Shown piece by piece: positions 1 to 64,000 of a DNA stretch of 64,000 nt. This stretch comes from Collinsella bouchesdurhonensis (GTDB taxonomy: Bacteria > Actinomycetota > Coriobacteriia > Coriobacteriales > Coriobacteriaceae): the NCBI RefSeq assembly GCF_900155365.1, contig NZ_LT699739.1, positions 118,333 to 182,332 of the forward strand, written 5' to 3'. The notes under the pieces were generated by a model. It was given only the letters and a program-made list of their open reading frames with translations. It did not search any database and was not told where the DNA came from. The stretch's first letter is position 1. Every line of letters begins with the position of its first letter. The translations under genes and the position numbers were made by a program.

Positions 1-1
1 T

Positions 2-124
2 ATACAGCAAAAGGTGCCCTTGTTCGTCGCAGACCCCATCGAAGTCTACCTGACACGCGCCGCGGTATGCATCAAGAGCTGTCGCTCGTTTGCGTCTGTG
101 GGATTGGTTCCCATGGGGCTCTAA
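2..124 (+). CDS. C-terminal fragment of an MreB-like (actin-fold) protein, cut by the window edge
   Basis: An open frame enters from the left edge and stops at TAA 122-124, giving the last 40 residues of a protein. The stretch VPLFVADPIEVYLTRAAVCI resembles the C-terminal strand and helix of MreB/Mbl cell-shape proteins, where a V-P-x-x-V-A-(D/E)-x-P-L pattern is followed by a small-residue helix. A shape-determining gene just before mraZ would suit the context. Only a short tail is visible and one residue is missing relative to the usual pattern, so the family call is tentative. Another frame is also open to position 186, but its composition looks less protein-like. Confidence 0.42.
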   Translation: MQQKVPLFVADPIEVYLTRAAVCIKSCRSFASVGLVPMGL

Positions 125-201
125 AAGCCGGACGGGAAGTTCGCTTCAAGCGTAAAGGGCTGAATAATCGTGCCAGTTTTATTTAGCGTGCGAATCGTTT
201 T

Positions 202-229
202 TTGGACTTTTTCACTATATATAGATAAT
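202..229 (+). promoter_or_regulatory. Candidate sigma-70-type promoter upstream of mraZ
   Basis: TTGGAC (202-207), a 16-nt spacer and GATAAT (224-229) form a plausible vegetative promoter in AT-rich sequence. It lies nearly 390 nt before the mraZ start, so a transcript from here would have a long leader that includes the G-rich tract and MraZ repeats. The 125-614 gap holds no convincing gene. An 8-bp hairpin at 421-440 (AAACACAA / TTGTGTTT) lies within it. Confidence 0.4.
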
Positions 230-242
230 GGTTCGATCGAGT

Positions 243-277
243 CCCCACAAATTGCCCCCATTTTCTCCCACCACAGG
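243..277 (-). promoter_or_regulatory. TGGGN-type repeat cluster, possible second MraZ site
   Basis: Read on the minus strand, this stretch carries three TGGG-containing units: TGGGA, five bases, TGGGG, then a longer spacer and TGTGGGG. Enterobacterial MraZ binds TGGGN direct repeats with 5-nt spacers, so the first pair matches exactly and the third is displaced. Whether MraZ binds it, and in this orientation, is inference. Confidence 0.25.
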
Positions 278-454
278 TGCGTTGCGGTTCTTCAAGCTCT
301 CTACCTGCGGGTTAAACAGTTTCGTCACAATTAGCCTCTTTTCTCAGGAAAAAAGTCCCGCCCCATTTCTGTGCAATCATCGAACAGGGAAGGGCGAGTT
401 ATTGACGCAGTGCTGTTTGTAAACACAACATCTTGTGTTTTGTTGAAAGCGTTA

Positions 455-503
455 AATGGGGTGGGTGGGGTGTGGTGTGGGGCGGTGGGGGGACGGTGGG
501 GGA
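455..503 (+). repeat. G-rich, TGGGG-repeat tract upstream of mraZ
   Basis: About fifty bases consist almost wholly of G and T on the + strand, with at least five runs of three or more G separated by one to five bases. This fits the sequence pattern of a G-quadruplex. The repeating TGGG unit also resembles the TGGGN half-sites known for MraZ. It sits directly before the AAAGTG repeats and the mraZ start. Confidence 0.55.
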
Positions 504-504
504 G

Positions 505-547
505 AAAGTGGGAAAAAGTGTTGCGAAAAGTGCCCGCAGACCATAAT
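505..547 (+). promoter_or_regulatory. Putative MraZ operator overlapping the mraZ promoter
   Basis: AAAGTG occurs three times (505-510, 515-520, 527-532), at 10- and 12-bp spacing, about one helical turn apart. AAAGTG-type direct repeats are the published recognition element of mollicute MraZ, and related GTGGG repeats are used in E. coli. A weak promoter overlaps them: TGTTGC (519-524), a 17-nt spacer and CATAAT (542-547). This predicts that MraZ regulates its own cluster here. Confidence 0.5.
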
Positions 548-614
548 ATTGAAAGCGTCGACAGCGGGGTGGCTCCCGCATTCGCCCACGAGTAAGCCTA
601 GGGGGTGTGCAGCA

Positions 615-1052
615 GTGTATTTAAGTGGTACGTACGAGCGTAATCTCGATGCTAAAGGCCGCCTTTCTCTGCCGCCCGCCTTCCGTAAGCAGCTCAGTGA
701 GAGTGTGCGTGTGCTTCCCGCCCCTGAAAAGGAAGTCGATGCCCTGTATGTGTTCACCGAGGACACCTTCAAGGCTTGGCTTGACGCCGTGTTCGAGCGA
801 GATGGTGGTTACGACCCCACCCGCAAAGATCATCGTGCTGTCAGAAGCGGACTGAATGGTGCGGCAACCACACTCGAAATAGACTCTGCCGCACGTATCA
901 GCCTGCCGGAGGCAGACCGCAACCGGGTGAATCTCGATCGCGAGGTGACAATCGCCGGTGACGGCGACCGCCTTACGATTTGGAATCGTCAGGCTTACGC
1001 GGAGCATCAGGCCGATGTCGATGACGCTCTGGCGAACTTCTTCGATCGCTAG
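615..1052 (+). CDS. mraZ: Transcriptional regulator MraZ
   Basis: A 145-residue protein of normal MraZ length. MraZ is a ring-forming DNA-binding protein with two SpoVT/AbrB-like halves, and it controls its own dcw cluster. The start YLSGTYERNLDAKGRLSLP and the second-half motif DSAARISLP are the two hallmark half-repeats (D-x-K-G-R and D-x-A-x-R-I). The GTG at 615 was chosen because the conserved N-terminus begins there and AGGGGGTG lies at 599-606. The longer frame back to 456 crosses the operator and encodes low-complexity residues. rsmH follows after 33 nt. Confidence 0.9.
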   Translation: MYLSGTYERNLDAKGRLSLPPAFRKQLSESVRVLPAPEKEVDALYVFTEDTFKAWLDAVFERDGGYDPTRKDHRAVRSGLNGAATTLEIDSAARISLPEADRNRVNLDREVTIAGDGDRLTIWNRQAYAEHQADVDDALANFFDR

Positions 1053-1085
1053 TCGACATCATTAACGGCGCCTAAGGAGACATGT

Positions 1086-2051
1086 ATGGGAGAGGGCACT
1101 TTGACACCTGAATATCGGCATGAACCCGTAATGCTCCCCGAGGTGCTCGAGGGCCTTGATCTCAAACCCGGGTCCGTGGTGTGCGATTGCACGCTCGGCG
1201 GCGCTGGTCACTCGGTGAAGATGGCCGCGCAGGTGGGGGAGACTGGCCTGCTTCTGGGTATCGATCAGGATGACATGGCGCTGGAGGCCGCGGGAAAGCG
1301 ACTCGACACCGAGGCTCCTGGCACCCCACATAAGCTGCTCAAGGGCAACTTTGGAGACCTGGACCGCCTGCTTTGCTCGGCACAGGTTCCCGGCGTGGAC
1401 GCCTTCCTGTTCGACCTGGGCGTATCGAGCCCGCAACTCGATTTCCCTGGAAGGGGCTTTTCGTATCACGAAGATGCCCCCTTAGATATGCGGATGGATG
1501 CGAGTAACAATCCCTTAAACGCAGCTGAGGTCATAAACACATATAACGAAGCAGACCTCGCTCGCATTCTTCGCGTGTACGGTGAGGAGAAGTTCGCCCG
1601 GCAGATCGCCCGCGAGATTGTTCGCGTGCGCGCCGAGAAACCGATTCGCACCACGTACGATTTCGTGGACGTTATCAAGGCGGCGATTCCCGCCGCGGCG
1701 AGACGTCACGGAAAACATCCTGCGCGTCGCAGCTTTCAAGCGATCCGCATTGAGGTCAACCATGAGCTCGATGTCTTGGAGAGCGGCTTAGAAGCGGCGA
1801 TTCGCTGGGCAAATCCTGGCGGTCGTATCTGTGTGATTTCGTATCACTCGCTTGAGGATCGTATCACCAAGCGTCTGTTCCAGGAAAAGAGCCAAGGGTG
1901 CATATGCCCGCCGGATATTCCGGTGTGCGTGTGCGGTCATGTGCCGATAGTCAAGGTCATAACCCGAAAACCCCTGGCTGCGTCTGCCGAAGAGGTAGAG
2001 CGCAACCCGCGGGCGAGGTCTGCGAAGATTCGCGTTGCCGAGAGGATTTAA
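1086..2051 (+). CDS. rsmH: 16S rRNA m4C1402 methyltransferase RsmH
   Basis: A 321-residue SAM-dependent methyltransferase (MraW/RsmH) that N4-methylates C1402 in the 16S rRNA decoding centre. Visible hallmarks are the YRHEPVMLPEVLEGL start, the SAM motif DCTLGGAGHS, GIDQDD, FDLGVSSPQLD, GRGFSYHEDAPLDMRMD, and the C-terminal cluster ISYHSLEDRITK with RKPLAAS. The ATG at 1086 has AAGGAG six nt upstream; the ATG four nt earlier is out of frame. Its place after mraZ is the usual dcw order. About 90 nt separate it from the next gene. Confidence 0.96.
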   Translation: MGEGTLTPEYRHEPVMLPEVLEGLDLKPGSVVCDCTLGGAGHSVKMAAQVGETGLLLGIDQDDMALEAAGKRLDTEAPGTPHKLLKGNFGDLDRLLCSAQVPGVDAFLFDLGVSSPQLDFPGRGFSYHEDAPLDMRMDASNNPLNAAEVINTYNEADLARILRVYGEEKFARQIAREIVRVRAEKPIRTTYDFVDVIKAAIPAAARRHGKHPARRSFQAIRIEVNHELDVLESGLEAAIRWANPGGRICVISYHSLEDRITKRLFQEKSQGCICPPDIPVCVCGHVPIVKVITRKPLAASAEEVERNPRARSAKIRVAERI

Positions 2052-2144
2052 TAACCCCGGCAGGTCCATCGAGCAGTCCTTCTCCGCGCACGTTTAAACG
2101 AACTAGAAATGTAGCACCACGATGTTGAAGGAGGGGTTGCAGCC

Positions 2145-2648
2145 ATGGCATATCGCGCTTCAAATGCCGCATACGCCTATGATATGTACGAGGCGCAACC
2201 CGTCTCCTATCCCAATCGCACGGCAGCTCCGGCTCCGGTGGCACCCGAACGTCCGCGACTCGATGTTGTATCGGGTGAGGGCCTCGAGGCCAACCAGGCT
2301 GTAAGCCCGTACTTCACGCATGTCATGAAGCTCGCCTTCGTGTTCGTGGCACTCTTCTGCGTTGTGGGCTTTGCCCGCATTGCGCTCGCTGGCGCAACCA
2401 CCGCTCTTCTCAACAACAACGCACAAGCGGCGACTTCGCTTGAGCAGGCGCATCAGGAGAGCTCGAACTTGCAGGTCATGCGCTCCGTCTACGGTTCCGA
2501 AACGCGCATTCGCGATCTTGCTACCGGAACACTTGGTATGGTGAGTGCTGGGGACGACGACACTACCACGCTCGATTTTTCGGGCGATCAGACGGCGGAT
2601 GCCGGATCGGATGCTGCTTCTGCGGAACAGGCGCCTGCTGCCGAATAA
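2145..2648 (+). CDS. ftsL: FtsL-like bitopic division protein
   Basis: A 167-residue protein between rsmH and ftsI, the position of ftsL in dcw clusters. It has a proline-rich cytoplasmic N-terminus of about 60 residues and a single hydrophobic span (LAFVFVALFCVVGFARIAL, about residues 64-82). An extracytoplasmic helical stretch follows, then an acidic Asp/Ala-rich tail. FtsL forms a subcomplex with FtsB and FtsQ and activates FtsW-FtsI. FtsL sequences diverge strongly, so the call rests on topology and position. A good AAGGAGG lies upstream. The acidic low-complexity tail is unusual. Confidence 0.68.
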   Translation: MAYRASNAAYAYDMYEAQPVSYPNRTAAPAPVAPERPRLDVVSGEGLEANQAVSPYFTHVMKLAFVFVALFCVVGFARIALAGATTALLNNNAQAATSLEQAHQESSNLQVMRSVYGSETRIRDLATGTLGMVSAGDDDTTTLDFSGDQTADAGSDAASAEQAPAAE

Positions 2649-2694
2649 CCGTGATAGGATGCTGTAGTCAAAAGCTCTAGATCCCGGGTGCTTC

Positions 2695-4479
2695 ATGCCA
2701 CAAAACCAAAACCACCATAACAACGATGCCGTAACACGTCTTCGGACCTCGCAGTCGGCCCAACGTAGCGCTATGCGCGCTCGCAGGGCTACACCGAAGA
2801 CCGATCTGCTGCATGCGGACGTGTCGCATGAGCCCGTGTCAAGGCGTACCTTTGTCTTGGCGCTTCTTGGCGTTGCGGGTGCTGTGTGTGGATTCCAGCT
2901 TGGAAGATACCAAGTGTTTGGTGACGATCGTGCCGAAAATGAGCTGTATTGGCGCCGTGTCTACAATCAGACGCTCTATGCCAAGCGTGGAACTATCTAC
3001 GACCGTAACGGCAATGTCCTTACTTCGAGCGAGAGCTGCTATGACATCGCGGTTAACCCAAGCCAGGTCGATAAGAAGAACAAGGTAATCCGTGCTTTGA
3101 TGGATGTCTTGGACGTGGACGAAAAAACCTGCAACGCGGCGGTCAATGGAAACAGCTATGCCTATATCCAGCGAAAAGTAGATACCGAGGAGGGCAAGAA
3201 GCTCGAGAAGTATGGCCTTGCCGGCATCGTGCTCGAGCCCTCCATGAAACGCGTTTATCCCTTTGGGAACGCCTGCGCCCAGCTGCTGGGCGTAACCGAT
3301 ACCGAGCACAACGGTATTTCTGGACTCGAGCTCCAGTATGAGGATACGTTGATGGGCACAAACGGCTCTATCGTGCGCGAGCATGCGGCCGATGGCAGCT
3401 ATGTGGCGGGTGGCGCCTACAAGAAGGTGGCTGCAAAAGACGGTGCCGATATCGTTTTGACGATTGACGTCAACATTCAGCAGGCTGCAGAGGAGGCTCT
3501 GGCCGAGGCTGTCGAGCGAGCGAATGCGAATTACGGTTCCATTATCGTGTCCGATCCTCGAACCGGTGACATCTTCGCAGCTTGCTCTTATCCCACGTAC
3601 AACCCCAGTGATCTTTCGACTGCGCGTGCCGAGGATATGAATCTGCGCGTTGTGACCGATGCCTACGAGCCTGGCTCCGTTTTCAAGACGTTTGTATGTG
3701 GCATGTCTATTGAAGAAGGCATCGCCGGCCCCGATACGACCTACGAGGTCCCTTCGACTGTCAAGGCGGGCGACGACGACGTGTATGATTCCGATTTACG
3801 TGATTACGCCATGACCATGACCATGCGTGAAATTCTACGCCGCTCTTCCAATACCGGCATGGTGCTCGTGGGCAAGCAAATCGGAGCCGACCTCTTTGCC
3901 AAATATATAAAGAAGTTTGGTTTTGGCAAAAAAGTAGGGGTCGATTTTCCCGGTGAGAGTTTGGGCATCGTTAAAGACCGCGACGAATACGATGGCGCAA
4001 GTGTCGCCGCTATGTCTTTTGGTCAGGCAATCTCCCTGTCTCCCGTGAGTGTACTTCACGGTATGAGTGCTATCGCGAACAAGGGCGTTATGACCGTTCC
4101 ACATTTTCTCAAGTCCTGTGGGGGCGAGGAGAAGGACTGGTCGGCAAAGGAAAAGCGCGTTTTTTCCAAAGAGACCGTTAGACAAATTGCCGATATGATG
4201 AAGACCGTTGTAGACGAGGGAACGGGTACGCTTGGTCAGGTTCCTGGCTATGATGTGTCGGGCAAAACGGGTACCGCACAGCGCGCGAGTGAGGATGGCG
4301 GCTACCAAAAAGACGTCTACATGTCCTCGTTTATCGGTTTCGCGCCCACAAACGACCCCCAGGTGATGGTCTATGTGACACTTGACGGAACGCCCTATAT
4401 CTCAACCGCCGCCGCGACGCCTTTTGCCACCGTCATGGAAAGTGCTTTGACTATTTTGGACATTCAGCCCACCTCTTAG
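2695..4479 (+). CDS. ftsI: Septal peptidoglycan transpeptidase FtsI (PBP2-type)
   Basis: A 594-residue class B penicillin-binding protein that cross-links septal peptidoglycan. It has a basic tail, one membrane span (about residues 50-68, FVLALLGVAGAVCGFQLG), a PBP dimerisation domain (about 85-260) and the transpeptidase domain. The catalytic motifs are S328-V-F-K331, S384-S-N386 and K524-T-G526. The ATG at 2695 has only a weak ribosome binding site, so the first residues are less certain. There is no C-terminal PASTA domain. murE, often the next gene, is missing; a 108-nt gap leads to murF. Confidence 0.93.
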   Translation: MPQNQNHHNNDAVTRLRTSQSAQRSAMRARRATPKTDLLHADVSHEPVSRRTFVLALLGVAGAVCGFQLGRYQVFGDDRAENELYWRRVYNQTLYAKRGTIYDRNGNVLTSSESCYDIAVNPSQVDKKNKVIRALMDVLDVDEKTCNAAVNGNSYAYIQRKVDTEEGKKLEKYGLAGIVLEPSMKRVYPFGNACAQLLGVTDTEHNGISGLELQYEDTLMGTNGSIVREHAADGSYVAGGAYKKVAAKDGADIVLTIDVNIQQAAEEALAEAVERANANYGSIIVSDPRTGDIFAACSYPTYNPSDLSTARAEDMNLRVVTDAYEPGSVFKTFVCGMSIEEGIAGPDTTYEVPSTVKAGDDDVYDSDLRDYAMTMTMREILRRSSNTGMVLVGKQIGADLFAKYIKKFGFGKKVGVDFPGESLGIVKDRDEYDGASVAAMSFGQAISLSPVSVLHGMSAIANKGVMTVPHFLKSCGGEEKDWSAKEKRVFSKETVRQIADMMKTVVDEGTGTLGQVPGYDVSGKTGTAQRASEDGGYQKDVYMSSFIGFAPTNDPQVMVYVTLDGTPYISTAAATPFATVMESALTILDIQPTS

Positions 4480-4587
4480 AAGCTGGGCTGCGTTGTTTGC
4501 GCCTGCATTCACACAGGGCCTGCACCACAAAGGTGCATGGCAACGGTACAATAATCGGCTGGAATATCGGCTCGCAAAGGAGCATGC

Positions 4588-6021
4588 ATGATAGAAATCG
4601 CAGTCAAGGACATTGAGCGCGTGTGCGATGTGCAGCGCAAGTCCGGTGACGAGAATCGCATTTGCAAAGGGTGCGTTATCGATTCGCGCCAGGTTCAGCC
4701 CGATTCGATCTTCGTCGCCTTCTCGGGCGAGCGCGTAGACGGAAATTCGTTTGCGCCTGCGGCCATCGAGGCCGGCGCCGGAGCTGTCGTTCTTACGATC
4801 GAGCCCGCGTCGGATTTGATTGACCTTGCAAACGAGCATGGTTGCGCGCTGTTTACCTGCGAAGACCCGATGGAGTTCCTGCTTTCTCTGGCGCACCACT
4901 ACCGCATGGACCTCAATGCCACCGTTATTGGCGTGACGGGTTCCATCGGCAAAACCACCACGAAGGACTCGTTGTCAAAGATGCTTGCCTGCCGTTATCG
5001 TGTCCATGTGACGAGTGGCAACTTCAATAATCTTATCGGTATGCCCTTGACGATTCTTGCGGCACCTGCCGATACCGAGATGCTTGTGCTCGAGATGGGC
5101 ATGAACGCTACGGGCGAGATTGCTCGTCTTACGGCATGCGCCCGCCCGGCTTACGCAGTGATCACCAAGGTAGGCACGTCGCATATCGGCATGCTTGGCA
5201 GCCGCGAGAACATCGCGCGCGCAAAGGCTGAGATAATCTCTGGCATGATGCCTGCGCGTGAAGGCGAGAAGCCTCTTCTGGTCATGAATGGCGAGGACGA
5301 TTTCACCCCGTTTATCCGCGAGGGATTTGCCGATCCTGCCGGTGTCGATGTGCTTCTGTGCGGCTCGGCCGCTAGCGACGACGTGCGTGTGAGCGATGTT
5401 CGCGTGAGCGACGAGGGACAGCCCTATTTCACGCTCACCTTTGCCGATGGCACTTCCCTGGACACCCATGTGGCCCTTCCCGGCGCGCAGGCTGTTATCA
5501 ATGTTGTATATGCTGCTTCCATTGCTCACCGTTTGGGTGTGAGCGCCAAGGAAATCGATTCGGTCTTGACGTCTCTGCAGATCACCGGTCGCCGTCAGGA
5601 AGTTCGCCGTGCCGCCTGCGGTGCTCGCGTCATCGACGACACCTACAATGCTGCCCCCGAGTCGATGGCAGCTGCCCTTGACCTGCTGTGCTCCTTGCCG
5701 TGCGAGGGCGCTCGCATTGCCATTTTGGGCGAGATGGGCGAGCTTGGCGACGACACGGAGCGCCTTCATGCCCTGACGGGCGCCTATGCCGCCGCTAAGA
5801 AGCTTTCGACGCTCGTATGCGTTGGCGGCGAAGCCGCCGCTGCGATGGCTGCCGCTGCAAAGCTCATGGGAATGCCCGACGATCAGATCTTCATCGTGAG
5901 CGATACCGATCAGCTTATCGAGCGCTTCTCCTCGTCATTCTGCGCGTCCGACTTGGTTCTTGCCAAAGGCTCTCGCGCCGTTGGACTCGACCGTTTTGTT
6001 GAGGAGGTCTGCGCATGCTAG
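4588..6021 (+). CDS. murF: UDP-MurNAc-tripeptide D-Ala-D-Ala ligase MurF
   Basis: A 477-residue Mur ligase that adds D-Ala-D-Ala to the UDP-MurNAc-tripeptide in the cytoplasm. The ATP loop GVTGSIGKT lies at residues 115-123. The Mur-ligase motifs LEMGMNATGEI, the HxGMLGSRENIARAKAEI region and DDTYNAAPESM are all readable. The N-terminal domain (residues 20-85, VIDSRQVQPDSIFVAFSGER) is of MurE/MurF substrate-binding type, and the DTYNA(N/A)P motif points to MurF. AAGGAG precedes the ATG. The stop overlaps the mraY start by 7 nt, indicating translational coupling. Confidence 0.95.
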   Translation: MIEIAVKDIERVCDVQRKSGDENRICKGCVIDSRQVQPDSIFVAFSGERVDGNSFAPAAIEAGAGAVVLTIEPASDLIDLANEHGCALFTCEDPMEFLLSLAHHYRMDLNATVIGVTGSIGKTTTKDSLSKMLACRYRVHVTSGNFNNLIGMPLTILAAPADTEMLVLEMGMNATGEIARLTACARPAYAVITKVGTSHIGMLGSRENIARAKAEIISGMMPAREGEKPLLVMNGEDDFTPFIREGFADPAGVDVLLCGSAASDDVRVSDVRVSDEGQPYFTLTFADGTSLDTHVALPGAQAVINVVYAASIAHRLGVSAKEIDSVLTSLQITGRRQEVRRAACGARVIDDTYNAAPESMAAALDLLCSLPCEGARIAILGEMGELGDDTERLHALTGAYAAAKKLSTLVCVGGEAAAAMAAAAKLMGMPDDQIFIVSDTDQLIERFSSSFCASDLVLAKGSRAVGLDRFVEEVCAC

Positions 6022-7046
6022 GCAACGCATCTTACCCCACGTATCAGGCTTTCTTGGCTCTGGGCATCGCTGCTCTTATCACGATTGTCCTCATGCCCCT
6101 GTGGATCAAGATTCTCAAGTACGAAAGCATCGGTCAGCAGGTTCGCGCCGATGGCCCCAAGCGCCACCTCGTCAAGCAGGGAACGCCCACCATGGGCGGC
6201 GTGGTGATTCTCATCGCTATCGTGCTCACCTGCTTGATCATGGCAAAGCACACGACTGAGATGCTGCTTGTGCTTATCGCTACGGTTGCCACTGGTGTGC
6301 TCGGCCTGATTGATGACCTCACGTCGGTAACGCACGGACGCTCGCTTGGCTTGACGCCGCGTGCCAAGATGTTTGGCCTTACCCTGATCTGCATCATCTT
6401 TTGCTTGGGTGCCGTCAATTTTTGCGGAGTTCCCGCCGAGGTGCGTTTCCCGGGCGGCTTTGCCATCGATCTTTCCGTGCTCTCTACGACGTTTGACGTG
6501 GCGGGTACGCCATTTACCGTGCCCTGGCTTTTTGTCGTTTTTACTTGGCTATTGATCGCCGGTTTCTCCAACGCCGTCAACCTTACGGATGGCCTGGACG
6601 GACTCGCCGGCGGCACGTCGATGATCGCCTTGCTCATTATGGCTGCCATCGCGTTTCTTTGCGGTGATTCCAACCTTGCTATCTTTGGCGCTGCTGCTGC
6701 GGGCGGATGCCTTGGCTTCCTTTGGTTTAACTGCTATCCAGCGAGTATCTTTATGGGCGATACCGGTTCTCTTGCTTTGGGCACCGGCTTTGCCTGCATG
6801 GGCATTGTCACCAATACCGAGGTGTCTTCGCTCATTATCGGTGGTCTTTTCATCGTCGAGGCACTTTCTGTCATGATTCAGGTCGTGAGCTACCACTTCA
6901 CCAAGAAGCGCGTATTCCTCATGGCTCCCATTCATCATCATTTTGAGCAGAAGGGCTGGGCGGAGACCAAGGTTGTCATTCGTTTTTGGATCGTGGCCGC
7001 CGCCTTTGGCGCGCTCGGTCTTGCTCTTTTCTTTCAGCTGGGATAG
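6015..7046 (+). CDS. mraY: Phospho-MurNAc-pentapeptide transferase MraY
   Basis: A 343-residue integral membrane enzyme with about ten hydrophobic segments. It transfers phospho-MurNAc-pentapeptide to undecaprenyl phosphate to make lipid I. Family signatures present are the early PTMGG loop, LGLIDD, NLTDGLDGLAGG, GDTGSLALG and the cytoplasmic HHHFEQKGW, which contains the catalytic histidine cluster. The length is typical. It overlaps murF by 7 nt, and murD starts 10 nt after its stop. Confidence 0.97.
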   Translation: MLGNASYPTYQAFLALGIAALITIVLMPLWIKILKYESIGQQVRADGPKRHLVKQGTPTMGGVVILIAIVLTCLIMAKHTTEMLLVLIATVATGVLGLIDDLTSVTHGRSLGLTPRAKMFGLTLICIIFCLGAVNFCGVPAEVRFPGGFAIDLSVLSTTFDVAGTPFTVPWLFVVFTWLLIAGFSNAVNLTDGLDGLAGGTSMIALLIMAAIAFLCGDSNLAIFGAAAAGGCLGFLWFNCYPASIFMGDTGSLALGTGFACMGIVTNTEVSSLIIGGLFIVEALSVMIQVVSYHFTKKRVFLMAPIHHHFEQKGWAETKVVIRFWIVAAAFGALGLALFFQLG

Positions 7047-7055
7047 TGATTTCTT

Positions 7056-8471
7056 ATGCCATTGCCGCAGACGTTCTCTCTTCTGGTCTTAGGCCAGGGC
7101 TCTTCGGGTCTCGATGTTGTCCAGTGGGCATGTTCCCATCTGGGCGACCGTGTATCTGGCGTAACCATGTACGGTGGAGCAAAAGCGCAGCCCAACAATC
7201 GCACTCGCGAGCTTGAGCGTGCGGGCGCTCGCTTTGTTTTTGGCACCGAGGACGTCGAGGGTGCATACGACATCTGCGTTTCCAGCCCCGGTATTTCTGA
7301 ATTTAGCGATTTCTTTGCCGCCGGTCGTGCTCATTCGAACGAAATTATGGGCGAGCCCGAGTTTGCCTTCCGTCTTTCGCCGAGCAACTGGTGTGCGGTG
7401 ACAGGGACCAACGGTAAGACCACCACTACGTCGCTTGTCGACCATCTGCTTCGTTTTGCCGATATCCCCAGCGTTGCCGTTGGCAATATTGGCAACCCTC
7501 CTATTAACGAGGTCGATGGCCGCGCAGGTGACTCCTGGTTTTGCGCCGAGCTTTCGAGCTATCAGATTGCCACCACAAAGGAGCTTCATCCGCGTGTAGC
7601 GATTCTGCTCAATATCACGGACGACCATCTGGCATGGCACCGTACGCACGAAAACTATGCCGAAGCGAAGATCCGCTTGTTCCAGAATATGGACGAGTGC
7701 GATCTGGCTATCGTCGATGTCGAGGACGAGGGCAACATGGCCCATCGCGACGAGATTTTCAAGCCCGGTCGACGCGTGCTTTCGCTCTCCTGCGAGGACA
7801 GCGGCGCCGATGACGCTGCCTTTGTGCGCGATGGTCGTATGGTCGTGCGCCTGGCGGGCGTGGAAAACGAGCTGGTTTCCACGGCGGACTTGAAGATCGC
7901 CGGTCACCACAATGTTATCAACGCATTGGCCGCGGCGGCGGCAGCCCTCGCTTGCGGCGCTTCTGCGGCTTCTGTGCGCGGGGGGCTTGTGAGCTTTGCG
8001 CCGCTCGAGCATCGTATCGAGCCCGCAGGCTCTATCGCGGGCGTTCGCTTTTACAACGATTCAAAGGCAACCAACACCGACGCAGTCGAAAAGGCCCTCA
8101 CGGCATTCCCTCGCGACCGCGTGATCTTGCTTTTGGGCGGTCACGACAAGGGAACTCCCCTGGAGGATTTTTCGCGTATCGTGTGTCAGCACGTCGTTGC
8201 TGTTGTTTGCTTTGGCGAGGCTGCCGAGCGCTTCGAGCACGCGCTTGAGTTTGCCGGCGCAAAGGGCAGCGGCGTGACGCTTGCGCGCGCGGAGCATATG
8301 CGCGATGCCGTTGACGTTGCTCGTACACTTGCCCATGCTGGCGATGTTGTGCTGTTCTCTCCCGCTTGCTCTTCGTTTGACGAGTTCTCTGGTTACGAAG
8401 AGCGCGGGCGCGCATTCAAATCTTATCTCGACGAGCTTCGCGCGGCCGATACCGCCGCTATCGAGGGCTAG
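7056..8471 (+). CDS. murD: UDP-MurNAc-L-Ala D-glutamate ligase MurD
   Basis: A 471-residue cytoplasmic ligase that adds D-Glu to UDP-MurNAc-L-Ala. It has an N-terminal Rossmann domain (VLGQGSSGLDVVQW), the ATP loop T116-G-T-N-G-K-T122, the Mur-ligase ELSSYQ and NITDDHLAWH motifs, and a C-terminal domain with HRIEPAG, NDSKATNTDA and LLLGGHDKG. All are characteristic of MurD rather than MurC or MurF. The upstream spacer is only 10 nt with no strong ribosome binding site, so coupling to mraY is likely. Confidence 0.96.
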   Translation: MPLPQTFSLLVLGQGSSGLDVVQWACSHLGDRVSGVTMYGGAKAQPNNRTRELERAGARFVFGTEDVEGAYDICVSSPGISEFSDFFAAGRAHSNEIMGEPEFAFRLSPSNWCAVTGTNGKTTTTSLVDHLLRFADIPSVAVGNIGNPPINEVDGRAGDSWFCAELSSYQIATTKELHPRVAILLNITDDHLAWHRTHENYAEAKIRLFQNMDECDLAIVDVEDEGNMAHRDEIFKPGRRVLSLSCEDSGADDAAFVRDGRMVVRLAGVENELVSTADLKIAGHHNVINALAAAAAALACGASAASVRGGLVSFAPLEHRIEPAGSIAGVRFYNDSKATNTDAVEKALTAFPRDRVILLLGGHDKGTPLEDFSRIVCQHVVAVVCFGEAAERFEHALEFAGAKGSGVTLARAEHMRDAVDVARTLAHAGDVVLFSPACSSFDEFSGYEERGRAFKSYLDELRAADTAAIEG

Positions 8472-8479
8472 GGGAGAGC

Positions 8480-10075
8480 GTGCGAGAAACTAACGCTGGC
8501 ATGCGCGACGGATCGGCGGTGCGTGCCCGAGACGCTGTGAAGCGTCATAAGGGCGACCGCGTGACGCGCGATGCCTCTCCCGAGCATTCTTCCTGGGGCG
8601 ATAAGCTAATCGCGGGCGTTCCTGCCCGCATTATGCGTCCACGCCTTGTGTTCATTGCTTGCCTTGTGGCACTTGTCGCCTTTGGTTTGCTTATGGTTTT
8701 CTCCGCATCTTCGGTCGAGGCCCTGTCCGAGCAAGGCGATGCTTTGTATTTCTTTAAACGACAGTTCGGCTTCGCTGCTGTAGGTTCTGTGCTGTGCGCA
8801 CTCATCTCGTTTCGCGCGATTCCATGGGATTTCGCTACAAAAACGTTAGCGAAAGCCGTTTGGGGCACCCTTACGTTCGTCCTTCTACTGGTCCTGTTTG
8901 TTGGTGCTGGCGCCGGCGGCGCGAGGCGCTGGATCAGGCTTTTTGCAGGTTTCCTGTTTCAGCCCTCTGAGTTCATCAAGCCCTTGATCATCATCATGGT
9001 CGCGGGTGTGCTGGACGTTTTTTACGATAAAGAACAGATCGATTCCAACGGCCTTTTGAAGCAGCTTGCGTTTGTTGTTGGTGTTCCCGCGCTGCTCATC
9101 CTGTTTGAGCCGGACACGGGCACGTTCATGATTATTTTTGCCACGGTGTTCGCGATGCTTTTTCTCTGCGGCCTTTCATGGAAGGTGGTTTGGGGCGCTG
9201 TCGGCTTTATCGTGATTCTTTTGGTGGGCATGACTGTGCTTACTCCGTACCGACTTGAGCGCTTCTTGGTGCAATCCGACCCTTGGCTCGATAAATATGG
9301 CAGTGGTTTTCAAGCCACACTCGCCATCATGGCGTTTACCTCGGGCGGTCTGTTCGGGCGCGGCATCGGCAACTCTACGATGAAATACAGTTATCTGCCC
9401 GAGGCCCATAACGACTATATTTTCTCGATCATCGGCGAAGAGCTTGGCTTTGTGGGCACCATGCTGTTCTTAGCTGTCTTTGCTGTGCTCATCTACGCTG
9501 CGTTCCAGATTGGCCGCCAGGCACCTGATCTCAAAGGACGTATGATTGCGCAGGGGTCTGCCCTTATGCTCGCGCTTCAGTTCTTTATCAACGCTGCGGG
9601 CGTTTTGAACATCATTCCCATGTCGGGAAAGACAATGCCCTTTATCAGCTATGGCGGATCGTCGATGATATCCTCCCTCATTTTGGCCGGCTTGATTATT
9701 CGCGTATCCGTCGAGAGCAACGCTCGCACCGTCTACGATGCTCGTCGTCGTAGCTTTGCCGTTATGGACGAAGATGAAGACGTTTCCGATCATATCGGTG
9801 TGAGTACTGCGGGCCGCGTTCGCACGCGTTCTGGCCGTGCGGTGTCGAATGAGCGAGCGGGATTTACGGTGATGGACGGAAAGAGCGCCCAGGAGCCTCG
9901 CGCCCGTGCCGCTCGATCGCAGAGCTCCTGCTCAAGAAGACCTTCTCCTCGCACTAATGGAGGATGGAATCGAGTTGATTTGAACGCCGACCCCACCGAT
10001 CGCCTGCGCGGCGATGGGCGTGACAGACAGCCGCGTCGCAGGTCGGATTACAGAAGGGATCGTTATGACCGATAA
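8480..10075 (+). CDS. ftsW: Septal peptidoglycan glycosyltransferase FtsW (SEDS family)
   Basis: A 531-residue polytopic SEDS protein that polymerises lipid II at the septum with FtsI. About ten membrane segments run from residue 55 to 415. FLFQPSEFIKP, FEPDTGT, LPEAHNDYIFSIIGEELGF and FISYGGSSM are diagnostic. The C-terminal 100 residues are an arginine- and serine-rich, probably disordered tail, longer than in most FtsW proteins. The GTG at 8480 follows GGGGAG; an ATG at 8501 is an alternative that would remove seven residues. The 3' end overlaps murG by 11 nt. Confidence 0.93.
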   Translation: MRETNAGMRDGSAVRARDAVKRHKGDRVTRDASPEHSSWGDKLIAGVPARIMRPRLVFIACLVALVAFGLLMVFSASSVEALSEQGDALYFFKRQFGFAAVGSVLCALISFRAIPWDFATKTLAKAVWGTLTFVLLLVLFVGAGAGGARRWIRLFAGFLFQPSEFIKPLIIIMVAGVLDVFYDKEQIDSNGLLKQLAFVVGVPALLILFEPDTGTFMIIFATVFAMLFLCGLSWKVVWGAVGFIVILLVGMTVLTPYRLERFLVQSDPWLDKYGSGFQATLAIMAFTSGGLFGRGIGNSTMKYSYLPEAHNDYIFSIIGEELGFVGTMLFLAVFAVLIYAAFQIGRQAPDLKGRMIAQGSALMLALQFFINAAGVLNIIPMSGKTMPFISYGGSSMISSLILAGLIIRVSVESNARTVYDARRRSFAVMDEDEDVSDHIGVSTAGRVRTRSGRAVSNERAGFTVMDGKSAQEPRARAARSQSSCSRRPSPRTNGGWNRVDLNADPTDRLRGDGRDRQPRRRSDYRRDRYDR

Positions 10076-11186
10076 GATGTCGATTGCAATTGCCGCCGGC
10101 GGCACCGCCGGCCATGTCAATCCCGCGCTTGCCCTGGCAGACGAACTCGCCTCACGCGGGCACGATGTTCGTTTCTTTGGCGAGACGCGTCGTCTCGAGG
10201 GCAAATTGGTTCCCGAGGCCGGATTCGACTTCTTTCCGGTGGAGGTGACTGGCTTTGACCGTGCGCGCCCCTGGACGCTTATCACTGCTCTCGCACATCT
10301 TTCGCGCGAGGAGCGTCGCCTGGTGCGCACCTTCAAGGAGAATCCTGCTCTCAAGCCCGATGTGGCGATTGGCTTTGGCGCCTATGTCGAGCTTCCTTTG
10401 GTGCGGGCAGCGGCTAAACTCGGTATTCCTGTGGTCCTGCACGAGCAGAATTCCGTTCCCGGCCTTGCCAATAAACAGTCAGCAAAGATCGCAAGCCTTG
10501 TTGCGATCGCTCAGCCAAGCGTGCGCTCCATTTTTGAGCACGCGGGTGCGAAGCGTATCGAGTTCACGGGCAATCCCGTGCGCGCTTCCGTGCTTGCCGG
10601 CGAGCGGGCACGTGGGCGCGAGGCGTTGGATATTCCGCGCGATGCTACGGTGCTTTTGGTCTTTGGCGGCTCGCTTGGCGCCAAGCATCTCAACGAGCGC
10701 ATGGCTTCGCTTAAGTCTGAACTCCTGGCACGCGAGAACCTCTATGTGGTTCATTCTACCGGTGCGGACGGCTATGATGACACGGCGGCAGCGCTTGCCC
10801 TTACCGAAACCGATAAGCATCGATATCGCTTGATGCCCTATATCGACAATATGGGCGATATGCTGAGTGCGGCAGACCTTGTTCTTTCCCGCTCCGGCGC
10901 CTCGAGCGTCGCCGAAATCGCGGCTCTGGCCGTTCCTTCTGTGCTCGTGCCGTACCCGCTTGCTACGGCCGATCATCAAACGACCAACGCTCGCTTCCTG
11001 GTTGATGCGAACGCCGCCGTTATGTTTGCCGATGCCGATATTGATGGCGAAGACTTCAAACACACCGTGCTTGAGCTGCTGGATGATCCTGCTCGCCGCG
11101 CAGATATGCACGACGCAGCGCGCGGACTTGCGCAAGATCGGGCCGCTTCGACTCTTGCTGATGCCATAGAGGGATTGCGCAGATAA
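10065..11186 (+). CDS. murG: Lipid II synthase MurG (GlcNAc transferase)
   Basis: A 373-residue GT-B glycosyltransferase of the inner membrane face that adds GlcNAc to lipid I. The N-terminal AAGGTAGHVNPALALADELASR loop carries the G-G-T-G/A-G-H signature. GFGAYVELP, LHEQNSVPGLAN, FGGSLGAKHLN and LSRSGASSVAEIAA follow in order. The start at 10065 (MTDKMSIAIAAGG) fits the family N-terminus and has AAGGGAT upstream; the longer frame from 10014 lies inside ftsW. Confidence 0.95.
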   Translation: MTDKMSIAIAAGGTAGHVNPALALADELASRGHDVRFFGETRRLEGKLVPEAGFDFFPVEVTGFDRARPWTLITALAHLSREERRLVRTFKENPALKPDVAIGFGAYVELPLVRAAAKLGIPVVLHEQNSVPGLANKQSAKIASLVAIAQPSVRSIFEHAGAKRIEFTGNPVRASVLAGERARGREALDIPRDATVLLVFGGSLGAKHLNERMASLKSELLARENLYVVHSTGADGYDDTAAALALTETDKHRYRLMPYIDNMGDMLSAADLVLSRSGASSVAEIAALAVPSVLVPYPLATADHQTTNARFLVDANAAVMFADADIDGEDFKHTVLELLDDPARRADMHDAARGLAQDRAASTLADAIEGLRR

Positions 11187-11271
11187 CGCATCGCTTTGGT
11201 CTGTCTGGACGAGTTGCGGTACAGTAAACAGGTTGAAGATTGTTTATTCGCTGCAAGGAGTAGATGGACCT

Positions 11272-12696
11272 ATGGCAGATATCCAGAATGCATCCAGCGA
11301 GCCGACGTTTAAGCGCGCCCACTTTATCGGGATTGGCGGCGCTGGTATGAGCGGTATCGCCCTCGTGCTGCACGAGCGTGGCTTTGTCGTGACGGGTTCC
11401 GATCTTAAGACCTCTCGTTATATTCGCCAGCTCACGCGCGCCGGCGTCGATATCCACGTGGGCCATGATGCCAAGACCATCGATGAGGTACAGCCCGATG
11501 TCGTGGTTGTCTCCACGGCTATTCCCGAGTCAAATCCCGAGCTGATTCGTGCTCGTGAATTGGGTATTCCCGTTTGGCCCCGCGCAAAGATGCTTTCTGC
11601 CTTGGGCCATGGCCATACGACGGTTGCCGTTGCGGGCACCCATGGCAAGACGACTACGTCTTCCATGTGCGCCACGATGCTCGACCGCATGGGTCTTGAC
11701 CCCAGCTTCTTGATCGGAGGTATCGTCGAGGGCTATGACACCAACGGTCGCAATGGCTCGAGTGAGTATTTTGTATGCGAGGCCGATGAATCCGACAGCT
11801 CGTTTTTGTATCTCGACCCCAATGTGGTGGTTGTTACCAACGTTGAGGCTGATCATCTTGATCACTACGGCTCTCTCGAAGAGATCGAGGCTACGTTCGT
11901 CAAGTTCATGAAGCTCGTGGGCGAGGATGGAACCATCATCGTTTGCGGCGACTCCCCGCGTCTAGCCGAGCTCGCTCATAGCACAGGATTGCATGTCATT
12001 ACCTATGGTTTTGCCAACGAGAACGACGTCGTGGTCAAGCCCGATGCCTGTACGCATGCGCTTGGCGGCAGCTTTGTCGCTACCGTGGATGGCGCGCAGC
12101 GTCGTGTTTCCATCAAGAACAATCCGGGCCGTCACAATATGCTCAACGCGTGCGCATCCCTCATCGTTGCTTCCGTGCTCGGCCTCGATGTCGATGCTGC
12201 GGCAGCTTCGCTCTCCACGTTCGATGGCGTTCGTCGCCGTTTCACACACGTGGGCGATATGCGCGGCGTTTGCGTGGTCGATGATTACGGTCACCATCCC
12301 ACCGAGGTGGGCGCTACACTCAAGGCCGCAAAGACGCTCGACTTCAAGCATGTTGTTGTGGTATTTCAGCCGCATCGCTATTCGCGTTTGCAGGCGCTTG
12401 CCAGCGATTTTGCCGATGCCTTCGCCGATGCCGATACCGTTATCCTGATTGACGTATTCTCGGCGGGCGAGATGCCCATCCCCGGCGCTACCTCCAAGAT
12501 GCTCGCAGACCTGATCGCTGAGCGTCATCCTGGAAAGCCCGTATTCTATGCTCCCGACCGTCCGGCGCTCATGAAGCTCATCGACGAGAACGCGCATGAG
12601 GGCGACCTGTTGATCACTATGGGTGCGGGCGACGTTACCGCGGTGGGTCCGGAGTATCTTGAGCATGCTCAGGAGCAGTCCAAGGACGAGCAGTAG
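11272..12696 (+). CDS. murC: UDP-MurNAc L-alanine ligase MurC
   Basis: A 474-residue ligase for the first amino acid of the peptidoglycan stem. HFIGIGGAGMSGIA near the N-terminus is the MurC/Mpl UDP-binding motif. The ATP loop is G122-T-H-G-K-T127, and DESDSSFL, TNVEADHLDHY and VDDYGHHPTE are also present. The ATG at 11272 was chosen because AAGGAG lies at 11255-11260 and the conserved sequence starts shortly after; a TTG at 11233 in the same frame is less likely. The gap after murG (11187-11271) may hold a weak promoter ending in TACAGT. murB starts 3 nt after the stop. Confidence 0.95.
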   Translation: MADIQNASSEPTFKRAHFIGIGGAGMSGIALVLHERGFVVTGSDLKTSRYIRQLTRAGVDIHVGHDAKTIDEVQPDVVVVSTAIPESNPELIRARELGIPVWPRAKMLSALGHGHTTVAVAGTHGKTTTSSMCATMLDRMGLDPSFLIGGIVEGYDTNGRNGSSEYFVCEADESDSSFLYLDPNVVVVTNVEADHLDHYGSLEEIEATFVKFMKLVGEDGTIIVCGDSPRLAELAHSTGLHVITYGFANENDVVVKPDACTHALGGSFVATVDGAQRRVSIKNNPGRHNMLNACASLIVASVLGLDVDAAAASLSTFDGVRRRFTHVGDMRGVCVVDDYGHHPTEVGATLKAAKTLDFKHVVVVFQPHRYSRLQALASDFADAFADADTVILIDVFSAGEMPIPGATSKMLADLIAERHPGKPVFYAPDRPALMKLIDENAHEGDLLITMGAGDVTAVGPEYLEHAQEQSKDEQ

Positions 12697-12699
12697 GCT

Positions 12700-13611
12700 A
12701 TGGGCCTGTTCAACGCCATCATGGCGCTTTCGGGTGCCGCGGACATCGATATCATCGAGGACGAGCGCATGTCGCGCCATACCACCTACCGTGTAGGTGG
12801 TCCTGCCTCGCTGTTCATAACTTGCCAGAGCTACCATGGTTTGCGGCGTGCGGTTGAAGTGCTCTCGCGCGAGCAGATTCCCTGGGTCCTTTTGGGAAGG
12901 GGATCGAATATCCTCGTTTCCGATGACGGATACCAGGGGGCTGTGATCGTTTTGGGTCGTGAGTTCCAGCGCACTGTTATCGCCGAAGACGGCGTTCACG
13001 TCACGGTGGGCGCGGCGACTGTGCTCTCGCGCCTTGTCAACGAAATGATGTCGCGTGGGCTTTCGGGCTTGGAGTTCACTGTGGGTATTCCCGGTACCGT
13101 GGGCGGTGCCGTCTCTATGAACGCGGGCACTCGACGCGAATGGATTGGCCAGCTGGTCGAGTCCCTTGTCACGTATGTTCCGGGCGAGGGCTTGCGCTAT
13201 TACGATCATGACGATATCTATTGGGGCTATCGCGAGACGGGTCTTCCCGGTTCCGAGATCGTTCTTGAGGCAACCCTCGTTTTGAAGCCTGGTAAAAAAG
13301 ATGACATCCGCGAGCGTATGGAGCGCTATCTGGGGCGTCGACGTCGCTCGCAGCCTATCGGTAAGGCTTCGTGTGGTTCTGTTTTTCGTAATCCGTCCGA
13401 TAAAAGTGTCGGCGCTATGATTGACGACTGTGGATTGAAGGGTTTTTCGGTTGGGGGCGCGGAGGTTTCTCCCGTTCACGCTAACTTTATTGTCAACAAT
13501 GGGTCGGCAACGGCCAAAGATGTTCTGTCCGTGATTCAGCACGTGCACGCGAAGGTTAAGGAAACGTATGGCGTCGAGCTACAGCCGGAAGTCAAATTCC
13601 TCGGCTTCTAA
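12700..13611 (+). CDS. murB: UDP-N-acetylenolpyruvoylglucosamine reductase MurB
   Basis: A 303-residue FAD enzyme that reduces UDP-GlcNAc-enolpyruvate with NADPH to UDP-MurNAc. HTTYRVGGPA, LGRGSNILVSDDG and GLEFTVGIPGTVGGAVSMNAG are the FAD-domain signatures. ASCGSVFRNP contains the catalytic serine region, and a C-terminal HANFIVN segment is present. The length matches compact type II MurB of Gram-positive bacteria. It is almost fused to murC (3 nt) and overlaps ftsQ by 44 nt. Confidence 0.96.
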   Translation: MGLFNAIMALSGAADIDIIEDERMSRHTTYRVGGPASLFITCQSYHGLRRAVEVLSREQIPWVLLGRGSNILVSDDGYQGAVIVLGREFQRTVIAEDGVHVTVGAATVLSRLVNEMMSRGLSGLEFTVGIPGTVGGAVSMNAGTRREWIGQLVESLVTYVPGEGLRYYDHDDIYWGYRETGLPGSEIVLEATLVLKPGKKDDIRERMERYLGRRRRSQPIGKASCGSVFRNPSDKSVGAMIDDCGLKGFSVGGAEVSPVHANFIVNNGSATAKDVLSVIQHVHAKVKETYGVELQPEVKFLGF

Positions 13612-15133
13612 TGGGAAGCCGACGCCTCGTCGTGCCGTAAAGCCGTCTTCTCGTTCTCGCACGTCTTCGTTGGGGCCTTCGTCTTCTCGTTCCACAGGGC
13701 GCCCTCATCAGGCTCGTCCGTCACAGCCCATAGCCAAGCGGCCTCGTCCGTCCTCGCGTCCTCAGGGGGCGCGTCCGATACCGCGTCAATCGAGCGCCAG
13801 CCGTCAGCTTGCGCGTCCGACTTCGGCGCGTCCGAGTGCCAGTCGCCCGTCGTCTCGTCCACACACCCAACCGCCCGCGCGGCGGACGGCGAGCCTTGCG
13901 CGTCGCGGAAACGTTTCCCTTCGCCGCACCATGTCGCCTACACCTCCCGTGCGTCCGCAGCGTCCTGCTTCGCGCTCGCAGATGACACCTATCGGTCGTG
14001 GCGTGGCGGCTCGCCCACAATCTTCCTCGAGACTCAAAATGCCCGACCGCCGCTCCACCGGTTCACTTTCTCAGGACAATACAAAGCGGAAAAACCCGGT
14101 TCTCGGCGCTATTCGTTCTGTCGCATCTTCAATTCATCTGCCGCAGCTGTCCTCTTCAGCTCGTCTTGTTGCAAGCGCCGCCGCTGCCGTGGCCGTGGTT
14201 CTTTTTATCGTTGGGACCATTCTGTTCAAGTCGAGCCTCTTTGCCGCCACGGATATCGAGATCAACGGTTCGGAACATATTTCGAAGGAGACCGCTCAAA
14301 AGCTTATCGACCTCCCCGACGACACGACGTTGCTCAATGTCGATAGCGATGCGATTGTCCAGAGCCTTAAAAAGAGTCCTTGGGTGAAGGGCGTGGATGT
14401 AAAGCGCGGGTTCCCCCATAAGCTCATCATCACGCCTACCGAGCGCAAGGTCGTGGCCGTTGCCTATATCTCTGCCGATAATGTGGCTTGGGCCATCGGA
14501 GATGACGATACCTGGATCGCACCCGTTTCGCTTGCCGTGGGCCTTGATGCCGATGGCAACGTGGTAGATGCAACGGGACTTGCTGCGTCAGCAGCCGACG
14601 ACCAAACGGACGATTCCTCGTCGGAGGACGCCTCCGACGATAGCCAGGACGTCTCCTCCGATTCGATGGATGATTCTGACAGTAGCGATGTGTCCGATGC
14701 CCAGGCAGACGCTGCGGATGCAAAAGATGACCAGGAGCCCGTCAAAACTGCCGATGGCGTAACCCTGCTTTCGGGCGAGGATGCCGCTCGCGCGGTGGCG
14801 CAACAGCTCAATGCCGTGCTTCTCACCAATATGGGTACCGATGTTTCGCCTTTGAGCGGCTCGAAGGTAAAGGGGGAGGGCTTGGCTGCGGCGCTCAAGT
14901 ACATCGCGGGTTTCTCGCCTGATTTCCTGGCGCAGGTCAAAAGTTTCTCGGTCCCCTCGGTTCAGGCTCTTGCCTGCAACCTCGACAACGGCGTTGAGGT
15001 TTCCTTGGGCGATGCCGACGACATTCAAAAGAAGGAACGCATCGTGACCAAGCTTTTGGAGGAGCAGAAGGGGGTTACCTATATTAATGTGAGAACGCCC
15101 GACGCCTACACATATCGTTCGGTCGATCTGTAG
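13568..15133 (+). CDS. ftsQ: FtsQ/DivIB-type division protein with an acidic insert
   Basis: A 521-residue bitopic protein. It has a very long cytoplasmic tail (about residues 1-195) made mostly of Ser, Arg, Pro and Ala, then one membrane span (about 198-220, ASAAAAVAVVLFIVGTIL), then a POTRA-like domain (ATDIEINGSEHISKETAQKL, SPWVKGVDVKRGFPHKLII) and the beta domain. FtsQ links FtsL/FtsB to the divisome. Within the external part lies a strongly acidic Asp/Ser-rich stretch (about residues 338-390). The ATG at 13568 has AAGGAA upstream and lies 44 nt inside murB. Confidence 0.85.
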   Translation: MASSYSRKSNSSASNGKPTPRRAVKPSSRSRTSSLGPSSSRSTGRPHQARPSQPIAKRPRPSSRPQGARPIPRQSSASRQLARPTSARPSASRPSSRPHTQPPARRTASLARRGNVSLRRTMSPTPPVRPQRPASRSQMTPIGRGVAARPQSSSRLKMPDRRSTGSLSQDNTKRKNPVLGAIRSVASSIHLPQLSSSARLVASAAAAVAVVLFIVGTILFKSSLFAATDIEINGSEHISKETAQKLIDLPDDTTLLNVDSDAIVQSLKKSPWVKGVDVKRGFPHKLIITPTERKVVAVAYISADNVAWAIGDDDTWIAPVSLAVGLDADGNVVDATGLAASAADDQTDDSSSEDASDDSQDVSSDSMDDSDSSDVSDAQADAADAKDDQEPVKTADGVTLLSGEDAARAVAQQLNAVLLTNMGTDVSPLSGSKVKGEGLAAALKYIAGFSPDFLAQVKSFSVPSVQALACNLDNGVEVSLGDADDIQKKERIVTKLLEEQKGVTYINVRTPDAYTYRSVDL

Positions 15134-15335
15134 GGGGCGCGCGAGCGCCTGAGCTTGAGTTCCGTGAGCGGCATAGCCGTTTACCTGCGAAATCCATATT
15201 TTTGATTACGGGGGTTTGACTTATTTGCCCTCAATGTGCAAACATACCATGGTTTACCTCGACATTTAATCTCTACTTGAGGGTTAACGTCGTATAAACG
15301 CAAAGCGCCTTACCCACTGTTCGGAGGACCGTCAA

Positions 15336-16475
15336 ATGCACGAGAACGAGATCAATAATTATCTTGCCGTCATCAAGGTGGTGGGTGTAGGTGGCGGTGG
15401 CACCAACGCCGTCAACCGCATGATCGAAGAGGGCATTCGCGGCGTCGAGTTCGTCGCTATCAACACCGACGCGCAGGCATTGGCTATTTCCGATGCTGAC
15501 ATCAAGGTTCACATCGGAACCGACCTTACCCGTGGTCTGGGCGCAGGCGCGAACCCCGAGGTTGGCCGTAAGGCAGCGGACGAGAGCCGCGACGATATCT
15601 CCGAGGCGCTCGCCGGCGCCGACATGGTGTTCATTACGTGCGGCGAGGGCGGTGGCACCGGTACCGGCGCTGCTCCCATCGTTGCCGATATCGCTATGAA
15701 CGAAGTTGGCGCGCTTACCGTCGCTGTTGTGACCAAGCCCTTCACCTTCGAGGGCCGCAAGCGCAAGTCTTCTGCCGAAGAGGGCATCAAGACGCTTTCC
15801 GAGTGCGTTGACACCATGATCGTTATTCCTAACGACAAGCTGCTCGACATCGCCGAGAAGAAGACCACGATGCTTGAGGCATTCGCTACTGCCGATGGCG
15901 TGCTTTCTCAGGGTACCCAGGGCATCACGGACCTCATCACCGTCCCGGGCATCATTAACCTGGACTTCGCTGACGTCAAGACCATCATGAAGCAGGCTGG
16001 TACCGCCATGATGGGCATTGGCACCGCATCTGGCGACACCCGCGCCGTGGACGCTGCTCAGCAGGCCATTTCCAGCCGTCTGCTCGAGAGCTCCATCGAT
16101 GGCGCCACGCGCGTGCTTCTTTCCATCGCCGGCTCCAAGGACCTGGGCATCCAGGAGATCAACGACGCTGCCGACCTTGTGGCCAACGCTGTCGACCCCG
16201 AGGCCAACATCATCTTCGGTACCGTTGTCGACGAATCCCTGGGCGATCAGGTTCGCATCACCGTTATCGCCACTGGCTTTAGCGATGCCAACGTCAACCG
16301 TCAAGATCAGCTGTTTGGCCAGACCCAGTCTTCTGCCTCGAAGTCTGCAAGCGATGTTTCCACGCCGGCGCATGCTGCCCCCGCAGCAACGCGCAACGTG
16401 GGCGGCTCTGAGCTTCCCAACTTTGGCAACGAGCAGTTTGAGCTGCCCGATTTCTTGAAGCGCGGCAATTTCTAA
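15336..16475 (+). CDS. ftsZ: Cell division GTPase FtsZ
   Basis: A 379-residue tubulin homologue that forms the Z-ring. It shows [14 protein letters not shown], the tubulin signature G106-G-T-G-T-G111, the NTDAQAL segment, the T7-loop region [11 protein letters not shown] and a short linker. The C-terminal peptide [10 protein letters not shown] is the docking site for FtsA-, SepF- or ZipA-type partners; no ftsA lies in the window, so SepF (22793) is the likely membrane anchor. GGAGG precedes the ATG. The 202-nt gap before it holds a TTGACT-like element (15216-15221). Confidence 0.98.
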
Positions 16476-16514
16476 CAGCTTTTGCAGGATGTTTCCTGCG
16501 GGATAGTTTGAACC

Positions 16515-16560
16515 ACAGGGGGTGCGGATGCGATATTCCGCACCCCCTGTTCTGCATTTA
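16515..16560 (+). terminator. Intrinsic terminator after ftsZ
   Basis: A 14-bp perfect stem (ACAGGGGGTGCGGA with its complement at 16537-16550) and an 8-nt loop are followed by a broken T-rich stretch. It lies 40 nt after the ftsZ stop and probably ends or attenuates the dcw transcript before pgeF. Confidence 0.8.
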
Positions 16561-16612
16561 TTTCAATCGGTCTCCTCTTTAGGGTGATCGCATCTCTCGA
16601 AGGGAGTATGAC

Positions 16613-17416
16613 ATGGCGTGCGGACAGCCAGTTAAGCTTGAGCGTCTGACAAATAACGGCGTGACGGTTGTAGGCGGTGAAGAGCGCGGTATCGCATTTG
16701 GGTTTACCGAGCGCACCGGTGGCGTCTCTGCGTCTCCGTACGCCTCCCTGAATTTGGGAACCCATGTTGGCGACGATCCGCTGGCGGTTGCCGAGAACCG
16801 TCGTCGTGCACTTGAGGCTTTGGGAGGGGAGGCCTATCTCGATCGCTTGCTAGTGCCCAATCAAGTTCATGGAGACAATGTCGTCGTAGTCGATTCTGCC
16901 GATGCATCCGTTCTCGACTCTGTGCGCGCCCGCATTGCCACAGGGGCCGATGCCATCGTTTGCACACAGGCGCAGGTGCCCGTCATGCTTTGCTTTGCCG
17001 ATTGCGTACCGGTTATCCTGACCTGCCCCGGAGGCTTTGCGGTGGTTCACTCCGGCTGGCGCGGCACGTATGCGCGCATCGCCGCATCTGCTGCTCGTGT
17101 CCTTTCTGGGGCGACATGCGTGCCCATTGAGCAAGTCCATGCGTATATCGGACCGCATATTCTTGGAGATGAATACGAGGTATCGTCTGATTTGCTGCAT
17201 ACATTCGCTTTACAATTTGATAGCATTAAAGAATCTGCGTCGCGCAAGCTTGACCTTGCACGCGCCATTGAACAGTCCCTTGTAGAAGTGGGAGTTCCTC
17301 TGTGCGGGATTCACGATACACGTCTCTCGACCATGAGCCTCAACGAGAGGTTTTACTCGTATCGCAAAGAGCAGGGAATGTGCGGCCGTCATGCTGCCCT
17401 GGCTCTTATGCGGTAA
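16613..17416 (+). CDS. pgeF: PgeF/YfiH (YlmD) family peptidoglycan editing factor
   Basis: A 267-residue member of the YfiH family (once called multicopper polyphenol oxidase). E. coli PgeF removes UDP-MurNAc with L-Ser in place of L-Ala; family members also show purine-nucleoside phosphorylase or deaminase activity. The metal-site motifs are NQVHGDNV (His), TCADC-type FADCVPV (Cys) and HSGWRGT (His). Its position after ftsZ matches ylmD of Gram-positive bacteria. AAGGGAG precedes the ATG. Its last 37 nt overlap the probable pstS start. Confidence 0.88.
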   Translation: MACGQPVKLERLTNNGVTVVGGEERGIAFGFTERTGGVSASPYASLNLGTHVGDDPLAVAENRRRALEALGGEAYLDRLLVPNQVHGDNVVVVDSADASVLDSVRARIATGADAIVCTQAQVPVMLCFADCVPVILTCPGGFAVVHSGWRGTYARIAASAARVLSGATCVPIEQVHAYIGPHILGDEYEVSSDLLHTFALQFDSIKESASRKLDLARAIEQSLVEVGVPLCGIHDTRLSTMSLNERFYSYRKEQGMCGRHAALALMR

Positions 17417-18255
17417 GTCGACGTTCCTTTTTGGCATGCGTAGCCGCTGGCCTGATGCTTCCGCTTACCGGTTGCCAGACATCCAGCTCTTCGTCTAAAC
17501 AGATTACTGTGGCGGGTTCTACCACCTGCCTGCCCATCGCCGAGTCTGCCGCCGAGGGTTACCAGGATGAGACCGGCATCTCGGTGCTGGTGAGTGGCCT
17601 GGGTTCTTCTGCGGGCATCGAGGCCGTCGCGAATGGCACGGCCGACATCGCCTCGTCTTCGCGTCAGGTCAATGCCGACGAGCAGAAGCTCGGCCTTACC
17701 GAGATCGTTATCGCTCACGACGGCATTGCCGTGATCGTCAACACTGATAATCCCGTGCAGAATCTTTCGACCGATCAGCTGCGCGACATCTATGCCGGCA
17801 AGATCACCAATTGGAGTCAGGTGGGCGGCGATGATCTAACGATTCAGCTCGTCAACCGAGATGAGGCATCCGGTACGCGCGAGGCCTTCAAATCCATCGT
17901 CATGGACGGGGCCTTCTTTGATCGTCGCGCCGCTGTCCTTTCCGGCACCGGCCAAGTGCGCGATGTCGTGAGCCGTAGCGTGGGCGCCATCGGCTACATT
18001 TCTCTTGGCTTTGTCGAGTCCAAGTTCGCCGAGACCGCCGTGCGCGCCATTAGCGTGAACCACGTCGAGCCCTCCGAGAAGACAATTGCCTCGGGTGGTT
18101 ACCCCATTTCCCGCGATTTGTATTTTTACGTCAAGGGAACGCCTACCCCCGAGGCCCAAGCATATATCGACTACGTGACCTCCGACAAGATGGATTCCAT
18201 CGTGCGTGATGCGGGCTTTATCCCCGTGACCGACGACGAATCTGCGGGGGAGTGA
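17380..18255 (+). CDS. pstS: Phosphate-binding lipoprotein PstS
   Basis: A substrate-binding protein of the Pst phosphate ABC transporter. The mature part has the PstS fold signatures VAGSTTCLPIAESAAEGY, SSRQVNADE, DIYAGKITNWSQVGG and RDEASGTREAF. The N-terminus reads SRRSFLACVAAGLMLPLTGC: a twin-arginine pair followed by a lipobox (L-T-G-C), suggesting an exported lipoprotein, perhaps via Tat. The start is uncertain because the frame stays open upstream inside pgeF. The GTG at 17380, after AGGGA, gives 291 residues; a GTG at 17302 is possible. It is the first gene of pstSCAB-phoU. Confidence 0.9.
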   Translation: MRPSCCPGSYAVSRRSFLACVAAGLMLPLTGCQTSSSSSKQITVAGSTTCLPIAESAAEGYQDETGISVLVSGLGSSAGIEAVANGTADIASSSRQVNADEQKLGLTEIVIAHDGIAVIVNTDNPVQNLSTDQLRDIYAGKITNWSQVGGDDLTIQLVNRDEASGTREAFKSIVMDGAFFDRRAAVLSGTGQVRDVVSRSVGAIGYISLGFVESKFAETAVRAISVNHVEPSEKTIASGGYPISRDLYFYVKGTPTPEAQAYIDYVTSDKMDSIVRDAGFIPVTDDESAGE

Positions 18256-18259
18256 GCAC

Positions 18260-19174
18260 ATGGAGGACCAGACCATGGAAGAGACGCCCAGTGCGGCTCC
18301 CAAACGCGAGCTCGCACTCGTTTCGCATGCAACGTATGTTAAGGAGAAAGCTCTCCGGTACCTTTTTTTCGCCTGTGCGTTTTTGGCGGTTGTGACGGTT
18401 ATCTTGATCTTCGCGTTCACCACGTACAGCGCATTCCCCGTTTTTACCGATATCGGGCTTGCCAACTTTTTTAGCCTTACCTGGGCTCCGAGCGAGGGCG
18501 AGTACGGTATCGTCTCGCTGCTTGCGGGCTCCGGCCTTGTGACTGTTGGCGCGCTTGTCATGGGCGTGCCACTTGGCGTGGGAACGGCAGTGTACCTGGT
18601 GGAGATTGCAAGCGATCGCGTTCGCAAGATCATCAGCCCCGCAGTTGACCTGCTGGCAGGTATTCCCTCGATTATCTATGGCTTCTTTGGCATGGTGATT
18701 ATCCGCCCGTTCGTGGCTCAGATTTCTGACGGACTGGGTTTTGGCGCGCTCACCGCGTGGTTTGTTCTTGCCATCATGATCGTGCCTACGATTACCACGC
18801 TTACCATGGATGCTTTGAACTCCATCCCCATGGGCATTCGAGAGGCGAGCTACGCCATGGGCGCCACCAAGTGGCAGACCATTTACAAGGTCGTCCTTCC
18901 TGCAGCCAAGCTCGGCATCGTCGACGCCATCGTTCTTGGCATGGGCCGTGCCATCGGCGAGACCATGGCGGTTCTTATGGTGGTGGGCAACGCTCCCGTT
19001 ATCCCGTCTTCCATCGCGAGCCCCATCTCTACGCTCACGAGTCAGATTGCGCTTGACATGAGCTATTCGAGCGGCCTTCATCGTTCCGCTCTGTTTGGCA
19101 TGGGCGTGGTCCTGTTCATTATTTCCGCCACGCTCGTGGGTATCGTGCGCTTGATTTCGAAAAAGAGGAGGTAG
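18260..19174 (+). CDS. pstC: Phosphate ABC transporter permease PstC
   Basis: A 304-residue permease with six predicted membrane spans and the binding-protein-dependent permease loop EASYAMGATKWQTIYKVVLPAA (EAA-type), which contacts PstB. PstC and PstA form the channel. The N-terminal 35 residues are cytoplasmic, followed by FFACAFLAVVTVILIFAF as the first span. It starts 4 nt after pstS with GGGGGAG upstream, and pstA follows after 3 nt, so the genes are tightly coupled. Confidence 0.93.
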   Translation: MEDQTMEETPSAAPKRELALVSHATYVKEKALRYLFFACAFLAVVTVILIFAFTTYSAFPVFTDIGLANFFSLTWAPSEGEYGIVSLLAGSGLVTVGALVMGVPLGVGTAVYLVEIASDRVRKIISPAVDLLAGIPSIIYGFFGMVIIRPFVAQISDGLGFGALTAWFVLAIMIVPTITTLTMDALNSIPMGIREASYAMGATKWQTIYKVVLPAAKLGIVDAIVLGMGRAIGETMAVLMVVGNAPVIPSSIASPISTLTSQIALDMSYSSGLHRSALFGMGVVLFIISATLVGIVRLISKKRR

Positions 19175-19177
19175 AGC

Positions 19178-20080
19178 ATGGCTGATCAATCCACTCAGAC
19201 CGATGAACTTACCTCGCGCGAGCGCATCAAGCGCGCCCTTTCTCACGGCAAGGCTGGCCGCATCTCAAAGGACACCTCCAACAAGGTGATGCTCGGTGTC
19301 TTCCGTGCTGCAGCCTATATCACGACGCTGGTGCTCGTTGCTATCATCGCCTACGTGGTGATCAACGGTTTGCCGCATATTTCGCCCGACTTCATCTTTG
19401 GCTGGCCCGAGGGCGTCAATGCCGAGGGCGGTATCTGGCCCACCATCGTCTCCACCATCTACGTCACGGCGCTTGCCATGCTCATCTGCACACCTATCGC
19501 CGTGCTTGCAGCCGTCTATCTAGCCGAGTACGCCAAGCAGGGACGTTTGGTCAATATCATTCGATACGCAGCCGATGCCCTGGCTTCGGTACCCTCGATC
19601 GTCATGGGCCTGTTTGGCTACGCGCTCTTCGTTGAGGCTATGGGCCTGGGTCTCTCCATGCTCTCCGCTGCTATGTCCTTGGCTCTGCTTATGCTCCCCA
19701 TCGTCATGCGTACGACCGAGGAGGCCATTCGCGCCGTACCGCGCTATATTCGTTGGGGTGCGTACGGTTTGGGCGCTACCAAGTGGCAGGTCGTGAGTAA
19801 GATCGTGCTTCCTTCTGCCTTTGGCCGAATTGCTACGGGCATCGTGCTCGCCATCGGCCGCGCCATCGGAGAGACCGCTGTCGTGCTCTACACCATGGGC
19901 CAGGCTATCAATATGCCTATCACGCCGCTTGATTCCGGTCGCCCCATGACCGTTCACCTGTACCTGCTTGCCAACGATGGCATCAACATGAACGCTGCCT
20001 ATGGCACCGCGCTTTTGCTGATGATCATCATTCTTGCGTTCAACCTGTTCTCTCGCTATCTGTCGCGTCGAAGCCGATAA
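19178..20080 (+). CDS. pstA: Phosphate ABC transporter permease PstA
   Basis: A 300-residue second permease subunit with six membrane spans and an EAA-type loop (WGAYGLGATKWQVVSKIVLP). YLAEYAKQGRLVNIIRYAADALASVPSIVMGL matches the PstA signature region. A basic 40-residue N-terminal extension precedes the first span. GAGGAGG lies just upstream of the ATG, at the end of pstC. Confidence 0.93.
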   Translation: MADQSTQTDELTSRERIKRALSHGKAGRISKDTSNKVMLGVFRAAAYITTLVLVAIIAYVVINGLPHISPDFIFGWPEGVNAEGGIWPTIVSTIYVTALAMLICTPIAVLAAVYLAEYAKQGRLVNIIRYAADALASVPSIVMGLFGYALFVEAMGLGLSMLSAAMSLALLMLPIVMRTTEEAIRAVPRYIRWGAYGLGATKWQVVSKIVLPSAFGRIATGIVLAIGRAIGETAVVLYTMGQAINMPITPLDSGRPMTVHLYLLANDGINMNAAYGTALLLMIIILAFNLFSRYLSRRSR

Positions 20081-20098
20081 GTCGCCCAAAGGAGTCCC

Positions 20099-20902
20099 AT
20101 GTCTGTCTATCAGTCCGCGCCCACGCCCGAGTCGAGCGCCATTATCGCCAAGGATTTTGACTTCTGGTACGGAGATTTCCATGCGCTCACCGGCCTTGAT
20201 GTCAATATCGCCCGCAACAAGATCACCGCGTTTATCGGTCCTTCGGGTTGTGGCAAGTCGACCTTCCTGCGTTGCATGAATCGCATGAACGATCTGATCG
20301 AGGGGACGCACGTGAGCGGCTCGATGTCGCTGGACGGCAACAACATCTACGCTCCGGGCGTGGATCCTGTCGATTTGCGTCGTCGTGTGGGCATGATCTT
20401 CCAGCAGCCCAATCCCTTCCCTAAATCCATTTACGAGAATGTCGCTTTTGGCCCCCGACTGCAGGGCGTGACTAGCAAAAGCGACCTCGACGATATCGTC
20501 GAAGAGTCCTTAAAGCGCGCCAACCTATGGAAAGAGGTCTCCAATCAGCTCTCGAAAGACGGCTTGGCGCTCTCTGGTGGCCAGCAGCAGCGACTGTGCA
20601 TCGCTCGCGTTCTGGCTGTGCAGCCGGACGTTCTCCTGATGGACGAGCCTTGCTCCGCCATCGATCCCACCTCCGTTCAGAAGGTCGAGGACCTGATGGC
20701 CGAGCTTGCGCCCGAGATGACGATCATCATCGTCACGCATAGCATGCAGCAGGCGGCACGAATCTCCGATTACACGGCATTCTTCTTACAAGAAGTTGCG
20801 GGCGAGCCTGCTACACTTATCGAGTATGGTCAAACCGACGCGATCTTTACTAGTCCCATGGATCGCCGCACGGAAGACTACATCACCGGTCGTTTTGGCT
20901 GA
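20099..20902 (+). CDS. pstB: Phosphate ABC transporter ATPase PstB
   Basis: A 267-residue ABC ATPase energising Pst uptake. The Walker A motif is G47-P-S-G-C-G-K-S-T55, the signature is [16 protein letters not shown], Walker B is [13 protein letters not shown], and [18 protein letters not shown] carries the switch histidine. The sequence [14 protein letters not shown] after Walker A is typical of PstB. AAAGGAG precedes the ATG 18 nt after pstA. Confidence 0.97.
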
Positions 20903-20966
20903 TTCGCGTCCGGTGCCCGTTTCTTGCGAGTTGCACATGCTCGCATCTGTCTGATTGGAGAAAACC

Positions 20967-21842
20967 ATGCGCAAGCTCTTTTCGCGTCAACTCGTCGAGG
21001 CGCGCCACGAGATGCTTTCCATCTACGAGGCCGTCGACCTAACGCTCCACGATGCCGTCACCGCTTTTTTGACAAGCGACAAGAAGCTCGCCAATAAGAC
21101 CAAGAAGGCGACGCTCCAGATCGATGCGCGCTGCGCCAATCTTGAGGCCGTGTGCTACAACCTCATCGCGACGCAGGGCCCGGTGGCATCTGACTTCCGT
21201 TTGCTGCAGACCATCATCTATATCGATTTCAACTTGCAGCGCATGACCGATAAGGTGCGCCAGATCGCTCGTGCGGCAAAGCATAAGGTCAAGGCAGACA
21301 TCCAGCTCCCGGCCGAGCTCAATGACCTTATTTTGCGCGAGGCCGATTGCGTCTATCGCGTTGTGGGCTCTTCCATTTCTGCTCTTGTGAACAACGACAT
21401 GAGCATCGTTTGCGGCCTTTCCGACCAAGACGAGCCCGTGCATCAAATCTACGAAGAGTTCTTCCGCACGTACAATCGCATGAGCGCCCCCGAGCTCTCG
21501 GACGATAGCTCCTATGATGACCTGCGCCGCACGATCATGGTTTCGCGCTATCTGGACCGCACCGCTTCCATCTCTATCGATGCCGCGTGCCGTCTGACCT
21601 TCCTGCTCACCGGTCAGCGTCTGACCGCCTCCGATCTTGTTGATATCGATGAGGACGAGCTGGAGAGCATGCGCGTGCCTTCTGGCGAGGGCGTTGTTTT
21701 GGACCCCAAGACCGATGCACAGTACGTTGCCAAGCTTCCTTTGGACGAGGTGGGTGAGCAGCTTCGCCATCTGATCGAGTCTTTGAATGATGACGACGAA
21801 GTCGATGCCGATGATGGCGAGGTCGTAGCTACTGAAGAGTAG
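20967..21842 (+). CDS. phoU: Phosphate signalling protein PhoU
   Basis: A 291-residue all-helical protein with two PhoU three-helix repeats (about residues 1-110 and 115-210). It then has a C-terminal extension rich in Asp and Glu that is longer than in typical PhoU proteins (about 220-240 residues). PhoU links Pst activity to a PhoR-type kinase and restrains uptake. No phoR/phoB genes are in the window, so the sensor pair must lie elsewhere. The ATG at 20967 has TTGGAG upstream. Confidence 0.88.
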   Translation: MRKLFSRQLVEARHEMLSIYEAVDLTLHDAVTAFLTSDKKLANKTKKATLQIDARCANLEAVCYNLIATQGPVASDFRLLQTIIYIDFNLQRMTDKVRQIARAAKHKVKADIQLPAELNDLILREADCVYRVVGSSISALVNNDMSIVCGLSDQDEPVHQIYEEFFRTYNRMSAPELSDDSSYDDLRRTIMVSRYLDRTASISIDAACRLTFLLTGQRLTASDLVDIDEDELESMRVPSGEGVVLDPKTDAQYVAKLPLDEVGEQLRHLIESLNDDDEVDADDGEVVATEE

Positions 21843-21872
21843 TCATTCGCTCTCTGTCGCTTGGCATGCAAA

Positions 21873-21886
21873 TAAACCAAGGTTTA
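21873..21886. repeat. Palindrome TAAACC-AA-GGTTTA between phoU and yggS
   Basis: A perfect 6-bp inverted repeat with a 2-bp centre. A related, less symmetrical sequence (ACCATGGTTTA, 15246-15256) lies upstream of ftsZ. It could be an operator, but no regulator is known. Confidence 0.3.
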
Positions 21887-21894
21887 TGAATTTA

Positions 21895-21930
21895 GGCGCG
21901 GTGCCCGTAGCGGTACCGCGCCTTTGCGTT
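21895..21930 (+). terminator. Intrinsic terminator after the pst-phoU operon
   Basis: An 11-bp GC-rich stem (GGCGCGGTGCC against GGTACCGCGCC, one G-T pair) with a six-base loop and TTTGCGTT after it, about 50 nt after the phoU stop. The T tract is weak. Confidence 0.65.
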
Positions 21931-21967
21931 AGTATGGCAAAAAGTCGTAAACCCTAAGGTGGACGGG

Positions 21968-22717
21968 ATGATGAGCATGGCTCAGACATATCTTGATGAT
22001 CTGCGTCGTCGCCGCGAGGAGATTCTTGAGCGGGTTGATATCGCGCTTGGCCACGCTGGCCGCTCCCATGAGGACGTCAAGATCATGGCGGTATCCAAGA
22101 CGGTTGATATTGATGCCGCAGCCGATGCCGTGCGCGCGGGTTATACCTTGCTGGGGGAGAACCGCCCGCAGGAGCTCGTACGTAAATTCGAGGGCTTGCA
22201 TGCTATCGATGATTTGCCTCAGGTCCGTCTGGATATGATTGGCAACTTGCAGAAGAATAAAATCAATGCCGTACTCGGTCATGCCGAGATGATTCATTCT
22301 ATCGAATCGCTCGACCTGGCTCGTGCGGTATCCCAGCGCGCCTCTCGTCGCTTGGAGGCGGGGGAGTTTTTAGCTCCTCAGCAGGTCCTTTTGGAGGTTA
22401 ATGTGAGCGGCGAGGAGTCGAAGTCGGGGTTTGCGCCCGAGGCCCTTCGCGCATGCATCGAGGATCTCATGGAGCTTTCTGGCATTTCCATTCGTGGGCT
22501 TATGACAATGGCCCCACAGGGTAGCAAAGAGGTGGCTGCAAAGACCTTCGCCGGCCTGCGCGAACTTCGCGATGAGCTTGAGGGGGCCTACCCCTCTTTG
22601 ACGCTCAGCGAACTCTCGTGCGGCATGAGTGAGGATTTCGACGTAGCCATTGAAGAGGGCTCTACCCTCATTCGCCTTGGTAGGGTGGCATTTAACCCAT
22701 CCTTTGCACTACAATAA
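21968..22717 (+). CDS. yggS: YggS/YlmE family PLP-binding protein
   Basis: A 249-residue PLP-binding protein (PLPHP) with an alanine-racemase-like barrel, implicated in vitamin B6 and amino-acid homeostasis. The PLP lysine sits in IMAVSKTVD, and GENRPQELVRK, IGNLQKNKI, LLEVNVSGEESKSG and LSCGMSEDFDVAIEEGSTLIRLG are the family motifs. It is the ylmE gene of the sepF cluster. The ATG at 21968 follows AAGGTGG; a GTG at 21959 is an alternative. Confidence 0.92.
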   Translation: MMSMAQTYLDDLRRRREEILERVDIALGHAGRSHEDVKIMAVSKTVDIDAAADAVRAGYTLLGENRPQELVRKFEGLHAIDDLPQVRLDMIGNLQKNKINAVLGHAEMIHSIESLDLARAVSQRASRRLEAGEFLAPQQVLLEVNVSGEESKSGFAPEALRACIEDLMELSGISIRGLMTMAPQGSKEVAAKTFAGLRELRDELEGAYPSLTLSELSCGMSEDFDVAIEEGSTLIRLGRVAFNPSFALQ

Positions 22718-22792
22718 CCACAGGCTGATGCGTGTGGTTTGACCATACACCCACCTATACATCAATCGCACTACGGGCAGAAAGGTACCATC

Positions 22793-23539
22793 GTGGGCTT
22801 TCTAGATGAACTCAAGAACAAGCTCCCCTTCGGCCAGGCGGGGGCATATCCCGAAGATGATTACGGCGCAGAAGAGGGCTACGACGATGCCTATTATGAT
22901 GATGCGCCAGAGGGCGGCTATCCAGATGATTCCTATGGCGCCGGCTCTTATGGTTCGTCGGGCAGCTATGGATATGATGACGAGCCCAGTAACGGGGTTC
23001 TTGGCCAGACGCGTCGTGGCGAGGCTGAATCTGTAGCTGTGTATACGCGCAGCGGTCAGCTTGTTGGCGATGCCGATCGCCATGCAACTACCTATAATCC
23101 TCCCGCGCGCTCGCAGGATGCCGTTGCATATCGTCCGGGTGCCTATGACACCCCTTCGAGCTACGCGGGCGGCATGCATTCTGCTGCTCCTTCCGCACCG
23201 GCTCAAACGTCCTCCGCGGCTGCGACCGCGGCTCGTGTCGATGCTGTGATTAACGGTACGCCGCAGCTTCCGGCCTATGTCTTGCGTCCCGAGAGCTATG
23301 ACGATGTCGAGACCGTGGTTCGTCGCGTGCGCACCAAGCAGCCCGTTGCCCTGGTGTTCGTGGGCGTTCGCACCGAAGTTGCCAAGCGTGTGCTCGACTT
23401 CTCCTATGGCTTTGCCTGCGGGCTGGGTGCTTCCGTGCGCGAGGTGGGCGACCGTGTGTTCATGGTGCTGCCCCAGGGCTGCGAGGTTAAGGATTCCGAC
23501 CTGGCCAAGCTGCGCGCCGATGGCTATCTCAAGAGCTAG
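22793..23539 (+). CDS. sepF: Z-ring anchoring protein SepF
   Basis: A 248-residue protein. The N-terminal MGFLDELKNKLPFG can form the amphipathic membrane-binding helix. A long low-complexity linker rich in Tyr, Asp, Gly and Ser follows (about residues 17-165). The C-terminal SepF core (about 170-248: YVLRPESYDDVETVVRRV, VFVGVRTEVAKRVLDF, ADG end) binds FtsZ. SepF tethers FtsZ in actinobacteria lacking FtsA, in line with the absence of ftsA here. The GTG at 22793 follows AAAGG; upstream in-frame codons encode no helix. Confidence 0.92.
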   Translation: MGFLDELKNKLPFGQAGAYPEDDYGAEEGYDDAYYDDAPEGGYPDDSYGAGSYGSSGSYGYDDEPSNGVLGQTRRGEAESVAVYTRSGQLVGDADRHATTYNPPARSQDAVAYRPGAYDTPSSYAGGMHSAAPSAPAQTSSAAATAARVDAVINGTPQLPAYVLRPESYDDVETVVRRVRTKQPVALVFVGVRTEVAKRVLDFSYGFACGLGASVREVGDRVFMVLPQGCEVKDSDLAKLRADGYLKS

Positions 23540-23547
23540 GTGAGTGC

Positions 23548-23817
23548 GTGAATCCTTATACCATCGTTAATCTTATTAATACCCTGGTCAACTTCTACAG
23601 CACGCTGATTGTGATTTGGTGCCTGCTCACATGGATTCCCATGAAGCGGGACGGCTTGCTTGCCGACATCGCCGCCGTGATTGGATCTCTGGTCAATCCG
23701 TATCTCAACCTGTTTCGGAAAATGATGCCTTCGACGATGGGTATCGATTTTTCTCCGGTAATTGCAGTTCTTGCGTTGACCGTGGCGGAACGTTTGCTGA
23801 TTAGTATAATTTTGTGA
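23548..23817 (+). CDS. yggT: YggT/YlmG family membrane protein
   Basis: An 89-residue protein with two hydrophobic spans (about residues 3-26 and 65-88) and the YggT motifs VNPYLNLFRKMMP and IDFSPVIAVLAL. YlmG proteins sit next to sepF in Gram-positive bacteria and have been linked to division and membrane organisation, but their biochemical role is unclear. The GTG start is 8 nt after sepF, so coupling is likely. Confidence 0.88.
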   Translation: MNPYTIVNLINTLVNFYSTLIVIWCLLTWIPMKRDGLLADIAAVIGSLVNPYLNLFRKMMPSTMGIDFSPVIAVLALTVAERLLISIIL

Positions 23818-23877
23818 GGACGCGAGTGCTCTTGGCAACGACGATCTTGAGCATGGCGAATGAAAGGAATGTTTTAG

Positions 23878-24561
23878 ATGGCTATTACACCAGCTGATAT
23901 TCAGGCCCAGACTTTCTCCGAGGCTAAGCGCGGCTATGATCCCGGCGAGGTCGATGTTTTCCTGGAGCAGGTTTCCGCTGAGGTCGATGCGATGCTTAAC
24001 AAGATCGTGGACCTTAAGAATCGTTTGACCGCCACCGAGCAGCAGCTTACCGATGCACAGAATCAGCTTGCACAGGCTCAGGCCGCTCCGGCTCCCGCGC
24101 CCGCTCCTGCTCCCGTTGCACCCGATTACACCGCTAGCGAGCGTCAGATTTCTGCCGCTCTTATCGCTGCCCAGCAGACTGCCGACAACATCGTTAGCGA
24201 GGCTCGTGAGAATGCCGAGCGCATCAAGAACGAGGCCGACGCCAAGGCACGCGAGGTCATTCGTCAGGCTCTCGCCGAGAAGCAAAACGAGATTGAGGAA
24301 ATCGATCGTCTGAAGGCTTCCCGTGAGGACTTTAAGAACGAGTACATGAAGCTCGTTCAGCACTTCATGGATGAGGCGCAAAACTCCTTCCCGCGCGATC
24401 TTATGAGCTCCACGCCTACTGGTTCTGCTGCTGCTCCCGTGGCAGCTGCTCCTGCAGCCCCGGTTGCCGCTCCGGCTCCCGCCGCTCCCGCCGCCGCGCC
24501 TGCTGCTGTTGCCGATCCGTTTGCTCCAATCGACAACTTTGGCATGGACGATCTGGACTAG
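23878..24561 (+). CDS. divIVA: DivIVA/Wag31-type polar and septal scaffold
   Basis: A 227-residue coiled-coil protein. MAITPADIQAQTFSEAKRGYDPGEVDVFLEQ is the DivIVA membrane-binding N-terminal domain (I-x-x-x-x-F-x-x-x-x-R-G-Y). Heptad-like coiled coils follow at about residues 30-62 and 85-160, separated by an Ala/Pro linker. The C-terminus is a long Ala/Pro-rich tail ending in an acidic segment. DivIVA recruits growth and division proteins to curved membrane. AAAGGAA lies upstream. Confidence 0.93.
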   Translation: MAITPADIQAQTFSEAKRGYDPGEVDVFLEQVSAEVDAMLNKIVDLKNRLTATEQQLTDAQNQLAQAQAAPAPAPAPAPVAPDYTASERQISAALIAAQQTADNIVSEARENAERIKNEADAKAREVIRQALAEKQNEIEEIDRLKASREDFKNEYMKLVQHFMDEAQNSFPRDLMSSTPTGSAAAPVAAAPAAPVAAPAPAAPAAAPAAVADPFAPIDNFGMDDLD

Positions 24562-24588
24562 CAATCACAGTTTGTATTCACGACACGC

Positions 24589-24629
24589 AAAACGGGGGTC
24601 TTTTCGAATTGCCGAAAAGACCCCCGTTT
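24589..24629. terminator. Strong (bidirectional) terminator after divIVA
   Basis: A 17-bp perfect stem (AAACGGGGGTCTTTTCG and complement) with a six-base loop; A/T runs on both sides let it act in either direction. It ends the division cluster. Confidence 0.9.
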
Positions 24630-24666
24630 GCCGTTTAACTGGGAAAATGACCGTCTACCGATACCG

Positions 24667-24746
24667 TTGAGCTGGGCTTTTGCCGCTCTGGTATAAATAG
24701 ATTGTCGTTGGTGCCGCTCAGCATGTAAGTGCTGAGCGGTTTTTTG
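24667..24746 (+). ncRNA. Candidate very small transcription unit with its own promoter and terminator
   Basis: An extended -10 element (TG-G-TATAAA, 24689-24697) with an upstream TTGAGC lies about 20 nt before a perfect 10-bp hairpin (CCGCTCAGCA / TGCTGAGCGG, 24714-24739) followed by TTTTTT. The T run is only on the + strand, so this is not the terminator of the convergent minus-strand gene. A transcript would be about 40 nt. It may be a real small RNA or a relic. Confidence 0.35.
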
Positions 24747-25274
24747 TTAGATGGTGAAATCTTCGGGCGAGATGCAGCGAGCCTCGCGTGCCTCGGGTGC
24801 GGCGATTGTCTCGGCGGGATAACCAAGCGGGAGCATGCTTACGGGGCGCAGGCCTGCAGGCAGGCCGAACTGCTCTTTGATAACCTGCGGGTCAAATGCG
24901 CAAACCCAGCAGGTTCCCAGCCCCTGCTCTGTTGCTGCCATCATCATCTGGTCCACAACGATAGAGGTGTCGATCTCGCTTGAGTTCATCTGGTCGTACT
25001 TGCGAACCCAGGCGCGTTCGGTCTCGGCGCAGGCAATGATGATCGCGGGGGCTCCAAAGATGCTGCCGTTGCGCTCAAAACGCGGGCAGGCGAGGGCGGC
25101 GCGTGCAAGATCGTCTTTGCTCGTGCATACCTTGATTCGCGTCGGGTGTTTGTTGCAGGCAGAAGGGGCAATTCGTCCGGCTTCGATTACGCGCGCGAGC
25201 ACGTCATCTTCAACAGGGCGGTCTTCGTAGTGACGGCAGGAGAAACGAGCGCGCGTAAGATCTTCAAAAGACAT
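24747..25274 (-). CDS. Nitroreductase-family FMN oxidoreductase
   Basis: A 175-residue small nitroreductase, probably a dimeric FMN enzyme. The N-terminal RFSCRHYEDRPVEDD segment is the FMN-binding R-(R/S)-S-x-R-x-(Y/F) type motif. IAPSACNKHPTRIKVC and MMMAATEQGLGTCWVCAFDP are the other cofactor contacts. The start at 25274 has GAAAGGAAT upstream on the minus strand and matches the family N-terminus; the frame to 25316 adds 14 unlikely residues. The substrate cannot be deduced. Confidence 0.88.
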   Translation of the reverse strand: MSFEDLTRARFSCRHYEDRPVEDDVLARVIEAGRIAPSACNKHPTRIKVCTSKDDLARAALACPRFERNGSIFGAPAIIIACAETERAWVRKYDQMNSSEIDTSIVVDQMMMAATEQGLGTCWVCAFDPQVIKEQFGLPAGLRPVSMLPLGYPAETIAAPEAREARCISPEDFTI

Positions 25275-25354
25275 GGCAATTCCTTTCAAGAAGCGTCGAC
25301 ATGATTCGTCATTCAATTGTAGCGCGATAGGAGTCGTATGAACCGAGGGGCACC

Positions 25355-25978
25355 TTAGCTGTTTTTCATGGCAATCGTCGCAACGGTTTCGGCGACGTGC
25401 TCAAGGGAGTCGGCGCAGAGCTCCAGGAACGTGTAGACGTCGCGCCATGCGATAACCTGCAGGGGGTCGCTGCAGGTGGTGTGCAGCTCGCGCATCGCGT
25501 GGACATACAAGTCATCGGCTTCCTCCTCGATGGAGTTGATGGCAATGACGCGCTGCTGGAGGGTCTTAGATTTCTTAAACTGCGGAAGCTCGTCCATCAG
25601 GGCGCGCATCTCCTTGCAGCCGCGCACGACGGTATCGACCATCTGGAGTGCGTCGGGGCGAATCTCAAGGATATTGTCAAAGTACAGGCGATGAAGGACG
25701 CCTTCGACGTGATCGGTCACCGCGTCGAGCTGGTTGCTTAGAGCCCCCATGTCCTCGCGCTCCATTGGCGTGATGAACGCCTTGACAAGGGCGTCGGACA
25801 TCTGGTGGCGCAGCTCGTCGGCCGATTGCTCGATGGCGTGCATCTCGTCGAGCTTTCCGCGAATTTCACCGGGGTTAAACGAGCTCATGATGTTGGCGAG
25901 AAACTCGGCTGCCTTACAAGAGCGGTCCGCGCAGGCGCGGTAGTTGTCGAAGAAAAACGTATCGTTCTTTTTAGCCAT
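25355..25978 (-). CDS. PhoU-like DUF47 protein paired with Pit
   Basis: A 207-residue all-helical protein of the DUF47/TIGR00153 family (PhoU-related), usually encoded next to Pit phosphate transporters and thought to modulate them. It shows the NPGEIRGKLDEMHAIEQSADELRH stretch with its helical acidic faces and a C-terminal DVYTFLELCADSLEHVAETV segment. It lies 21 nt downstream of pit in the same direction, so the two form an operon. Confidence 0.85.
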   Translation of the reverse strand: MAKKNDTFFFDNYRACADRSCKAAEFLANIMSSFNPGEIRGKLDEMHAIEQSADELRHQMSDALVKAFITPMEREDMGALSNQLDAVTDHVEGVLHRLYFDNILEIRPDALQMVDTVVRGCKEMRALMDELPQFKKSKTLQQRVIAINSIEEEADDLYVHAMRELHTTCSDPLQVIAWRDVYTFLELCADSLEHVAETVATIAMKNS

Positions 25979-25999
25979 GATGAATCCTTAACTGACGGT

Positions 26000-27049
26000 C
26001 TAGAACAAGAACATGAAGAGCTTCGCCATCGCGTAGCTGATGATGCCGCATCCGGGGAACGTGAAAATCCAGGTGAGCATCATGTCTTTAACGACGCCAA
26101 AGTTAATGGCGGAAAGACGGCGGACCGCACCGACGCCCATGATGGCACTTGTCTTGGTGTGCGTGGTCGATACGGGAATGCCCAGCACGGTCATGACCAA
26201 AAGGCACAGCGAGCTGGAGAGGTCGGCAGAAAAACCCTGGTATTTTTCGAGTTTCACCATGTCCATGCCTACGGACTTGATGATCTTCTCGCCGCCCACG
26301 CTCGTGCCCAGGCCCATGGTTGCACTGCAAAGCACCATAAGCCATACGGGGATTATGGCTCCGGCAACATCGGGCTGGCCAGAGGCAAATGCCACGCCCA
26401 GGAAGAGCACGCCGATAAACTTCTGGCCGTCTTGCGCGCCATGCATAAAACTCATGGTTGCGGCGCCAAAGATCTGTGCGTACTTAAAGAACGTGTCGGT
26501 ACGCCGACGGTCGAGGCCTGCGCAAATAACGGTAACCACTTTTGCGGTTGCCCAGCCAATCGCAAAGCCAAAGAGCAGGCTCATCACCAAGCCATAGATG
26601 ACCTTGATCCATTCGTTCATATTGACGCCGCCGGCACCTCCCAGGGCAATGGCGGCTCCGGTGAGACCGGCGATGAGGCTGTGGCTTTCGCTGGTGGGGA
26701 TGCCGAAGATAGAGGCGCCCACGCTATAGACCACAATGGAGAAGAGCGCTGCGCACAGCGCTACAAGCGCCATGGTCGTATCTCCGCCAAAGTCGACCAT
26801 ATTGCTGATGGTCGAGGCTACGCTCGCGTTGATATGAGTCATGATAAGAACGCCAAAGAAGTTGCAGATGGCGCTCATGATAATGGCCGATCGCACGCGC
26901 ATGCACCGCGTAGTGACGCAGGTGGCGATGGCATTAGGGGCATCGGTCCAGCCGTTGACGAAGATGACGCCCAGCGTAAGGACAACGGTGATTGCCAAAA
27001 CAGGATTCGAGGTTACCTGTTGGAGAAAAGACGCAAGAGAGATTCCCAT
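26000..27049 (-). CDS. pit: Low-affinity inorganic phosphate transporter (PiT family)
   Basis: A 349-residue membrane protein with about ten spans. GWTDAPNAIATCVTTRCM near the N-terminus and the internally repeated GIPVSTTHTKTSAIMGVGA and GIPTSESHSLIAGLTGAAI stretches are PiT hallmarks (inverted repeats that coordinate phosphate and cation). PiT carriers move metal-phosphate with protons or sodium. It is transcribed with the DUF47 gene. Together with pstSCAB this gives the cell low- and high-affinity phosphate uptake within 10 kb. Confidence 0.93.
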   Translation of the reverse strand: MGISLASFLQQVTSNPVLAITVVLTLGVIFVNGWTDAPNAIATCVTTRCMRVRSAIIMSAICNFFGVLIMTHINASVASTISNMVDFGGDTTMALVALCAALFSIVVYSVGASIFGIPTSESHSLIAGLTGAAIALGGAGGVNMNEWIKVIYGLVMSLLFGFAIGWATAKVVTVICAGLDRRRTDTFFKYAQIFGAATMSFMHGAQDGQKFIGVLFLGVAFASGQPDVAGAIIPVWLMVLCSATMGLGTSVGGEKIIKSVGMDMVKLEKYQGFSADLSSSLCLLVMTVLGIPVSTTHTKTSAIMGVGAVRRLSAINFGVVKDMMLTWIFTFPGCGIISYAMAKLFMFLF

Positions 27050-27199
27050 GACGTCCGCCTTAATCGAATTTCGCTACAAACGTGAACTAAGATACCCGTT
27101 ACACGACCCTGACGCACGGTCGATGTTTGCGGGCGTAGTTATTTTCTCGGCAATCGACGATTTGGTAAAGCGTTTTAAGCGTTTTGGGAAAGAGAAAGA

Positions 27200-27582
27200 C
27201 GAAGTGGGCCGATAAGCCGGGTTCTGTCGTGGACGATCATTTATCTTTGCCCGCGCACCTTGGTGCGCGGTGCAGCAGTCGCACGCAACCCGAACGCGGA
27301 CCGGGCCAGCCCATAGCGTTCCTATTCGCGTTTGCTCCGGATGGGGTTTACCAAGCCGCCGCGTCACCGCGACGCTGGTGGTCTCTTACACCACCGTTTC
27401 AGCTTTTCCCTTTACGTGCGCCAAGGCGCGCGCAGGTGGGAGTCTTCTTTTCTGCGGCACTAATCCGTCGGGTCACCCCGCCTGGCCGTTAGCCAGCATC
27501 CTGCCCTGCGGAGCCCGGACTTTCCTCACGGACGACATGCCCCTGACGGGACTGCGTACGCGCGATCGCCTGGCCCACTTCG
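27200..27582 (-). ncRNA. rnpB: RNase P RNA component
   Basis: Read on the minus strand, the conserved blocks of bacterial type A RNase P RNA appear in order: GAGGAAAGTCCGGGCTCC near the 5' end, GCAGGATGCTGGCTAACGG, and near the 3' end ACAGAACCCGGCTTATCGG. The 5' CGAAGTGGGCC and 3' GGCCCACTTCG ends pair to form helix P1, which sets the boundaries. The RNA is the catalytic part of RNase P, which removes tRNA leaders. TACAAT just upstream of the 5' end may be the -10 box. Confidence 0.95.
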
Positions 27583-27705
27583 CAGGGAAGCATTGTAGCA
27601 CACGCTATAATGCATGCAGATATACGACGCGCGCCGCAACTTCATTTGCACAAATGGATTATGGGCTCGCGCATGGCTGATACGAGACGAAAGGTCGATG
27701 CGCCC

Positions 27706-28371
27706 ATGTTGATCAAAGAATTCTGTGCCGAGAACTTCGAGCATGTTGCCGAGGCAATCGATGCTGGCGCCAAGCGAATCGAGCTGTGCGACAATCTGGC
27801 TGTGGGTGGAACCACGCCTTCGTACGGCGTGATCGCGCACACCTGTGAGTACGCCTTGTCTCATGGCGTGGCCGTGATGACGATGATTCGCCCGCGCGGT
27901 GGTAACTTTGTCTACTCTGACGAAGAAGTCGAGATGATGCTGGACGATATCGAGGCAGCGCGCAGCCTGGGCAGCACCGGCGTGGTCTTTGGCTGTCTGA
28001 CCGAGGCGGGGGAGTTGGACACCCCTGCACTCGAGCGCCTGATCGCCATGGCACATGTTCCCACGGTCGAGTCTGAGCGCGGCATGCGCATTACCTTCCA
28101 CATGGCCTTTGACGATATGCCCGCCGAGCTTCAGTTCGATGCAATCGATTGGCTTTCCGAACATGGTGTCGATCGCATCCTGACTCATGGCGGTCCTGCC
28201 GGCACCAACATCGATGACAACATCCCCCGTCTGCAGGAGCTTGCCGAGTACGCTGCGGGCAGTCTGATCATCCTCCCGGGCGCGGGCATCACCTATGCCA
28301 ATGCCGAGCAGGTTGCGAGTGCCGTGGGCGTCTCCGAGGTGCATGGCACCAAGATCGTGAAGCTTGGGTAG
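27706..28371 (+). CDS. cutC: CutC family protein
   Basis: A 221-residue TIM-barrel protein of the CutC family, first linked to copper homeostasis in E. coli, though the biochemical role is unsettled. Motifs include IKEFCAENFEHVAEAIDAGAKRIELCDNL, VMTMIRPRGGNFVYSDEE, GVVFGCLTEAGELD, ITFHMAFDD and RILTHGGP. The ATG at 27706 matches the family N-terminus; ATGs at 27610 and 27673 would add unrelated residues. It overlaps no RNA: rnpB ends 120 nt upstream on the other strand. Confidence 0.85.
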   Translation: MLIKEFCAENFEHVAEAIDAGAKRIELCDNLAVGGTTPSYGVIAHTCEYALSHGVAVMTMIRPRGGNFVYSDEEVEMMLDDIEAARSLGSTGVVFGCLTEAGELDTPALERLIAMAHVPTVESERGMRITFHMAFDDMPAELQFDAIDWLSEHGVDRILTHGGPAGTNIDDNIPRLQELAEYAAGSLIILPGAGITYANAEQVASAVGVSEVHGTKIVKLG

Positions 28372-28377
28372 GCGTTT

Positions 28378-29022
28378 GTGGAGAGCTATTTCACGTTGCG
28401 TGCGGACGTCGAGGCAACCGGTGAGTTTGTTGATCGTAAAAGCCGCTTTATCGCCCAGTTGGTCCATATCGAATCCGAGGAAGAGGCAAACGACTTCATC
28501 GCCGCCGTTCGCGCACGCCATTACGATGCGCGCCATAACGTCCCCGCTTGGATTTGCACCGATGGTCGCGAGCGACAATCCGACGACGGCGAGCCTAGCC
28601 GAACGAGCGGGATGCCCACGCTCGAAGTGCTGCGCGGTGAGGGTCTTAAGGACATCTGCTGTGTGACCACGCGTTACTTTGGCGGAACCCTTTTGGGTCC
28701 GGGTGGCCTGGTGCGTGCCTATACCGCTGCGGCGCAGGCGGCGGTGGCGCATGCGCGCGAGGCGGGCATGATCGTCGAGATGACGAGCGTGACGCCGGTC
28801 GATGTCACGCTTGATTATGCTCAATACGAGCAAGTTCTCCATATTGCCGAAGGCCTGGGTGCCGCTGTTGCCTCGACCGATTTTACCGATCGTGTGGTCT
28901 TGCACCTTGTATTTCGCTCGGGTGAGGAGCTGCCATTTTGCGACAAGATGCGCGAGCTCATGGCGGGACGCGAAGAGATCTTGGTGGCTCCGGCGCACTT
29001 TGCCGAGTTTACGCGCCAGTAG
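28378..29022 (+). CDS. YigZ/IMPACT family protein
   Basis: A 214-residue member of the YigZ/IMPACT (UPF0029) family. KSRFIAQLVHIESEEEANDFI, ARHNVPAWICTDG, SDDGEPSRTSGMPTLEVL and VTTRYFGGTLLGPGGLVRAY are diagnostic, followed by the small C-terminal alpha-beta domain. The molecular function in bacteria is not established. The GTG start at 28378 is 6 nt after cutC, suggesting an operon. Confidence 0.88.
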   Translation: MESYFTLRADVEATGEFVDRKSRFIAQLVHIESEEEANDFIAAVRARHYDARHNVPAWICTDGRERQSDDGEPSRTSGMPTLEVLRGEGLKDICCVTTRYFGGTLLGPGGLVRAYTAAAQAAVAHAREAGMIVEMTSVTPVDVTLDYAQYEQVLHIAEGLGAAVASTDFTDRVVLHLVFRSGEELPFCDKMRELMAGREEILVAPAHFAEFTRQ

Positions 29023-29057
29023 GTCGTGCTCCAGGGTTGCTCGTCATATGCATGAAG

Positions 29058-29100
29058 AAGGTCCCGCCCAGGCGTTGGAAAACGTTCTGAGCGGGACCTT
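29058..29100. terminator. Hairpin between convergent genes
   Basis: A 10-bp perfect stem (AAGGTCCCGC / GCGGGACCTT) with a 23-nt loop lies between the YigZ gene and the convergent minus-strand gene. There is no clear T run, so its strength as a terminator is uncertain. Confidence 0.45.
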
Positions 29101-29129
29101 GCTATGCGTATCGTCTATAGACAGCTGGG

Positions 29130-29576
29130 CTACGCCTGCTGCTCGCCGATGATCTGAATGGCGATCTCGACGGCGTCGTCAATGCAGCCGGGGCAGCTGC
29201 GGATAGGGCCGGCATCGGAACCTACACCCTTAAGCTCTCGGCAGATGGTCGTCGTGTTTTTATCCTTGAAGCGCGCAGCGGCCTCGCGGGAGAGCTTATA
29301 GGAGTGTCGCTTGGTTGTGGGGTTCGCCATGCCCTCGCTGTTCAGCAGGCCCAAGATGGCGACGGCTCCCGAGAGGGCGCCGCAGGTCTCGGTCATGCCG
29401 CCCATGCCCGCGCCGAATCCCTCGAGAATACGAAACGCGCTATCGGTATCAAAACCCAGTGCCGGGGCAAGCGAGCAGGCGACGGCTTGGGCGCAGTTGA
29501 ATCCCTGTTTATGGTAGGCGGCTGCCTGAGCCTTGCAGGCCTCGAGGTCGAGTTTGGTCATATCGATGGCGTTCAC
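29130..29576 (-). CDS. C_GCAxxG_C_C family protein
   Basis: A 148-residue protein of the C_GCAxxG_C_C family (putative redox-active, cysteine-rich). Conserved Cys/Gly blocks are FNCAQAVACSL, GFGAGMGGMTETCGALSGA and a C-terminal CRELKG...SCPGCIDDAVEI. The family name comes from this cysteine pattern; metal or disulfide chemistry is suspected but not proven. The GTG at 29576 has AAAGGGG upstream on the minus strand and was preferred over the longer frame to 29771. Confidence 0.85.
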   Translation of the reverse strand: MNAIDMTKLDLEACKAQAAAYHKQGFNCAQAVACSLAPALGFDTDSAFRILEGFGAGMGGMTETCGALSGAVAILGLLNSEGMANPTTKRHSYKLSREAAARFKDKNTTTICRELKGVGSDAGPIRSCPGCIDDAVEIAIQIIGEQQA

Positions 29577-29774
29577 GGTTACCCCTTTCGCTGGCGATTT
29601 CGTTCGCTCGACATTGTACTCGCATTTTGGGCGGTGGGGGATACGGTTTATGGTGCCGCATGGCGGCTGGTCAAGCGCCTCGCGATGCGGGATAATCCTA
29701 TGCAATTTATGGGTTGAGCAGGGTAAAGCCGGGGAGTATCTTTTTCCTATTCCGCACAAACAAAGGAGCATCTA

Positions 29775-31058
29775 ATGACCGAGCAGCGTATGGATACCAT
29801 TTGCGTCCAGGGTGGATATCATCCGGGCGATGCCGAGCCGCGCCAGGTTCCCATCTACCAGTCCACCACATGGAAGTACGACACTTCCGAGCATATGGGT
29901 CGTTTGTTCGACCTGGAGGAGAGCGGTTATTTCTACAGCCGCCTGCAGAACCCCACTTGCGACCTCGTGGCGGCAAAGATCGCCGAGATGGAGGGCGGCT
30001 CTGTGGCCATGCTCACCAGCTCCGGCATGGCAGCGAACTTCCTTGCCATTTTCAATATCGCTGAGGCGGGTGACCATGTGGTGGCAAGCTCCGCTATCTA
30101 CGGCGGTACATATAACCTGCTATCGCATACCATGAAGCGCATGGGCCTCACCTGCACCTTCGTGGCACCCGATTGCTCCGACGAGGAGCTCGAGGCGGCT
30201 TTTCGTCCCAACACCAAGCTCGTTTTTGGCGAGACCATCGCGAACCCGGCCCTTGCCGTGCTCGATATCGAGCGCTTTGCCACGGCGGCGCATGAGCACG
30301 GTGTACCTCTGATGGTCGACAACACGTTCCCCACGCCCGTGATGTGTCGGCCTATCGAATGGGGCGCCGATATCGTTACGCACTCAACCACCAAGTACAT
30401 GGATGGTCATGCCGCCTACCTGGGCGGTGTGATCGTGGATGCTGGCAAGTTCGATTGGATGGCTCATGCCGATAAGTTCCCGGGCCTCACTACGCCCGAC
30501 GAGAGCTACCACGGCGTGACCTATGCCGAGAAGTTCGGCCTTGAGGGCGCCTTCATCACCAAGGCGACCGCGCAGCTCATGCGTGACCTCGGCCCCATGC
30601 AGAATCCCCAAGCAGCCTTCTTCCTCAACAGCTCGCTCGAGAGCCTGCACGTGCGCATGCCACGCCACTGTGAAAACGGCCTGGCTGTGGCAACGTACCT
30701 CAAGAACCATCCCAAGATTCGCTTTGTGAGCTACCCGGGCCTTGAGGGCGATCCTTATTACGAGATCGCGAAGAAGTACATGCCCAACGGCACCTGCGGT
30801 GTTGTGAGCTTTGGCTTTGAGGGTGGCCGCGCTGCAGCAGAGACTTTCATGAAGAATCTCTCGCTGTGCCAAATCGCCACGCACGTGGCCGATGCTCGTA
30901 CCTGCTGCCTGCATCCCGCAAATGCAACGCATCGCCAGATGAACGATGCCGAGCTTGAGGCCTGTGGCATCAGCCCCGATATGGTGCGCCTATCCTGCGG
31001 CCTCGAGTCCTCGCAGGATCTGATTGCCGATATCGAGCACGCCCTTTCGCTTGTTTAG
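29775..31058 (+). CDS. metY: O-acetylhomoserine sulfhydrylase / Cys-Met PLP enzyme
   Basis: A 427-residue PLP enzyme of the Cys/Met metabolism family. The PLP lysine lies in THSTTKYMDGHA, the cofactor phosphate loop is SSGMAANF, and YSRLQNPTCDLVAAKIAEMEGG and LSCGLESSQDLIADIEHAL are typical. The length and N-terminus (MDTICVQGGYHPGDAEPRQVPIYQSTTW) best fit O-acetylhomoserine aminocarboxypropyltransferase, which makes homocysteine from O-acetylhomoserine and sulfide. Methionine gamma-lyase is the main alternative. AAAGGAG precedes the ATG. No SAM riboswitch is visible in the 200-nt leader. Confidence 0.82.
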   Translation: MTEQRMDTICVQGGYHPGDAEPRQVPIYQSTTWKYDTSEHMGRLFDLEESGYFYSRLQNPTCDLVAAKIAEMEGGSVAMLTSSGMAANFLAIFNIAEAGDHVVASSAIYGGTYNLLSHTMKRMGLTCTFVAPDCSDEELEAAFRPNTKLVFGETIANPALAVLDIERFATAAHEHGVPLMVDNTFPTPVMCRPIEWGADIVTHSTTKYMDGHAAYLGGVIVDAGKFDWMAHADKFPGLTTPDESYHGVTYAEKFGLEGAFITKATAQLMRDLGPMQNPQAAFFLNSSLESLHVRMPRHCENGLAVATYLKNHPKIRFVSYPGLEGDPYYEIAKKYMPNGTCGVVSFGFEGGRAAAETFMKNLSLCQIATHVADARTCCLHPANATHRQMNDAELEACGISPDMVRLSCGLESSQDLIADIEHALSLV

Positions 31059-31209
31059 AAAAGCGAGTCATGCACGAGGCGCGGGTGTCGTGTTCTTGCC
31101 ATGCTTTCGGGGTATGAATCGGCCTGCGTAGTAGAATGAAACGGAATATTCGGTGCCTTCGGCGCGCGTGGTTGTCCCTCGCGCGCCGAGACCGTAAAGA
31201 GGAGCATAT

Positions 31210-32055
31210 ATGGCAAAGAACACCGTTTTGACGCTCAAGAAGAAAGTTGATGAGGGCGGTAAGGTCACCATGGTGACCAGCTATGACTACACGATGGCGG
31301 CGCTTGTCGAAGAAGCCGGTATCGATATGATCCTCGTAGGCGATTCTCTGGGCATGACCATGATGGGCTACGATTCGACCCTGCCCGTGACTATGGACGA
31401 CATGGTTCATCATACGCGTTGCGTTACGCGCGCCTGCAATGACACCTTTGTGGTGGGCGACATGCCTTTTGGCTCTTACCAAACCGACATTCCCACTGCT
31501 GTGGCAAACGCTGCGCGTCTTATGAAGGAGGGCCGTTGCCAGGCCGTTAAGCTCGAAGGCGGCGTGACCGTTTGCGAGCAGATTCGCGCGATGACGCAGG
31601 CAGGTATTCCCGTGGTGGGGCATATCGGCCTCACACCGCAGTCTGTCAACGCCTTTGGTGGTTTTAAGGTGCAAGGCAAGTCTGTGGAGGCAGCCAAGCA
31701 GCTCGTCGAGGATGCCTTGGCCATCGAGGCCGCGGGCGCTTTCTCGATTGTGCTCGAGTGCGTGCCGGCAGACCTTGCCACCTATGTGACCGAGCAGTTG
31801 AGTTCGGCATTCACGATCGGCATCGGTGCCGGTAGCGGCACGGACGGCCAGGTGCTTGTCGCGCAGGACCTGCTCGGTATGACCACGGGTGGATTCAAGC
31901 CCAAGATGGTGCGTCAGTTTGGACAGATCGGCGAGGCCATGAAGCAGGCCTATCGCGCCTATGATGAAGCTGTCCAGTCGGGAGATTTCCCCGCTGCCGC
32001 CGAGAGCTACAAGATCGATCCCGCCGTGATGGAGGAGCTTCACGCCGCCAAATAA
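31210..32055 (+). CDS. panB: Ketopantoate hydroxymethyltransferase PanB
   Basis: A 281-residue decameric TIM-barrel enzyme that makes ketopantoate from ketoisovalerate and methylene-THF, the first step of pantothenate synthesis. MVTSYDYTMAALVEEAGIDMILVGDSLGM, DMPFGSY, VKLEGG, GHIGLTPQSVNAFGG and ECVPADLA are strong signatures (metal ligands in DSL and DMPF, catalytic Glu in VLECVP). GAGGAG lies upstream. It is the first gene of panB-panC-panG-panD. Confidence 0.97.
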   Translation: MAKNTVLTLKKKVDEGGKVTMVTSYDYTMAALVEEAGIDMILVGDSLGMTMMGYDSTLPVTMDDMVHHTRCVTRACNDTFVVGDMPFGSYQTDIPTAVANAARLMKEGRCQAVKLEGGVTVCEQIRAMTQAGIPVVGHIGLTPQSVNAFGGFKVQGKSVEAAKQLVEDALAIEAAGAFSIVLECVPADLATYVTEQLSSAFTIGIGAGSGTDGQVLVAQDLLGMTTGGFKPKMVRQFGQIGEAMKQAYRAYDEAVQSGDFPAAAESYKIDPAVMEELHAAK

Positions 32056-32101
32056 CGAGGTCGGCTGATCATCTATCGTCACCGTTATCGAGGAGTTAAT
32101 G

Positions 32102-32959
32102 ATGCAAACAGCAGCTACCGTCGCCGAGGTCCGCGAGCAGGTGCGCGCATGGAAGCGTGAAGGCCTGACGATCGGACTCGTTCCCACCATGGGATTTTTG
32201 CACGAGGGCCACAAGAGCCTGATCGTGCGCGCTGCGGCCGAGAACGACCGCGTTGTCGTGTCCGACTTCGTGAACCCCACGCAGTTTGGTCCTACCGAGG
32301 ATCTGGAGAGCTACCCGCGCGATTTCGATCGCGACTGCAAGCTCTGCGAGGAGGCCGGCGCCGCACTGGTCTTTCACCCCGAACCCTCCGAGATGTACGC
32401 GCCCAACGCCTGTACCTATGTGAACATGGACGAGCTCACGCATGAGCTCTGTGGCCTTACGCGCCCGATCCACTTCCGTGGCGTGTGCACTGTCGTCTCC
32501 AAGCTTTTTAATATCGTGTGCCCCGATCGCGCCTACTTTGGCCAGAAGGACGCCCAACAGCTCGCTGTCATCCGTCGTATGGTTCGCGACCTTAACTTTG
32601 GCATCCAGATTGTGGGCTGCCCGATTATCCGCGAGGAGGATGGCCTGGCCAAGAGCTCGCGCAACACGTATCTTTCCGCCGAGGAACGCGTGGCGGCGCT
32701 GTGCCTTTCGCGTGCCGTGTTTGCTGGCCAGAAGATGGTCGAGGAGGGCGAACGCGACGCTGCGACGGTGCTCGACGCAATGAGGACCATTATCGAGGCC
32801 GAGCCGCTTGCCAAGATCGACTATGTGAAGATGGTCGACTTCGAGAACATTGTGCAGATCGAAAAGATTGGCGACGAGACCATCTTGTGCGCTATGGCTG
32901 TCTACATTGGCAAGACGCGTCTGATCGATAACTTTATCTTTGACCCGAAGGCCGAGTAG
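32102..32959 (+). CDS. panC: Pantothenate synthetase PanC
   Basis: A 285-residue adenylating ligase joining pantoate and beta-alanine. VPTMGFLHEGHKSLI carries the HxGH-type nucleotide motif, and FVNPTQFGPTEDLESYPR, FGQKDAQQLAVIRRM and GLAKSSRNTYLSAEER (KMSKS equivalent) follow. Two adjacent ATG codons exist (32099, 32102); the second has the better spacing from AGGAG. The stop overlaps the next start by one base. Confidence 0.97.
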   Translation: MQTAATVAEVREQVRAWKREGLTIGLVPTMGFLHEGHKSLIVRAAAENDRVVVSDFVNPTQFGPTEDLESYPRDFDRDCKLCEEAGAALVFHPEPSEMYAPNACTYVNMDELTHELCGLTRPIHFRGVCTVVSKLFNIVCPDRAYFGQKDAQQLAVIRRMVRDLNFGIQIVGCPIIREEDGLAKSSRNTYLSAEERVAALCLSRAVFAGQKMVEEGERDAATVLDAMRTIIEAEPLAKIDYVKMVDFENIVQIEKIGDETILCAMAVYIGKTRLIDNFIFDPKAE

Positions 32960-33774
32960 TGATTCTTGCACCTGTTGGTTTTGTCGGGGCGGGCAAGGTT
33001 GGCTGTTCGCTTGCGCGGTACCTGCAGCAAGATCCGATGCTCGGGCGGCCGGGGTTCTTTAGCAGGTCGGCGGAGCACGCCCGCGAGGCGGCGGAGTTTT
33101 GCGAGGGCTTTGCGTATGACTCAGTTGCAGGCCTTGTCCGCGACAGCCGGTTCATCTTTCTGACCGTGCCCGATGGTGCCATTCGCGAGCTTGCGGAAGG
33201 GCTTGCCGCCTGTAGCGTGGACCTTACCGGAAAGATCGTCGTGCACTGCTCGGGTGCGACTTCGTCCGATGCACTTACGGCGTGCCGCGAAGCCGGTGCG
33301 CACATTGCCTCCATGCACCCGCTCTATGCGGTGAGTAGCCGCTTTGAGTGCTGGCGTGAGCTTGGACATGCGTGGTTTTCGCTTGAGGGCGATGACGAGG
33401 CTGTCTGTCTGCTCGAGGCTATCCTCGATAGGCTTGGCAACAGGCATGCACGTATCGATGCGGCGGACAAGGTGCGCTACCACGCGGCTGCCGTCATGGC
33501 GTCAAATTTGGTCGTTGGCCTGTATCACGAGGCGGCTTCGCAGCTTGCCGCATGCGGTTTGAGTCAGGACGACGCCGAAGCCGCCCTGGCCTCGCTGTTC
33601 TTGGGCAATGCGGAGCACATCTCTCATGACGGTTGCGCCGCGGCACTTACCGGACCCGCTGCCCGAGGAGACACCCGGACTATCGAGGCTCATCTGAGCT
33701 GTCTTTCTGGAGATGATCGACAGATCTACCAGCTTCTGACCAATGTGTTGTACCGTATTGCGGCGCAACGTTAG
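32959..33774 (+). CDS. panG: Rossmann/DUF2520 protein, probable ketopantoate reductase PanG
   Basis: A 271-residue protein with an N-terminal NAD(P)-binding fold ([18 protein letters not shown], residues 4-21; [26 protein letters not shown]) and a C-terminal helical DUF2520 domain ([24 protein letters not shown]). A family with this build, PanG, reduces ketopantoate to pantoate in several bacteria lacking PanE. Here it lies between panC and panD and overlaps panC by one base (GTG at 32959). The missing reductase step of the operon is therefore the natural role, though inferred. Confidence 0.8.
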
Positions 33775-33812
33775 CGCAACCACACCAACGCAACAAGGGG
33801 AGACTCTCTCGC

Positions 33813-34205
33813 ATGATGCTCACTATGCTCAAAGGCAAGATTCATCGCGCAACGGTCAAGCAGGCCGAGGTCGATTACATTGGCTCGATCACCATCGATT
33901 CGGAGCTGATGAAGGCCGCTGGCATTTTGGAGTACGAGAAGGTTCAGGTTGCAGACGTCAATAACGGCAAGCGCCTGGAGACCTATGTGATCGCCGGTGA
34001 GCCGGACAGCGGCATGATTTGCCTTAACGGTGCCGCCGCACATTATGTTGAGGTGGGCGATAAGGTGATCATCATGTGCTATGCGCAGGTAGATGAGCAT
34101 GAGGCCGCCCGGATGAAACCGCGCGTGGTCTTCGTGGACGACGATAACAAGGCCTCACGCATCACGCGTTACGAGAAACACGGCAGGCTGGAAGACTTGC
34201 AGTAG
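33813..34205 (+). CDS. panD: Aspartate 1-decarboxylase PanD
   Basis: A 130-residue pyruvoyl enzyme making beta-alanine from aspartate. [25 protein letters not shown] contains the self-cleavage site Gly24-Ser25, and the new N-terminal serine becomes the pyruvoyl group. [40 protein letters not shown] and RVVFVDDDN complete the family pattern. A GGGGAG lies 14 nt before the first ATG. It completes the pantothenate operon, and a strong terminator follows. Confidence 0.97.
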
Positions 34206-34212
34206 GCGCTAT

Positions 34213-34256
34213 GGGGAACAAGAGGGGCATGAACCTCTTGTTCCCTTTTTCTTTTT
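34213..34256 (+). terminator. Intrinsic terminator of the pan operon
   Basis: A 12-bp perfect stem (GGGAACAAGAGG / CCTCTTGTTCCC) with an 8-nt loop is followed by TTTTTCTTTTT. It lies directly after panD. Confidence 0.93.
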
Positions 34257-34269
34257 ACGAGGAGTGCCC

Positions 34270-35235
34270 ATGGTCACCACGAGCATTAGCTATCCCAGCC
34301 ACGATGGTTCTTCTGCGATTCGCGCTCTCTTATGGGAGCCTCAAGATGTTCACGACGGCCTGCGTGCCCCACGAGGCTTGATCCAGCTGGTTCACGGTAT
34401 GTCGGAGCATGTTGAGCGCTATACGGATTTTGCGGCGTATCTGTGCTCGCAAGGTTTTGCCGTCTGTGCAAACGACCACGTGGGTCACGGGGAATCGGTG
34501 TCTTGCGAAGAAGACTTGGGACACATGCCGCTGCGAGGCGGTGCCGATATTCTCGTTGCCGACGTGCATGAGCTGCGCTGCCGCGTGATGGAGAGCTTTG
34601 CGGTCGCCTATCCCGATTCTCATATCCCATATGCGGTCTTCGGGCACTCGATGGGTAGCTTCGTTACTCGCGTATACCTTACGCGTCATGCTTTTGGGGT
34701 CGATGCCGCGCTGATTTGCGGCACGGGCCAGCAACCCATGCTTATGGCGGTGGCCGGGCGCACCATCACCGGGCTCATCGCGCGCGCCCGCGGCGAGCGC
34801 TATCGCAGCAAGCTCGCCGATTCTCTAGGTGCGGGTGCCTATAGCAAGGCGATTAAGGATGCGCGCACGCCGCTTGATTGGCTCTCGACTGATGAAGCTG
34901 TGGTCGACGAGTACATTGCCGACCCCCGCTGTGGCCAGATGTTTAGCGTGGGTGCATATGCCACGCTGGCAACCCTTGTCAAAGAGGCCATTTCGAGCAA
35001 GGGAGCGCAGCGCGTGCCCAAGGGTCTCCCCCTGCTGTTTATCGCCGGCGCCGAGGACCCGGTAGGCGATTGCGGGCGCGGAGTGCGTGCTGCCGTAAAA
35101 GAGTATCGGGACGCAGGCGTCGAACGCGTTGACCTCAAGATATACGAAGGCGCGCGCCACGAGATTCTCAACGAACCCATTCGCCAGAACGTATATGCGG
35201 ATTGCGTCTTTTGGCTGGGTGAGCGAGGTCTCTAG
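34270..35235 (+). CDS. Alpha/beta hydrolase, monoacylglycerol-lipase type
   Basis: A 321-residue serine hydrolase of the S33 aminopeptidase/lysophospholipase group. The oxyanion region LIQLVHGMSEHVERY and DHVGHGES lie early; the nucleophile elbow is FGHSMGSFV. The acid AEDPVGD and the histidine EGARHEILNE complete the triad. This combination is typical of monoacylglycerol lipase-like or lysophospholipase proteins. No signal peptide is seen. The ATG at 34270 has GAGGAG five nt upstream. The natural substrate is unknown. Confidence 0.8.
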   Translation: MVTTSISYPSHDGSSAIRALLWEPQDVHDGLRAPRGLIQLVHGMSEHVERYTDFAAYLCSQGFAVCANDHVGHGESVSCEEDLGHMPLRGGADILVADVHELRCRVMESFAVAYPDSHIPYAVFGHSMGSFVTRVYLTRHAFGVDAALICGTGQQPMLMAVAGRTITGLIARARGERYRSKLADSLGAGAYSKAIKDARTPLDWLSTDEAVVDEYIADPRCGQMFSVGAYATLATLVKEAISSKGAQRVPKGLPLLFIAGAEDPVGDCGRGVRAAVKEYRDAGVERVDLKIYEGARHEILNEPIRQNVYADCVFWLGERGL

Positions 35236-35275
35236 CGCGCGCCGTTTATGCGACCGAATTGTAGAGGGATGGACC

Positions 35276-35767
35276 TTAACAGAGGTGACGGGTGTCCTGA
35301 TCGTTCTTGTAGCCATCGAGCTTTGAAGTACAGTACGGACAGCGCGTCGCGTCCTCGGGAATCTCTTGGCGGCAGTAGGGGCACAGACGCGGGGCAGGAG
35401 GCTCCTCTTTCGCCTCATCTTTAACAAGCCCCACCTTCTGCGCTGCCTTTTCCTTCATCTCGTTGAGGGCATTCAAAGACTTGACGATTGCAAACACCGC
35501 CGCTGCCGTAATCAAGAAGTTGATGACGGCGCCCAAAAACGCCCCGAAGTCGACGGTGTTCCCGCCAAGGGACACCGCCATGCCGGGTACCTCGGTGCTG
35601 CCACCGGTGATAAACGAGATGAGGGGGCTGATGACGTTTGTCACCAGGGAGTTGACGATCGCGGTAAACGCACCGCCGATGATCACGCCGACGGCGAGGT
35701 CCATCACGTTACCGCGGCTGATGAACTCTTGGAACTCGGCAAGAATGCCTTTTTTCCGGTTTGCCAT
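35276..35767 (-). CDS. mscL: Large-conductance mechanosensitive channel with C-terminal zinc ribbon
   Basis: A 163-residue MscL: a pressure-relief channel gated by membrane tension. FISRGNVMDLAVGVIIGGAFTAIV is the conserved first span with the gate; the second span is about residues 77-98, followed by a helical bundle (LNEMKEKAAQ). Unusually, the C-terminus continues into a zinc ribbon, with cysteines at 129, 132, 143 and 146 (CPYC and CPYC). Some Gram-positive MscL proteins carry such a cytoplasmic tail, but its function is unknown. Confidence 0.93.
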   Translation of the reverse strand: MANRKKGILAEFQEFISRGNVMDLAVGVIIGGAFTAIVNSLVTNVISPLISFITGGSTEVPGMAVSLGGNTVDFGAFLGAVINFLITAAAVFAIVKSLNALNEMKEKAAQKVGLVKDEAKEEPPAPRLCPYCRQEIPEDATRCPYCTSKLDGYKNDQDTRHLC

Positions 35768-35779
35768 GACTGGCTACTC

Positions 35780-36859
35780 CTATTCGTCGCCAAAGCTGAT
35801 GCCGAGCATCTTTGCCTCGCGCACCAAATCGCTACTGGGATTGACATACTTTAGCTTACCGGCGACTTCTTCAAGAGGGGTTCGGCACATTTTCCCATTG
35901 TGCTGTGCCACCATGAAGCCAAATTCACCCTCGAGACAGCCGCGGGCGGCCTCGACGCCGCACTGGGTGGCAAAAACGCGGTCTTGGGCATCGGGTTCGC
36001 CGCCGCGTTGGGTATGGCCGGGAATGGCGACGCGCGTTTCGCGCCCGGTGACGCGCTCGATGTCTGCAGCGAGGTCGTACGCGATGGAGGGGGAGGTGCG
36101 CGTCGCAAGCTTCTTTTTGTACTCCTTCTTGGAGAGCGCGGCGTCCTCCTTGGAGATGGCGCCTTCTGCAACCACGACGATAGCAAAGCGACCGCCGTTT
36201 TCGATACGCTGTTCGATGCTTCGCTCTACGGCCTTGAGGTCGTAGGGAATCTCGGGAATCAAGATGATGTCGGCGCCGCCTGCAATGCCAGCATACAAGG
36301 GGATCCAACCTACCTTGTGGCCCATGATCTCGATCACAAAGACGCGGCCATGGCTCGAGGCGGTGGTGTGGATGTCATCGATGCACTTGGTGGCGACCTC
36401 GACCGCACTGGTGAAGCCAAAGGTCATGTCGGTGCCCCAGGTGTCGTTGTCGATGGTCTTGGGAAGGGCGATGACGTTAAGGCCCTCTTGGCGAAGGCGG
36501 TTCGCCGTCTTGGTGGAACCGTTGCCGCCCAGCATGAACAAACAATCGAGCTTGAGCTTATGGTAGGTATGCACCATGGCGGGAACCTTTTCCACGCCGT
36601 CGGCTTCGGGGGTATCCAGCTGCTTGAACGGCGTGCGGCTCGTTCCCAGGATGGTTCCGCCGCGCGTAAGGATGCCGCTGAAGTCTGCAGACGTCATAAC
36701 GCGAAAACGGCTGTAGATGAGGCCCTGATAGCCATCCTCAAAGCCATAGAACTCAACGGGTTTCGGGGAGCAGTTGGTGAGCGTCTTGACGATTCCTCGC
36801 ATGGTGGCGTTCAGCGCCTGGCAGTCGCCGCCGCTGGTGAGAAGTCCAACCCTGAGCAT
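35780..36859 (-). CDS. pfkA: 6-phosphofructokinase
   Basis: A 359-residue phosphofructokinase of the PfkA superfamily, phosphorylating fructose-6-phosphate in glycolysis. GLLTSGGDCQALNATMRG (residues 5-22) and PKTIDND (133-139) are the substrate motifs, and the HTTASSHGRVFVIEIMGHKVG stretch follows. The nucleotide loop reads G111-G-N-G-S115, where E. coli has G-G-D-G-S. Gly114 with Lys134 resembles ATP-using group III enzymes rather than PPi enzymes, so ATP is favoured but not certain. The start at 36859 has GAGGAA; the frame extends to 36973 without support. Confidence 0.9.
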   Translation of the reverse strand: MLRVGLLTSGGDCQALNATMRGIVKTLTNCSPKPVEFYGFEDGYQGLIYSRFRVMTSADFSGILTRGGTILGTSRTPFKQLDTPEADGVEKVPAMVHTYHKLKLDCLFMLGGNGSTKTANRLRQEGLNVIALPKTIDNDTWGTDMTFGFTSAVEVATKCIDDIHTTASSHGRVFVIEIMGHKVGWIPLYAGIAGGADIILIPEIPYDLKAVERSIEQRIENGGRFAIVVVAEGAISKEDAALSKKEYKKKLATRTSPSIAYDLAADIERVTGRETRVAIPGHTQRGGEPDAQDRVFATQCGVEAARGCLEGEFGFMVAQHNGKMCRTPLEEVAGKLKYVNPSSDLVREAKMLGISFGDE

Positions 36860-37146
36860 GGTATTCCTCGCAGTGTGTTTGGTAGTTATAGACAAAGGAA
36901 AGTTTACCGCAACTCGTGTCTCTTTACGGGCGTCTGACAAGCCTGTAAACATCATGGTTATGTTGGTTTTCAATCAGGTGATGTTGAGTATGGCGTGCAC
37001 ACACGGGCGCCGTCGCTGGCTAGCGCTCGTACTCGGGCGATGCGGGCGGGGTGCGGGATGCTTCCGGCGCTTTGCCGGTTGGAGGGGATGCCCGGATCGT
37101 GCCCCCTGGCGTGCTCTTCGTTACTTTTTGTGAAGGCAGTGGATTC

Positions 37147-37206
37147 ATGGTACAAAAGAGAGCAATGAACCAAAGGCGGGTTCCCAGCTCATGCTGCTAT
37201 GAGTGA
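37147..37206 (+). CDS. Candidate 19-codon leader peptide before the MFS pump
   Basis: ATG (37147) to TGA (37206) encodes a 19-residue peptide, MVQKRAMNQRRVPSSCCYE, too short for most gene finders. GAAGG lies 10 nt upstream. Its last 12 codons run through the 5' arm, loop and 3' arm of a terminator-like hairpin (37172-37219). A ribosome stalled in the peptide would break that hairpin. Short leader peptides of this kind control several drug-efflux and ribosome-protection genes. No expression evidence exists, and the peptide could be fortuitous. The rest of the 36860-37270 gap shows no clear gene. Confidence 0.4.
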   Translation: MVQKRAMNQRRVPSSCCYE

Positions 37207-37222
37207 GGGGCCTGCCTTTTTG
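37172..37222 (+). terminator. Attenuator-like terminator upstream of the MFS pump
   Basis: A long stem is formed by AAAGGC (37172-37177) with GCCTTT (37214-37219), G-G with C-C, CCC with GGG, and GCTCAT with ATGAGT around a six-base loop. A TTTTT run follows. It lies about 50 nt before the MFS start on the same strand, so it would end transcription before the pump unless disrupted. Confidence 0.65.
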
Positions 37223-37270
37223 TGTATTCGCTGCCGCTGTGCGGCTGTCGATCGATAGGAGATGCGAACG

Positions 37271-38785
37271 ATGGACAACGAGCGTTTGAATACAACGCCC
37301 GCAAAGGATGCTCGCAGCGAGGTCGCAAACGTGGATGCGTGCGGACTTTCTGTCGAAGAGCGACGCCGCATTGCCCTTGAGGGCGATACCCATGGCAAGA
37401 ACAAATGGGCGATTCTGTTTACCGTGCTGGTCATGACCTTCATGTCCACGCTTGATTCGAGCATTGTCAACGTGGCGCTTCCCGTGATGCAAAAGGCCCT
37501 TGCCGTAAGCCTGAGCGATATCCAGTGGGTCTCTACGGTCTATCTTGTGGCCATTTGTGCCTCGATGCTTATCTTTGGGCGCCTGGGCGATATGTTCGGC
37601 AAAGTCTGGCTCTTCCAAGCGGGCGTGGCGCTCTTTGCAATCGGCTCGCTTTTGTGCGGCCTTTCGCATGCATTTGCGATGCTGTTGGTTTCGCGCTGCG
37701 TGCAGGGCATCGGAGCTGCGGCGGCTATGGCAAATAACATGGGCATCATCACCGAGTCATTTCCCGCCAAGGAGCGCGGGCGTGCTTTGGGTCTGCTCGC
37801 GAGCTTTGTGGCCTTAGGGATGATGTGCGGCCCTGTGCTGGGCGGCGTGATCGTGTCGTCCTTGCCGTGGGAGTATATCTTCCTTATCAACGTGCCTGTG
37901 GGCGTTGCATGTTTCGTCGCGGGTTTCAAGACGCTACCGCATGTGCGTCCCGACCGCCGTGGTATCAAGTTCGATCTGCCTGGTGCCTGTGCGCTCGTGC
38001 CTGCGCTGGTTTTGCTGCTGTGCTCGATCACCTTTATGGGTGAGGGGGCTTCCCTCAAGATTGCAGGCATGCTGCTGGCCGGTCTGCTGCTCATGGCGTT
38101 GTTTGTTCGCATTGAGCTTCATGCGGAGCAGCCGCTTGCGCGCCTGGGCGTCTTTAGCAGCCTTACCTTCAACATCAACGTGCTCGCGACGCTCATCAGC
38201 TTTATCGCCATCGGTGCGAGCGAGATCATCCTGCCGTTTTATTTCCAGGATGCGCACGGATTCTCACCGAGTCTCTCCGGTTTTCTCTTTGCGGTGATTC
38301 CTCTGGTGAACATCGTGGTGGGGCCGCTTTCGGGTTCTTTATCCGATCGGGTGGGCTCGCATATTCCCACCTGTGTGGGCCTGTTTATCTACTCCCTTGG
38401 TCTTGCTGCGGTAGGGTTTCTCAACGAGGACAGCTCGCTTCCGGTGATTATTGCTGCCGTGGCGTTGATGTCTTTGGGCACCTCGACGTTTCAGTCGCCC
38501 AACAATTCGCTGTTCATGAGCGCGGCGCCTCTGGATGCCCTGGGTTTTGTAGGGAGCCTTTCCGGCCTTTCGCAAAACATGGGTATGGCTTTGGGCATCT
38601 CGGGCGGCATGGCGATTCTATACGGCAAGATGGGCGAGGCTGCGGGAAGGCCCGTGGCGGGCTATGTCGCGGGACGTCCGGACATTTTCTTCTACGGCTA
38701 CCGTTGGGCTCTCATGAGCGTCGCTGCCCTTGTGGCCGTGGGTTTTGTGCTGTGCCTGGTGCGTGCCCGTCGTGCGCGGCGCTAG
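37271..38785 (+). CDS. DHA2-family MFS multidrug efflux protein
   Basis: A 504-residue drug:proton antiporter of the major facilitator superfamily with about 14 spans. LDSSIVNVALPVMQKAL in the first span is the EmrB/QacA (DHA2) signature, GRLGDMFGKVWLFQ is motif A, and GLLASFVALGMMCGPVLGGVI is motif C, which marks antiporters. A 45-residue hydrophilic N-terminus precedes the first span. The ATG at 37271 has AGGAG at 37257-37261; the ATG at 37262 is too close to it. The substrate is unknown. Confidence 0.88.
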   Translation: MDNERLNTTPAKDARSEVANVDACGLSVEERRRIALEGDTHGKNKWAILFTVLVMTFMSTLDSSIVNVALPVMQKALAVSLSDIQWVSTVYLVAICASMLIFGRLGDMFGKVWLFQAGVALFAIGSLLCGLSHAFAMLLVSRCVQGIGAAAAMANNMGIITESFPAKERGRALGLLASFVALGMMCGPVLGGVIVSSLPWEYIFLINVPVGVACFVAGFKTLPHVRPDRRGIKFDLPGACALVPALVLLLCSITFMGEGASLKIAGMLLAGLLLMALFVRIELHAEQPLARLGVFSSLTFNINVLATLISFIAIGASEIILPFYFQDAHGFSPSLSGFLFAVIPLVNIVVGPLSGSLSDRVGSHIPTCVGLFIYSLGLAAVGFLNEDSSLPVIIAAVALMSLGTSTFQSPNNSLFMSAAPLDALGFVGSLSGLSQNMGMALGISGGMAILYGKMGEAAGRPVAGYVAGRPDIFFYGYRWALMSVAALVAVGFVLCLVRARRARR

Positions 38786-38803
38786 CGTGCTAGGCTGGGG
38801 TTC

Positions 38804-39184
38804 ATGGAAGAAAAACGCCTGACATATCGAGAGTATGCTGCGTTTGCGCATCAAACGGCGGCCGAGGTTGCCCATGACTGCGAGGTTGGTGTCTTTCGAG
38901 CTACCGGTCCGGGAGGGCAGGGCGTTAATACCACCGATTCGGCCGTGCGTATGCGCCATGTTCCAACGGGGATTGTTGTTACCGCGCGTGAGAGCCGTAG
39001 CCAGTTTCAAAATCGAGCATCGTGCGTCCGCAAACTCCAGGATGAGTTTCGTCGTCGCGCCGTGCCGCCCAAGGTGCGTCACGCGACCAAGGTCCCGGCC
39101 TCTCAGCGCCGTCGCCGCCTTAAGGACAAACACATGCGCTCCGATCTCAAAGCAACGCGCCGCCGCATCACCGGCGACGAATAA
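38804..39184 (+). CDS. GGQ-domain release-factor-like protein
   Basis: A 126-residue protein with the class I release-factor catalytic domain: the GGQ loop is in [18 protein letters not shown] (about residues 29-46) and HVPTGIVV follows. A strongly basic C-terminus is rich in Arg and Lys. It lacks the codon-recognition domains of RF1/RF2. Such stand-alone proteins (ArfB/YaeJ or RF-H-like) release peptides from stalled ribosomes. The basic tail could enter the mRNA channel, as in ArfB. It starts 18 nt after the MFS stop. Confidence 0.82.
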
Positions 39185-39205
39185 TGTGACAAAAAGTCCT
39201 CAGGT

Positions 39206-40198
39206 TTATTTTGTCACATCGCGGTGGGGCTTGAGCACAGTGAGGGCTCCGGGCAGGACGCTGACGGTTGCCTTGTGCGCGCGGATTTGCTCGCCATCGG
39301 CCTGGATGGGGTAGTCGTCGCCCTCAAAATCAAGAACCAGACGCTCGCCGCGCAGCAGGTGGATGAGCCTGGATTTTACATGTCCACCGTTCTTTGCGCG
39401 CAGGAACAAAGGCAGCGCTACGCCGCGGGGGATAGACCCGGCGGCATAGCAGATGTCGAAGAGACCGTCTGTGGGGTCTGCGTCGGGGCAAACCTTAAAG
39501 CCAGAGCCATACGTGGGGCCAAGCTGTACCGCAAAGATAAGAGAGCGCAAGCGGCCCAGGTTGGCACCATCTACCTGTACATTTGTGGGATATGTGCGAA
39601 AATGCCTGCCAAAGGCGTCAAGCCCGCTTGCCGTGTAGAGCGCGCCGCCGGTAAGGCCTGTGCGTCGGCGGCGCTCTACAGTGTCGATGGCAATAGCCGC
39701 GTCGAGGCCAAAGGAAAATGTTTGTACAAAGTACTCCGTACGTGTGGCAGCATCAGCGATTTCCGCCCCAGACGGGACATACTCAATCTTGCCCACATCC
39801 ATACGGACGGGCTCGTAATCGAAAATCCGCTCAATGGAAGACACTTGGTCTGCGGGAATACCCAGGGTGCGCGCGTAGTCGTTGCCCGATCCCACGGGCA
39901 CTACGCCCAGGTGAGGGCGCGAGGCGGCATCGATCTGCATAAGCCCGCAGGCGACCTCGTGGACCACGCCGTCTCCGCCCAAGGCAAGAACGGTGTCAAA
40001 GCCTTTGGCCTCGCGGGCGAGCTGGATGGCGTGGCCTGCATGTTCCGTACAGACAAGCGAGAACGCATCGGTTTCATGGGAGTAGAGCGCGCAGAAGCGC
40101 TGCATGCGCTCGGCTACGCCACGTGCGGCTCCTGACTGGGCGGCGGGGTTGGCGATGATGAGCGTCTTTCCCAGCGAGCTGCTATCTCGAAGCTGCAT
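39206..40198 (-). CDS. Diacylglycerol/lipid kinase family protein
   Basis: A 330-residue soluble lipid kinase of the DagK/YegS family. LIIANPAAQSGAARGVAERM is the N-terminal DAGK-catalytic motif, VLALGGDGVVHEVACGLM carries the GGDG nucleotide loop, and GVVPVGSGNDYARTLGIP is also diagnostic. The C-terminal beta domain ends near VLPGALTVL. It probably phosphorylates diacylglycerol or a related lipid. The start at 40198 (MQLRDSSSLG) follows AAAGG on the minus strand. Confidence 0.88.
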   Translation of the reverse strand: MQLRDSSSLGKTLIIANPAAQSGAARGVAERMQRFCALYSHETDAFSLVCTEHAGHAIQLAREAKGFDTVLALGGDGVVHEVACGLMQIDAASRPHLGVVPVGSGNDYARTLGIPADQVSSIERIFDYEPVRMDVGKIEYVPSGAEIADAATRTEYFVQTFSFGLDAAIAIDTVERRRRTGLTGGALYTASGLDAFGRHFRTYPTNVQVDGANLGRLRSLIFAVQLGPTYGSGFKVCPDADPTDGLFDICYAAGSIPRGVALPLFLRAKNGGHVKSRLIHLLRGERLVLDFEGDDYPIQADGEQIRAHKATVSVLPGALTVLKPHRDVTK

Positions 40199-40291
40199 CC
40201 CTTTGGTCCTTTCCGTGCAATGTCCATCTGCACAAGTATGGGGCAGATGGGCTATTAATGTCATGGGAACCCGGCGAGCGTGAATGGAGCG

Positions 40292-41722
40292 TTATTTGTT
40301 ATCGTTGCTGGCGGTGCTTGCAGGTTCGCCTTCGATGACTATCTCATGGTGGCGCTCGATAGCATGCTCCACGGTATCTCCCTCGTCAAACTCGAGGGAG
40401 CGACGTTTGGGCGTGACGATGCGCTGCGCTGGGTACACGCCGCGATGGCCCGCGACGAGGTAGCTCACAAATGCAACGATCACAAAGTAGGCAGCCGCCT
40501 TGCCGCTGAACATGTCGATGCCCAGCATGATAGTGGTGATGGGGACGTTGAGCGCGGCTCCAAAGACGCCCAGGAGGCCAAGTGCGGCCATAAAACTTGG
40601 ATCGCTTCCGGTGATGGTGGCGATCCATCCGCCAAGCGAGGCGCCGATGCCAAACAGGGGCGTGACCTCGCCGCCCTGGTAGCCCGCGCCCAGAGTGAGC
40701 GCGGTGCAGAGTAGCTTGAGGGCGGGATCGTACCAGGTCGTTTGTCCCTTAAAGCCCGAAGCGACCATCCATTCCGAAAGTCCGCCGTAACGTTGAAGGC
40801 CAAAGATCATGTACGTGCCCATAAGGACGAGCGAGGAGAGCAACGCTGCCAGGAGATAGCTACGCACGCGATGCCCCCAAAACTTTTTGACCACGCGTAT
40901 GGAGAACGAGAACAGACGCGCCGCCAGACCAAACACAACGGCGCAGATAAGGACGAGCGCAACGGTGGAAGGCGTCATGGTGGGGACATGGGCAATAGAC
41001 TGGAAGGAGTGCTGCGTGCCCAGAAGACGCGCCATGCCGTCGCCTGCAAAGGAGGCAACAAGGCAATACATACCCGCGCTATACGTGAGCTTGCCCAGGG
41101 TGCACATCTCCATGCCAAAAAAAGCGCCGGCAAGCGGTGTGCCAAAGACGCCGCCAAAGGCAGCGGAGATGCCCGCGAGCATGAGGTCTTTGCGATCGCG
41201 TCCGGAGAGCTTGAAGAGCTGGGCCACGTTGCTTGCGATGGTGCCGCCAATCTGCACCGCTGTTCCCTCGCGGCCGGCAGAACCGCCCGCCAGATGTGTG
41301 GCGACGGAGCACACAAAGGTAAGGCCTGCCATGCGTGCATGGATGGGTGTGCCGGTAAGGGAGCTGTCAATCACGAGATTGTTGCCGCGTGCCGCACGTA
41401 GGCCGTGGGTGCGGTAGACCCAGGCGGTGGCAACGCTCACGACGGGCAGCAGCGCAAAGAGCCAGAGGTGTGCCTCGCGCTGTTCGGTAACAAAATCGAG
41501 GGAGGCAAGAAAAGCCCAGGCGGCAACACCCATAAGGGCCGAGACGAGCAGCACGAGCAACAGGAGGCGGAGGCTCGCCTTCATGTTGCGGAGGTCGCGC
41601 ATAGCGTCTTTGGAGGCAATGCGCGATGCGATGTCCTTGCCAACGTGAAGCTCGTGTTTGAGGGATGAGGCGGGGGAGTGGATGCGTTCCTTGGCGGATG
41701 TTGGGGTGTCGTTGGATGCCAT
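40292..41722 (-). CDS. CLC-family antiporter with fluoride-type (CLC-F) motifs
   Basis: A 476-residue CLC transporter with about 10-12 membrane helices. The gating glutamate is in G150-R-E152-G-T, and the later selectivity motif is G350-G-E-V-T-P355 rather than the chloride-type GGIFAP. The first ion motif region reads GNN (113-115) instead of GSGIP. GREGT together with GGEVTP is, from published work, characteristic of fluoride/proton CLC-F antiporters. Fluoride export is therefore inferred; chloride or nitrate transport is the alternative. No fluoride riboswitch was found in the 100 nt upstream. Confidence 0.78.
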   Translation of the reverse strand: MASNDTPTSAKERIHSPASSLKHELHVGKDIASRIASKDAMRDLRNMKASLRLLLLVLLVSALMGVAAWAFLASLDFVTEQREAHLWLFALLPVVSVATAWVYRTHGLRAARGNNLVIDSSLTGTPIHARMAGLTFVCSVATHLAGGSAGREGTAVQIGGTIASNVAQLFKLSGRDRKDLMLAGISAAFGGVFGTPLAGAFFGMEMCTLGKLTYSAGMYCLVASFAGDGMARLLGTQHSFQSIAHVPTMTPSTVALVLICAVVFGLAARLFSFSIRVVKKFWGHRVRSYLLAALLSSLVLMGTYMIFGLQRYGGLSEWMVASGFKGQTTWYDPALKLLCTALTLGAGYQGGEVTPLFGIGASLGGWIATITGSDPSFMAALGLLGVFGAALNVPITTIMLGIDMFSGKAAAYFVIVAFVSYLVAGHRGVYPAQRIVTPKRRSLEFDEGDTVEHAIERHHEIVIEGEPASTASNDNK

Positions 41723-41820
41723 GATGCTCGTTCCTGCGCGTTTGCTGTGATGGGGTGAACGTCTGCATTATAGGCGTCTGAGCATTCTTGATGTTTGCGT
41801 GGGCGAAATCCTTTTGCCCG

Positions 41821-41849
41821 TTGCCATATATTGCACGATATATTAGAAT
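41821..41849 (+). promoter_or_regulatory. Promoter of the tRNA-Pro/tRNA-Gly unit
   Basis: TTGCCA (41821-41826), a 17-nt AT-rich spacer and TAGAAT (41844-41849) stand about 50 nt before the tRNA-Pro 5' end. Confidence 0.6.
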
Positions 41850-41901
41850 TCAAAAGCCTTGGGACAAGCAGGGTCTATTGACTCGAGCTGCCTAGGTTCT
41901 T

Positions 41902-41978
41902 CGGGACGTGGCGCAGTTTGGTAGCGCGCCTGCTTTGGGAGCAGGATGTCGCAGGTTCGAATCCTGTCGTCCCGACCA
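41902..41978 (+). tRNA. tRNA-Pro (anticodon TGG)
   Basis: Cloverleaf with acceptor CGGGACG/CGTCCCG, D arm GCGC-x-GCGC, anticodon loop TTTGGGA between CCTGC and GCAGG, T arm CAGGTTCGAATCCTG and an encoded CCA. The anticodon TGG reads proline codons. It is co-transcribed with tRNA-Gly 7 nt downstream. Confidence 0.97.
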
Positions 41979-41985
41979 TATTCTT

Positions 41986-42059
41986 GCGGGCGTAGTTCAA
42001 TGGTAGAACCCCAGCCTTCCAAGCTGATGACGCGGGTTCGATTCCCGTCGCCCGCTCCA
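41986..42059 (+). tRNA. tRNA-Gly (anticodon TCC)
   Basis: Acceptor GCGGGCG/CGCCCGC, anticodon loop CTTCCAA between CAGC and GCTG, T arm CGGGTTCGATTCCCG and encoded CCA. The anticodon TCC reads GGA/GGG glycine codons. Confidence 0.97.
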
Positions 42060-42067
42060 GGAAATTT

Positions 42068-42103
42068 ACAGGTCAGAAGCGGTAACGCTTTTGGCCTGTT
42101 TTT
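42068..42103 (+). terminator. Terminator of the tRNA operon
   Basis: A 14-bp stem (ACAGGTCAGAAGCG with its complement at 42086-42099, including G-T pairs), loop GTAA, then TTTTT. Confidence 0.88.
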
Positions 42104-42229
42104 AGTCGCAATGAACAGTCGCAAAATAAGTTGAAAAACGTTCCGTTGGTACTGCTTGTCCATTCGCTTGGCTAGTTCGTAGAACGAGGCGCTTTCCCTT
42201 GGTAATTATTGGGCATTATTTACTTGTCC

Positions 42230-42340
42230 CGTCTTTCGGTGCGACGGCCCTGATTATCAGGGCCAAGGTCACTTCACCGATGGCGGAGAGGAGCAGGGAG
42301 CCGCTTGAGCATATGCCTCGAGTGGCTCTTCTTTTTTGAC
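42230..42340 (+). ncRNA. Candidate structured non-coding RNA with its own terminator
   Basis: Between the tRNA terminator and gdhA there is no convincing protein frame. GGCCCTGA-TTA-TCAGGGCC (42246-42264) forms a perfect 8-bp hairpin. Further on, GAGCCGCTTGAG pairs with CTCGAGTGGCTC (42299-42329) and is followed by TTCTTTTTT, a clear + strand terminator. A terminator here implies a transcript starting in 42104-42240, where AT-rich promoter-like sequence is present but no single promoter stands out. The RNA family was not recognised. Confidence 0.4.
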
Positions 42341-42413
42341 TCGTTTTTATTTGAGGCTAAGATTCGTCTGAAATGGCTTTGCGTTGTTTTGGCTGCGGCA
42401 GCGAGCTCACAGT

Positions 42414-42650
42414 CTTACGACCAGTTGCTCTCGTAAGGTCATCTCCGTTGTGTTACGGCATTGCCCTCAAGTTGTTTTTCTGGCGTTCTTCCGGGCGGTT
42501 CTGCTTCCAAAGGCCTTCAGCATCTTGTAACACGCAGGAAACGAAACAAGACATTAACAGAATAAAATAAGCCTTCTACCTGCGGCGTTGTGAAACATAA
42601 GAAAACGGACCCATCTTGTTTGTTACCGATACGAAACCTCGTCGTATGAT
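42414..42650 (+). promoter_or_regulatory. gdhA upstream region: inverted repeat and promoter
   Basis: A 7-bp inverted repeat (CTTACGA, 10-nt loop, TCGTAAG) lies at 42414-42437. The gdhA promoter is probably TTACCG (42623-42628), 16-nt spacer, TATGAT (42645-42650), giving a short leader of about 30 nt before the start at 42686. No other gene is seen in 42341-42685; an open frame at 42373-42570 has no ribosome binding site and looks accidental. Confidence 0.5.
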
Positions 42651-42685
42651 AGCTCAGGCTTTTAACACTAACTTTGGAGGCTTAC

Positions 42686-44041
42686 ATGAGCTACGCCCAG
42701 ACGGTCCTCGAGGACCTCAAGGCTCGTTACCCGGAGCAGACCGAGTTCATCCAGGCTGCTACTGAGATTTTGGGCACCTTGCAGCCCGCTCTCGATGCTC
42801 ATCCCGAGTACGAGGAGGCCGCCATTCTTGAGCGTCTCGTCGAGCCCGAGCGCATCGTTATGTTCCGCGTTCCCTGGGTCGACGATTCCGGTAAGGTTCA
42901 GGTCAACCGTGGTTACCGCGTTGAGTTCAACTCTGCGATTGGACCCTACAAGGGTGGCCTGCGCTTTAACCCTACTGTTACGTTGGGCATGCTCAAGTTT
43001 CTGGGCCTCGAGCAAATCCTTAAGAACTCTCTGACCACCCTTCCCATGGGCGGCGGCAAGGGAGGTTCCGACTTCGACCCCAAGGGCAAGTCCAACAACG
43101 AGATCATGCATTTCTGCCAGTCCTTCATGACCGAGCTGTATCGCCACATCGGCCCCAACACCGACGTTCCCGCCGGTGACCTGGGTGTTGGTGGCCGCGA
43201 GGTCGCTTACCTGTTTGGTCAGTATAAGCGCCTGCGCAACGAGTGGACGGGCGTCCTTACGGGCAAAGGCCTGAGCTTTGGCGGCTCGCTCGCTCGTACC
43301 GAGGCCACCGGCTACGGCCTGGCGTACTTTGTTGACGAGTACCTTAAGAGCAACGGTGACTCCTTCGAGGGCAAGAACGTTGTTGTTCACGGTTCCGGCA
43401 ATGTTGCTATTTATGCTGTGCAGAAGGTTGCCCAGCTGGGCGGCAAGGTCCTGGCCTGCTCTGACACCAAGGGCTGGGTCGAAGATCCCGATGGCATCGA
43501 CTACACCGTGCTCGAGGGTATCTACAACAAGAAGCGCTCCGGTCACGATAAGGGCGTGAGCCTTGCTATGTACGTCGATGAGCGTCCGAATGCCACCTGG
43601 CACGAGGGCGACGGCCGCGGCGTGTGGCAGCTTCCCTGCGACATCGCGCTGCCCTGCGCTCGCGAGAACACCCTGCACCTTGAGGATGCCAAGGCTCTGG
43701 TTGCCAATGGCTGCAAGGTTGTGGGCGAGGGTGCAAACATGCCCACTACGATCGATGCTACCGAGTACTTCCAGGCCAACGGTGTTGTCTTCATGCCTGG
43801 TAAGGCAGCTAACGCCGGTGGCGTGCTTGTATCTGGCCTCGAGATGAGCCAGAACGCTGAGCATCTTTCCTGGACCTTTGAGGAGGTCGACGGCAAGCTC
43901 GAGCAGCTCATGCGCGGTATGTTCCACAATGTGGATGACACTGCCAAGAAGTATGGCCATGAAGGAAACTTCGTAATGGGCGCAAACATCGCCGGTTTCG
44001 AGAAGGTCGCCGACGCTATGCTCGCCCAGGGCGTTTGCTAG
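42686..44041 (+). CDS. gdhA: NADP-type glutamate dehydrogenase
   Basis: A 451-residue hexameric enzyme converting 2-oxoglutarate and ammonium to glutamate. YKGGLRFNPTVTLGMLKFLG, the catalytic-lysine motif LPMGGGKGGSDFDPKGKSNNEIM, DVPAGDLGVGGREVAYLFGQYK and the Rossmann VVHGSGNVAIYAVQKVAQLGG are all clear. The length and N-terminus match the ~450-residue GdhA type usually NADP-dependent and biosynthetic. The ATG at 42686 has TTGGAGG upstream. It is expressed alone, from its own promoter to its own terminator. Confidence 0.96.
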   Translation: MSYAQTVLEDLKARYPEQTEFIQAATEILGTLQPALDAHPEYEEAAILERLVEPERIVMFRVPWVDDSGKVQVNRGYRVEFNSAIGPYKGGLRFNPTVTLGMLKFLGLEQILKNSLTTLPMGGGKGGSDFDPKGKSNNEIMHFCQSFMTELYRHIGPNTDVPAGDLGVGGREVAYLFGQYKRLRNEWTGVLTGKGLSFGGSLARTEATGYGLAYFVDEYLKSNGDSFEGKNVVVHGSGNVAIYAVQKVAQLGGKVLACSDTKGWVEDPDGIDYTVLEGIYNKKRSGHDKGVSLAMYVDERPNATWHEGDGRGVWQLPCDIALPCARENTLHLEDAKALVANGCKVVGEGANMPTTIDATEYFQANGVVFMPGKAANAGGVLVSGLEMSQNAEHLSWTFEEVDGKLEQLMRGMFHNVDDTAKKYGHEGNFVMGANIAGFEKVADAMLAQGVC

Positions 44042-44064
44042 TCGTTACCCCATAGTTAGTTTGG

Positions 44065-44103
44065 AACGGCTCTCCCCGCTGCGCGGGAAGAGCCGTTCTT
44101 TTT
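44065..44103 (+). terminator. Terminator of gdhA
   Basis: AACGGCTCTCCCCGC pairs with GCGGGAAGAGCCGTT (one C-A mismatch) around a 3-nt loop, followed by CTTTTTG. It starts 24 nt after the gdhA stop. Confidence 0.9.
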
Positions 44104-44192
44104 GTCAAACGGGTTTGCTGAGGCTAATTCCAGTGGTCTTATGAAAGCCCCTCGTTGATTACTCGTCTCTCCTGCAGACGAAGGGGCTCGAA

Positions 44193-44375
44193 TTGGTGGA
44201 AAAACTAAAATATGTACGATTGATCGCCTATTCTCAATGCGAAAAGGTCTGGAATTTCATGCATAAAGCGATCTGTCGGATCGGTTGCATCAATTTATGT
44301 GCGCTCAAGTCCTGCCCGAGCAGTTTTGAGCTTAATCCGCTATTTTCCATCGTACATATTTCAAGTTTTCCACCA
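44193..44375. mobile_element. 183-bp MITE-like element with 28-bp terminal inverted repeats
   Basis: The left arm (44193-44220, beginning TTGGTGGAAAAACTAAAATA) and the right arm (44348-44375) are inverted copies that match at 25 of 28 positions. The 127 bp between them has no convincing gene. It lies in AT-rich sequence between gdhA and an accessory region. No transposase is encoded and no clear target duplication is seen. Alternatives are a long RNA hairpin or a recombination site. The 44105-44192 stretch before it holds only a short inverted repeat (AGCCCC...GGGGCT). Confidence 0.5.
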
Positions 44376-44481
44376 AAACTAAAATTGCATACTGCACGGT
44401 ATCGTATATTTATGTCAGTCAGGAGTGCCGTCTGCGAGCGGCGAGTTTGTATTATTCATTTTCGCTATGCTTTTATTCACT

Positions 44482-45570
44482 TTAACCACGCATCCAAGTG
44501 GTCAGTTCGCGCATGAGTTGGTATTGCTTGGTTCGGTAGGCATCGATGTAGTAGCGAAACCGTAATCCCGACTGACGATAGAGCCGTTTAGCAATAGCCT
44601 CAAGTGCGGCGGCATCTTTTATCTGCTCGTTGTTGATAGATGTGACTCTGAATCCCATCGCGCTCAGTCCGGCTTCACGCTTTTCATCTTTGATTCGCGA
44701 TTCCTTTGAGTCGTGAGGGTGGCCCTTATATTCCAGGATTTCACTACCGGCGGGAAACACTAGATCGCCAATTGCATAGGGCATGCTCGACACCGCCGTT
44801 GCTTCTTCATTGAAGTTAATGCGATAGTTAGAGATGCCACCTTCACAGGCAAAGCCTCCGCGCGACATCGGAAGACAGAACATTCCAAACATCATAATTT
44901 CCATGGGGGAGCGTGCGTCGCCCAAAACATACGGTGCTATAGAGCGTGCTTGAATAAGCCCCGGACACCAGTTGATTCTTTTAATCCAGTTATCGAGTTC
45001 GCTTGGAGCGAGCACTGCATTGCATTTGAAATAACGCGTTTTTGGAATGGATATCGATGTGCTAGATGCAGTGATCGGTTCCTCGTTTGAGATGTCCTCC
45101 AAATCGGAGTCTGCGAGCCAGTCCTTATAACCTGGTTCTGCGAAGGTTATCTCGCTGCAGAGTTCTTCGAAAAATGCGTATGCTTCTCCAAATGAGTGGC
45201 AGTTTGCATATTGGGCTGCAATCATGGCTGGGGAGAGAACATCGATTTCCGGTGCAATATTGCAAAGCGATCCCATAGGGAGCGGCTTTGATGAGACATG
45301 CATTGAGATGGGGCCGGCGTGTCTTCGTTTGCTTTGGTTGTTAACCAACAAATGTAGCTTCTCGCCTGGGCTCCAGACGCCCAGCTGTTCCAAAAGGTCG
45401 TAATCGATGCAGGCGGTGTTAGCGCTGCTGCGGGAAACGGCAAGTTGAATCTCTCGGGAACTCATAGGCGTCCAACCAAGGCCTTGATATCGGCGACGCT
45501 CGCAGCGCAACGCGCGAAAGGCGGAAGCGTCGCAGATGATGATATGGCTTGGTTGGGTTGATTTGGCCAT
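44482..45570 (-). CDS. Orphan protein with a PD-(D/E)XK (DUF559/Vsr-like) C-terminal domain
   Basis: A 362-residue protein not confidently assigned. The C-terminal third carries a nuclease-like pattern: ARSPMEIMMFG, then AIGDLVFPAGSEILEYKG, which supplies D-x(n)-E-x-K spacing, then RIKDEKREAGLSAMGFRV, resembling DUF559/Vsr-type folds. The N-terminal part (RRHAGPISMHVSSKPLP, DVLSPAMIAAQYA) resembles the layout of AbiEi/DUF559 proteins of actinobacteria. DNA cleavage or a toxin-antitoxin link is only inference. GAGGGG lies upstream of the ATG on the minus strand. It stands alone beside the inverted-repeat element. Confidence 0.6.
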   Translation of the reverse strand: MAKSTQPSHIIICDASAFRALRCERRRYQGLGWTPMSSREIQLAVSRSSANTACIDYDLLEQLGVWSPGEKLHLLVNNQSKRRHAGPISMHVSSKPLPMGSLCNIAPEIDVLSPAMIAAQYANCHSFGEAYAFFEELCSEITFAEPGYKDWLADSDLEDISNEEPITASSTSISIPKTRYFKCNAVLAPSELDNWIKRINWCPGLIQARSIAPYVLGDARSPMEIMMFGMFCLPMSRGGFACEGGISNYRINFNEEATAVSSMPYAIGDLVFPAGSEILEYKGHPHDSKESRIKDEKREAGLSAMGFRVTSINNEQIKDAAALEAIAKRLYRQSGLRFRYYIDAYRTKQYQLMRELTTWMRG

Positions 45571-45581
45571 GGTCCCCTCGT

Positions 45582-45593
45582 ATCAAGTTTGAT
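45582..45593. promoter_or_regulatory. Small palindrome ATCAA-GT-TTGAT upstream of the orphan gene
   Basis: A perfect 5-bp inverted repeat about 12 nt upstream of the minus-strand start at 45570. The TATCAAG half-site is shared with the larger palindrome at 55336-55355. A shared regulator is possible but unproven. The 45594-45742 stretch holds no clear gene. Confidence 0.25.
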
Positions 45594-45742
45594 TGATGGC
45601 TATATGCCACCTGCGAGGGTGAAATATACTCAGATTGAGCGACCTGGTTGAAGATGGACCGTGAACGGCAGGGGGGGATGGGCCGAGCACCAAACGACTC
45701 CCCAAACGATCATTTGCGCTGAGGGGACTCTGCTCGCAGAAA

Positions 45743-46471
45743 CTACCCTTGGCAGATGGGGCACGGGCGATACAGCCTGCTTGCCTCGCTCAGCGTCATC
45801 TCGCTTGTGGAGTAGCCACGCTGGCGAAGCAGGCTCAGCTCGTCGCAATCGTAGATGTGATAGTAAGCATTGCCTGCACTTTCGCAAACGTAGACCACGG
45901 GCTCGGCAGGCACATTGCTGCTGGACGAAGCGGACTCTCCATCGCCTTGCGCTGGCGTGCCTCCAAGGCTAAATCCACGCTGCTCCTTTATGGGGCCAAA
46001 GGGTGCGCTTGTGTACGAAACGCCCGAACCGTCCTCAAGTACGGCGTACTCGGTTACACGAATCAAACACCCAACTGTATCTTCCGACGCAACCACCCAT
46101 TGTGTGAGCTCATCGGGCTCGCAATCCCAGGGCTGCCATGTGGCGCCTTGGTCGCGCGAAATCTCCCAAAAGCGGGACTCGACAGCTCCTTGCGGAAAGT
46201 TATAAACCTCCGGTCGCAGGGTAATGCCCCACTCCATATCACCAGAGAGGGGACCGCATAGCTCGACATACATCTTGCGCGCGGGCTTGGCTTCGGCGGC
46301 GGGCTGCGGAGGGAAGATATCGCGTTCCTGTCCGTTGGCGACCCACCAGATATCAAGCGCGATGACCACAAGGACAATGATTGCGAGCAGCGCTCGCTTG
46401 CCAGCGTGGGAATCGTTCTTCTTGTCGGTTGCCATGGTGCTGTCCGTTCTCATCGATTTATAGAAACCCAT
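45743..46471 (-). CDS. Membrane-anchored exported protein with a YHxxxC...CxxC domain
   Basis: A 242-residue protein with a short basic N-terminus, one hydrophobic span (about residues 28-45, ALLAIIVLVVIALDIWW) and an external region. The C-terminal 45 residues contain YYHIYDCDEL, then MTLSEASRLYRPCPIC. This His-Cys...Cys-x-x-Cys arrangement recalls small metal-binding domains appended to secreted proteins (YHxxxC with SLxEAxxxGxxPCxxC). A Ser-rich linker precedes it. The start at 46471 follows AGAGGGG; MATDKK at 46435 is an alternative. The function is unknown. Confidence 0.6.
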   Translation of the reverse strand: MGFYKSMRTDSTMATDKKNDSHAGKRALLAIIVLVVIALDIWWVANGQERDIFPPQPAAEAKPARKMYVELCGPLSGDMEWGITLRPEVYNFPQGAVESRFWEISRDQGATWQPWDCEPDELTQWVVASEDTVGCLIRVTEYAVLEDGSGVSYTSAPFGPIKEQRGFSLGGTPAQGDGESASSSSNVPAEPVVYVCESAGNAYYHIYDCDELSLLRQRGYSTSEMTLSEASRLYRPCPICQG

Positions 46472-46595
46472 AATAACCCCTCTAAACAATAGCCTTTCGC
46501 CTGGACACGCCGTTCGAGTTCGCCCGGCATGAACTCACGGATCGTGTCTGCGCGAGGGATTAGAATCAAAGCGTCACCTAGGTAAAGGATGCCTC

Positions 46596-47285
46596 GTGAG
46601 GGATAAGAAAAGCTTGTTTGAGCAAGTGGCTGTAATAATCTTCGGGCTTTCGCTCATTGCGGGGGCTTGTTTCCTCTTTTTTGCGGTGTGTACACATGCA
46701 TATAGCGGGCCGATCGCATCCTATAGGGTCAATACCTCTGCGTACATAGGCATGGGCCTTGCCGTGCCCCTGCTGGGATTCATCTTGTTCACGGTCGCGA
46801 GCTATGGCCTCAAAGGCACCGCTGAGTACTTTGCCATTCTCATCGGAGGGCTTTTGGGCGCTGCGTTTAGGCTGGCGCTTGCGCTGGCTCTCTTTGCCTC
46901 GCCGATCATAGCGTTTTTCTGCATGTTGCGTGGCAACTATGCGAGCGCGGCGGTTTGGTTTGTCTCGGGCATTGTTCTCTACTTTGTGGGGCAAGCGTTC
47001 AAGACCGTACCCACTGCCGAGGAGCTCCAGCAAAAGGAACTCGAGCGTGAGAGAAAACGTATCGAGGACGAGGCGCAGATGGAGAAGTGGCGCGAGGACG
47101 ATTACAAGAAGCGCAAGGTGAAAGCCGGCCTCATGTGCCCCTATTGCTATTCCGAAAACGTCATCCAGCTGGGAACCACGCGCAAGCCATATTCGGTCGG
47201 GCGCGCGCTCGTGTTTGGCATGCTTTCGGGCAGTGCGGCGTTGGGCGCGCTTTGCGGCTTTAAAACCCTGGCAAGAATAAGATGA
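46596..47285 (+). CDS. Membrane protein with a truncated zinc ribbon (probable frameshift)
   Basis: A 229-residue protein with four predicted membrane spans (about residues 8-30, 48-70, 78-102 and 106-128), a charged helix (KELERERKRIEDEAQ) and a CPYC knuckle (about residue 181). The frame stops soon after GALCGFK. In the -1 frame the sequence continues as NPGKNKMICRSCHREFTVKPK to a stop at 47327-47329, which supplies the missing CxxC. One A appears lost from the run at 47262-47265. The GTG at 46596 follows AAAGGA. The function is unknown. Confidence 0.65.
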   Translation: MRDKKSLFEQVAVIIFGLSLIAGACFLFFAVCTHAYSGPIASYRVNTSAYIGMGLAVPLLGFILFTVASYGLKGTAEYFAILIGGLLGAAFRLALALALFASPIIAFFCMLRGNYASAAVWFVSGIVLYFVGQAFKTVPTAEELQQKELERERKRIEDEAQMEKWREDDYKKRKVKAGLMCPYCYSENVIQLGTTRKPYSVGRALVFGMLSGSAALGALCGFKTLARIR

Positions 47286-47340
47286 TCTGCAGGTCGTGTC
47301 ACCGCGAGTTTACGGTTAAGCCTAAGTAAGGGGTAGGGCA

Positions 47341-47856
47341 ATGAAACTAACGGATGAGGAACTCGATTCAATCCTTGATAAAGCGGGGCTCGAGCTCGCG
47401 CAACCGTATGATGAGAAAGGGAAATACCTAAAGGGACAGTACCTGTTCACACGCTGTAAGACGTGCGGGACTCAGGCTCATTACCGCCTCAAGTACATCT
47501 TGGATAAAAACGATATAGGCGAGAAGGTTTGCCGCGCATGCTACTGGACGGACTGGTATGCCGATTGCCGTGTTTTGAGAGACGAGGCGATTCAATCGTT
47601 GCTTTCTCAGGGTTACAGCTATAACGACCTGGTCAAACAGGGTGTGATGGACGAAAGAACCGCCTTGCGTCTTTCTCAGGCGCGCGATCTTGCGGAGGAA
47701 AACGGTTTCGATCTGATCGACCTTATTTCCGGGAGGCAACCGGGGGATGACCTGCTGCTTGTGAAGTGTCGTGCGTGCGGCAAGCAGACAGTAGAGCGCC
47801 CCGGTGATGTTGTGTACGGTTGTACCTGTAAGGGCAAAGGGCCGAGCGTCTCCTAA
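47341..47856 (+). CDS. Small zinc-ribbon protein of unknown function
   Basis: A 171-residue cytoplasmic protein with three cysteine knuckles: CKTCG (about residue 39), CRACYW (about 64) and CRACG (about 142), plus a terminal CTC. The middle part is helical (RDEAIQSLLSQGYSYNDLVKQG). The pattern resembles the N-terminal zinc domains of larger nucleic-acid-associated proteins, so the gene may be a shortened version. This could not be shown, as no continuing frame was found after the stop. A GGGG-rich ribosome binding site precedes the ATG. Confidence 0.55.
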   Translation: MKLTDEELDSILDKAGLELAQPYDEKGKYLKGQYLFTRCKTCGTQAHYRLKYILDKNDIGEKVCRACYWTDWYADCRVLRDEAIQSLLSQGYSYNDLVKQGVMDERTALRLSQARDLAEENGFDLIDLISGRQPGDDLLLVKCRACGKQTVERPGDVVYGCTCKGKGPSVS

Positions 47857-47891
47857 GTGAGTCTTTGTCAAGGAAGCCCTTATGCTAATAG

Positions 47892-47930
47892 ACGAGGGCG
47901 CCATGCAGATTACTTGCACGGCGCCCTCGT
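47892..47930. terminator. Hairpin between convergent genes
   Basis: ACGAGGGCGCC pairs perfectly with GGCGCCCTCGT around a 17-nt loop, between genes ending at 47856 (+) and 47953 (-). A clear T run is lacking. Confidence 0.5.
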
Positions 47931-47952
47931 TGCGGTTGAGGCAAGAAAACGG

Positions 47953-48456
47953 CTATCGATAAAACACGTCGAACTCGATCCTGTGGATGCGGGCGTTGTC
48001 GGGGCCGGCGTCAGTTGTGCAATGGTGTGCATCGGTCACTTCTGCCCAGACTTCATGGCCATCATTGATTTTCGTGACGATCTTCATGACCTCAGCCTCT
48101 TCCTTGGGCGTTGCGCACCAAGGAATGTCACAGAGCTTTTCGCCGTCTGCGGAGACGACGTCGAGCCATGCCGCGTCCTTTGGGATTTCGGGGTCTTGCT
48201 CAAAGTAGAGGATGGATCCTGGTCCAAGCGCTTCGCGTTGAATTTCCGCCTCGTCTGGGTCTTCCATCCATTCGGTATCCTCGAATTCCTTTCCCCAAAG
48301 GTATCCGTATCCAGTTGTCTTTACACTCACGAGGTACGTTTTGTTAGGTGAGAGGCCATCGGCGAGGCCGGGTTTGATAAAGAAAGCCCCAAAAGCCGAG
48401 GCCGCAAGTACGGTAAAGCCGCGACGGGTTAATTCAAGTTCGTTTAAGCCGTCCAT
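47953..48456 (-). CDS. Exported protein with a Tat-type signal and HIRAN-like features
   Basis: A 167-residue protein. The N-terminus TRRGFTVLAASAFGAFF is a twin-arginine-type signal. The mature region (NKTYLVSVKTTGYGYLWG, ALGPGSILYFEQDPEIPKDAAWLDVVSADGEKL, then a helix and EVWAEVTDAHH) follows the order of HIRAN domains (beta strands, a dPxNPyD-like turn, G-x-x-L-G/D-x-I-P). A HIRAN domain after a signal peptide is odd, as they usually accompany DNA enzymes; the call is by eye. AAGGAAGGG precedes the ATG. Confidence 0.5.
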   Translation of the reverse strand: MDGLNELELTRRGFTVLAASAFGAFFIKPGLADGLSPNKTYLVSVKTTGYGYLWGKEFEDTEWMEDPDEAEIQREALGPGSILYFEQDPEIPKDAAWLDVVSADGEKLCDIPWCATPKEEAEVMKIVTKINDGHEVWAEVTDAHHCTTDAGPDNARIHRIEFDVFYR

Positions 48457-48594
48457 ATGAATTCCCTTCCTTTGGGTACGGGTTGTCCGCTGTCAAGAAG
48501 GGTAGATGTTCGTGGGGACATGGGATGGGGTGTGCGAGAAGCCTGCACCATGCTCTCTGCCGAGGTTTGCTGTGCGAGGCGTTCCTGGCCCGGC

Positions 48595-49053
48595 CTAATA
48601 CGGCTTCCATTTAAAGCCGCATTTGCCGCAGCGGTTTACGGTGCTGCCGGCGCCCATGAAACCCCAGATAATCGAATAGCCCCGCTCGCCTGTGGTGACA
48701 AGCGTGGATCCGCATTTTGGGCATTTGAGAACCTCGGGCTCTTTTTACTTTGGCGCGGGCGGCATGGGCGACGCGGGCGCTAGCGGCTGGGCAGGAGCTT
48801 GGCGGGTTTGCAAGGGCCGGGATACGGCGGAAGGGTCTGGGGTTCCAACTGGTGCCCCGCACGACGTGCAAAAACGAACACCGTGCGGTAACGCCGCCCC
48901 GCACGCGGTGCAAAAGTGCTGGCTTTGAGTGCCCGGGTCTGTGCGTGTTGCCTGCACTGTACTTCCGCCGTGGAGAGGATAGCCGCAGTGGACGCAGGCA
49001 GAAGCTTTGTCGGAAACTGTGCCGCCACACTCGGGGCAGATGATCAATGACAT
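48595..49053 (-). pseudogene. Three-ribbon zinc protein interrupted by an in-frame TAA
   Basis: The frame starts at 49053 (MSLIICPECGG, AAGG upstream) and encodes two zinc ribbons (CPECG...CVHCG and CTACG...CTSCG) and a Pro/Ala linker, then meets TAA at 48745-48747. The same frame continues for 49 more residues with a third ribbon (CPKCG, GERGYSIIWGFMGAG, CGKCGFKWKPY) to TAG at 48595-48597. A single base change from a sense codon would explain this. The short product (102 residues) may still be made. The 48457-48594 gap shows no gene. Confidence 0.72.
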
Positions 49054-49104
49054 GATGGATGCCTTCTTTGATGGATATGCGACTGGATGCGTCATATCGC
49101 CCTG

Positions 49105-49779
49105 TTATTGAGTGCGGAACGTTTCCAACTTCTTTCCGTTTTCGGTATGCCACTCGCGCCACCCGTTTGCAGAGTGGCCAAGTACAACATGCGCAGCCGT
49201 TGAGGGGGAGGCGCAGGAGACATCTTGCATGAGAACGCCGTTTTGAATATCTGCATTGCGTCTTGCCTCGGGCGCCCATCGGCCTTCCGGAACACTGAGA
49301 ACATGCGCTCCTGTCTTAACGATAAATTTGCCCTTGGCATATTCCATCGAAGCCTTCGCAATCTTGCCCGCGCGGCTTTTCCGCTTTAGGTAGTACGTCC
49401 CCTCAGGGATGCGCGACCAGTCTTCCTTGCTGGAGCGAGCATCGGTTGCGGCGTCGAACGCGGCTTCTTTTGACTCTTCTTTGGGATAAACCTGCTGTCC
49501 CTCAAAAGACGAGAGCAGCTGAATTACTAGATCGATATCAAGTGCAAAGAGCTCGGAGCCCGGTACACGCGACTTGGAAAAGATTTCATCGAGTAGGGCT
49601 TCTTTTTCGTCGTAATCCTCAACCTCGATGGCGAAGCGTCGCTGGAGTCCTACAACATTGAAATAGCCATTGCGCTCAAGGTGGTACATCCGCTGCTCAA
49701 AGTTGTTACAGCCCGTTTTTCCGATCTTGATCAGACCGGGTACAACGGTTGTCATGGCATAAATGATGCCTTTGGTCAT
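49105..49779 (-). CDS. GIY-YIG (T5orf172-type) protein with C-terminal DUF4357
   Basis: A 224-residue protein. GIIYAMTTVVPGLIKIGKT (residues 4-22) is the GIY-YIG core with both tyrosine/glycine motifs altered as in the T5orf172 branch. FEQRMYHLERNGY and DEKEALLDEIFSKSRVPGSELFALD follow. The C-terminal part (about residues 165-218, GVLMQDVSCASPSTAAHVVLG and NGWREWHT) matches DUF4357, often joined to nuclease or restriction proteins. It is the last gene of the restriction-like operon, 6 nt after the HTH gene. Nuclease activity is inferred, not shown. Confidence 0.82.
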   Translation of the reverse strand: MTKGIIYAMTTVVPGLIKIGKTGCNNFEQRMYHLERNGYFNVVGLQRRFAIEVEDYDEKEALLDEIFSKSRVPGSELFALDIDLVIQLLSSFEGQQVYPKEESKEAAFDAATDARSSKEDWSRIPEGTYYLKRKSRAGKIAKASMEYAKGKFIVKTGAHVLSVPEGRWAPEARRNADIQNGVLMQDVSCASPSTAAHVVLGHSANGWREWHTENGKKLETFRTQ

Positions 49780-49785
49780 GGTTGG

Positions 49786-50004
49786 CTATCCTTCGATTTC
49801 GATAACGGTGCCGTCGCTTTTGGAAACAAGGCCGACGGTGTATCCAAGCTGGTCGGCGGTTTGGCACAGCGTCTCAACTCTCATGGTCTTTGACTTGAGG
49901 CGTTGATCGAGCGCCTGGGGCGTGAGCCCCAGATCTAGGGCCAGCGAACGCTGGGAGCGGCCCTGCTGCTCAAGAATCGATTTGATGGCATCTGACGATC
50001 TCAT
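49786..50004 (-). CDS. Small HTH (XRE-like) regulator
   Basis: A 72-residue protein with a helix-turn-helix, SQRSLALDLGLTPQALDQRLK (about residues 17-37), followed by a short C-terminal strand region. It is of Cro/XRE type and could act as the controller of the neighbouring restriction-like genes. It overlaps the helicase gene by four bases (ATGA), so translation is coupled. A palindrome upstream of the operon (55336-55355) is a possible target. Confidence 0.82.
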   Translation of the reverse strand: MRSSDAIKSILEQQGRSQRSLALDLGLTPQALDQRLKSKTMRVETLCQTADQLGYTVGLVSKSDGTVIEIEG

Positions 50005-53000
50005 AGCTGCAGCATCCCCTGGTAGAAAGCGGCGGGATACATAAACATACGAGCTTTCTTCTTCCGATCATTATCGAATCGGACCGAGACGAAGTTGCCG
50101 TCAATAGAAACGACTTCGCCGTAGCCGAAGCTCTTGTGAAAGACCAGCGTTCCTTCTTCAACTTGGTTAACCTGGGCCTCGGTGACGGCCGACGTCTCAA
50201 GCTTCTTCTTTGCAGGTGCAGACTTTGCGGGATAGCCAGCAAGCCACCATGCTGCCTTAAAGCTTGTGGCCCTGCTGCCACCAACCTTGTACGTGAACTC
50301 TGCTCCATAATTGGCAAACTCATCCATTAGATCCGTGAGCTCTTTGCCTCCGATTGCCCACAAGCTGCCGCCCTTTGTGCGGCGATCAACGGCCTGTATG
50401 CCCTTTGCGGCCAGCATCACTGACACCCAGTCCTTTTTCTGAGTTGTTGTTTGCGTCGCCTTTTGTTCCGTCGCTTTTGCCTTGGGCTTTGATACTGTTA
50501 CGGGCTTGTAGCTCGCTGCCTTTGAAGGTGCGGGTGCAGAAGCTCTGGCGTCGACGCTAATGGCTGATCCATCGGGTGCGACCATCGACTCCTGTTGCTT
50601 GGCATAGAGATAGTCGTAGTTTGAAAGCGAGGTGTCAAACAGGCCTACCTTCTCGCCCTCGTGTTTATTGACGCCGGTATAGACAAGGCTTGCATCCTCG
50701 TAGCGGCGGAACTTGTACACGGCGTCATTCATAAGGCTGGAGTTAAACACGCCGAGCGAGACGAGCAGATTAAAGTCTGAGACGTCGAGACCGGTGACCT
50801 TCTTGAAAAGTCCCGGCTCCAACTGAGTGATGACGTCGTAGAGCGTTTCCTCGCGGTAATCGGTAAGGTACATAAAGACGGGGATGCGCGTGGCAAACTT
50901 GATTAGTTTCTCTTGAATCTCCTTGCGCTTGGACTTGAACTCCTTCTCTTCTGCCGTGAGCTCTTTCTTCTCCTTCGGAGTAAGGTTGTCGCCCTTCTCT
51001 TTCTTGATTTTCTTGATGGCTTCTGACTTGTTAATGATCGTCTTGATATCGTCGTTAAGGCTGCGGAACCCCTCGATGCTCATGAGGGCGTTGATGGCTT
51101 CATCGTTTGCGAGCAGACGGCGTAGCGTGTCGTTGTCGACGTTGACGAGTAATGCAGATTCCCAACGTTTGGCGAGTAGCGTCGCGGAAGTTCCTGCCAT
51201 GGCGATGTCGAGAATCTCGGCGGCGTCGACTTCTTTCATGCGGCTGCCGTCGTAGGCGAGTACGGGCAAGAAGCGAATAAAGTCGCCGACCTTTTGTTCA
51301 GGACCCTTCTTTTCGGTTGAGAGCTGCGTGGAGTAATCTGACACCATGGTGAGGGCGCGGTCCAGCGCGAAGTCGAATACGTAGCACTCGTTCTTGACGA
51401 TCTGCGTGTTCCCGTCGTCGTCCTTGACTGTCCAGGGAGATTGCACGCGGAATGCCGTTTGGAAGTACGTCTCGGCGCTCTTGACGTTAGAGAGCATGAA
51501 TACACCGGTCCAGGGCTTTACCGTGACGCCAGTGGTGAGCTTCCCGCAGCTGAGCGTGATGGATTTTGACTCGAGTGGATTGCGCATGGACTTCTGCACG
51601 GGAGGCAGGGCGGCAAGACCTATGCCTGCTCCGGTCCCTGCGCAAACGTTGACATGATAGTCGTGGAAGAAGGTGTTTTGACGCTCTGCAAGAAGGTTTT
51701 TCATGGCAAAGCACGAGGCGACATTAGGCAGGAACCACAGCGTGTGCCCAAGAACAGAGAGCAGTCGCACATCGGAATAGGGCATCGCGGGCTTCTCTCC
51801 GATTTTAAGCTCGTCAACCGTAGTAGGCATGTGCTGGCCGCGCATCAGGTCGAGCCACATCTGAACGTAGCTCTTGAACTTGAACTGCGCGGCCTCGCCC
51901 TCGCCCTCCGCAGAGAAAAAGACGTTAAGGTCAAACTGATTGGTGTCGGTATTGAGGGCGATACGCTTGATGTCCTCGGGCATCTGGTAAGTGAGCATAA
52001 CCATGCGGGGGAGCGAGGCATAGGGGTTGGGGCCGTTGGCGTCATTCCAATTGGCCTTTGCCGCCTGCTCGTCCGAGTAGGTCCAGTTGAAGATCTGCTC
52101 TTCGATAAACTCGCCCGAGTTGAGGGCACGAAACGGCGTGCCGGAAAGGAACAAGAAGTACTTGGTGACGATCGGCAGCCAGGTTTCATCCTGCTCGTTG
52201 CCCGTTACTTTTACGTCCTCGTGGACAGCCTTCTCATCGTCTTGTTCGATTGAAGCGAAGAGCTTGCGAGCAGAGTCACGCCAGGCACCAAAGTGATACT
52301 CATCAAAGATAACGAGGTCCCAGTCGGTGAGGCGCACCCATTCGTGGCGGGCCTTGATGCCTCCGTTGGCGTCGAGGCCGAGATAGTCCTGGAACGAGCC
52401 GAAGCAGACGATGGGACGCGAAGGATCGCAGTCCTCGTATTGCAGACCTTCGCGACAGACGAACTGCCAGCCCTCGAAGTCCACGTGACGCATGAGGTCC
52501 TCTTGCCATGCGCTTTGCACGGCGGGTTTGAACGTGAGTACGAGCACACGCTTCATGCCCATGGACTTGGCGAGCTCGTAGGAGGCGAATGTCTTGCCAA
52601 AGCGCATCTTGGCATTCCAGAGGAACTTGGGCGTGCGTTTGGAACCCTCGGCGTTGACGGATTCGAAGTATTCGCGCGTGCGGCGAACAGCCTCAGCCTG
52701 TTCGGGGCGCATCTTGAAGTCTTGATCGCGCTCTTCGACGTTTTCGGTGCGGTCGCGTACGGCAATCCAAGCGGCACGGACATCCTCTGCCGTGCAGCGG
52801 AACCATTCGCCACCAACGCCTTCATGACCATGGGCTTCGAGCCAATGGTGCAGCTTCTTGTCCATAAAGACCGTGCCGTCATCACGAACGGCGGGTTCGG
52901 TGAAGACGATGTTGTAGGGGTGCTCCTCGGGCTGGATTACCGGGAACTGCTCGCGCACGCGAACCTCAACATCGCGTGTGGTGTAGCCAACTTTGAGAAG

Positions 53001-53087
53001 GCCCTTGTGGTTAGGGTTGCTGTCCTCGTAGGCGTAGATTGCGGGATGGGAGTCGGGGCGTTGAGGGAAGAAATCCTGACTACTCAT
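50001..53087 (-). CDS. Restriction-type DEAD-like helicase with N-terminal GIY-YIG domain
   Basis: A 1028-residue protein. The N-terminus (residues 16-100: AIYAYEDS, LLKVGYTTRDVEVRVREQF, KLHHWLEAHG, GEWFRC) has the GIY-YIG/T5orf172 pattern. A superfamily 2 helicase follows: the ATP loop FGKT (163-166), D262-E-Y-H265 and S315-G-T-P318, with the C-terminal RecA lobe around 490-620. A coiled stretch (EKEFKSKRKEIQEKL) lies near the middle. A Lys/Ala-rich linker and a C-terminal fold (HKSFGYGEVVSIDGNFVSVRFD) resemble a chromo/SH3-type barrel. It is probably the translocating and cutting subunit. It overlaps the methyltransferase gene by 8 nt. Confidence 0.85.
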   Translation of the reverse strand: MSSQDFFPQRPDSHPAIYAYEDSNPNHKGLLKVGYTTRDVEVRVREQFPVIQPEEHPYNIVFTEPAVRDDGTVFMDKKLHHWLEAHGHEGVGGEWFRCTAEDVRAAWIAVRDRTENVEERDQDFKMRPEQAEAVRRTREYFESVNAEGSKRTPKFLWNAKMRFGKTFASYELAKSMGMKRVLVLTFKPAVQSAWQEDLMRHVDFEGWQFVCREGLQYEDCDPSRPIVCFGSFQDYLGLDANGGIKARHEWVRLTDWDLVIFDEYHFGAWRDSARKLFASIEQDDEKAVHEDVKVTGNEQDETWLPIVTKYFLFLSGTPFRALNSGEFIEEQIFNWTYSDEQAAKANWNDANGPNPYASLPRMVMLTYQMPEDIKRIALNTDTNQFDLNVFFSAEGEGEAAQFKFKSYVQMWLDLMRGQHMPTTVDELKIGEKPAMPYSDVRLLSVLGHTLWFLPNVASCFAMKNLLAERQNTFFHDYHVNVCAGTGAGIGLAALPPVQKSMRNPLESKSITLSCGKLTTGVTVKPWTGVFMLSNVKSAETYFQTAFRVQSPWTVKDDDGNTQIVKNECYVFDFALDRALTMVSDYSTQLSTEKKGPEQKVGDFIRFLPVLAYDGSRMKEVDAAEILDIAMAGTSATLLAKRWESALLVNVDNDTLRRLLANDEAINALMSIEGFRSLNDDIKTIINKSEAIKKIKKEKGDNLTPKEKKELTAEEKEFKSKRKEIQEKLIKFATRIPVFMYLTDYREETLYDVITQLEPGLFKKVTGLDVSDFNLLVSLGVFNSSLMNDAVYKFRRYEDASLVYTGVNKHEGEKVGLFDTSLSNYDYLYAKQQESMVAPDGSAISVDARASAPAPSKAASYKPVTVSKPKAKATEQKATQTTTQKKDWVSVMLAAKGIQAVDRRTKGGSLWAIGGKELTDLMDEFANYGAEFTYKVGGSRATSFKAAWWLAGYPAKSAPAKKKLETSAVTEAQVNQVEEGTLVFHKSFGYGEVVSIDGNFVSVRFDNDRKKKARMFMYPAAFYQGMLQL

Positions 53088-54603
53088 CGTTCTCTCCCGT
53101 ATACGGGATTTCAATTATTGAATTATCTACAACACCTTGCTCTGCTTCGGTAAGTTCATATTTCTTGTATAGCAACTCGTCCGTCCATGCAATCGAGGTA
53201 TCTGGGATTGGACAGAGCGCAAACGTTCCCTTTGTAAGGTGCTGGCCCGTCGACATTTGCGCGATCAGAAAGCGTGGAAGCTTACAGGACAAATAGCGCT
53301 GAAGATTGACCGCATCTTCCCTTTTGGAATAAGCGCCATAAACAAGATATGTTTCCGTGCAGATTGTTCCTGGGGGCAGTAGAAGCATCCTGGAAAGGAC
53401 CTTACGCATACCGTCCTTGTTTGCTCGCCCCGCATGGTCAAAAGAGACATAGGAGGCAACGACCTTCCATTTATCGATAATGTCGATTCCTGTTGTTATA
53501 GCTTTTCGAGGATATGGGCCTTCACCATTGATATAACGGAGTGTCAGCTCTCCACTTTTTTCTGGCTTGACATTTGTCGCAAGACCAAAAGGTTTACGGG
53601 AAGATACCTGCTCTGACATTGGTTTCTCAGCGAAAGAGCCGACCTTGCGAAGAATCGAAACGGCATTCGAATCTCTAATAAAAGTTGGGTATTCGTCGAG
53701 AACACGCGGGGAGCAGGAGATCTCGCTACCTTTTATTGTTGTCACTTCGCATGTTTGTGATAACGTTTCACGCTCTCGCAGGAAATAGCAGATGCCACCC
53801 GCGATATCGACCCCTGGAAAGCAATCTTTCGAATCAGGATAATCAACCAAGCGAGTTATATGTTTATCCCCGAGCATGGTCTTACGAAATGCATCCAAAC
53901 CTTTTCCGCCAGCAAACCAACGGGCAGGAATAATCATTACGAGATAGCGGGGGTTCAATTTTTCTGCTTGCTCTACGAATTTGTGATAAAGAGGTGAGGC
54001 GCTGGCTTTATTTCCGCCATCGCTTAACTGATATGGGGGGTTTCCGATTACGACATCAAATTTCATGGGAAGTAATTCCTTCGGGTTGTCTAGGTGGATG
54101 AACTCATACGCATGAGATTCAAGCTCTACGCTTCGATCGTATTCTTCTTGCGAAGCGCCACAGTACCTGCAGCGTTTCGCATACCATGCATGCTCGCATC
54201 GTCTAAAGCGCACATTTCCCTCGGCGTTCTCGAATTCAACAACTGAATACTTGCTGTTCGGATATTTCGAACAGTAGACGCTTCGGCGCGAGAGCAGACT
54301 CGTGAGCTCGGTAATTGCGACGCCATGAAGCTGCTTCTTGAAGATGTGCTCCAGGCGCTCGTCCAAATCGGGAAACTCTTTCTCGAGTCCTTTGATAAGG
54401 CGTTTGGCTATTTCTCGGAGGAAGACGCCTGATTTGCATGCCGGGTCGAGAAACGTCGCATGGGGGTCGCTCCAGATCTCCTTTGGCAGCATGTCGAGCA
54501 TCTGGTTTGCAACCTCGGGCGGGGTGAATACCTCGTCGTTCGAAAGGTTGGCTAGGCAGCTGAGGACGTCGGGGTTGTACGTCTTGTCATAGAGCTCGCT
54601 CAT
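53080..54603 (-). CDS. Eco57I-type adenine-specific DNA methyltransferase
   Basis: A 507-residue protein. FTPPEVANQMLDMLP (27-41) and FLDPACKSGVFL (51-62) are the SAM-binding motifs, and the catalytic motif is N188-P-P-Y191 in FDVVIGNPPYQLS, typical of N6-adenine methyltransferases. A zinc-type insert (CEHAWYAKRCRYCG, about 136-149) lies between them, and the C-terminal 250 residues likely recognise the target. It probably protects host DNA in the operon with the helicase. The first gene overlaps it by four bases (ATGA). Confidence 0.85.
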   Translation of the reverse strand: MSELYDKTYNPDVLSCLANLSNDEVFTPPEVANQMLDMLPKEIWSDPHATFLDPACKSGVFLREIAKRLIKGLEKEFPDLDERLEHIFKKQLHGVAITELTSLLSRRSVYCSKYPNSKYSVVEFENAEGNVRFRRCEHAWYAKRCRYCGASQEEYDRSVELESHAYEFIHLDNPKELLPMKFDVVIGNPPYQLSDGGNKASASPLYHKFVEQAEKLNPRYLVMIIPARWFAGGKGLDAFRKTMLGDKHITRLVDYPDSKDCFPGVDIAGGICYFLRERETLSQTCEVTTIKGSEISCSPRVLDEYPTFIRDSNAVSILRKVGSFAEKPMSEQVSSRKPFGLATNVKPEKSGELTLRYINGEGPYPRKAITTGIDIIDKWKVVASYVSFDHAGRANKDGMRKVLSRMLLLPPGTICTETYLVYGAYSKREDAVNLQRYLSCKLPRFLIAQMSTGQHLTKGTFALCPIPDTSIAWTDELLYKKYELTEAEQGVVDNSIIEIPYTGENDE

Positions 54604-55292
54604 GCGGCAGCTCCTATCTGATAGATGTCCATAAGGGGAAACTCGCGGATGGGCAGGGGGATGTATGCTTGAGTTTCCTCGTCATATTCCCATTCCGTTG
54701 TAGGGCTACCCGAAGAACCGAATAGGGACATTTGCTGTTTTTGACCTTCGAGCAGCTCATCGAGTCGAAAATCGCGACGCTTGACCTTGGTCCCCATGGC
54801 GAACGTCCATTCCGAAAAGATAATTGGCTCATCGGTATCGTTTTGCTGTGCATCAACCATTTTCATAGAGAGGGCGTTGCCGCACAGGATGTTCCTCTCG
54901 ATGACCGCGCGGATGGCATCGAGGAACGCGACGTTGATCTGGTTTTTGCACGTTTTGCTGTATTCAGCCGCGAAGATTTCGAAAAGGCGTTTGCGGCAGG
55001 CAGCGGCGTTGTCTGCCAAAAGCTCCACGCCGTAAAGGCTCGATACCGCAAGGAAAGCATTACGCTCGTAGTCGGGTGCCGATTTGCCATAGTTCTTTTT
55101 GACAACGGCAAGCTTGCGACGGAGTACCTCGGCAAGGAAATTGCCATCGCCGCAAGCGGGCTCCAAGAAGCGGCTCTCGATGCGTTCGCACTCGGAAGCC
55201 ACCATGTCGAGCATGGCGTTGACCTCGCGTTCGTTGGTGAAGACCTCGCCATGATCGGAGACACGCTCACGGGACTTGATCTGCTTGGCCAT
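54600..55292 (-). CDS. Methyltransferase-like protein lacking the catalytic motif
   Basis: A 230-residue protein beginning the operon. VFTNEREVNAMLDM and FLEPACGDGNFLAEVLRRKL (43-62) form the SAM-binding half of an adenine methyltransferase, followed by LYGVELLADNAAACRKRL. The NPPY catalytic motif is absent, and the sequence ends after about 230 residues. It could be a SAM-binding partner of the 507-residue enzyme, split in two, or a degenerate copy. It overlaps that gene by four bases. Confidence 0.78.
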   Translation of the reverse strand: MAKQIKSRERVSDHGEVFTNEREVNAMLDMVASECERIESRFLEPACGDGNFLAEVLRRKLAVVKKNYGKSAPDYERNAFLAVSSLYGVELLADNAAACRKRLFEIFAAEYSKTCKNQINVAFLDAIRAVIERNILCGNALSMKMVDAQQNDTDEPIIFSEWTFAMGTKVKRRDFRLDELLEGQKQQMSLFGSSGSPTTEWEYDEETQAYIPLPIREFPLMDIYQIGAAA

Positions 55293-55335
55293 AGGCGCTC
55301 CTAAGCGTTTCGAAACATCATTGTTTGTGAGGATA

Positions 55336-55355
55336 TATCAAGGTATAACTTGATA
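55336..55355. promoter_or_regulatory. Palindrome in the promoter of the restriction-like operon
   Basis: TATCAAG, six bases, CTTGATA form a perfect 7-bp inverted repeat about 45 nt upstream of the operon's first start codon (minus strand). AT-rich -10-like sequences overlap it. It is a plausible operator for the HTH protein of the operon. Confidence 0.45.
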
Positions 55356-55386
55356 CAAGTAATGGGCGGTTTGCGTGATGGAGCGA

Positions 55387-56751
55387 TTAGTTTTCTTTTG
55401 GGAAGCGAAGGGCGGTAAAAACGGAGCGGTTGATTCCCATTGGTGAGCCGATTCGGCTATGCGCCTCAAAGAGCTCCTGGCTATTGCGTTTGCTTGAATA
55501 CAGCCATACACACATGTCGTGTACATATTGGCGGCAGTCCTCTTCTGAAATCTCGGAGTCTTCGGTCCATCGCTGACCTGTTTTTGCAAGGGCAACGATC
55601 TGCCTAAGACAATTGTTGAAGGTGGTATAGCGGGAGCCATATTCGTAAAGCGCATCATAATCAATGCCGTGGGTAATTGATCTGAACAGCTCGGTGTCGT
55701 CTCGTTCTATGAAAATGAGCGTAGGGACTAGGAGACACTTGGCCACCGTTGAGAATAGCGATTCGTCGTCGGGCACGTCACAATAGGCTCGACCCGCCTC
55801 AAGCTTCGAGTGGATCCGAAAATAATCCCTGATTGTAAGATTGCGCGTATTGAGCAGCTCTTGAGTCATCAAATCATAGTTATGCATGGTGTCTTGGAGG
55901 GGCTTGCCCGTTGCAACCTTGTATACATCAACAGGTGGGAGCGTTAGACGTTGATCGAAGAAGCGCTCTACGAAGTGCTGCGAATCAAATCCGGGGCCAT
56001 ATAGACCTCCGATGGCGTGGGCGAGTTGAAGAGAGTCTGCCGAGATGATAATGATGATGTTTTCATTTTGGAAGAGCGCTTTCGTTTGTTCAAGCAATCG
56101 CACCGCGAAATCTGGTCGGCAGCGGTCAAGCTCATCGATGATGATGACAAGCTTGTCTGCTATTTCTAATTTACTTTTTTCGGCGAGTTCGTCGATACGT
56201 TCCCGTAGCTGAAGATGTTTCTCATAAGCCGCAATGAGGCTCTCTCCCGCAATCATTTTTGTTAGCTCAGATGCAACTGGAGGTAAGTTCGCAACAGACA
56301 GAGAAGCATCAATGATGGATGCTATACACTTTCGGGCTGGGTGTTCTTTCGTGAGCCCCGTTTCGTTGAACGTGACCGCCAAGTTTGCAAACAGGGCGCT
56401 TATCGGGTCTTCTGCGAAGTCGTTTTCCCATGCGTTGAAATAAAAGGGCAGGTATGGTGTTTTTACATCATTTAGCTTGTCGGTTACCCCTTTAAGAGCT
56501 GAGAGGGTTTCTTGGTCTCTATTGTTATTTTTATTGAGAGCTCTGAGCACCTCTACAAGCGATTTCACGAAGAACGTTTTGCCATCGCCCCAAGCCGCGT
56601 CAAGAAGTAGCGAGTAGGGGCCTTCGATTGAGTCAAGCAGTTTAATTAAATCGATAAGGTCGTCATTTCTGTCTGCGTTGTTTTGTGCGATTGACTCAAG
56701 AATGACTTTCTTTGTGGGAACCTGTTCAATTCTTCGTATTTTTACTGTCAT
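55387..56751 (-). CDS. KAP-family P-loop NTPase
   Basis: A 454-residue protein with the KAP NTPase pattern: AAWGDGKTFFVKSL (ATP loop G55-D-G-K-T59), FNAWENDFAEDPISALFANLA, and the Walker B block IIIDELDRCRPDFAVRLLEQ (204-223), then IIIISADSLQLAHAIGGLYG. KAP proteins are often membrane-linked, and the plasmid exclusion protein PifA belongs here, which supports a defence role. No convincing transmembrane pair is seen. It lies 95 nt upstream of the restriction-like operon on the same strand. AGAGGTG precedes the ATG. The sequence is visibly more AT-rich than the core genes. Confidence 0.82.
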   Translation of the reverse strand: MTVKIRRIEQVPTKKVILESIAQNNADRNDDLIDLIKLLDSIEGPYSLLLDAAWGDGKTFFVKSLVEVLRALNKNNNRDQETLSALKGVTDKLNDVKTPYLPFYFNAWENDFAEDPISALFANLAVTFNETGLTKEHPARKCIASIIDASLSVANLPPVASELTKMIAGESLIAAYEKHLQLRERIDELAEKSKLEIADKLVIIIDELDRCRPDFAVRLLEQTKALFQNENIIIIISADSLQLAHAIGGLYGPGFDSQHFVERFFDQRLTLPPVDVYKVATGKPLQDTMHNYDLMTQELLNTRNLTIRDYFRIHSKLEAGRAYCDVPDDESLFSTVAKCLLVPTLIFIERDDTELFRSITHGIDYDALYEYGSRYTTFNNCLRQIVALAKTGQRWTEDSEISEEDCRQYVHDMCVWLYSSKRNSQELFEAHSRIGSPMGINRSVFTALRFPKEN

Positions 56752-56980
56752 AGTTCACCTCTAGAAACATGTTGATTTGCATTGTTAATTGTCGCATGAG
56801 ATGCGGACATCCTTACTGCTCGTTGTGGAAAGGCGATCTGCATGCGTGGATGCTGCGGGCATTTGCATTCGTTTTATCTTGCACGCGTCATGTCCCCCAT
56901 CCCATGTCCACACGACCGCGTACACTCAATGGCAATGCAGCCGGCATCGGCCGCATGCCGTTTGAGAAAGAAGGTCCGTC

Positions 56981-57832
56981 ATGGAGCTCAAGAAGATCGA
57001 TGCTCAGGAATTCGCAACCCTGCCTAATTTCGACGTGGAATACGAGGATTCTGCCTACGCAGGGGAGATGAGCGAGAAAGCTTACAACGTTCTTGCCAGT
57101 GCCTGCGACAACGCCCATAGCGGCTACTTTGAAGAGATGCTCCAGGACCTCTACCTCGACCAGGCCCTCCTTGCGCGCGAGATGGATGCCAAGGGTGCTT
57201 TTGCGCGCATCGTCAAGCGCCTGTATGAGCACGGCGTGGCCAGCGGCGATGCCGGTTGTTGCTGCAACCTGGCAAATCTCTATCACAATACGAGCGGGCG
57301 GGGGAGTGCGGAGGATTACACCCATGCGGTTGAACTCTACGAGCTGGGCTCCGATCGCGGCGACACGCAAAGCATGATCAACCTGGGCTACATCTATTAC
57401 TACGGCCGTGGGTGCGAGAGGGATTACACGCGTGCCTATGAGTGCTTTGCTCGCGCGGCGCTCACCGACACCAACCCCGAGGCCTATTGGAAACTCGGCG
57501 ACCTCTATGCCTCGGGTAAGGGCGTGCGCAAGAGCGACCGCATTGCGTGGCAGCTCTATTCAAAGGCGTACGAGCTTGCCGGCGAGAGCCCCCTTGCCGC
57601 CCGTGCGGCGCACCATATGGCCGATTACCTCATGCGCGGTATCGATGGCGTGATGGGGCCCGATCCCGAGCGCGCGCTCGGCCTCTACGTGCAGGCAGAG
57701 GTGGGCTACTATCATCTGATCGATGCGGGTCTTACGTACTATCAGCGTCAGCTCGACCAGTCTATCGAGGGCCAACGGCTCGCGCGCGAGGCGCTGCAAA
57801 AGCGCCATCTGGACATCCGCGCAGGGGAGTAA
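56981..57832 (+). CDS. Sel1-repeat (TPR-like) protein
   Basis: A 283-residue protein with at least four Sel1-type repeats (about residues 85-225): GDAGCCCNLANLYHN, DTQSMINLGYIYYYGRG, DTNPEAYWKLGDLYASGKGV and AARAAHHMADYLMRG. These are helical hairpins used for protein contacts. No signal peptide is visible, so it is probably cytoplasmic. GAAGG lies upstream of the ATG. It stands alone between the defence region and tRNA-Leu. The partner is unknown. Confidence 0.8.
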   Translation: MELKKIDAQEFATLPNFDVEYEDSAYAGEMSEKAYNVLASACDNAHSGYFEEMLQDLYLDQALLAREMDAKGAFARIVKRLYEHGVASGDAGCCCNLANLYHNTSGRGSAEDYTHAVELYELGSDRGDTQSMINLGYIYYYGRGCERDYTRAYECFARAALTDTNPEAYWKLGDLYASGKGVRKSDRIAWQLYSKAYELAGESPLAARAAHHMADYLMRGIDGVMGPDPERALGLYVQAEVGYYHLIDAGLTYYQRQLDQSIEGQRLAREALQKRHLDIRAGE

Positions 57833-57936
57833 TCGACCCCCATATCGTGTATCCCTCGTGTTGCCTACGTTCGCTGAAGCTTTGCTCACCAAAGTGGCGT
57901 GCTATCTGCTATCATGCTTAGGCTGTGCGTCTTTAT

Positions 57937-58020
57937 GCGGGCGTGGCGGAATTGGTAGACGCGCCAGATTTAGGTTCTGGTGGGATTCCCGTGAAGGTTC
58001 GAGTCCTTTCGCCCGCACCA
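57937..58020 (+). tRNA. tRNA-Leu (anticodon TAG)
   Basis: Acceptor GCGGGCG/CGCCCGC, class II long variable arm (TGGGATTCCCGT), anticodon loop TTTAGGT between CCAGA and TCTGG, T arm and encoded CCA. The anticodon TAG reads CUN leucine codons. TG-C-TATCAT upstream (57908-57916) looks like an extended -10 promoter. Confidence 0.97.
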
Positions 58021-58090
58021 ATCGCACGAACTTTGTTACCAAGGGCTATCGGCACCCGACGTTTGCCGAGCAGGTTTTATAGGAGGAACG

Positions 58091-59380
58091 TTGAACATCA
58101 CCGCTTCTGACGTGCAAGACGCCAAGCTTACCGCTACGGTCACCATCCCGGCCGCCGATGTAGATGCCGCCATCAAGAAGGCTTACAAGGACGCTGCCAA
58201 CAAGTACCGCTTCCCGGGCTTCCGCGCTGGCCGCGCCCCGCGTCCCGTCATCGATAACATGCTGGGCAAGGAGGCCACCCTCGCTCAGGCCACCAACGAC
58301 ATCCTCGCTGCTAACGAGCCTGCCGTTCTCAACGAGCTGGATATCGTTCCCCTCAAGGAGGGCGATTACAAGGAGCTCGACCTCGTCAAGGATCACGAGG
58401 ACTACACCTACACCGTGACCTTCTCCCTGCGTCAGTCCGTCGAGCTCAACTCCTATGAGCCTGTCGAGATCGAGATGCCTCCCGCGGAGGTCACCGAGGG
58501 CGAGATCGACGCTCAGATCGAAATGCTCATGGGCTATCACGCCACCTTCGAGGAGGTCGACCGTCCCGTCCAGAACGACGACTATGTCACCGCTGCCGTC
58601 AAGGACATCAAGGGCGCTACCCGCTTTGCTGGCGAGAACCGCATGTTCGTCGTTGGTTCCGAGAACTTCCCGACCGAGGTCAACGAGGGTCTCGTGGGCA
58701 TGAAGAAGGACGAGTCCAAGGAGATCTCCTGGACCCCCATGGGCGATAACGCCGAGGAGGTCACCATCGAGGTCACCATCAATAACGTCAAGGAGCGCAA
58801 GCTTCCCGAGCTCACCGATGAGTTCGTGAAGGAGAACTTTGGCTTCGACACCATCGCTGCCATGCGTGACGGCGTTAAGGAAGAGCTCGAGGGCGACAAG
58901 ACCTCCAAGCTTCCCGGCCTCAAGGAGAATCGCGCCGTGGCCGCTCTGTCCGAGCGCCTGGAGCTCGAGAAGGTCGACGAGGATTATGAGCAGTCCGTCT
59001 TCTCCGAGCTTGGTCAGACCTTCCTGCAGAACCTCTCTTCTCGCGGCATGACCCTCGACGGCTGGCTGCAGGCTTCCGGCCTCACTTCCGAGGCCTTCAT
59101 CGCCGACCTGCATCGTCAGGCCAACGATGTTGCCCGTGAGTCCCTGGCTCTCGACGCTCTTGCCCGCCACCTGGAGATCGAGGTCTCCGACGAGGATGTC
59201 GACAAGGAGTTTGTCGACGCTGGCGTCGAGGACGTCGAGGCTTCCAAGGCTCAGTTCGTGGCCGACGGCCGTATGCCTGCCGTGCGCGACTCCATCCGTC
59301 GTTCCAAGGCTGTTGACTGGTTGGTCGAGAACGCCAAGGTTACCGAGGTTGACGAGTACGCCAAGAAGGACGCTGAGTAA
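58091..59380 (+). CDS. tig: Trigger factor (ribosome-associated chaperone)
   Basis: A 429-residue trigger factor, the chaperone that meets nascent chains at the ribosome exit. The ribosome-binding signature is in KYRFPGFRAGRAPRPVIDNMLG (G-F-R-x-G-(K/R)-x-P). A central prolyl-isomerase domain (about residues 155-240, with NDDYVTAAVKD and VGMKKDESKEISW) and the helical C-terminal arms follow. The TTG start at 58091 is set by AGGAGG at 58081-58086. tig-clpP-clpX is a common order. Confidence 0.95.
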   Translation: MNITASDVQDAKLTATVTIPAADVDAAIKKAYKDAANKYRFPGFRAGRAPRPVIDNMLGKEATLAQATNDILAANEPAVLNELDIVPLKEGDYKELDLVKDHEDYTYTVTFSLRQSVELNSYEPVEIEMPPAEVTEGEIDAQIEMLMGYHATFEEVDRPVQNDDYVTAAVKDIKGATRFAGENRMFVVGSENFPTEVNEGLVGMKKDESKEISWTPMGDNAEEVTIEVTINNVKERKLPELTDEFVKENFGFDTIAAMRDGVKEELEGDKTSKLPGLKENRAVAALSERLELEKVDEDYEQSVFSELGQTFLQNLSSRGMTLDGWLQASGLTSEAFIADLHRQANDVARESLALDALARHLEIEVSDEDVDKEFVDAGVEDVEASKAQFVADGRMPAVRDSIRRSKAVDWLVENAKVTEVDEYAKKDAE

Positions 59381-59405
59381 CTCTCGCTCCTAAAAATAGG
59401 CTATG

Positions 59406-59472
59406 ATACCGGCGAGCCGGTATTTCTGTACGGTGCTTCGATTCTGCGCTCCGGCGCATCCGGGGCACCGTA
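59406..59472 (+). promoter_or_regulatory. Two hairpins between tig and clpP
   Basis: ATACCGG-CGAG-CCGGTAT (59406-59423) is followed by TTTCT and looks like a weak terminator. TACGGTGC pairs with GCACCGTA (59429-59472) around an inner GCGC/GCGC stem. They may separate tig from clpPX or shape the clpP leader. Confidence 0.45.
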
Positions 59473-59505
59473 TGTTTCTATCGAGTATGTATGAAAGGAG
59501 TTGCC

Positions 59506-60126
59506 ATGCAGCACATTCAGTCTTCGCTCGTGCCCTATGTTATCGAGCAGACGCCGCGCGGTGAGCGCAGCTACGACATCTATTCGCGCCTGTTGAACGA
59601 TCGCATCATCTTTTTGGGTGAAGAGATCAACTCCGTTTCTGCCAACCTGGTGATTGCCCAGCTGCTTCACCTGGAGAGCCAGGATGCCGAGAAGGACATC
59701 TCGATCTACATCAATTCGCCTGGCGGCGAGGTCACGGCCGGTCTGGCTATCCTCGACACCATGAACTTCATCAAGCCGCAGGTTTCCACTATTTGCGTGG
59801 GCATGGCTGCTTCCATGGCCGCTGTCCTGCTTTCTTGCGGTGCTCCGGGTAAGCGCTTCTGCCTGCCCAACTCGCTCGTGATGATTCACCAACCCAGCGG
59901 TGGCGCCCAGGGCCAGCAGACCGAGATTGAGATCGCTGCACAGCAGATCAAGGCCACTCGTGCCAAGCTCAACAAGATCTTGGCCGATACCTCTGGCCAG
60001 CCTTTCGAGAAGGTCCAGGCCGATACCGAGCGCGATCATTACCTCACCGCCGATGAGGCTCTTGAGTATGGTCTGATCGACCGCATCGTTTCTTCCCGCG
60101 CCGAGGCCGCGAAGGGAACTAACTAA
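59506..60126 (+). CDS. clpP: ATP-dependent Clp protease proteolytic subunit ClpP
   Basis: A 206-residue serine peptidase that forms the tetradecameric Clp chamber. The catalytic triad is visible: Ser103 in GMAASMAA, His128 in MIHQP and Asp177 in ERDHYL. The [15 protein letters not shown] oxyanion loop and the handle helix ([19 protein letters not shown]) are normal. The ATG at 59506 has AAAGGAG; the ATG at 59491 is too close to it. clpX follows after 2 nt. Confidence 0.97.
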
Positions 60127-60128
60127 CG

Positions 60129-61520
60129 ATGGCAAAGAATACGACGCCGGATCAGGACAATTTCGCTCCTATCCATTGCTCGTTTTGCGGCAAGACCCAA
60201 GACCAGGTGCGTAAGCTCGTTCGCGGGCCCAGCAATATCTTTATCTGCGATGAGTGCGTAGCTGCCTGCTCCGAGATTCTCGAGGAGTCGCTTGCCCAGG
60301 ACTTTATGGCCCAGGGCATGCCCGACCTTTCCGAGCTCGAGCAGGAGTTTGAGGTTGAGGACGAGGGCTATGAGACCCCGGTCGCCTCGAGTCTCATCAA
60401 GCGCGTGCCCACCCCGCACGAGATTTACGATGAGCTCTCCGCTTATGTGATGGGCCAGGAAGATGCCAAGCGCGCCATGTCCGTGGCGGTATACAACCAC
60501 TATCGCCGCGTACTTGAGGGCGAGGCTGCATCTGAGAGTGCGACCGACGACGCTCCGTTGGGCAAGCATGCGGTCGATGCTGCGGATGACGTGGACACCG
60601 TCGAGCTTGCAAAGAGCAACATCTTGCTGCTTGGTCCTACCGGTACCGGTAAGACCCTGCTTGCTCAGACGCTCGCACGCATTCTTGAGGTTCCCTTCGC
60701 CATTGCCGACGCCACTGCTCTTACCGAGGCCGGCTATGTGGGCGAGGACGTGGAGAACATCCTGCTTAAGCTCATCACTGCCGCTGATGGCGATATCGAG
60801 CGTGCGCAGATTGGCATTATCTACGTGGACGAGATCGATAAGATCGCTCGCAAGGCCGAAAACCTTTCCATCACGCGTGACGTTTCGGGCGAGGGCGTGC
60901 AGCAGGCGCTTCTCAAGATTCTTGAGGGCACCGTTGCGAGCGTTCCGCCTACGGGTGGCCGCAAGCATCCCCAGCAGGAGCTTTTGCAGATTGACACCAC
61001 AAACATCCTGTTTATCTGCGGTGGCGCCTTTGTGGGCCTGGATAAGATCATTTCTGACCGCGTGGGCAACAAGGGCGTTGGCTTTAACTCCGAGATCGCC
61101 GGCCCCTCTTCCACCGACGAGAACACCCTGCTTCATCAGGTGCTGCCCGAGGACCTCAACGCCTTTGGCATGATTCCTGAGTTTATCGGCCGTACGCCGG
61201 TGATCACGCAGACTTGCGCGCTTTCCGAGGACGACTTGATCTCGATTCTTACCGAGCCCAAGAACGCCATCGTCAAGCAGTACCGTCGCATGTTCCGCTT
61301 GGAGGGCTGTGAGCTCGAGTTTGAGCCCGAGGCCTTGCGCGAGATCGCCAAGCTGGCGCTCGCACGCAAGACGGGTGCTCGCGGCCTTCGCTCTATCTGC
61401 GAGGACCTGCTACAGCAGACGATGTTCGACCTCCCCAGCGAGGAGAATGTTGCCAAGGTCGTGGTGACTCCCGCCGCCGTGCGCGGTGAAGAGCAGCCGC
61501 GCCGCATCATCGCAGCGTAA
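60129..61520 (+). CDS. clpX: ATP-dependent Clp unfoldase ClpX
   Basis: A 463-residue AAA+ unfoldase that feeds ClpP. The N-terminal zinc domain has CSFCGK...CDEC (about residues 17-41). Walker A is G169-P-T-G-T-G-K-T176, Walker B is [11 protein letters not shown], and the [24 protein letters not shown] pore and sensor regions are present. An insert of about 20 residues ([22 protein letters not shown]) sits before the ATPase core. GVGFNSE corresponds to the IGF loop that docks on ClpP. The gene starts 2 nt after clpP. Confidence 0.97.
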
Positions 61521-61557
61521 GCGTTTGCAAGGCAGCTCGCCGTGACTCACGTGCATC

Positions 61558-61596
61558 AACGGGTTCAAGAGGTTCGCCCTTTTGAACCCGTTTTTT
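61558..61596 (+). terminator. Terminator of clpPX
   Basis: AACGGGTTCAA pairs with TTGAACCCGTT around a 13-nt loop, followed by TTTTTT. It lies 38 nt after the clpX stop. Confidence 0.93.
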
Positions 61597-61701
61597 GTTG
61601 CCGTACGTACCGCTGCTTTTGCGTCGTTGACGTGTGGTATTCTTCTATGGGCGCCACGTGTGGCGCGCTCATTTTTTATTGCTACGAAGTACTTGATGCC
61701 C

Positions 61702-61821
61702 GGGAGAAATCCCGTTTGCCTTTCGTAGATTCCGCACAAGCCGAAGGCGCCGGTGGCGCCTTCGAGCGAGCGGGACTTGACCGAGCGAAAGGAAAACGGG
61801 ATTTCTCCCCGAGAAGGGGAG
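61702..61821 (+). promoter_or_regulatory. Structured valS leader with mutually exclusive hairpins
   Basis: A 24-nt arm (61702-61725) pairs with 61786-61809 at 23 of 24 positions. Inside, CGAAGGCGCC and GGCGCCTTCG (61742-61764) form a perfect 10-bp hairpin. The 3' end of the long stem (CTCCC, 61805-61809) can instead pair with GGGGAG (61816-61821), which is the ribosome binding site. The two pairings exclude each other, so the leader could switch valS translation. T-box hallmarks were looked for and not found. A TGG-TATTCT extended -10 (61635-61643) may start the transcript. Confidence 0.55.
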
Positions 61822-61827
61822 CGAGAT

Positions 61828-64000
61828 ATGACTGAAGAAATGCCAAAGGTTTACGACCCGTCTGAGAACGAGCCCAAGATCTTGCAAAAGTGGCTCGATG
61901 GCGGCTACTACAAGCGTCGCGCTGGCGTGGGCGACTGCACCGTCACCATTCCGCCCCCCAATGTCACCGGTAAGCTCCACATGGGTCACGCTACCGATGA
62001 CTCTATCCAGGATGCCATCATCCGTATGGCGCGCATGCGCGGTAAGTCCACGCGCTGGGTGCTCGGTACCGATCACGCGGGTATCGCCACGCAGACCAAG
62101 GTCGATAAGAAGCTCAAGAGCGAGGGCATCAGCCGCCTGGAGATCGGTCGCGACAAGTTTATCGACGCCTGCTGGGATTGGACCCATGAGTACGGCGGCA
62201 TCATCGTCGAGCAGATCAAGCGCATGGGCTGCTCGGTCGACTTTGACAACGAGCGTTTTACCATGGATGCCGATTATGCCGAGGCTGTGCGCCGCGTGTT
62301 TTGCGATTGGTATCACAACGGCTTGATCTATCGCGGTAAGCGCATCGTCAACTGGTGCCCCAACTGCACCACCGCTATCTCGGACGACGAGGCCGAATAC
62401 CATGACGAGCACGGCCATCTGTGGCACCTGCGCTACCCGCTCTCCGAGCCGGTGAATGGCCAGGATTACATTGTTGTTGCCACCACGCGTCCCGAGACCA
62501 TGCTGGGCGATACCGGCGTGGCCGTCTCTCCCAAGGATCCCGAGAAGGCCGCCTTTGTGGGCAAGACCGTCAAGCTGCCTATCGTCGACCGCGAGATCCC
62601 CATCTTCTCCGATTATCACGTGGACGCGAACTTCGGTTCCGGCTTCGTCAAGGTCACTCCTGCGCACGACCCCAACGACTATGCTATGGGTCAGGCTCAC
62701 AACCTGCCGCAGATCAATATCTTTGACGAGCATGCGGTGGTCGTCGAGGGCTACGGCGAGTTCTCGGGCATGAACCGCGATGAGTGCCGTGAGGCCGTTG
62801 TCGCATGGTTTGAGGAGCACGGCCTGCTCAATCACGTTGAGGATCTCGACCACTCCGTTATGCATTGCTATCGTTGCGACGCTGCGCTTGAGCCCTGGCT
62901 TTCCGAGCAGTGGTTCGTCGCTGTCGATAAGCTCAAGGGGCCGGCACTCGATGCCGTCAACTCCGGCAAGGTGACGTTCCACCCCGCGCGCTGGACGCAG
63001 ACCTACACCACCTGGATGGAGAACCTTAAAGACTGGTGCATCTCCCGCCAGCTGTGGTGGGGCCATCGCATCCCTGTCTTCTACTGCGAGGACTGCGGTT
63101 GGGAAGATGCCCTGCTCGAGGATACCGACGTGTGCCCCAAGTGTGGCGGACACCATGTGCATCAGGACGAGAACGTGCTCGATACCTGGTTCTCTTCTCA
63201 GCTGTGGACCTTTGCCACCCAGGGTTGGCCGCAAAAGCCCGAGCAGCTTGAGGGCCATCATCCCACTACGGCGCTCGTCACCGCACGCGACATCATCGCC
63301 TTGTGGGTTGCTCGCATGATCATGAGCTCGCTGTACTTCCTGGACGAGGTCCCCTTTAAGGACGTGGTGATCTATCCCACCATCCTTGCCAAGGACGGTA
63401 GCCGCATGTCTAAATCCAAGGGCAACGGCGTGGACCCCATGGACCTCATCGGTATGTACGGCGCCGACGCCATGCGCTTCAACCTGCTCACGCTGTGCAC
63501 CACCAATCAGGACGTGAAGTTCGACGCCAATATCGATAAGAAGACTAAGCAGCTCATTGACAGCCCCCGTACCGATCAGGCAAAGAGCTTTGTGACCAAG
63601 ATCTGGAACGCAAGCCGCTTTTTGCTTATGAACATGGAGGGCTACACGCCCGGCGAGCCTGTGGCAGAGACCGCAGCCGATGCCTGGATGTTCAGTCGCC
63701 TGGCCAAGGCCGTGAAGATGGTTACCGAGGGTATCGAGAACTACACCTTTGGCGACATGGCGCGTGGCGTTCAGACCTTCTTCTGGAACGAGGTCTGCGA
63801 CTGGTACGTCGAGGTAACCAAGGCGCGTCTCAAGGACGATTCCACCCGCCTGCAGGCTCAGCGCAACCTCATGTTCGTGCTCGATACGTCCTTGCGCCTG
63901 ATGCATCCGCTTATGCCGTTTGTGACCGAGGCCATTTGGGATACCATGCCCGCCTCTGTGCTCGACGAGAAGGACGGTGCGCTCGAGCGCGCCGAGGCTT
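61828..64000 (+). CDS. valS: Valyl-tRNA synthetase (3' end beyond the window)
   Basis: The first 724 residues of a class I synthetase charging tRNA-Val. The HIGH motif is H51-M-G-H54 within PPPNVTGKLHMGHA, and the KMSKS motif is R526-M-S-K-S530 within LAKDGSRMSKSKGNGVDP. The editing domain (TTRPETMLGDTGVAVSP, FGSGFVKVTPAHDPNDY) that clears mischarged threonine is intact. A zinc-type CEDCG...CPKCG lies near residue 425. The ATG at 61828 follows AAGGGGAG. The frame stays open to the window edge, so the C-terminus is not seen. Confidence 0.97.
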   Translation, partial: MTEEMPKVYDPSENEPKILQKWLDGGYYKRRAGVGDCTVTIPPPNVTGKLHMGHATDDSIQDAIIRMARMRGKSTRWVLGTDHAGIATQTKVDKKLKSEGISRLEIGRDKFIDACWDWTHEYGGIIVEQIKRMGCSVDFDNERFTMDADYAEAVRRVFCDWYHNGLIYRGKRIVNWCPNCTTAISDDEAEYHDEHGHLWHLRYPLSEPVNGQDYIVVATTRPETMLGDTGVAVSPKDPEKAAFVGKTVKLPIVDREIPIFSDYHVDANFGSGFVKVTPAHDPNDYAMGQAHNLPQINIFDEHAVVVEGYGEFSGMNRDECREAVVAWFEEHGLLNHVEDLDHSVMHCYRCDAALEPWLSEQWFVAVDKLKGPALDAVNSGKVTFHPARWTQTYTTWMENLKDWCISRQLWWGHRIPVFYCEDCGWEDALLEDTDVCPKCGGHHVHQDENVLDTWFSSQLWTFATQGWPQKPEQLEGHHPTTALVTARDIIALWVARMIMSSLYFLDEVPFKDVVIYPTILAKDGSRMSKSKGNGVDPMDLIGMYGADAMRFNLLTLCTTNQDVKFDANIDKKTKQLIDSPRTDQAKSFVTKIWNASRFLLMNMEGYTPGEPVAETAADAWMFSRLAKAVKMVTEGIENYTFGDMARGVQTFFWNEVCDWYVEVTKARLKDDSTRLQAQRNLMFVLDTSLRLMHPLMPFVTEAIWDTMPASVLDEKDGALERAEA

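Follow-up and report, generated by a model that had tools for sequence, protein, structure and literature searches.

Among described leaders, the guanidine-IV riboswitch (GGAM-1) is an ON switch in which the loop nucleotides of a Rho-independent terminator are highly conserved; it lacks a leader peptide and resides 5′ of exporter genes, Actinobacteria included (PMC7736828). The 'ABC-leaders' and other predicted attenuators of Naville and Gautheret (2010, PMC2965389) pair a conserved antiterminator with a terminator 5′ of exporters, and the cases include a multidrug export operon in lactobacilli. The attenuators of mef/mel, vmlR and msrD place a terminator between the promoter and a resistance or efflux gene, and use a translated leader.

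The leader described here, T1, precedes a drug efflux pump gene in the window, the whole 64-kb stretch of DNA that was analyzed. It resembles guanidine-IV in having a terminator with a conserved loop, no leader peptide and a position before exporter genes; however, guanidine-IV is built from two hairpins and a pseudoknot over about 95 nt, whereas the T1 leader spans about 59 nt (PMC7736828). No guanidine-IV hairpin pair was found by eye in T1. Rfam 15 gave no match at gathering score in the window leader, also none at E up to 5, a null result that is informative on this point only if Rfam 15 includes guanidine-IV. The best Rfam match, GA-cis (E 4.6), is located in the pump gene and was attributed to chance. 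T1 shares with the mef/mel, vmlR and msrD attenuators the terminator between promoter and efflux gene, but has no conserved reading frame where these use a translated leader. With the 'ABC-leaders' it shares a terminator and, putatively, an antiterminator before exporters; these belong to another transporter family and another lineage, and the main text describing them does not mention Collinsella (PMC2965389). No such element was found in the literature on Collinsella or Coriobacteri leaders, riboswitches and efflux attenuators, and T1 may figure unnamed among the 3161 candidates of Fremin and Bhatt (PMC8040213). T1 is in all likelihood a regulatory element, and we consider it probable that it acts as a transcription attenuator of the pump that requires no peptide.

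The pump, its terminator and a conserved core

The regulated gene (37262–38785, plus strand) encodes a DHA2/EmrB-like MFS efflux pump of 507 amino acids if translation starts at ATG 37262, or 504 from ATG 37271. The latter start is better spaced from AGGAG (37257–37261, plus strand), which is its likely ribosome binding site judging by this spacing. The protein matches TIGR00711 (MFS/DHA2 EmrB-like) at 214 bits, under the curated cut-off of 230. The proteins of solved structure that come closest to it in sequence are EmrB, EfpA and an antiseptic resistance protein, which we take to be QacA-type. The assignment as a DHA2 drug pump made in a sequence-only reading of this DNA is upheld at a sub-cut-off score. 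The leader sits between the pump and the divergent gene pfkA on the minus strand. On the other side, 18 nt 3′ of the pump stop, begins a small RF-1 domain protein (PF00472; 38804–39184). Among curated proteins it is most similar to release factors and ArfB, and it is possibly a ribosome-rescue factor. No RF-1-like ORF was apparent by eye 3′ of the pump in G216, a genome discussed below.

Folding and a scan for U-tailed hairpins identified an intrinsic terminator at 37173–37221 (plus strand), formed by a hairpin at 37173–37218 and a U-run at 37217–37221. At −29.3 kcal/mol, this hairpin is the most stable of the 17 single U-tailed hairpins of −18 kcal/mol or below on both strands of the 64 kb; a simple terminator scan of the window did not list it. 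The predicted leader RNA of ~59 nt, from the putative start site deduced from a −10-like box to the end of the U-run (37163–37221, plus strand), folds at −30.5 kcal/mol (z = −4.4), a value equalled by none of 200 shuffles. The leaders of two homologs, L008 and L009, fold barely better than shuffles (z −1.9 and −1.6). Another U-tailed hairpin, of lower stability (−19.0 kcal/mol), occupies 37077–37125 in the window, just 5′ of the −10-like box.

The conserved feature of the leader is a 25-nt core, GGTTCCCAGCTCANGCTGCTATGAG (37179–37203, plus strand), found in a single copy per genome and always before the pump. With three mismatches allowed, 5 of 43 genus genomes have a single match each, while a reversed control pattern had no matches in the same 43. 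Searching the DNA of these genomes with the leader returned four strong relatives. When a covariance model (R1) was applied to 395 order genomes, one more homolog came to light in G216, a member of another genus of the same family. The exact gapped core pattern is present in 6 of the 395 order genomes, one copy in each, and all six cores lie directly 5′ of an orthologous DHA2/EmrB-like pump. Among 396 genomes sampled from the phylum it was recovered twice, both times in genus members already known, and viral contigs gave no matches to the core pattern. The R1 model matched 17 of the 395 order genomes at E up to 0.1, six of which have the core. Ten R1 loci and one further site in the window's own genome were dismissed, upon reading their letters, as ordinary G+C-rich terminators that lack the core; they include L155 (G304, E 1.2e-5), judged by its letters alone, and L158, beside L157, was left out. 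The T1 set comprises six homologs from six species: the window, L006 to L009, and L177 of G216. The search for related loci covered 80 of 119 relatives.

T1 homologs are found in three gene contexts: the neighbor is pfkA in the window, whereas it is a methyltransferase-like ORF in L007 and a long repeat/LPXTG-like ORF in G216. L006, L008 and L009 were grouped with L007 solely on the basis of the letters 5′ of the leader. The upstream ORF in L006 to L009 is presumably methylguanine methyltransferase-like. The window pump is 57–65% identical in protein sequence to the other five, and 35–44% of four-fold sites are identical between them, where 32–34% would be expected at saturation. Across the same six loci, substitution is confined to a single position of the core, and L177 has in addition an insertion of 2 nt. 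Because the core is almost invariant while the four-fold sites of these distant pumps are near saturation, the comparison indicates that it is under strong purifying selection at the nucleotide level. Viewed as a candidate riboswitch aptamer, the core is nearly invariant, lacks covariation, and has all of its homologs before one pump family.

In the window, the terminator ends 40–49 nt before the pump start, depending on whether ATG 37262 or ATG 37271 is used. In L006 to L009 and L177, the distance from the U-run to the pump start is 14–28 nt and is taken up by the ribosome binding site. With no room left for a later promoter in five of the six loci, transcription has to pass the terminator to reach the pump. 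The sequence-only reading had described a strong terminator hairpin, a pump beginning about 50 nt further on, and premature termination before it; the first is confirmed by the rank of the hairpin among the 17 in the window, the second by the measured spacing, and the third is supported by the five loci in which no promoter fits.

A possible alternative stem in the nascent leader

An extended −10-like box, TGG-TACAAA, lies at 37148–37156 (plus strand) and was recognized by its resemblance to the consensus. Its aligned form is TGGTACAAA in four of the six leaders, TGGTAAAAA in one and TGGTATAAC in one, a pattern that resembles an extended −10 box. An automatic promoter scan of the window reported none at this position, and no −35 box is conserved across the leaders. 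Transcription would start at ~37163, about 7 nt past the box, which places the intrinsic terminator between this putative promoter and the pump gene. Further upstream in L006 to L009, ~60–75 nt 5′ of the core and beyond the −10-like box, is a conserved block (TTTTGCTGTGAAG, or CCYTGGTTTTGCTGTGAAG-like). The TTTTGCTGTGAAG block stands at a variable distance from the −10-like box and has merely a weak counterpart in the window; the CCYTGGTTTTGCTGTGAAG-like block of L006 to L009 is possibly an activator site or a part of the leader.

In all six leaders, the motif GAACC (37167–37171 in the window, plus strand) is found 5′ of an invariant GGUUC (37179–37183, plus strand) that also belongs to the 5′ arm of the terminator. 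The two can pair in every case to form an alternative stem, P1, a putative antiterminator that would block terminator formation. In the nascent RNA extending to TATGAG, the predicted probability of P1 is 0.99 in the window, 0.98 in L007, 0.99 in L006, 0.35 in L008, 1.00 in L009 and 0.96 in L177. Prefix folds concur for the window, L006, L007 and L009, with L008 as the exception. P1 in each single sequence appears only mildly better than chance, since GGUUC is also occluded in 20 to 191 of 1000 folds in which the upstream piece was shuffled.

The pattern of conservation in the terminator is one-sided. Its 5′ arm, CGGGUUCCCA, is invariant in all six leaders, while the 3′ arm drifts via G-U pairs and, in L177, carries a mismatch at the GGUUC arm. 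Such a pattern would be expected if another segment also paired with the 5′ arm; a bound factor would produce the same pattern. RNAalifold found no covariation in T1, with changes on both sides in 0 of 19 pairs, and the P1 pairs are invariant. In alignments A1, A4 and A5 the gaps around P1 are misplaced, and these three were excluded from the pair counts. Two other interactions were considered as well. A further helix, P2 (CAGC:GCUG), is unsupported in the window as part of an antiterminator (probability 0.04), and a kissing interaction of the terminator loop with an AUAGC close to the start site, considered by eye for L006 and L007, was dropped because neither L008 nor L177 has it.

The following sequence of events can be proposed. 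Transcription would begin just past the −10-like box, and within the first ~20 nt of RNA, GAACC could pair with GGUUC to form P1. As the RNA lengthens, the terminator hairpin would capture GGUUC, and polymerase would halt at the U-run, so that the pump would be off by default. A signal that stabilizes P1 or the conserved 'AGCUCAAGCUGCUAUGAG' segment would then permit read-through into the pump. Most simply, this signal might be a substrate of the pump bound by the RNA, and otherwise an RNA-binding protein.

The last option leads to the strongest alternative, that the core is not a ligand-binding RNA but is recognized by a protein, either an RNA-binding antiterminator or one that stabilizes the terminator. 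Protein-bound leader hairpins are known, and the leader is short (59 nt in the window), its apical terminator part almost invariant and its site single in each genome, all of which would suit a protein. However, no candidate for such a protein was found beside the element and the neighbors vary between loci; we regard this explanation as rather unlikely. That the hairpin is simply a terminator, there to insulate the pump or to end an upstream transcript and without any switching role, is less probable still. Any strong terminator would explain part of the picture, and in L006 to L009 the upstream gene, the presumed methylguanine methyltransferase-like ORF, runs in the same direction as the pump. 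Yet pfkA, the gene 5′ of the leader in the window, is divergent, the 14–28 nt between U-run and start codon in five of six loci imply that the pump is read through the terminator, and an invariant loop would not be needed.

The sequence-only reading had favored a leader peptide. The 19-codon frame on which it relied, ATG to TGA (37147–37206, plus strand), does exist, but its status as a gene does not hold. The ribosome binding site proposed for it is a weak GAAGG ~11 nt 5′ of the ATG, and this ATG overlaps the −10-like TGGTACAAA (37148–37156), which includes its TG. The window has 19 codons from this ATG, and the aligned ATG or GTG opens a frame of 4 codons in L007, over 100 in L006, 48 each in L008 and L009, and 2 in L177 (ATG GTA TAA). 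The six frames fall in three frames relative to the core, and in three of the six leaders no ATG, GTG or TTG occurs between the −10-like box and the core. No short ORF with a ribosome binding site over the antiterminator region is therefore conserved, the frame being lost in five of five relatives, and a conserved leader peptide was rejected; by this comparison the conserved feature is the RNA sequence and not a reading frame, and a peptide may be private to the window's species alone. That an antibiotic-stalled ribosome on this frame keeps the hairpin open, a logic well documented for mef/mel (PMC4335068) and vmlR (PMC9226507) and matched in the window by an ATG, the GAAGG and a stop inside the hairpin, is the least probable explanation, given the loss of the frame in the relatives and the start codon within the −10-like box.

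Other leaders on orthologous pumps

The upstream letters of 32 pump loci were compared, and leader types were labeled by eye. A second type, T2, was labeled in eight loci, with L186 as a ninth. In an alignment of eight T2 sequences (A3), the hairpin covers the ribosome binding site, with its 3′ part paired to that site, and 5 of 24 pairs covary, with changes on both sides. T2 looks like a translational switch. The corresponding covariance model (R2) detected T2 in 14 of the 395 order genomes, one copy each, and tblastn placed a pump after it in all 14 cases, one of them in another family (G073). T2 loci, just 5′ of the pump, are L010, L011, L178–L180, L182–L184, L186 and L193–L206. In L196, L199, L200 and L203 (genomes G034, G016, G017 and G205, respectively), T2 is kept and the pump is seemingly broken, as judged by split or partial tblastn matches.

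Two further types make a weaker case than T2. T3 is represented by L002, L003 and L004, 5′ of the pump (about 1380–1530 in L002), with CCGCGGGAACGATAGCGCGG conserved in all three and AGAGCGCGCGGCGCCA in L002 and L003. T4, from the Collinsella aerofaciens group, consists of a GGGRCCCC... stem and a U-run directly 5′ of the ribosome binding site, and lies 5′ of the pump in L018, L019, L022, L023, L026, L028, L030, L035, L037, L098 and L103; at T4 pumps, an upstream gene in the same direction precedes the terminator. Rfam had no match for the 12 T1–T4 loci tested.

A pump tree of 45 rows relates these leaders to one another; L031 was dropped as a duplicate of L002, stops were masked in L049 (one) and L066 (two), and L186 is unlabeled though it is T2. 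T2 and T4 each form one clade, and T3 one weakly supported clade (82/46). T1 is found in two clades, the window with G216 and L006 to L009, with T3 and L005 between them. From this arrangement, T1 would either be ancestral and have been replaced or have moved together with the pump.

It is tempting to suppose that one orthologous Coriobacteriaceae pump is under several unrelated RNA switches (T1, T2 and possibly T3 and T4), all sensing the same pump substrate, although we consider this doubtful. If orthologous pumps do have two or more unrelated conserved leaders, RNA regulators would have been replaced repeatedly, an unusual case. If the proposal is true, nature would have supplied several independent RNA sensors of the same exported compound, through which the natural substrate of a DHA2 pump from gut bacteria could be identified. 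For T1 itself, the attenuator reading, if true, would mean that an RNA switch absent from the catalogues sets how much of a drug-efflux pump is made in common gut Actinobacteria, a control exerted with neither a leader peptide nor an adjoining regulator gene, and its trigger, once found, would name the pump's natural substrate.
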